Of a DNA stretch of 22,600 nucleotides, positions 1-22,600 are shown one piece after another. The DNA comes from a virus, in the IMG/VR virus record IMGVR_UViG_3300049483_000199, positions 1 through 22,600 of that record. The stretch is one strand, 5' to 3'. The notes under the pieces are model-generated. The model did no database searches and had not been told where the DNA came from. It was given only the letters and a program-made list of their open reading frames with translations. The position numbers and the translations under genes are program-made. The first letter of the stretch is position 1. The number at the start of each line of letters is the position of its first letter.

Positions 1-2
1 AC

Positions 3-347
3 GAGCACGCGGCAGCCGCGGCGCCGCGCGCCTCCCGCGTCTCGGCCGACGACGCGATCGCCGCGATCCGCGGCCTCGCCGACCGGTGGCCGCTCGCGAC
101 CGCGGAGGAGCGCGCCCGGTTGGCGCATCTCGTCTACGCCCGGATTCCGCTGCTCGGTCCCGAGGTCCGCCCTGTCGAGTTGACGCCATGGGCTTACGAG
201 CTCGCGCTCGACCAGGCGATGCCCGAGTTGGTCCGGTTGGGAGAGCGCCCCCGGCAGGAGACGAAGGATCGGGTGCAACCGACGGCAGTGCGCGTGCCGA
301 TCTCCGGCCGGCGCGAGCGGCTCGCTGCTGCCAGGCGCTCCGCGTGA
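3..347 (+). CDS. Serine recombinase/integrase, C-terminal fragment
   Basis: This frame is open from the window edge to TGA at 345-347 (114 residues seen), so the gene starts upstream of the window. The visible part, with stretches such as EERARLAHLVYARIPLLG and a following VELTPWAYELAL, resembles the extreme C-terminus of large serine recombinases. There, a helical segment is followed by a short beta stretch ending in a hydrophobic-x-Pro pattern. The catalytic serine domain and zinc-ribbon region would lie outside the window and cannot be checked. If correct, the protein integrates and excises the phage. The stop codon overlaps the GTG of the next gene (GTGA), so the two are probably co-translated. 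The assignment rests on a short tail plus prophage context and could be wrong. Confidence 0.6.
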   Translation, partial: EHAAAAAPRASRVSADDAIAAIRGLADRWPLATAEERARLAHLVYARIPLLGPEVRPVELTPWAYELALDQAMPELVRLGERPRQETKDRVQPTAVRVPISGRRERLAAARRSA

Positions 348-592
348 GGGACGCGGCGACCCAGCGTCATCGCCGCCGGCCGACCTGCCGGGAGATCGAG
401 GTCCTCACGGCCGTCCTCGCCACCGGCTCAGAGAAGGCGGCCGCGCACTGCCTGGGCATCTCCGCGGCGACGGTCAAGAGCCACCTTGCGAACGCCCGTT
501 CCAAGTGCGGCGTTGACACGACCCTGCAGCTCGTGCAGGCCCTGGCACCACAGCTACCCCTGCCAAACGGCATCCCCCAAAAAGGCGAGTAG
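344..592 (+). CDS. Small LuxR/GerE-type helix-turn-helix regulator
   Basis: An 82-residue protein starting at GTG 344, which overlaps the upstream stop as GTGA. It consists almost entirely of one LuxR C-terminal HTH domain: the REIEVLTAVLATGSEKAAA segment, then the recognition helix region LGISAATVKSHLANARSKCG. There is no receiver or autoinducer domain, so it is probably a stand-alone DNA-binding protein. The frame is open further upstream to about position 86, but that stretch lies across the recombinase gene and is Arg/Pro/Ala-rich, unlike a folded domain, so the coupled GTG is preferred. Position next to the recombinase suggests a role in integration, excision or the lysogeny decision (inference). 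A repeated GTAGCTA motif at its stop codon and just downstream may be its own operator. Confidence 0.72.
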   Translation: MRDAATQRHRRRPTCREIEVLTAVLATGSEKAAAHCLGISAATVKSHLANARSKCGVDTTLQLVQALAPQLPLPNGIPQKGE

Positions 593-628
593 CTATCCCG
601 GCGCCGCGTAGCTACGCTCGGGGGCGTG
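589..628 (+). promoter_or_regulatory. Probable promoter of a leaderless transcript with GTAGCTA repeats
   Basis: This is the only real break in the coding of the left end. GTAGCTA occurs at 589-595 and again at 608-614, 19 bp apart start to start. The second copy extends to the palindrome GTAGCTAC (608-615). TACGCT at 613-618 fits a TANNNT -10 element, with the GTG at 626 lying 7 nt after it. That is the arrangement of leaderless messages in which the start codon is at or next to the transcription start. The -35 position (about 590-595, TAGCTA) is a poor match to TTGACA, which may point to an activator. The repeats could be bound by the LuxR-type protein encoded immediately upstream; this is inference. 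Confidence 0.45.
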
Positions 629-796
629 ACGAACCCCGCCCGCGGCCCGCTCCCGCTCCTCCCCCCGGGAGCGGCCGCCGCCAATGGAAACTCGCAAGCC
701 GCACCCGTTGCTCTCGTGCTTGCGCCCGCTGGGGCCCCGGGTCATGGGCCCCTCCTCCCCCGCCGGCAGGCGATGCGATGGCTCTCCGGCCGGTGA
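626..796 (+). CDS. Possible small Pro/Ala-rich protein (56 aa)
   Basis: An open frame from GTG 626 to TGA 794-796, rich in Pro, Ala, Gly and Leu, beginning MTNPARGPLPLLPPG and ending RRQAMRWLSGR. Support is indirect: it starts exactly where a leaderless transcript would begin, nearly all third positions are G or C, and its end overlaps the start of the next gene by 19 nt, as in a coupled operon. No domain is recognised and no membrane segment is obvious. In GC-rich DNA short open frames are common, so this could equally be a leader region for the 778 gene. Function unknown. Confidence 0.4.
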   Translation: MTNPARGPLPLLPPGAAAANGNSQAAPVALVLAPAGAPGHGPLLPRRQAMRWLSGR

Positions 797-1254
797 CGGA
801 CGACCAGCTCACTCCGGCCCTCGCCGCGGTGGTCCCGCCGCAGCCGGTGGTTCTGACCTCCGCGGAGATCACGGGCCTCATCGGGCTGTTCCAGACGATG
901 TTGGACCGCACCGAGCGCAACATCCTCGACCGCCTGGACGACAACTCGCGAGGCGCGACCGCCCGCTGGACCAAGCACGACGAGGACGCGGCGGCCAAGG
1001 AGGCCCGGACTGCCGCCCGTTTCCTCAAGATCGAGACAGCGCTCGATACGACCGTGGCCACCCTCCAGGCGCACCTCGACCGTGAGCACGACGAGGACAT
1101 CCGCATGGATGCCCGGATCCGCCCGATCCGCGGCTCGCTGGCGTGGCTGTGGAACCAGCGCCGGGACATCGTGATCGTGCTGATCGGCCTCGGCGTGCTG
1201 GCGACGTTCCTGGTGGAGTCCTTCGGCCGCATCGTCGGGCCGCACGTGCCGTGA
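778..1254 (+). CDS. Coiled-coil protein with C-terminal membrane anchor
   Basis: A 158-residue protein. Residues about 28-110 are strongly helical and charged, with heptad-like spacing (for example LFQTMLDRTERNILDRL and later RTAARFLKIETALDTTVATL). One hydrophobic segment at about residues 131-148 (IVIVLIGLGVLATFLV) follows a basic NQRRD, and the tail is short. A soluble coiled coil anchored by one C-terminal helix, directly upstream of the amidase and holin, suggests an accessory lysis protein (spanin-like or holin-regulating), but no specific family is recognised. ATG 778 is the first start in this frame after the promoter region; a GGCAGG stretch precedes it at 765-770. Its stop overlaps the next GTG as GTGA. 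Confidence 0.7.
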   Translation: MALRPVTDDQLTPALAAVVPPQPVVLTSAEITGLIGLFQTMLDRTERNILDRLDDNSRGATARWTKHDEDAAAKEARTAARFLKIETALDTTVATLQAHLDREHDEDIRMDARIRPIRGSLAWLWNQRRDIVIVLIGLGVLATFLVESFGRIVGPHVP

Positions 1255-1340
1255 GCGCCATCCGCCGCGCCTGGACCTGGTGGCTCCGCGTCACCGCCGC
1301 CCGCCGCCGCCCGGGCTGGGACCGGCGGGGCGTGCGATGA
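1251..1340 (+). CDS. Possible coupled micro-ORF (29 aa, Trp/Arg-rich)
   Basis: GTG 1251 overlaps the preceding TGA as GTGA, and its own TGA (1338-1340) overlaps the amidase start as ATGA. It would encode 29 residues, starting MSAIRRAWTWWLRV and then Arg-rich. Without it there would be an 82-nt gap between two otherwise tightly packed genes. With it, ribosomes could pass by termination-reinitiation from the membrane protein gene to the endolysin gene. The peptide is amphipathic and very basic, so it could act at the membrane, or the act of translation alone may matter. Length is too small to judge by composition. Confidence 0.42.
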   Translation: MSAIRRAWTWWLRVTAARRRPGWDRRGVR

Positions 1341-2203
1341 GCTACCCGTTCGTGCCGTCCGCGGTGGACCTTGGCCCGGCCAAGGGGCCCAGGCTCGCGG
1401 TCGTTTGGCACATGGCCGAGGGCGGCGGGACCGTCGCCTACCTGGCGGCGCCGAACCCCAACGGCGTCTCCGTCCACTTCGTGGTTGAGCGCGCCGGACG
1501 TACCGTCCAGATGCTGCCGTTCGACCACATGCACAGCTCGATCCGGCCGACCGAGATCCGCACGACGGACGACGTCGACGGCTTCTTCGGCGTCACCGCG
1601 GCCCGCACCGTCATGGGCAGGTGGGCCGACACGCGCTCCACCCTCGGTCCGAACCACGCCTCGATCGCGGTCGAGTGCGAGGGCTTCGCCGACACGGGAC
1701 CCAACGAGGTCCAGCAGCTCGCGATGCGCGCGCTGTTCGCCTACCTCGCCGGCGTCTTCCCGGGGATCCGCAGCCTCGGGCACCGCGACTTCGCGGACTA
1801 CAAGGCCTGCCCGGGCAGGCACATCCCGTGGGACCGCCTCGGCGGCCACGGTGGAGGCGACATGGGCCTGCACGTCACGCTCCCGACCACCGTCAACCTC
1901 AAGGCAGGGACCCTGTCGATCCCGAAGGGGGCCGACGCGATCCGGGTCGCCGACGGCACCCACTACACCGTCCCGGTCGACGTGCGGCGCCCGGCCTACG
2001 GGGCCTCGCTGACCGGCTCCAACAGCGGTCCCGGCTGGCTGGTCGATCTCAACGGTGACGAGGCCCACTTCGTCCGCGCCGGCACCCCGGGGCTGACCTG
2101 GACCCCGACTGCCGATGCCGCGTCCGTCCACGCCGCGAGAGCCGAGGGCGCCGCTGCCGTCAAGGCTGCCGCCGTCGCGGCCGCGGCCACCTACGGAGCG
2201 TGA
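1337..2203 (+). CDS. Endolysin: N-acetylmuramoyl-L-alanine amidase (Amidase_2/PGRP fold)
   Basis: A 288-residue protein. Residues about 18-165 have the Amidase_2 pattern: the first zinc ligand H25 in VVWHMAEGG, a central strand ASIAVECEGF, and the second cluster GHRDFADYKACPG with H149, K156 and C158. H25, H149 and C158 match the T7-lysozyme type zinc site and K156 the catalytic lysine. It would cleave the amide between N-acetylmuramic acid and L-Ala in peptidoglycan. Residues about 175-255 form a beta-rich C-terminal region of unknown family, probably cell-wall binding, and the last 30 residues are Ala-rich helix. There is no signal peptide, which fits holin-dependent release. ATG 1337 is chosen because it overlaps the upstream stop (ATGA); the frame is open upstream to 1280. 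Confidence 0.9.
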   Translation: MSYPFVPSAVDLGPAKGPRLAVVWHMAEGGGTVAYLAAPNPNGVSVHFVVERAGRTVQMLPFDHMHSSIRPTEIRTTDDVDGFFGVTAARTVMGRWADTRSTLGPNHASIAVECEGFADTGPNEVQQLAMRALFAYLAGVFPGIRSLGHRDFADYKACPGRHIPWDRLGGHGGGDMGLHVTLPTTVNLKAGTLSIPKGADAIRVADGTHYTVPVDVRRPAYGASLTGSNSGPGWLVDLNGDEAHFVRAGTPGLTWTPTADAASVHAARAEGAAAVKAAAVAAAATYGA

Positions 2204-2207
2204 TCCG

Positions 2208-2510
2208 ATGGAAGACCTGACCTTCGCCGTCGTCCTCACCGCCGCCGGCGCCACCGCGTCGGCCGCGCTCATCACGGGCCTGATCGCCATGCTCAAGCAG
2301 CTGGTGGGCATCGGACCCTGGATCAAGGCCGACCGCGAGCCGACGATCGCGTTCGTGCTGTCCGCGGTCCTGGTCGCGGTCGCAGTCGCCAGCGTCGGCG
2401 TCGTCACGCCCGCCTCGCTGTTCGCGGCGTTCCTGGCCTGGTTCGGGATCGCCCAGGTCTCGATGGGCGTGCACAACACCGTCAAGGCCGCGACGGGAGG
2501 GACGCCCTGA
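2208..2510 (+). CDS. Holin-like small membrane protein
   Basis: A 100-residue protein with three predicted hydrophobic segments, at about residues 5-28, 44-66 and 68-85. They are separated by a short loop with charged residues (WIKADREPT) and a very short turn. The C-terminus is short and mildly polar. Size, topology and location 4 nt after the endolysin gene fit a phage holin that permeabilises the inner membrane to release the amidase. No family-specific motif was identified, so assignment rests on topology and neighbourhood. ATG 2208 gives a protein starting just before the first membrane segment; the frame is open upstream to 2115, but that part overlaps the endolysin end. Confidence 0.78.
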   Translation: MEDLTFAVVLTAAGATASAALITGLIAMLKQLVGIGPWIKADREPTIAFVLSAVLVAVAVASVGVVTPASLFAAFLAWFGIAQVSMGVHNTVKAATGGTP

Positions 2511-2511
2511 C

Positions 2512-2796
2512 GTGCTCTGCGCGGCGTGTCGGCGGGCCCGTCCCGCCGATGAGCTCCTGGCGTACTGGCCGGTCGGTGACCCCGACCGGCTCCGCCATGT
2601 CTGCCGCCCGTCGCTCAACATCCCCGCGCCCGGCGGCCGAGGCTCCTGTTTCGCCGCTGTCGTGGACGTCGCCAGCAAGCACGCGATCGCCCTCGCCGCT
2701 CCCGCCTGTCGGTCACAGCTCGAGCGTCCCGTCCGCCCTGGCGAAGCTGGCTGGTATCGCCTGCTCTCGGAAGCCGGCGTGAGGGCGGCCGCATGA
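2512..2796 (+). CDS. Small Cys-containing, possibly zinc-binding protein
   Basis: A 94-residue protein starting at GTG 2512, one base after the holin stop. It begins MLCAACRRARPADELL, with a CxxC at residues 3-6, then C31 (VCRPSL), C46 (GRGSCF) and C66. The first four cysteines could make a zinc-ribbon-like site. No family is recognised. Its place between the holin and the small terminase, and the ATGA overlap with the latter, suggest co-expression with packaging genes. A role as packaging or DNA-binding accessory factor is possible but unsupported by motifs. Confidence 0.6.
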   Translation: MLCAACRRARPADELLAYWPVGDPDRLRHVCRPSLNIPAPGGRGSCFAAVVDVASKHAIALAAPACRSQLERPVRPGEAGWYRLLSEAGVRAAA

Positions 2797-3371
2797 GGGT
2801 CTTCGATCCTGACAAGCACTGCGGCGGCGAGACAAACGCGCTCAACGGCGCGACGCCCTGCCGGCTGCCCAAGGGCACCAGGACGGACCACCTGCACTCG
2901 GGCCATTGCTGGCTCCACGGCGGAAGGAGCCCCAACGGCAAGCGCTTCGCGGGCAAGGAGGCGGCCGGCCAGGCGCTCGCCAAGCTCGGGGTGCCCGTCG
3001 GTTCGGGCGACCCGTTCGTGCTCCTGGCCAAGACCGTGAGCCACGCCGAGGGCTACCTCGAGGCGACGGCGCAGCTGGCTCGCGAGGCGTCATCGGCTGA
3101 GACCCCGGTCGTGGGCCTCGAGGCGATCGCCGACCTCTACGAGCAGGCGATCCGGACGGCCGCCCGGACGGGCAAGGCCGCGGTCGACGCCGACGTCGCG
3201 GACCGCCTGGCCACGCTCGACGAGCGAGTCGACTCCCTGCTCTGGCGCTTCGTCGGCGAGCTGCTCGAGCGCGTCGTGCCGCAGGCCCAGCGCCCGGCCG
3301 TGGAGGCCTGGGCGTCCGTTCGCCTGGGCGAGCTCGCGGCCGAGTACGAGCACCCGGTGGCGGTGCACTGA
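2793..3371 (+). CDS. terS: Probable terminase small subunit with zinc-finger-like N-terminus
   Basis: A 192-residue protein directly before the large terminase (TGATG overlap). The N-terminal 45 residues have C10, C23, C39 and H42 in a CGGE...PCRLPKGTRTDH...HCWLHGG layout. This resembles the metal-binding start found in many proteins that precede TerL in actinobacterial-type phages. Residues about 50-185 are mostly helical, including ETPVVGLEAIADLYEQAI and a long helix near the end, and could form the oligomerisation core. It would bind the phage packaging site and hand DNA to TerL. The metal-binding reading comes from residue spacing; the role comes mostly from position. Confidence 0.68.
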   Translation: MRVFDPDKHCGGETNALNGATPCRLPKGTRTDHLHSGHCWLHGGRSPNGKRFAGKEAAGQALAKLGVPVGSGDPFVLLAKTVSHAEGYLEATAQLAREASSAETPVVGLEAIADLYEQAIRTAARTGKAAVDADVADRLATLDERVDSLLWRFVGELLERVVPQAQRPAVEAWASVRLGELAAEYEHPVAVH

Positions 3372-4882
3372 TGACGCTGACCACCACGCTCCCCCGCCGG
3401 CGCAACCCGTTCGCGCGGCTGTCCGCCCGTCTCGACCCGACATCTGAGCGCGCCACCGCCGATCGCGAGCGCGATGCGGCGATGGCCGACGTCGACACGT
3501 TCGCGCGCCACTGCAAGATCCAGGATGCCGAGGGCGCCGAGATCGCGTTCCGCGACGCGGGCTGGGTCTGGCAGTTCCAGCTGCTCGCGCTGTGGGTTGT
3601 CATCCGCCTTTGCGTCGTCCTCAAGGCCCGGCAGCTGGGCGTGTCCTGGCTCGCGGCCATGTACGCGCTATGGGTGGCGATCCGCCGGCCAGGCCAGTCG
3701 GTACTGCTCATCAGCCGCCGCCAGGAGGACGCCGACAAGCTCCTCGAGAAGGTGGCCTACATCTGGGAACGCCTCCCGGGCTGGCGGCCTCGCGCCGTGG
3801 TGAACGTGCGCACGATCAAGTTCCCGGGCCTGGGCAGCGAGATCGAGGCGCTGCCGGCGTCGGAGAACATCGGCCGCAGCCGAACGGCGCAGCTCGTCAT
3901 CCTCGACGAGCACGCCCACCAGCCCTTCGCGAGGAAGATCTTCCTCGCGATCAAGGCCGTGGCCGAGAAGGGCCAGGTCCTCAGCATCAGCTCGGCCAAC
4001 GGCCAGGGTGCCCTCCACTCCCAGATCTACCTCGCCGCCAAGGCCGGCACGAACGGCTGGAAGGCCGTCTTCATCCCGGCCCGGGCACATCCCGACCGCC
4101 AAGCACCCGGATGGCGGGAGCGAGAGCGGGCCGCGCTCGAGCAGCTCGCCGATGCCGAGTTCGCCCAGGAGTACCCGGACAACGACGTCGAGGCGATCAC
4201 CACGACCGGCCGCCCGGTCTTCCGCCACGAGGACCTCGGCCGCCAGCCGGTCGAGGCGGGCACCCCTGGCGCGCCCGGGCTCACGGTCTACCGGCTGCCC
4301 GAGGCGGGCAAGGTCTACGTCGTGGGCGCCGACGTCGGCGAGGGGCTGTCCACGTCGGACTGGAGCTCCGCGCACGTCCTCGAGCGCGACAGCGGCGAGC
4401 AGGTCGCCTCGCTGCGCGGCCGCTGGACCCCGGACGTGTTCGCCGACAAGCTCGACAAGCTCGCCCGCTCCTACGCCCGCCACGCCACGCCCACGAGCCG
4501 GATGCCGGTCATCGTCGGCGTGGAGCGCAACAACCACGGCCACGCGGTCCTCCTGGCGCTCGCGAGGCTCCACGGCGGCACGGCGCCCTACCAGGTGTTC
4601 CGCGGCAAGGACAAGCGCGTCGGCTGGCTCACCACCTCCGCGAGCCGTCCGGTCCTCGTCGACCAGCTCGAGGAAGCGCTGCGCATCTCCGCGATGACGC
4701 TCCACGACGCGAGCTCCGTCGACCAGATGGCGACGTTCGCGTACAACGACGACGGCCGGCCGGAAGCCCAGGACGGCTACCACGACGACGACGTGCTCGC
4801 GCTGGGCATCGCCTGGCAGCTCCGCCGGCGGGCGTTCGGCCGCGTCCTCGACGTGCGGAAGCCGGAGGTCAAGGCCGCGTGA
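3371..4882 (+). CDS. terL: Terminase large subunit (packaging ATPase and nuclease)
   Basis: A 503-residue protein with both terminase domains. The ATPase domain has a deviant Walker A KARQLGVSW (residues 85-93, with lysine at the front rather than GKS/T), Walker B LVILDE with D179 and E180, and a coupling motif SSAN at 207-210. The C-terminal RNase H-like nuclease shows GADVGEG with D321, GVERNNHG with E385, and HDDDVLALG with D472-D474, a plausible metal-binding acidic set. It powers DNA translocation into the prohead and cuts the concatemer. ATG 3371 overlaps the upstream stop by one base (TGATG), which fixes the start. The product is full length for the family. Confidence 0.94.
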   Translation: MTLTTTLPRRRNPFARLSARLDPTSERATADRERDAAMADVDTFARHCKIQDAEGAEIAFRDAGWVWQFQLLALWVVIRLCVVLKARQLGVSWLAAMYALWVAIRRPGQSVLLISRRQEDADKLLEKVAYIWERLPGWRPRAVVNVRTIKFPGLGSEIEALPASENIGRSRTAQLVILDEHAHQPFARKIFLAIKAVAEKGQVLSISSANGQGALHSQIYLAAKAGTNGWKAVFIPARAHPDRQAPGWRERERAALEQLADAEFAQEYPDNDVEAITTTGRPVFRHEDLGRQPVEAGTPGAPGLTVYRLPEAGKVYVVGADVGEGLSTSDWSSAHVLERDSGEQVASLRGRWTPDVFADKLDKLARSYARHATPTSRMPVIVGVERNNHGHAVLLALARLHGGTAPYQVFRGKDKRVGWLTTSASRPVLVDQLEEALRISAMTLHDASSVDQMATFAYNDDGRPEAQDGYHDDDVLALGIAWQLRRRAFGRVLDVRKPEVKAA

Positions 4883-6354
4883 GCCGCCCCATCCTCACCG
4901 AGGCCTGGATCGTCGGCTCGGGCTCCGGGGCCCGCGTCGTCAAGGCCCAGGCTTCCGAGAGCCAGCAGCTGGCCGAGGACCCGTTCAACTACAGCGAGGG
5001 CGAGGGCGGTCTCGTGCGCCCGCCCTACGACCTCGACCAGCTGGCCGAGATGCTCGAGGGGAACACGCTCCACGCCCGTGCCTGCCGGCAGAAGGCGACC
5101 GACGTAGCCGGTCGGGGGTTCACGCTCCGCTCCACCGCCGACGACGGAGAGGTCACCGACGCGACCAAGGCGCTGTGGGCCGCGTTCGTGGCCGAGGTCG
5201 AGAACGACGAGCGCGGCGACGAGAGCTTCAAGGAGCGCATCGAGATGGCCGCCCAGGACTTCGAGTCCGTGGGCTGGGGCGTCCTCGAGGTCAGCCGCCG
5301 AGCGGACGGCGTGCTCGACGGCCTGTGGCATGTTCCGGGGCACACGATGCGCGCCCACAAGGACGGCAAGCGGTTCGCCCAGAAGCGCTCCGGCAAGCTC
5401 GTGTGGTTCAAGCGCTTCGGCCTCGACGGCACGGTCGACCGGCGCGACGGCGGCTGGTCGGCCACCACGCGACGCGACGAGTTCGCGGGCAACGAGGTCA
5501 TCGTCGTCCGCAACTACACGCCCCGCAGCTCCTACTACGGGCTGCCCGACCACATTCCGGCGCTCTCGGCGATCGCGGGCTGGCGCGCCCAGGCCGAGTT
5601 CAACATCCGTTTCTTCGACAACAACGCGGTCCCGTCCTACGCGGTGGTCATCGAGGGCGCCGACGTGAGCCCCGAGTTCGAGGAGAAGATCCTCGACCAC
5701 TTCCGCCAGCTCAAGGGCAACCCGCACAGCACCCTGGTGCTCCCGGTGCCGGGCCTCCCGGGCGACGACGCGACGCAGGTCAAGGTCACGTTTCAGAAGC
5801 TGTCCAGCGACATCAAGGACGCGAGCTTCCGGCTGTACAAGCAGGACAACGCCCTGGAGATCTGCATCGCCCACGGCGTGCCGCCCTACCGCATCGGCTG
5901 GCCGATCGTCGGCTCCCTGGGTGGCTCGACCGCCGAGGAGATGACGCAGATCTACAACGACTCGATCGTGCAGACGCGCCAGGAGACCTGGGAGCAGCGC
6001 CTGACGCGGACGCTCCTGGGTCCCAAGGGTCTCGTCCTTGCCGACGTGGTCCTCAAGGCCAACGAGCTCGACACGCGCAACGAGACCCGCGACGTCGAGA
6101 AGGCCAAGGCGCTCTGGGAGATGGACGCGCTGCTGCCCGACGAGGCACGCAGCTTCTTCGCGATGGACCCGCTGCCCGACGCGCGGGGCGAGAAGACCAA
6201 GAGCGAGTCCGCTCCCCCGCCGGCGCCCAACCCCTTCGCCGCGGCGGCGATGCCCGTCATGGACGCCGCGGTCGCCAAGCGCTGGCGCGAAGAGGTCACG
6301 GAGCTCTCGCGGATCCGGAAGCGCCTCGAGCGGCTCGCCGAGGTGGCGGCGTGA
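4879..6354 (+). CDS. Portal protein (PBSX/SPP1-like siphovirus portal)
   Basis: A 491-residue protein starting at GTG 4879, overlapping the TerL stop as GTGA. Typical portal features are PFNYSEGEGGLVRPPYD near the start, a YYGLPDHIPALSAI segment around residue 220, RFFDNNAVPSYAVVIEG around 244-260, and GVPPYRIG in the second half. The C-terminal 50 residues contain a Pro/Ala linker and a basic helix. The dodecameric ring it forms is the DNA entry channel and head-tail vertex. Its frame stays open upstream to 3592 through the TerL gene; that part has shadow composition and is excluded. Order TerL-portal-head protein-protease is canonical. Confidence 0.92.
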   Translation: MSRPILTEAWIVGSGSGARVVKAQASESQQLAEDPFNYSEGEGGLVRPPYDLDQLAEMLEGNTLHARACRQKATDVAGRGFTLRSTADDGEVTDATKALWAAFVAEVENDERGDESFKERIEMAAQDFESVGWGVLEVSRRADGVLDGLWHVPGHTMRAHKDGKRFAQKRSGKLVWFKRFGLDGTVDRRDGGWSATTRRDEFAGNEVIVVRNYTPRSSYYGLPDHIPALSAIAGWRAQAEFNIRFFDNNAVPSYAVVIEGADVSPEFEEKILDHFRQLKGNPHSTLVLPVPGLPGDDATQVKVTFQKLSSDIKDASFRLYKQDNALEICIAHGVPPYRIGWPIVGSLGGSTAEEMTQIYNDSIVQTRQETWEQRLTRTLLGPKGLVLADVVLKANELDTRNETRDVEKAKALWEMDALLPDEARSFFAMDPLPDARGEKTKSESAPPPAPNPFAAAAMPVMDAAVAKRWREEVTELSRIRKRLERLAEVAA

Positions 6355-7112
6355 CCATGACGGTCGACGCCCTCACCGCCCTCGTCGACGACCTCGTCGT
6401 GCACGCCCGCGGCCGCCTGGCGAAGGCCTCGCTGCCGGGCGCGATCGCCGCGCGGGACGCCCTGGTCGCGCCCTTCGCGGCCGACCTCGCCGACTACTTC
6501 GACGCCATGAGCAAGCGCGTCCTGGGCACGGTGAGCAAGGCCCTGGAGATCGGCTGGGATCCGGCGGACGACGTCGACTGGACGGTCGAGGACGAGGAGC
6601 TCACGAAGGTCCTGGCCCGCTGGTACGCGGTCCTGGGTGAGACGGCCTTCGCGGGTGTCGCCGACCAGCTGGCGATCGAGCTGCGCTGGGACCTCAGTGC
6701 CCGCCCTGTTGCCGCGATCCTCGACCGCGTCGGCACGCGCGTGGTGGACATCAGCGAGACCAGCCGCGAGCTCCTCGCCGGCATCGTGCAACGCGCCACC
6801 GAACAGGGCCTCTCGGTCGACCAGCTCATCCCGCAGCTCGAGGATGCGTTCGCGTCGTGGTCGACGAGCCGCGCGGCGACGGTGGCCCTGACCGAGACCG
6901 CGAACGCCTACAACCTGGCGGCCGCAGCCGGCTACGCCGCGTCTGGCCTCGTCGACGAGGTCGAGATCTTCGACGGTGCCGAGTGCGGCTGGGACGGCCA
7001 TGACGACCCGGACCTCGCCGACGGCTCCATCCGGACCCTCGAGGAGTTCACGGACATGCCGATCAGCCACCCCAACTGCCAGCGGGCGGCGGGCCCGGTG
7101 GTCGTCCGATGA
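6351..7112 (+). CDS. Phage Mu F-like / SPP1 gp7-like minor head protein
   Basis: A 253-residue protein directly after the portal. The C-terminal third carries the family signature: ALTETANAYNLAAAAGYAASG, then DGAECGWDGHDDPD, and finally ISHPNCQRAAGPVV, with the conserved H-P-N-C near the end. The N-terminal two thirds are helical. Members bind the portal and are packaged in small numbers. The start is either GTG 6351 (GTGA overlap, with GAGG at 6340-6343 seven nt upstream) or ATG 6357. GTG is preferred because of the spacing and because the same overlap type recurs through the operon. Confidence 0.85.
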   Translation: MTMTVDALTALVDDLVVHARGRLAKASLPGAIAARDALVAPFAADLADYFDAMSKRVLGTVSKALEIGWDPADDVDWTVEDEELTKVLARWYAVLGETAFAGVADQLAIELRWDLSARPVAAILDRVGTRVVDISETSRELLAGIVQRATEQGLSVDQLIPQLEDAFASWSTSRAATVALTETANAYNLAAAAGYAASGLVDEVEIFDGAECGWDGHDDPDLADGSIRTLEEFTDMPISHPNCQRAAGPVVVR

Positions 7113-7552
7113 CGCGCGTCGAGAAGCATGGCGAGGCCTTCGCGGTGCCCGCCCGGATCGTCAAGAGCGACGGCACCCGGCAGATCGCCTACGGCGTGGT
7201 CCTCGAGCCGTGCACGGCCGAGACGACCCGCGACACCCAGGGCGACTGGTACACGGCCGAGGACGTCGAGAAGGCCGCCCACGGCTTCCTCGAGGGCGTG
7301 GCGAAGGGCGATGGCGGCGCGGACCTCATGCACGCCGACGACGGCGAGGGACCGCTGGTCGGCTACCCCGTCGAGAGCTTCATCGCTCCCGTGGACTTCG
7401 CCTGGGGCGAGGGCGACCGGGCCGAGATCGTCAAGGCCGGCTCCTGGGTGATGGGCGTGCACTACCCGGACCCGGGCATCTGGGACGCGATCGTCAAGGG
7501 CGATCTTGGCGCCTTCTCCGTGTGGGGCCAGGGAACGAGGGTCTTCGAATGA
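7109..7552 (+). CDS. XkdF-like prohead serine protease (Peptidase S78_2 type)
   Basis: A 147-residue protein with the XkdF pattern: DTQGDWYTAEDVEKAAHGFL (residues 42-61), ADLMHADD with H75, AGSWVMGVHYPDPGIWDAI (110-128), and GAFSVWG with S137. H75 and S137 are the likely catalytic His and Ser by position in the fold (inference from family layout). It would mature the prohead by cleaving scaffold and possibly capsid protein. The start ATG 7109 overlaps the upstream stop (ATGA), and its own end overlaps the next gene the same way. The VSLVD-type segment that often follows this protease fold is encoded at the start of the next gene. Confidence 0.85.
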   Translation: MTRVEKHGEAFAVPARIVKSDGTRQIAYGVVLEPCTAETTRDTQGDWYTAEDVEKAAHGFLEGVAKGDGGADLMHADDGEGPLVGYPVESFIAPVDFAWGEGDRAEIVKAGSWVMGVHYPDPGIWDAIVKGDLGAFSVWGQGTRVFE

Positions 7553-8466
7553 CGCAGCGACTGACCGATCTGCAGTTGACCCGGGTCTCCCTGGTCGACA
7601 AGGGCGCCAACGCGCGGCGGTTCGCCGTGCTCAAGCGAGACGAGGAGGGCGACGTGACGGATCCGGCCCAGGCCGAGGCCCTCATGGCCCGGTACAGCGA
7701 AACACCGGCGGGCATCGCCGGGTGGCTGCGCAAGGCCGCCGACCTGCTCATGGGCAAGCCCGAGCCGGAGCCCGTGGTCAAGGTGGCCACGTTCGCCGAG
7801 AGGGTGGCGAGCCAGGAGCTGCGCGATGCGCTCTACGACTCCTGGTACACGCTCGACGACGCCCTGTGGAGCGCCATCTACGCCTACGACGAGAACGGGC
7901 AGACGCTCCCGATCGAGGCCAGGAAGGCGCTCGTCGCGCAGAACCTCGACGAGTTCAAGGCGTACCTGCTGACCCAGATGGACAGCGGGATCCAGAAGCG
8001 CGACGGCGGCCCGGCCGAGGCTGCCACCCGTCACATCGACGCGGTCGTCGCGAAGGCCGGCAAGAAGATCAGCGGCGCTCGACTCGAGCGCCTGCAGGCG
8101 GCCTCGGAGGCGCTCAACAGCGTCCTCGCCGAGGTGGCCGAGGTGACCGAGGAAGCGGGCGCAGACGCCCAGGAGGACAGCGTGGAGAAGGCAGAGCTGG
8201 TCGCGGCCGTGTCCGAGGCCATCACCAAGGCGAACGAGCCGCTGGTTGCTCGCCTCGAGGCCCTCGAGAAGGGCATGGCGGAGAACCCGGCGACCGCGGC
8301 CGAGGAGCCCGAGAAGGCCGCGACGCTCGACGACGTGGTCGAGGTCGTGGGCAAGCTCGCGGACCGCCTCGAGGCGATCGAGAAGGCGCCCGGGCAGCGG
8401 ACCAGCGTCGCCGGCCAGGACAGCACCGAGCAGGTGAAGAAGTCCAAGTGGGCCGGGATCTTCTGA
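7549..8466 (+). CDS. Scaffold-like coiled-coil protein with VSLVDKGAN start
   Basis: A 305-residue acidic protein. It opens with LTRVSLVDKGANARR (residues 10-24), a segment usually found at the junction between XkdF-type proteases and their C-terminal extension. Then come a helical middle and a long Glu/Ala/Lys-rich coiled coil (about 165-290), and a short SKWAGIF tail. Acidic, helical, lying between protease and capsid genes, and lacking any enzyme motif, it fits an internal scaffold degraded during maturation. The short hydrophobic C-terminus could be its capsid-binding end (inference). The protease and scaffold parts are separate genes joined by an ATGA overlap, so it may have come from the splitting of a fused ancestor. 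Confidence 0.7.
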   Translation: MTQRLTDLQLTRVSLVDKGANARRFAVLKRDEEGDVTDPAQAEALMARYSETPAGIAGWLRKAADLLMGKPEPEPVVKVATFAERVASQELRDALYDSWYTLDDALWSAIYAYDENGQTLPIEARKALVAQNLDEFKAYLLTQMDSGIQKRDGGPAEAATRHIDAVVAKAGKKISGARLERLQAASEALNSVLAEVAEVTEEAGADAQEDSVEKAELVAAVSEAITKANEPLVARLEALEKGMAENPATAAEEPEKAATLDDVVEVVGKLADRLEAIEKAPGQRTSVAGQDSTEQVKKSKWAGIF

Positions 8467-8467
8467 G

Positions 8468-8869
8468 ATGGTGATCGCGGCCCTCACCGCGTCCGGCAAG
8501 AGCTCTCCGGACGGTCTCGCCTACGACGTCAAGTCGAAGGTCGACGAGCTCGTGACCGCCGTCAACGCCGGCACGACCGTCGGCAACCCGGTCGCCGGCA
8601 TCGCGGCCAGCTACAAGCTCGCCCGTGGCGAGGGGACGCTGGACGGCGGCAACCCGACACCAATCGCGACGGGCCTGGCCGCCGTCGTGGCGTTCGTCGC
8701 GACCCTCAAGGGGACCGCGGCGCCGGGCGACAGCACGTCGGTCCTCACCGCCGACATCAGCGGCGCGACGGTCAACGTCTACGCCTGGAAGAACACGGGC
8801 GGCACCGACCCGACGCTCGTCGCCTCCACCGGAACGGAGTCCTTCTACTGGATCGCGGTCGGCACGTAG
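8468..8869 (+). CDS. Small head protein of unknown function
   Basis: A 133-residue protein starting one base after the scaffold-like gene. The N-terminal half is helical (DVKSKVDELVTAVNAG) and the second half is a Thr/Ser/Val-rich beta region ending STGTESFYWIAVGT. No cysteine, signal peptide or membrane segment is present. Its location between scaffold and capsid genes, and its beta-rich C-terminus, suggest a structural or decoration protein, but no named family is recognised. Confidence 0.68.
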   Translation: MVIAALTASGKSSPDGLAYDVKSKVDELVTAVNAGTTVGNPVAGIAASYKLARGEGTLDGGNPTPIATGLAAVVAFVATLKGTAAPGDSTSVLTADISGATVNVYAWKNTGGTDPTLVASTGTESFYWIAVGT

Positions 8870-8896
8870 CCGCCGATCCCCTGACCCCCTGAGCCC

Positions 8897-8905
8897 AAAG
8901 AGGAG
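8897..8905 (+). promoter_or_regulatory. Strong Shine-Dalgarno before the 8915 head gene
   Basis: AAAGAGGAG ends 9 nt before ATG 8915, in a 45-nt gap between genes. It is the first clearly independent ribosome site after a long run of overlapping genes, which suggests that the product is needed at higher levels than the genes before it. Confidence 0.75.
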
Positions 8906-8914
8906 ACATCCCAG

Positions 8915-9328
8915 ATGGCCGGTTCCCAGCGCACCCGCCCGTACCACTCCGGCGCAGCCGGGGCGACCTCGATCGCCGAGGCCGAGATCACGTTCTCGGC
9001 CGCCGCCGCCCGCCAGCTCATCGCGACGCTCCCGGCGGGCGCCGTGATCCTCAACTCATGGGTGGAGGTCCTCGAGGCCTTCAACGCCGGCACCAGCAAC
9101 CTCGTTACCGTCGGCTACGGCGCGATCGGCGCCGCGACGGCGGATGACTTCGTGGCCACGGTCACCGAGGGCACGCCGGCCGTCTACGGCCAGGCCACCC
9201 CGGGCCTCCCGTTCGCCGCCGGCGTGGCGACCGACGTGTACGTCTACTACACGCCTGGCGCGGCCGACGCGACCACCGGCAAGGCCCGCGCGTTCATCCA
9301 GTACGCCCGCCTGGCCGCGAACGGCTAG
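8915..9328 (+). CDS. Putative head decoration/stabilisation protein
   Basis: A 137-residue, beta-rich, Ala/Gly/Thr-rich protein, starting MAGSQRTRPYHSGAAG and ending GKARAFIQYARLAANG. It has alternating short strands such as GAVILNSWVEVLEAF and TDVYVYYTPG. A strong Shine-Dalgarno lies 9 nt upstream, and the major capsid gene follows. In many siphoviruses the gene immediately before the capsid encodes a decoration or auxiliary protein made in amounts close to the capsid protein; that analogy is the main basis of the call. No specific domain is recognised. Confidence 0.62.
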   Translation: MAGSQRTRPYHSGAAGATSIAEAEITFSAAAARQLIATLPAGAVILNSWVEVLEAFNAGTSNLVTVGYGAIGAATADDFVATVTEGTPAVYGQATPGLPFAAGVATDVYVYYTPGAADATTGKARAFIQYARLAANG

Positions 9329-9349
9329 CAGGCAGCAGGCACCCAAGGG

Positions 9350-9370
9350 CGCCCGCGAGGGCGAAAGGAG
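9350..9370 (+). promoter_or_regulatory. Hairpin with GCGA tetraloop and Shine-Dalgarno before the capsid gene
   Basis: CGCCC (9350-9354) and GGGCG (9359-9363) can pair around a GCGA loop of the GNRA class. AAAGGAG (9364-9370) follows immediately, 10 nt before ATG 9381. The stem stops exactly where the ribosome site begins, so it leaves that site free and could protect the message upstream of it. Pairing is predicted by eye only. Confidence 0.5.
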
Positions 9371-9380
9371 AACACGAGCC

Positions 9381-10331
9381 ATGACCATCACCCAGGCGGA
9401 GCTGCTCCGCAAGGCCGCCGGGCCCATCGGCACCGGCGACTTCATCGCCAGCGTCGGGACGCTCGCAGCCGAGCAGGCCAACACGTTCCTCGACCAGGTC
9501 TACGTGGCGACGCCGTTCAGCGCGCTCCAGCGCAACGAGCGCCGGCGCGCGAAGGCCGGCTCGATCGCGAAGATCGGCATCGGCGGGCGCCTGCTGCGCA
9601 AGAAGACCCCGGGCGTCGACGACGCCACGCTGGCCAAGCCGACCTTCGGCGAGGTCGACTACACCTGCGTCCGCTCCCGGCTCGACTGGGAGGTCGAGGA
9701 AGAGGTGTTCGAGGAGAACATCGAGCAGGCCGGCTTCGAGGACCACCTGATGTCCCTGATGACGGGGCAGCTCGGGCGGGACCTCGAGGACCTCCACTGG
9801 AACGCCGACACGACCGACGTGTCGGCCGATGCCGCGTTCCTCACCCAGAACAGCGGCTGGCTCTACCAGCTGGCCAACGGCACCGCGCACCGCGTCAACG
9901 GCGGCGCCGTCAACGGCGGCGCGATCGCCAAGGACCACTTCTTCGACGGGTTCCAGGCGCTGCCCGACAAGTACAAGGCTCAGGCCGACCAGATGCGCTG
10001 GCTCATGAGCCCGACCAACGAGAGCCGCTGGCTCGAGTACCTCACCGGGCGCGCCACGCCCGCCGGCGACGCGGCGCTCCTGGGCCAGGGCGGGCGCTCC
10101 CCGCACGGCATCGCGATCCAGACGATCCCGTCGTTCCCCAACACGCGGATCATCCTCGCGAACACCCGCCAGTTCGTCGTGGTCAACACCCGCGACGTCC
10201 GGATCCGCAAGACGACCGAGGGCCGCGAGGCCGTCCGCCAGGACAAGCGCTTCTACGCGATCTTCATCGACGACGACCCGATCATCGAAGAGATGGACGG
10301 CGTGGTCGACATCTACGGCATGGCCGCGTAG
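9381..10331 (+). CDS. Major capsid protein (HK97-fold type)
   Basis: A 316-residue protein. Features typical of phage capsid proteins are a helical N-arm (QAELLRKAAGPIGTGDFIAS), a beta/loop region containing KAGSIAKIGIGGRLLRKK, a long acidic helical stretch (DWEVEEEVFEENIEQAGFED), a mid-domain with WLMSPTNESRWLEYLTG, and a final beta segment FYAIFIDDDPIIEEMDGVVD. The length suits the family. The assignment rests on size, fold-like pattern, strong Shine-Dalgarno, and position after protease, scaffold and decoration genes. ATG 9381 is chosen from that ribosome site; the frame is open back to 9144, but that region is a shadow of the previous gene. Confidence 0.85.
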   Translation: MTITQAELLRKAAGPIGTGDFIASVGTLAAEQANTFLDQVYVATPFSALQRNERRRAKAGSIAKIGIGGRLLRKKTPGVDDATLAKPTFGEVDYTCVRSRLDWEVEEEVFEENIEQAGFEDHLMSLMTGQLGRDLEDLHWNADTTDVSADAAFLTQNSGWLYQLANGTAHRVNGGAVNGGAIAKDHFFDGFQALPDKYKAQADQMRWLMSPTNESRWLEYLTGRATPAGDAALLGQGGRSPHGIAIQTIPSFPNTRIILANTRQFVVVNTRDVRIRKTTEGREAVRQDKRFYAIFIDDDPIIEEMDGVVDIYGMAA

Positions 10332-10343
10332 GCCGGCCCGACG

Positions 10344-10841
10344 ATGGCTCCCACCACGAGCCGCCTCGTCCTCCTGGGCGGGGCGGCGGACCTGTCCTTC
10401 CGGGACGGCTCCGGCGCCAAGCGCCGGGTCCTGCCCGGTATGCCGTTCGAGGTCGACGCGGTCACCGCGGCGATCCTCCTCGGCGACCCCCACGTGCAGC
10501 CGTTCGTCGATCCCGACGACGGTTCCGCGCGGAACGATGCGCCAGACCCGCCGGCGGTCCCGACGGCCGCCGAACTCCGTGCCCGGGCAGCCGAACTCGG
10601 CCTGACCGTCAAGGCCAGGGACACGAAGGACGAACTCTCCACGGCGATCGCCGCGGAAGAGGCGCGACTCGCCGATGAGGCCCTGGCCTCCAGCTCCGGC
10701 GAGGGCGATCAGGAGGGCGATGCCCAGCCGGCCGACGATCCGGGCGCCGATGCGTCCGGGGAGGCCGGCGCGCCCCCCGCAGACACCAGCGGCGCGATCG
10801 TCCTCGGGGACATCCCCGCGGGCGGGAAGCTCGGGCAGTAG
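10344..10841 (+). CDS. Protein with HeH/SAP-like helix motif and acidic disordered tail
   Basis: A 165-residue protein in three parts. Residues 1-60 are a small beta region. Residues about 74-108 contain AELRARAAELGLTVKARD followed by TKDELSTAI, which resembles the helix-extended-helix (HeH/LEM-like) motif found in short proteins next to phage capsid genes. Residues 110-165 are an acidic, Gly/Ala/Pro-rich region without predicted structure. HeH motifs often bind DNA, but in this location the role is uncertain; it could be a head-completion or minor head protein. Confidence 0.66.
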   Translation: MAPTTSRLVLLGGAADLSFRDGSGAKRRVLPGMPFEVDAVTAAILLGDPHVQPFVDPDDGSARNDAPDPPAVPTAAELRARAAELGLTVKARDTKDELSTAIAAEEARLADEALASSSGEGDQEGDAQPADDPGADASGEAGAPPADTSGAIVLGDIPAGGKLGQ

Positions 10842-10844
10842 GCC

Positions 10845-11270
10845 ATGAGCAAGTCCGACTACATGGAGAACAAGGTCCTGGACATCGTGGGCGGCGTGAC
10901 GTTCACGGCGCCGGCGACCCTCTACATGGCCCTCTACACGACCGCGGTCCCGACGGACGCCTCGACCGGCACCACGCCGGCCGGCGGCGCCGTCGAGGTC
11001 ACGGGCGGGTCCTACGCGCGCCAGGCGGTCACGAACAACGCCACCAACTTCCCTGCCGCCTCCGGTGGCAGCAAGGCCAACGGCACCGCGATCACCTGGT
11101 CCACCCCGCCCTCCGCCAACTGGGGCGTCGTCGTGGGCTTCGCGATCGTCGATGCCGCGACCAACGGCAACATCCTCTACAAGGGCGCGATCAGCCCGAA
11201 CAAGACGATCAACAACGGCGACCCCGCCCCGTCCTTCGGGATCGGCGCTCTCACGATCACCGAGGACTGA
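10845..11270 (+). CDS. Virion beta-rich protein of a common 'phage tail fibre-like' family
   Basis: A 141-residue protein with features I recognise from a widespread phage family often annotated as tail fibre or hypothetical: a SDYMENKVLDIVGG start, ATLYMALYTTAVP, YARQAVTNNATNFPAASGG, WGVVVGFAIVDAATNGN, ILYKGAISPNKTINNGD, and a GALTITED end. Such proteins are short, beta-rich and probably form trimeric or sandwich surface structures. Its location right after the capsid genes, rather than in the tail region, leaves open whether it decorates the head or the tail. It starts 3 nt after the previous stop (TAGGCCATG). Confidence 0.75.
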   Translation: MSKSDYMENKVLDIVGGVTFTAPATLYMALYTTAVPTDASTGTTPAGGAVEVTGGSYARQAVTNNATNFPAASGGSKANGTAITWSTPPSANWGVVVGFAIVDAATNGNILYKGAISPNKTINNGDPAPSFGIGALTITED

Positions 11271-11274
11271 CCCA

Positions 11275-11703
11275 ATGGCTATCAGCTCTCTCTCGCTGCG
11301 CACCACCGTCTTCACGTCCGGTTCGACAGCCAACCACCAGATCGTCCTAGCCGCGGCCACGCAGCGGCCCAAGCTCCTCGAGTACTCGTACATCCAGCTG
11401 ACGGCCGTCGCCAGCCAGATCGGCGTCGGGCGCCCGCAGGCAATCGCCGGCACGCCGACCAACGTCCTGTTCCAGCGCGACGACCCGAACGATCCCGCGT
11501 CCGTGTCCAACGGCGCGATCGCCTGGTCCACCAGCCCGACCGTCCCGCTGATCTACCAGCGCCGCTGGAATGGCACGCTCGCCTCGGTGGGAGTCGTGTG
11601 GACGTTCCCCCGCGGCATGGTCATCCCGGCCTCGGGAGCGCTCGTCAACTGGAACATCGCCACCACCGTCGCGGCCGACGTCAACGCGATCATCGACGAC
11701 TGA
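11275..11703 (+). CDS. Small beta-rich structural protein, unknown family
   Basis: A 142-residue protein beginning MAISSLSLRTTVFTSG, with short hydrophobic strands (LLEYSYIQLTAVASQIGV, PLIYQRRWNGTLASVGVVW) and ending IATTVAADVNAIIDD. No enzyme motif, cysteine or membrane segment is seen. ATG 11275 lies 4 nt after the previous stop, with GAGGA inside the preceding gene at suitable distance. A structural role is inferred from composition and neighbours. Confidence 0.65.
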   Translation: MAISSLSLRTTVFTSGSTANHQIVLAAATQRPKLLEYSYIQLTAVASQIGVGRPQAIAGTPTNVLFQRDDPNDPASVSNGAIAWSTSPTVPLIYQRRWNGTLASVGVVWTFPRGMVIPASGALVNWNIATTVAADVNAIIDD

Positions 11704-11704
11704 C

Positions 11705-11989
11705 ATGGGCGATCCGACTCCGCTCGATCGCATCGCGTACATCGCGCTGTCGCTGTACGGCGGCGGCGCGATGTCCATCAGCGGCAACATCGGCGACAAG
11801 CGGCTCGCGCTCCAGATGCTCGACCACGCCCGGGACACGATCGCCGCGCAGCTGCGCGAGGGTCGCGCGACGGGGCTCCTGGTCCCTCCCCGCGACGTCA
11901 CCGTGGCGCCCGATCCGCACTACCCGGCGCTCATCGAGGCGGGCGACGTGGCGCCCGACCTCCGCGCCCGCCTTCGGACCGACTCGTGA
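11705..11989 (+). CDS. Small hypothetical protein (94 aa)
   Basis: Starts at ATG 11705, one base after the previous stop, and ends in a GTGA overlap with the next gene. The N-terminal half is helical (DPTPLDRIAYIALSLYGGG, then RLALQMLDHARDTIAAQL); the rest is Pro/Arg-rich with VPPRDVTVAPDPHYP. It has no recognised domain. Among beta-rich virion proteins, a small helical protein could be an adaptor or assembly helper, but there is no direct evidence. Confidence 0.6.
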   Translation: MGDPTPLDRIAYIALSLYGGGAMSISGNIGDKRLALQMLDHARDTIAAQLREGRATGLLVPPRDVTVAPDPHYPALIEAGDVAPDLRARLRTDS

Positions 11990-12468
11990 GCTCCCTCCTC
12001 GGCGGCGAGTCGGGCCAGGCTGGCGTGGGCCAGTTCCGCTGGAACGATGACCGGATCAACGCGCAATGGTTCGACCGCGACGACTGGCGCTTGATGCCGC
12101 GTGACTCCGGCTGGACCCTCGTCGGGTTCTCTGACGGGTGGTGGCCTGGCGCCGGCGGCCTCGACGCAAGCGGCGGCGAGTTCCTGAGCGCCGTGTGGGC
12201 GAACCAGCCGGAAGTCGTGTCGGGCGCCTCTGGCTTCTACGGCATCGTGGGTGTGACCCGCGACGTCTACGGCACGGTGATCCCGGGCGCGACGGTGCGC
12301 CTGTACCGCACGAGCGACGGGGAGCCCGTCTCGACGGTCGTCTCGGGTCCGGACGGCTCGTTCATGCTGCCGACGCCCTTCTACCCGGATGCGCACTTCG
12401 TCGTCGCAGTCAAGACCGGCTCGCCCAATGTGGCCGGCACCACCGTCCAGACGCTCGTGGCCGGATAG
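11986..12468 (+). CDS. Virion protein with carboxypeptidase-regulatory-like (Ig-like) domain
   Basis: A 160-residue protein. The N-terminal part is Trp/Asp-rich (FRWNDDRINAQWFDRDDWR, then FSDGWWPGAGG). Residues about 82-160 fit the carboxypeptidase regulatory-like beta-sandwich: GVTRDVYGTVIPGATVRLYR, SDGEPVSTVVSGPDGSF, then a strand reaching AHFVVAVKTG. Domains of this kind occur as surface decorations on many phage particles, probably binding cell-surface glycans weakly. It is directly followed by the tandem-repeat protein with no gap, so the two may form one appendage. Confidence 0.7.
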   Translation: MSSLLGGESGQAGVGQFRWNDDRINAQWFDRDDWRLMPRDSGWTLVGFSDGWWPGAGGLDASGGEFLSAVWANQPEVVSGASGFYGIVGVTRDVYGTVIPGATVRLYRTSDGEPVSTVVSGPDGSFMLPTPFYPDAHFVVAVKTGSPNVAGTTVQTLVAG

Positions 12469-13545
12469 ATGCCGGACGTCAGGCTCCGACCAGCAGGACT
12501 CGAGGGCGACGTCGCCCTCGTCGCGGGTGAGGCGCCGTCCCCGATCGATATCCGCCTGTCCGAGGGCATCGCGCCCGATGTGGCGCTGGGCGCGGGCAGG
12601 ATCGGCGCCGTCGTCCCGCAGGCTGCCGTCGTGGACACCGCCCTCGTCGGGAGTAGCGCGGGCGTTGCCGCCGCGGCAGCCGTCCTCACCACGCAGATCC
12701 CGCTGGCAGGCGCGGCCGCCGGTGTGGCTGTCGTCCCCGCGGCCGTCCTGACCACCGCCATCCCGTTCGTCGGGGCCGTGTCCGGCGTCGCGACCGTCCC
12801 GGCTGCTGTCCTCACGACCGCGATCCCGTTCGTCGGGGCCAGCGCGGGTGCGGCGACCGTCCCTGCCGCGAACCTCACGACCGCGATCCCGCTCACAGGC
12901 TCGGCCGCGGGCACCGGCGCGAGCGCCGCCGCGATCACGACTGGCATCGCCCTTGCGGGCGCGGTCTCGGGCGCGTCGACGGCTGCTGCTGCGCTGTCCA
13001 CGGCGATCGCGCTGGCGGGCACGTCGGCTGGCGTGGCCACGGCGGCAGGTGCGCTCGCCGGTGCGGCTCCGCAGCTCGTCGGGTCCTCTGCGGGCACGTC
13101 CTCGACAGCTGGAGACCTGCTCACGGCGATCAGCCTGGCTGGCGTTTCGGCCGGTTCCGGATCTGCCATCGCAGATCTCCTGACCGCGATCCGCCTGGCT
13201 GGCGAGGCGGGCGGGATCTCCTCTGCCGCGGCCGACCTTGCGACGGCGATCGCTCTGACCGGCTCCGCCGCGGGTGCAGCTGATGCGACTGGTGCCCTGG
13301 TTGACGCGCTCGCCGACACGTCCCTCGAGGGGTTCGCCGGCGGATCGGCGGCTGCCTTCGCTGTGCTCACCACCGCGATCGCGCTATCCGGATCCAGCGC
13401 GGGCGCGTCCGACGCCTCGGCCGCCTTCGCTCTGCCGCCTCCCAACTACACCATTCCGCCGTCCGGCTGGCGACCGCAGTTGTCCTGGGCCGAGCGTGCC
13501 GGCTTCGATGCCCGCGTGCCGCGTGATCTCCGGGAGGCCGACTGA
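12469..13545 (+). CDS. Tandem-repeat Ala/Gly/Thr-rich fibre-like protein
   Basis: A 358-residue protein. After an N-terminal 60 residues (MPDVRLRPAGLEGDVALV, then PIDIRLSEGIAPDVALG) come about 13 tandem units of mostly 20-21 residues (about residues 61-320). The consensus is near GSAAGVATAAAALTTAIPLA: each unit opens with G-x-x-x-G, has small residues in the middle, then LTTAI and two hydrophobic residues. One late unit is about 23 residues. The C-terminal 38 residues are different (PPNYTIPPSGWRPQLSWAER). There is no Cys and few aromatic residues in the repeats. The regular strand-like units suggest a beta-solenoid or thin fibre, perhaps a head or tail appendage. The family is not identified. 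Confidence 0.78.
   Translation: MPDVRLRPAGLEGDVALVAGEAPSPIDIRLSEGIAPDVALGAGRIGAVVPQAAVVDTALVGSSAGVAAAAAVLTTQIPLAGAAAGVAVVPAAVLTTAIPFVGAVSGVATVPAAVLTTAIPFVGASAGAATVPAANLTTAIPLTGSAAGTGASAAAITTGIALAGAVSGASTAAAALSTAIALAGTSAGVATAAGALAGAAPQLVGSSAGTSSTAGDLLTAISLAGVSAGSGSAIADLLTAIRLAGEAGGISSAAADLATAIALTGSAAGAADATGALVDALADTSLEGFAGGSAAAFAVLTTAIALSGSSAGASDASAAFALPPPNYTIPPSGWRPQLSWAERAGFDARVPRDLREAD
12649..13434 (+). repeat. Coding tandem repeats with a 60-63 bp period
   Basis: About 13 consecutive units encode the repeats of the fibre-like protein. Neighbouring units around 12720-12900 are nearly identical at DNA level: the stretch spelling ACCGC, ATCCCGTTCGTCGGGGCC recurs with a 60-63 bp period. Later units have diverged but keep the pattern. 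Close similarity of adjacent units points to recent unequal recombination or slippage. Confidence 0.8.
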
Positions 13546-14120
13546 TGCTGCCCTCGCTCGTCGAGTTCGAGGTCTTCCGTGACCACCTGGGCGTCGCTGC
13601 CGATGCGCCGGAGGTCGATGCCGTGAGCAAGCTCCTGGACGCGATCTGCGCCGAGGTCCGTCGCATCGCCCGGCGCTCCTTCGAGGGCGATGAAGGCGGC
13701 GCCTACAGCCAGGTGATCCGGATCCGCGGCGCGCGCGAGTTCACGCTGCCGCAGGTCCCGGTCGCAGCGGTCGCCAGCATCGCGCCGGCGTACTTCGATG
13801 GGACCGTTGGCGACGCATGGGACACCTGGGACTGGCGCCTCGAGGACGCTTCCCGGGGTCTCGTGCGCCTGCGCTTCGCCGCCGAGTACGTGGCGGTCGT
13901 CTGGACGACGACGGGCGACATCCCGGCCCAGATCCCGCAGGCCGTCCTCGAGTGGGGCAAGAGCCGTTGGGAGTCGCGCGACCAGGTCGCGGGCCTCACG
14001 GGGTACAAGACGGGCGACGACAGCGAGACGTACAGCGAGGCGATCGCCGGCAAGCCGTCGCACGACGTAATGCGCGCGATCCTGGGCGTCCGGCACGCGA
14101 CCGGTGGAGGCGTCGTGTGA
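13545..14120 (+). CDS. Head-tail connector/adaptor protein (gp15/gp6-like)
   Basis: A 191-residue protein starting at ATG 13545, overlapping the previous stop as TGATG. The N-terminal helices (LPSLVEFEVFRDHLGV, then VSKLLDAICAEVRRIARRSF) and a middle beta hairpin, followed by a helical PAQIPQAVLEWGKSRWESRD, fit the adaptor fold of SPP1 gp15 and HK97 gp6 that docks under the portal. It is the first of four short overlapping genes in the order adaptor, stopper, tail completion, tail terminator. The assignment is strong from order and fold-like pattern, less so from motif. Confidence 0.75.
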   Translation: MLPSLVEFEVFRDHLGVAADAPEVDAVSKLLDAICAEVRRIARRSFEGDEGGAYSQVIRIRGAREFTLPQVPVAAVASIAPAYFDGTVGDAWDTWDWRLEDASRGLVRLRFAAEYVAVVWTTTGDIPAQIPQAVLEWGKSRWESRDQVAGLTGYKTGDDSETYSEAIAGKPSHDVMRAILGVRHATGGGVV

Positions 14121-14464
14121 GCATCGCCGCGCGCCTGCGTCACACCCTCGTCATCAGCCGCTTCGGCGAGACCGGTGTCGCCAACGCCCGCGGGAACCGC
14201 GTGGCGGGCTACGTCGACGACACCGCGACGCTCAAGGGCAACCTCCAGGAGCGCAGCGCCCGCGAGGTGTCGACTGGCGAGCTCGGCGGGGTCGCCGTCA
14301 GCGATGCGATCGCGTTCCTGCCGATCACCGCGGCGACGTCGACCCTGCGGGCGCCCGATCGCCTGAAGCTCGGCGCCCTCGTCTACGAGCTCATCGGGCT
14401 CCCGCGCGACGCCGGCGGCCGCGGCCGCCACCTCGAGGCGGACCTCCGCCGGGTGACGGCATGA
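14117..14464 (+). CDS. Head-closure / stopper protein (head-tail joining)
   Basis: A 115-residue protein starting at GTG 14117 (GTGA overlap). It is beta-rich, with the pattern TLVISRFGETG, NRVAGYVDDTATLKGNLQER, and LGALVYELIGLPRDAGG, which fits the small barrel of SPP1 gp16-like head-closure proteins. It would close the channel after packaging and receive the tail. The frame is open upstream to 13817, but that part overlaps the adaptor gene. Confidence 0.72.
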   Translation: MSIAARLRHTLVISRFGETGVANARGNRVAGYVDDTATLKGNLQERSAREVSTGELGGVAVSDAIAFLPITAATSTLRAPDRLKLGALVYELIGLPRDAGGRGRHLEADLRRVTA

Positions 14465-14916
14465 GCGCGAACTTCCGCACACGGCCGCGCGAGCTCGCGA
14501 AGCTGCGCGAGGCCGTGGCCTACGGGATGCTCAACCTCGGCCACGCGATCGAGACCGACACGAAGCGCGAGACCGTCGTCCGCGGTGGCCACCGCAGCTT
14601 CAACACCGACCTCACGAAGGCCGGGACGCCACGCGTCGGCGGCACGTTGCGGCGGTCCATCCACACGGCGGCCTACCTCGACGGCAAGCAGGTCGGCGGC
14701 GTGGCCACCGACGAGAACGGCGCCGCGACGCCCGACTACGCGGCCGGCACCGGGATCCGGGTGTTCGTCGGCACCAACTCGGGCTACGGCGCGTACGTGG
14801 AGCTCGGGACGGTCAAGATGCCGGCGCGGCCCTCCCTGGTCCCGGCGCTCCTGAAGAACAAGGGTGACGCCCCGGCGCTCATCGCCGCGGGCGCCAGGAA
14901 GCGGCTAGGCCAGTGA
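14461..14916 (+). CDS. Tail completion protein (HK97 gp10-like)
   Basis: A 151-residue protein starting at ATG 14461 (ATGA overlap). A long N-terminal helix (PRELAKLREAVAYGMLNLG) is followed by a basic stretch, TGTLRR-like GGTLRRSIHTAAYL, GIRVFVGTNSGYGAYVELGT, and MPARPSLVPALL. The YGAYVELGT, then PARPSL layout is characteristic of the HK97 gp10 family, where E-x-G-T precedes a Pro-Arg-Pro motif. It acts at the tail end joined to the head. Confidence 0.85.
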   Translation: MSANFRTRPRELAKLREAVAYGMLNLGHAIETDTKRETVVRGGHRSFNTDLTKAGTPRVGGTLRRSIHTAAYLDGKQVGGVATDENGAATPDYAAGTGIRVFVGTNSGYGAYVELGTVKMPARPSLVPALLKNKGDAPALIAAGARKRLGQ

Positions 14917-15329
14917 CCACCACGTACGTCGACCCGGTGGCCGCGTTCCGCGACGCCCTGCTCGCGCTGGCGCCGGCGACGGCCATCGCGGGCGTCGCGG
15001 TCCGGACGAACCAGCGGCACGACGGCGACGTGCCGCCGTACTTCGTTGTCAGCGAAGGCGGCGACCTCCAGCACCGCACCGCTGCGGTCTACGACCCAGC
15101 CCGGGTCAACGTCTCCGCCTACGGTCTCGACGCCGACCAGGCGGTGGACCTGTACCGCACGGCATCGCAGCTGGTCCACCGAACGGGGCCCCTCATCCGC
15201 AACGGTGTCGGGATCTTCCGGATCTTTGCCGAGACCGGGCTCCAGCAGCCACTCGAAGATCCCGACACCGGATGGTGGCGGGCGTTCGGCGTGTTCGACC
15301 TGGTCATGGTCGATCGCCCTGTCAGCTAG
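14913..15329 (+). CDS. Tail terminator-like protein
   Basis: A 138-residue protein starting at GTG 14913 (GTGA overlap). Its pattern of N-terminal helix (DPVAAFRDALLALAPATAI), strands (YFVVSEGGDLQHRT), helix (DADQAVDLYRTASQLVHR) and C-terminal strands (WWRAFGVFDLVMVDRP) fits the alpha/beta fold of lambda gpU and SPP1 gp17. In most siphoviruses this gene lies between the gp10-like gene and the major tail protein, as here. It caps the tail tube when the correct length is reached. Confidence 0.75.
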   Translation: MTTTYVDPVAAFRDALLALAPATAIAGVAVRTNQRHDGDVPPYFVVSEGGDLQHRTAAVYDPARVNVSAYGLDADQAVDLYRTASQLVHRTGPLIRNGVGIFRIFAETGLQQPLEDPDTGWWRAFGVFDLVMVDRPVS

Positions 15330-15333
15330 GAAG

Positions 15334-15340
15334 AAGGAGG
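15334..15340 (+). promoter_or_regulatory. Strong Shine-Dalgarno before the major tail gene
   Basis: AAGGAGG ends 10 nt before ATG 15351, in a 21-nt gap. Neither neighbouring gene overlaps it, so translation of the tail tube gene is probably independent of the coupled genes upstream. Confidence 0.8.
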
Positions 15341-15350
15341 CTCGAAACCG

Positions 15351-16385
15351 ATGACGACCACGATCCAGCCGGACCGCATGTTCTTCGGAGCGCCGGCGTC
15401 GCTCACCGTCGACGGGACGGAGGCGGGCACGACCTTCGACGCCCCGCACGTCACGATCGAGTACACGACCAACGCGGACAAGACCCAGCCGCAGGGCGCC
15501 CGGAGCAAGATCAAGGGCCTCCTGTACGTCAAGTCGGCCGTCTGCAAGGCCAAGTTCAAGGTCAACGAGTTCACGAGCCAGAAGCTCGGCTGGGTGATGC
15601 CGGGCGCCACGGCCACGTCCTCAACGTCCGTCGGCCAGGTCCGCGCCGGCCTCGACACCACGCTTGCCGCGGATCCCGCCCTCGGCGCGACGAACGTCAA
15701 GGTGGCGAGCGTCACCACCGTCGCCCAATTCGACTTCGTGCGGATCGGCGCCGCGGGCGTCACGCCGACCGAGGCCAACAGCGAGGTCCTCCGGGTCCTC
15801 ACCGTGGGCACCACCGGCGGTGGCGGCACGGGGCTCGACATCGAGAACAGCGCAGGCGGCGGCGCCCTCCTCGACCACGCCAACGCGGCCGAGGTCAAGA
15901 CGGTGACCGGGACCCTGCTCGCGGCTCCCGCGGTCGCCGGCGCGACGAACGTCAAGGTCGACGCGGTCACGGGGCTCGCCCCGCTCGACTTCGTCCGCGT
16001 CGGCTACGTCGGCCACTACGAGACCCGCCAGCTGACCGCGGTCGGCACCGCTCTCGCCGGCGGGACAGGGCTCACCTTCGCGATCCCGCTCACGCGCGAC
16101 CACGGCCTCGACGAGTGGGTGATCGAGGTCACGTCGCTGGGCCTGACCACGCTCCAGCCGGTGGCCGGCCGGATCCCGCTCTCGGCGCACCACGACGTGG
16201 TCCTGACCGGCGTGGGCCTCGACGGCCTGCCGCTCGTCGTGGAGCTCGACGACGCGCTGTCGCTCGTCAACCAGGACATCCCGTTCAGCGACGACGACTG
16301 GTCCGGGTTCGACGTCGAGCTCGAGGCCTACGGCGACCCGAACGCCCCGACGGCCCTCCCCTGGCGCATCAAGTACGGCGCGTAG
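15351..16385 (+). CDS. Major tail (tube) protein with duplicated inserted domain
   Basis: A 344-residue protein with a strong Shine-Dalgarno, followed by tail chaperone and tape measure genes, which defines it as tube protein. The N-terminal about 100 residues (FFGAPASLTVDGTEAG, then TIEYTTNADKTQP) and C-terminal about 80 residues (RIPLSAHHDVVLTGVGLDG, then WSGFDVELEAYGD) form the tube fold. Between them lie two similar segments, at about residues 103-187 and 188-264. Each has AGATNVKV or LGATNVKV, then DFVRIG or DFVRVG, then VGT, GGTGL and a DH-containing strand. These would project as surface domains from the tail. The family's usual length is nearer 180-200 residues, so the insertion explains the excess. 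Confidence 0.82.
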   Translation: MTTTIQPDRMFFGAPASLTVDGTEAGTTFDAPHVTIEYTTNADKTQPQGARSKIKGLLYVKSAVCKAKFKVNEFTSQKLGWVMPGATATSSTSVGQVRAGLDTTLAADPALGATNVKVASVTTVAQFDFVRIGAAGVTPTEANSEVLRVLTVGTTGGGGTGLDIENSAGGGALLDHANAAEVKTVTGTLLAAPAVAGATNVKVDAVTGLAPLDFVRVGYVGHYETRQLTAVGTALAGGTGLTFAIPLTRDHGLDEWVIEVTSLGLTTLQPVAGRIPLSAHHDVVLTGVGLDGLPLVVELDDALSLVNQDIPFSDDDWSGFDVELEAYGDPNAPTALPWRIKYGA

Positions 16386-16388
16386 GCC

Positions 16389-16865
16389 ATGCCCAGACTG
16401 ACCGCTGCCGAAGAAGAGGCGATCGTCACCCGGGCCGGCCTGTCGGTCGTCCTGGGTGGCCTCGAGCGGACCGTGCGTCCTCTCGTCATCGCCGACAACC
16501 GCATCTGGAAGAGCAAGGTCGTCGACGCGATCGCCGAGCGTTGGGGAGCGCTCGGCGGCGTGGGCGACTGGAAGGACGTCATCCGGCTCCTCTCGGGGTC
16601 CGAGGACGTCCTGCTCGACCTGCTCCTGGCGTACGACATCGACGCGACGCTCGGCGGTCGCGAGTGGGTCGAGTCGAAGGCAACGGCCCGCGAGCTCCTC
16701 GAGGCGTTCAAGGTCGTCGCTAGAGAGGCCTTCCCTTTAGAGGACAGCGCGCTGGGGTCCTACCCGGCCCTGGTCGGGATGCTCATGCGCGCAGCGGGCG
16801 AGCGGATGTCGGAGCTGCAGGAGCCGGAGCTGCAGGAGCCGGAGAGCTCTACGAGTTCCTCCTGA
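16389..16865 (+). CDS. Tail assembly chaperone, zero-frame product (G-like)
   Basis: A 158-residue acidic, mostly helical protein (TAAEEEAIVTRAGLSVVLGG, then DVIRLLSGSEDVLLDLLLAY), located between tube and tape measure genes, where tail chaperones normally lie. It ends ELQEP-ELQEP and a Ser-rich STSSS. A -1 frame opens at 16724, just after a TAG at 16721-16723, and runs to 17164, so a longer GT-type product is expected. It would coat the tape measure protein during tail assembly. The name rests on position and the frameshift layout. Confidence 0.8.
   Translation: MPRLTAAEEEAIVTRAGLSVVLGGLERTVRPLVIADNRIWKSKVVDAIAERWGALGGVGDWKDVIRLLSGSEDVLLDLLLAYDIDATLGGREWVESKATARELLEAFKVVAREAFPLEDSALGSYPALVGMLMRAAGERMSELQEPELQEPESSTSSS
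16733..16739 (+). promoter_or_regulatory. Probable -1 programmed ribosomal frameshift site CCCTTTA
   Basis: The heptamer is in the correct register: zero-frame codons are CCT (16734) and TTA (16737), preceded by C at 16733, giving X-XXY-YYZ. After slipping back one base both tRNAs re-pair on CCC and TTT. The TTA codon is the only in-frame one I noticed in this GC-rich window. The -1 frame has its last upstream stop at 16721-16723, only 10 nt before the site, and no stop until 17162. Downstream, GGAC (16742-16745) can pair with GTCC (16757-16760), and CCCG (16763-16766) with CGGG (16775-16778). Confidence 0.7.
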
Positions 16866-17164
16866 GCGAGTGGGGGCGCTTCCCGCGCGAGATCGACGAG
16901 GCGCTCACCGATGCGCAGCTGGTGCTCCTGGTCGAGAAGGGTGCGGAGCGCCGGCGACGCGAGACGGACGAGGAGACGGACCGGATGACGATCGCGATGG
17001 CCAACGGCTACGTGATCAGCCGCGACGAGAAGGCTCGTGATCACTGGGTGAGCGCGCGTGAGCGCCGGTCCGGCGCGGCCGCCGAGGTGCAGACGGTCGC
17101 CGAGTACCAGGCCACCAAGGCCCGCCTCGCAGCGCGGTTCCCCGCGAACGTGCAGGTCCACTGA
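16739..17164 (+). CDS. Tail assembly chaperone, -1 frame extension (T part of GT)
   Basis: This frame has no good separate start before its conserved-looking part. It reads a Gly/Ala/Arg-rich linker, then ELYEFLLSEWGRFPREIDEA and LTDAQLVLLVEKGAERRRRE, and a helical C-terminal region to TGA 17162-17164. The LSEWG, then LTDAQ pattern resembles the second-gene part of siphovirus tail chaperones. A slip at 16733-16739 would give a fusion of 117 zero-frame and 141 -1-frame residues (258 in total). GTG 16922 could start a shorter independent protein, but that would cut off the LYEFLLSEWG segment. Confidence 0.72.
   Translation, partial: RGQRAGVLPGPGRDAHARSGRADVGAAGAGAAGAGELYEFLLSEWGRFPREIDEALTDAQLVLLVEKGAERRRRETDEETDRMTIAMANGYVISRDEKARDHWVSARERRSGAAAEVQTVAEYQATKARLAARFPANVQVH
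16812..16841 (+). repeat. Perfect 15-bp tandem duplication in the chaperone overlap
   Basis: GAGCTGCAGGAGCCG occurs twice in a row (16812-16826 and 16827-16841), spelling ELQEP twice in the zero frame and a Gly-Ala-Ala linker in the -1 frame. It lies within the region read in both frames. Confidence 0.9.
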
Positions 17165-17167
17165 GCC

Positions 17168-19612
17168 ATGGCCACGCCGATCACCGTCGCCGACACCGCG
17201 ATCGCCATCGGCGGCGACCTCACCGGGTACGACAAGAGCCTGAAGGTCGCCGAGACGCACGCCCAGACGCTGGGCCAGAAGCTGAAGGGCGTCTTCAGTC
17301 CGAAGGCGATCATGGCGGGCATCGGGTCGGCAGGCGGGGCGGCGCTCGGGGTCGCCCTGTCCGGCGCCAACAAGCTCGACGCGGCGACGCGCCAGCTGCA
17401 GGCCGACACTGGCATGACCCGGGCCGAGGCGGTGAAGGCCGAGCACGCCCTGGCCGGCATGTTCCGCAACAACCTCCAGGGGTTCGACGAGATCGGCGCC
17501 GCGATGGCGGCCGTCCACAACGACCTCGGGCTCACGGGCAAGGTGGCCGACGAGACGACCGCGAAGTTCCTCAAGTTCGCCACGGCGACCGGGCAGGACG
17601 CTGCGGGAGCGGTCGCGTCCTTCGACGACATCCTCGACGCCTGGAACCTCACCGCCGCGGACTCCGGGCCGCTCATGGACGGGCTGATCGCGGACCACCA
17701 GAAGTTCGGTGGCGTGATCGCCGACAGCCAGGCTGCTCTCGCCGCGATGGCGCCCGCGATGCAGGCGGCCAACATGTCCATCGACGAGGGACGTGCGCTG
17801 CTCAACCTCTTCAACGCCTCGGGCATCGATGCGGCGAAGGCGCCGGCCGCGCTGGCGCGGGCCGTGGCCCAGCTGAAGCCCGGACAGTCGCTCGATGACC
17901 TGATCGCGCAGATCAGCTCGATCGAGGACCCTACCCTGCGCGGCCAGAAGGCAATGGAGATCTTCGGGGTCCGGGGTGGCGTGCAGCTGGCGCAGGCGTT
18001 CAAGCCCGGGATCCAGAGCCTCGACGACTTCGCGATCAGCGCCGGCGACGCCGCCGGCAAGACCACCGACGCCGCGAAGGCGATCGAGGACGGCTTCGGC
18101 AACAAGTTTAAGATGATCCTCAAGAATGCCAGCGGCTGGCTGTCCGAGTTCGGGACCAACTTCGGCGACCTGGTGATGATCGCGGCGGCGTTCGGGCCCC
18201 AGCTCACCACGGCGATCACGTCGGCCCTCGGCGGCCTCGCCGGGCTCATCGGTCCCAAGATCACTGCCGCGGTCCTCGCGACCGGCCCGGGCGCGGCCAT
18301 CGCGGGATCGGGCGTGGGATCGGCCATCGGGGGCGCGATCGCTGCAGCCGTGCCGATCGGCATCGCGGCCGCCGGCGGGATCGGCATCGCCCTCGCGTTC
18401 AAGAGCATCTTCCTCGACCCGGGGCTCCAGGAGCAGACGCGCGCCATCGGGAAGGCCGTGGGCGAGCAGATCGCCACCGGCACGCTCGAGCAGCTCCAGC
18501 AGTCCAAGGGGGCGCTCGAGAAGGGCATCTCCGACATCAACGCCCTGCCGCTGGGCGGCTTCCTGTACGGCGACCAGGCCCGCGACCTCCAGACGCAGCT
18601 CGACGCGGTCAACGAGAGGCTGCTGGCGGCCGGGGCGGAGATGCCCCAGTCGCTCGCGGAAGGGATAGCCGCTGCCGGCCCCAAGGCCTTCGACGCAGCG
18701 ACGCAGCTCGCGGAGTCCGTCGCCGCCGGCATCAAGCAGACGACGCCCGCGGTCGAGATCGCGGTCGAGGATCTCGTCAAGACGCTGGGAACGTCGATGA
18801 GCGGCGTCCTGGCTGCCGCGAAGATCACCGGCTCGGACGGCATGATCGCCATGGCGCAGGGCATCACCGCGGCGCGCCAGAAGCCGCTGGACGCCCTCGG
18901 CACGCTGACCGAGATGCTCAAGACCGCGCTGACGCCGATGGGCGAGATCGCCCATCTTGCCGCGGTCAGGGCGACGGCCCGACTGGCGCAGGGACTCCGG
19001 TCGGGCGACCCCGCGGTCCGCGCGCAGGCCGCAGCCGTCGTGAAGGCGACCGCCGATCGGCTCGGCGAGCTCGCGGGACAGGGAGGCAAGTCCGGCAGGG
19101 CGGCGATGGCCGAGCTCGACAAGGGCATCCGGAGCAAGATCCCCGAGGTCCGGTCCGCGTCCCTGGCCGCCAAGAACGCCGCGGTCGCGCAGCTCAACGC
19201 GACGAAAGGTCCGGCGGGGACGGCGGGTGCGGCGGCGGGCGAGGCGTTCGCGGCCGCGCTCCTGGCCGCGATCAAGGGGCCGCTCAACTACGCGACCCTG
19301 GCCGGCCAGACGATCGCCCGGGGGCTCCACCAGGCGGGCGCCCCGGGGTTCGCGATGGGCACGCCGTACGTGCCGCGCGACATGCTGGCCCAGATCCACC
19401 AGGGCGAGATCATCGTGCCGCGGGCGCAGTCCGACGCGATCCGCTCCGGCCAGGCGACGCTCGGGGCGGCCGGTGGCGGCGGCACGACCGTCAACAACTT
19501 CAACATCCCGATCACCGGGCTCGTCCGGGCACGTGACCCGCTGGAGATCGCCACGCAGCTCCGGCGGTTCGCCGACTTCGGCGTCCTCACCCCGAAGGCG
19601 GTGCTCCGGTGA
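17168..19612 (+). CDS. Tail tape measure protein
   Basis: An 814-residue protein, the longest complete gene here, right after the chaperones. The N-terminal part is helical, with PhageMin_Tail-like character (KLDAATRQLQADTGMTRAEA, then FDDILDAWNLTAADSGPLMD). A long hydrophobic, Gly/Ala-rich stretch at about residues 335-411 (IAAAVPIGIAAAGGIGIALAF-like) probably inserts in the host membrane during DNA entry. The C-terminus has GTPYVPRDMLAQIHQGEIIV, a frequent tape measure ending motif, then a Gly-rich linker and a final helical segment. It sets tail length; at about 1.5 A per residue it suggests a tail near 120 nm. Confidence 0.93.
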   Translation: MATPITVADTAIAIGGDLTGYDKSLKVAETHAQTLGQKLKGVFSPKAIMAGIGSAGGAALGVALSGANKLDAATRQLQADTGMTRAEAVKAEHALAGMFRNNLQGFDEIGAAMAAVHNDLGLTGKVADETTAKFLKFATATGQDAAGAVASFDDILDAWNLTAADSGPLMDGLIADHQKFGGVIADSQAALAAMAPAMQAANMSIDEGRALLNLFNASGIDAAKAPAALARAVAQLKPGQSLDDLIAQISSIEDPTLRGQKAMEIFGVRGGVQLAQAFKPGIQSLDDFAISAGDAAGKTTDAAKAIEDGFGNKFKMILKNASGWLSEFGTNFGDLVMIAAAFGPQLTTAITSALGGLAGLIGPKITAAVLATGPGAAIAGSGVGSAIGGAIAAAVPIGIAAAGGIGIALAFKSIFLDPGLQEQTRAIGKAVGEQIATGTLEQLQQSKGALEKGISDINALPLGGFLYGDQARDLQTQLDAVNERLLAAGAEMPQSLAEGIAAAGPKAFDAATQLAESVAAGIKQTTPAVEIAVEDLVKTLGTSMSGVLAAAKITGSDGMIAMAQGITAARQKPLDALGTLTEMLKTALTPMGEIAHLAAVRATARLAQGLRSGDPAVRAQAAAVVKATADRLGELAGQGGKSGRAAMAELDKGIRSKIPEVRSASLAAKNAAVAQLNATKGPAGTAGAAAGEAFAAALLAAIKGPLNYATLAGQTIARGLHQAGAPGFAMGTPYVPRDMLAQIHQGEIIVPRAQSDAIRSGQATLGAAGGGGTTVNNFNIPITGLVRARDPLEIATQLRRFADFGVLTPKAVLR

Positions 19613-20061
19613 CCAACGCGGTGGCCGTCATCGGCCTGACCTACGACGGGACGGACGTCCAGCAGAGCGGCTTCGGCATCTTCCTCGAGATCGTCCGGGG
19701 CCTCAACGAGACGCCCGAGGTCCGGGGCACCGACACGGTCGTGCCGGGTCGTGCCGGGCGCATCGCGCGCAACAGGGTCGCGGACCGTCTCCCGATCGAG
19801 CTCCGGGGCATCGTCATGGGCAACGGCGCGAACGAAGCCGCCCAGCGGGCCGACTTCCGGACCAACGTCCTCGCGCTCCGCGCGCTGTTCTCGTCCTCCC
19901 GGGTGCCGGCCAACCTGGTGGCGACGCTCGAGGACGGCAGCACGGCGACGATCTCCGCGCGCCCGCTGCCAGGGATGCTGTGGGACGAACAGGTTGCCTC
20001 GCTCTTCGCCAACGTCTCGGTCGAGCTCGAGTCGGTCGACCCGGAGTGGGTGATCACCTGA
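19609..20061 (+). CDS. Distal tail protein (Dit-like)
   Basis: A 150-residue protein starting at GTG 19609 (GTGA overlap with the tape measure stop). The segments SGFGIFLEIVRGLNETPEVR, GTDTVVPGRAGRIARNR, LPIELRGIVMGNG and a C-terminal SLFANVSVELESVDPEW match the small Dit-type tail-tip ring protein: a beta core with a DTVVPGRAGR loop, an RG-containing strand, and a final strand ending in DPEW. It would form the hub ring between tail tube and tail-tip protein. The next gene follows in a TGATG overlap. Confidence 0.78.
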   Translation: MTNAVAVIGLTYDGTDVQQSGFGIFLEIVRGLNETPEVRGTDTVVPGRAGRIARNRVADRLPIELRGIVMGNGANEAAQRADFRTNVLALRALFSSSRVPANLVATLEDGSTATISARPLPGMLWDEQVASLFANVSVELESVDPEWVIT

Positions 20062-22600
20062 TGCCGTCCATCCCGACGCTCCCGATCGTTGCCGACAGCA
20101 CGCACCATGACAGCGCGGGTGGCGGCGGGTGGTTCGCCTTCCCGGGGAACCCGGCGGTCATGGTCGGGGCGGGTCCGGCGCGGACCGTGACGATCGGCGT
20201 CGTGTTCACGACCTCCTACGCGGCACCGGGATCCGCCAACGGCGAGTGCTACGTCGCTGTCCACGATCACCCGTGCGGTGGCTGGAACGACTACTTCTAT
20301 GTGACGGGAACGGCCCCCCTTACGAGCACCTGGCCTCCGGCAACGGACGGGACATGGGCCGGAGACTTCGTGTTCTCGGTCGCCGACTCGGCGACCGAGA
20401 CGGCGATCTATGTCGTCGTCAAGGCCAACGCGCAGGGTGACGCGACGACGACCCTGACCGGGATCACGCTGTCCGACCCCGCCTACATCGCGGCCGCCTT
20501 CTCGGGGACGCCCCTCTCGGGTCGCTCACCGCTGTCTGTCGCCTTCACCGACGCGACGGATGGAACGCCCGTCGCCTGGCTGTGGGCATTCGGCGACGGC
20601 TCGACCTCGACGGCACAGAACCCGACGCACGTCTACACCTCGGCCGGGGTCTACACGGTCAGCCTCACCGCGACGAACGCGACCGACATCTCGGACACCG
20701 AGACCAAGGTCGCCTACGTCACCGTGTCCAACGACTCGGTCTTCCTCGACGTCTACGAGATCGGCCCGCCGGGCGACACGATCACGTACCTCGCGACCCT
20801 CGAGGGCGCGTTCGACAAGGCCATCCGTCCGGTGCTCAACGACACAGGCTCGGGGCAGTTCTCGATCAACCGGCACGACCCCGACGCGACGGCGGCGAAC
20901 CTCGCCCGTGGCAACCTCGTCAAGGTCCGGATCCCTGAGATCGACGCGGACCCGATCTTCGCGTTCTGGCTCGAGTCGGGGGACTTCACGCTCGTCTCCA
21001 GCGATGAGGAGGGCGGCGAGACGATCACGTTCGCCGGGCGCGGGGCGCTCGCCTACTTCGACTGGGCGCGGTGGCTGGCGGTCAGCTACGTCCTGCCGTG
21101 GTGGGATGTGGGCTGGGCGGGGCTGGTCGCCGGAGAGCCGCCCGCCGGCGCCATCGGTCACGTCTCGATCGCCGCCGGGACGTACTGGCGCTACACCGTC
21201 AACAGCAGCGGGAGGATCACCGCGCGGACCTCGTTCAGCACCGCCGGCGCCGACGCCTGGTACGACAAGCGGCGGAACCTGACGTGGGCTTCCGGGACGG
21301 CGTTCGCCGGCGCCAAGGCGACGCTGATCCAGGTCATGGGCGGCGGGCTCGACAACTACTGGCTCCACCCGTCGGCCGCCGGGATCACCGACGTCCGGGC
21401 GTCGGCTGTCCTCGGGACGCGGACGGAGTTCGCCACGCTCGGAGAGGCTGACGTCACCCAGTGGTGGGACAGCGGATGGGGCGCGCCCCCGGACGGGTCC
21501 CTCGGGTTCGTCTCGTTCGCGGCCGGGACATACCCGCGCTACACCGTGGCGGGCGGCAAGATCACCGCGCGGACCCCGTTCACGACGGGTGGCTTCTCGG
21601 CCTACTACGACACTCGCGCGAAGTACGGGTGGGCGTCCGGGGCCGGCTCGACGACGCTCGTGCGCATCAGCACCGGCGGCTATTCCGGGTACTGGTTCCG
21701 GCCGAGCTGGCCGGGCGTCCGGGACTGGCAGGCCAAGGAGCCGACGGGCACGCTGGTCCCGGGCAAGGTGCTGCGGAGGATCGTCGACGAGGTCCTCTCC
21801 GCGACCCGGCCGTCCCACCCGATGCCGCTGCTCACGGCGGGCTTCACCGCGACGGTGGACTCCGACGGCAACGACTGGACGTCGACGCCGGCGCTCGCCG
21901 GGTTCTCCGCCGAGATCGGCGAGAGCCTCCTCGAGACGGTCGGGAAGATCGTCGCGACGGGCGTCATCGATGTCGAGATGAGCCCCGACCTCGTCCTCTC
22001 CGCGGTCAACGAGCAGGGCCGCGACCTGACGGGCGCGGCGTTCGCGGCGGGCGTCGTCCGCTTCGTGGCCGGCGTCAACATCGCGGCGGAGCTCCGCCGC
22101 GAGGTCACCGGCGGCCCGGTCGCGACGTTCACCCAGGTCATCGGCAACGACGGCTGGGCCCAGGCGACGCTGCCGGACGCCGCGTCACGGGTCACCCGCG
22201 AGACGGCGACCACGGCGGACACGGACGACGAGACCGCGCTCGCGGCCCTCGGCCTCGCCGATCTCCAGGCGCAGCTGCTCCGATCGGACGCCGTGGGGTT
22301 CGCGGTCGCGGTCGGCGACGACGCGGCCAACGGTCTCTACCTTCCGGGGCCTCCGGGGTCGGATCACGGCGCCTGGTGGCTGGGCGACCTCGTCATCCTC
22401 CACACAGGGTCGGGCGAGCAGGACTTCGACGAGGCGACGATCCGCGTCGCCGCGCTGACGATCTCCGAGGGCGCGGCGGGAGACCTCGACGTCGTCCTCG
22501 AGCTCTCGTCGGGTCTCGGCGCCGCGGAGTCCGGGCCCGGATGGGCGGCCGGGGGCTCCTCCGGGTCGGCTCCGACCCCCGGGCGCCCGGTCGGCGGGAC
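20061..22600 (+). CDS. Tail-tip protein (Gp37-like) with PKD domain and duplicated Trp-rich module; 3' end cut
   Basis: One frame is open from ATG 20061 to the window end (at least 846 residues). I read every codon and saw no stop. Order of parts: an N-terminal beta region (about 1-145); a PKD domain (about 147-226) with WLWAFGDGSTSTAQNPTHVY and GVYTVSLTATNA; a region starting DSVFLDVYEIGPPGD that resembles siphovirus Gp37-like tail proteins (LEGAFDKAIRPVLNDTGSGQ, then NLVKVRIPE); two similar modules at about 347-449 and 468-557, each with WWD, GW, AAGTY, RYTV, ITAR and W-A-S-G; then a long C-terminal region (SLLETVGKIVATGVIDVEMS, later RIRVAALTI-like). The last visible residues are Gly/Ser/Pro-rich. 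It follows Dit, so it is probably the tail hub or adhesin that contacts the host. Confidence 0.82.
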   Translation, partial: MPSIPTLPIVADSTHHDSAGGGGWFAFPGNPAVMVGAGPARTVTIGVVFTTSYAAPGSANGECYVAVHDHPCGGWNDYFYVTGTAPLTSTWPPATDGTWAGDFVFSVADSATETAIYVVVKANAQGDATTTLTGITLSDPAYIAAAFSGTPLSGRSPLSVAFTDATDGTPVAWLWAFGDGSTSTAQNPTHVYTSAGVYTVSLTATNATDISDTETKVAYVTVSNDSVFLDVYEIGPPGDTITYLATLEGAFDKAIRPVLNDTGSGQFSINRHDPDATAANLARGNLVKVRIPEIDADPIFAFWLESGDFTLVSSDEEGGETITFAGRGALAYFDWARWLAVSYVLPWWDVGWAGLVAGEPPAGAIGHVSIAAGTYWRYTVNSSGRITARTSFSTAGADAWYDKRRNLTWASGTAFAGAKATLIQVMGGGLDNYWLHPSAAGITDVRASAVLGTRTEFATLGEADVTQWWDSGWGAPPDGSLGFVSFAAGTYPRYTVAGGKITARTPFTTGGFSAYYDTRAKYGWASGAGSTTLVRISTGGYSGYWFRPSWPGVRDWQAKEPTGTLVPGKVLRRIVDEVLSATRPSHPMPLLTAGFTATVDSDGNDWTSTPALAGFSAEIGESLLETVGKIVATGVIDVEMSPDLVLSAVNEQGRDLTGAAFAAGVVRFVAGVNIAAELRREVTGGPVATFTQVIGNDGWAQATLPDAASRVTRETATTADTDDETALAALGLADLQAQLLRSDAVGFAVAVGDDAANGLYLPGPPGSDHGAWWLGDLVILHTGSGEQDFDEATIRVAALTISEGAAGDLDVVLELSSGLGAAESGPGWAAGGSSGSAPTPGRPVGG
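21099..21732 (+). repeat. Internal duplication in the tail-tip gene (about 90-100 codons, two copies)
   Basis: Copy one (about 21099-21404) and copy two (about 21462-21732) encode alignable modules with the same order of motifs: WWD-x-GW, G-x-V-S-x-A-A-G-T-Y, RYTV, ITARTxF, YD, W-A-S-G and a final W-x-x-P. The DNA copies have diverged, so the duplication is old or selected to differ. Confidence 0.7.

Follow-up and report, generated by a model that had tools for sequence, protein, structure and literature searches.

Programmed −1 ribosomal frameshifting of the kind that produces lambda G/GT very probably operates at positions 16733-16739 of the window (the whole stretch of DNA analyzed here, a 22.6-kb IMG/VR virus record), and would yield a GT fusion beside the G protein of a predicted tail assembly chaperone gene. 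The first-pass annotation of this DNA had proposed a −1 shift in the tail chaperone at CCCTTTA, and the comparison with relatives strongly supported this reading: the frame, the heptamer, and the codons across the heptamer (referred to as the codon lock) were all conserved.

Gene layout and slip site in the window

The genes of the tail module were arranged in the order major tail protein, G, T, and tape measure protein, with the major tail protein gene adjoining G and the tape measure gene adjoining T (Table 1); the ORFs of the relatives L002, L004, and L131 placed G/T between the same two genes. Upstream of the terminase gene, where the structural module begins, positions 1280-2203 encode an endolysin-like protein that matched Amidase_2 (E 3.5e-12). 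Positions 20058-22598, which follow the small distal tail gene, hold a frame that ran past the end of the window and matched the Pfam domain PKD_4 (E 2.2e-17); a role at the distal tail or in host contact is probable for its product.

Table 1. Positions of the genes, frames, and signals of the tail module in the window.
Feature	Positions	Strand	Basis
Major tail protein gene, 344 aa	15351..16385	+	phrog_885 major tail protein, E 1e-07
G ORF, encoding a predicted tail assembly chaperone in the zero frame, 158 aa, 17.1 kDa	16389..16865	+	Alignment with 51 members of the family
T frame, −1 with respect to G, open for 438 nt (16724-17161), then TGA 17162-17164	16724..17164	+	Kept in relatives
Slippery heptamer C_CCT_TTA	16733..16739	+	Register, relatives, codon lock
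SD-like element AGAGAGG	16722..16728	+	Upstream scan; excess at family level
Predicted GT fusion, 258 aa, 28.1 kDa	16389..17161	+	Computed: codons 16389-16739, then −1 codons 16739-17161
Tape measure protein gene, 814 aa	17168..19612	+	PhageMin_Tail, E 9.7e-09; phrog_1272 tape measure, E 7.6e-11

Direct reading confirmed the annotated anatomy. The heptamer was in register, with TTC (16731), CCT (16734), and TTA (16737) as the zero-frame codons across it; the last −1 stop (TAG 16721-16723) was followed by the open T frame, annotated as about 440 nt; and positions 16740-16865, read in both frames past the heptamer, gave the annotated overlap of 126 nt. Only one copy of CCCTTTA was present in the window, counting both strands (0.08 expected from dinucleotide shuffles), and this was the only X_XXY_YYZ heptamer in register within the overlap of G and T. 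The TTA codon had been annotated as the only one in frame in the window. This held among the well-supported genes with high GC3, in which TTA 16737 was the only TTA among 543 Leu codons, and the last window gene added 58 further Leu codons and no TTA; it did not hold for a weak ORF (GC3 0.70), which contained one other TTA at position 194. A hungry-codon role for TTA would fit this rarity in the window, but was rejected: TTA is not required, because L038, a relative with 71% G+C, carries CCCTTTC.

Of seven aligned sequences, only the window and its close relative L002 had the Gly/Ala/Arg-rich linker read in the −1 frame. The doubly read stretch also contained a short direct repeat at ~16811-16848 (approximately two copies of the GGAGCTGCAGGAGCC region), in which L002 differed by a 3-nt indel; both frames stayed open in L002.

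Conservation of the T frame, the heptamer, and its codons

Homologues were searched for using motifs of the G or T protein that did not include the heptamer (65, 57, and 80 loci), and 92 non-redundant loci with both the G and T domains were obtained after the removal of duplicates. A single-protein search gave one close relative (L002; 93% DNA identity, with an identical site region), and a very distant relative with 44% G+C, reached via T (L004), had GCCTTCCCTTTAGC at the same place. G was only 21-39% identical to that of the window in most of the 92 loci. T was in the −1 frame of G and overlapped its 3′ end in all 92 loci, and in 90 of them the overlap contained an in-register X_XXY_YYZ heptamer at the aligned place: CCCTTTA (68 loci), CCCTTTC (9), CCCTTTG (7), CCCTTTT (2), TTTTTTC (2), and TTTTTTA (2). 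When the first 74 loci were thinned by G identity, the heptamer was present in every representative at each level: 52 at <70%, 14 at <50%, and 6 at <40%. Since it was kept across relatives, a chance origin of the heptamer was ruled out. The loss of the slippery site from homologues with a T-like frame, which would have argued against the annotated frameshift, was thus the opposite of what was found. CCCTTTA had also been regarded as an oddity of GC-rich DNA, and this view was not borne out: most relatives had 39-59% G+C, and, as judged from these alignments, CCCTTTN is the norm of this tail-chaperone family. The two loci that count against the proposal were the sister contigs L172 (~1976-2043) and L183 (~1994-2061), in which the −1 T frame was kept and TTCCCCCTC, with a run of five C, replaced the heptamer.

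One relative, L131 (JAFGHL010000054.1), was a contig of a Dehalococcoidia MAG in which both the tail module and the slip site recurred; it may point to a host or be a viral contig that was binned. No other contig with the family was found in a search of 294 genomes of the Dehalococcoidia class.

Conservation of the heptamer could reflect a need of G for the peptide Phe-Pro-Leu alone, and Phe-Pro was indeed nearly invariant in G. However, compared with the counts expected from the codon usage of the same loci, the choice of codons was extreme: Pro at the site was CCT in 50/50 cases (14.7 expected), Leu was TTA in 39/43 (6.5 expected), and TTC encoded the Phe before them in 43/43 (19.3 expected). 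Third-codon positions carried 1.76-2.0 bits inside the heptamer vs 0.06-0.9 upstream, and none of the 5721 other codon junctions in G had CCCTTT in register. Moreover, three loci that lost Phe-Pro-Leu (L100, L127, and L116) had TTTTTTC, TTTTTTA, or CCCTTTT in register instead, and only L172 and L183 among the 92 loci approached Phe-Pro-Leu in other codons together with a −1 T. The codon lock and the other heptamers in loci without this peptide indicate that the nucleotides, and not only the peptide, were kept; a purely peptide-based constraint has a next to negligible probability. T may instead be a separate protein, translated from an internal start of its own or through translational coupling, with an incidental overlap. 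Although T-frame starts were present in some loci, such as GTG 16922 in the window and ATG 3429 in L005, they fell within or past the conserved motif (Y/F)E(F/L)LL.EW (YEFLLSEW in the window), and 45/51 representatives, including the window, lacked any T-frame ATG, GTG, or TTG upstream of this motif; T is accordingly predicted to be incapable of starting independently in most loci. A separate T, which also leaves the codon lock of the heptamer unexplained, is highly improbable.

The remaining alternative accepts a shift at this place and attributes it to single-tRNA slippage or another local mechanism (+2 or transcriptional slippage) in place of the tandem −1 slip. L172 and L183 are in its favor because they keep the frame with TTCCCCCTC, which is unable to slip as a classical X_XXY_YYZ heptamer. 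The exact X_XXY_YYZ pattern in the other 90 of the 92 loci, including swaps to TTTTTTC/A that preserve the heptamer logic, argues against it, and transcriptional slippage, described at long A or T runs (PMC3711429), would need a longer and more uniform run. We consider this alternative improbable to a marked degree, and retain the tandem −1 slip at the heptamer. Its place is narrowly defined in L048, L065, and L070, in which the two frames shared no more than 31-34 nt around the heptamer, and the shift is therefore pinned to it. The G stop of these loci was approximately two codons past CCCTTTC (CCCTTTCGAGTAA in L048 and L065, and CCCTTTCGGGTAA in L070); since G ends just past this heptamer, its C-terminal tail is lost and the overlap is reduced to that length.

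Sequence signals upstream and downstream of the heptamer

SD-like stimulators were scored using the definition of PMC4066793, with a range of 6-17 nt upstream of the motif. An SD-like element was present in this range in 45/52 representatives, compared with 20.0 ± 3.0 after the synonymous randomization of upstream codons, and none of 1000 randomizations reached 45/52; no comparable excess was detected at eight control positions in G. Usually, a GGAGG-like tract ended 15-17 nt upstream of the heptamer, and other loci had GAGGT ending at approximately −7. These results showed that a Shine-Dalgarno-like element upstream of the heptamer, a candidate stimulator absent from the first-pass annotation, is conserved across the family. 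In the window, the last G of AGAGAGG was located 5 nt before the first base of the heptamer and GAGG was at the short edge of the range; because of this spacing, a stimulatory effect of AGAGAGG is uncertain.

The first-pass annotation had pointed to the fold of the RNA after the heptamer, and a stimulatory downstream structure was not supported by folds without pseudoknots. At the family level, z-scores against dinucleotide shuffles matched the background at several lengths and offsets of the folded segment, and the downstream RNA of the window (z 0.53) showed no excess over shuffles. The greater folding stability of the downstream region relative to other places is explained by its higher G+C content.

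Predicted products and comparison with known systems

According to the proposed mechanism, most ribosomes would translate G and then terminate, while a minority, with tRNA-Pro on CCU in the P site and tRNA-Leu on UUA in the A site, would slip by −1 to CCC and UUU. Slippage would probably be aided by SD-like base pairing between 16S rRNA and the purine tract upstream. The slipped ribosomes would then read the T frame to 17161 and produce the 258-aa GT fusion, with a computed junction of ...REAFPL-RGQRAG.... Acting as chaperones, G and a lesser share of GT would cover the tape measure protein and recruit the major tail protein.

We tentatively suggest, at a confidence slightly below even, that this is a large and for the most part uncultivated chaperone family in which the G:GT ratio is set by an invariable pyrimidine heptamer (CCCTTTN) and the upstream SD-like element, without a downstream RNA structure. 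If so, this frameshift program would be so far undescribed for tail chaperones, and natural variants (CCCTTTC, TTTTTTN, and the C5 run) would report on the tuning of its rate. The natural series of CCCTTTA/C/G/T, TTTTTTC/A, and CCCCCTC, with the SD-like element at two positions, may be informative on how a G:GT ratio is obtained without downstream structure. The comparative evidence points to a C/T-rich heptamer as the standing slip site of a tail-chaperone family in many metagenomic phages, and gene callers would split or mis-start T in this family.

Systems of the G/GT type make the fusion at a low, fixed ratio; G binds the tape measure protein, T binds the major tail protein, and the proteins are absent from the virion. 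The slippery heptamer of lambda is GGGAAAG, whereas it is CCCTTTA in the window, and an SD-like element upstream of it is conserved across the window's family. In both systems, G/T is flanked by the major tail protein and tape measure genes, and T is in the −1 frame toward the 3′ end of G; they differ in that no sequence similarity is recognizable. The chaperone role of G and T in the window is proposed from the likeness to lambda, for which PMC5009743 gives the background. The same heptamers have been measured in E. coli: C_CC.U_UU.A,.G, and.U shifted above 0.10% without a stimulator, and C_CC.U_UU.C shifted at a high level (Sharma et al. 2014, PMC4066793). The modest activity of C_CC.U_UU.A, beside the stronger C_CC.U_UU.C, suits the low share of GT expected from lambda (PMC5009743), although that study used a reporter and a survey of enterobacterial genes, and not this phage family. 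Many GC-rich phages of the SEA-PHAGES actinobacteriophages (the PRFect set) also have two-frame chaperone genes with −1 slippage; this is the feature in common, and no CCCTTT site is named in the text (PMC10885494).

DNA and protein queries (window, L004, L005, and L025) gave no match among the INPHARED phages, and neither did tblastn with G and the T of the window; therefore, no isolate is tied to the family. The window G protein did not match Pfam Phage_TAC_15 or the PHROG chaperone profiles, and Phage_TAC_15, phrog_1613, and phrog_1442 gave weak matches in one or two of the 52 members (best E 0.0028, 0.00033, and 0.0094, respectively). The AlphaFold model of G (pLDDT 81) had no match in a fold search of the PDB at E <= 0.001, and a sequence search of solved structures gave no chaperone match. 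A viral structure library gave weak matches to the model, including several proteins annotated as tail assembly chaperones, such as N15 GT and Kitkat TAC. Among the papers searched, none with CCCTTT or CCCUUU dealt with the slip site of a phage chaperone; the 2004 survey by Xu, Hendrix, and Duda may list CCCTTTN. Collectively, the putative G and T resemble G/GT in position, frame, and site, and by sequence form a family that reference libraries hardly know: the frameshift is of the familiar −1 type, and its heptamer is uncommonly reported, yet family-wide.
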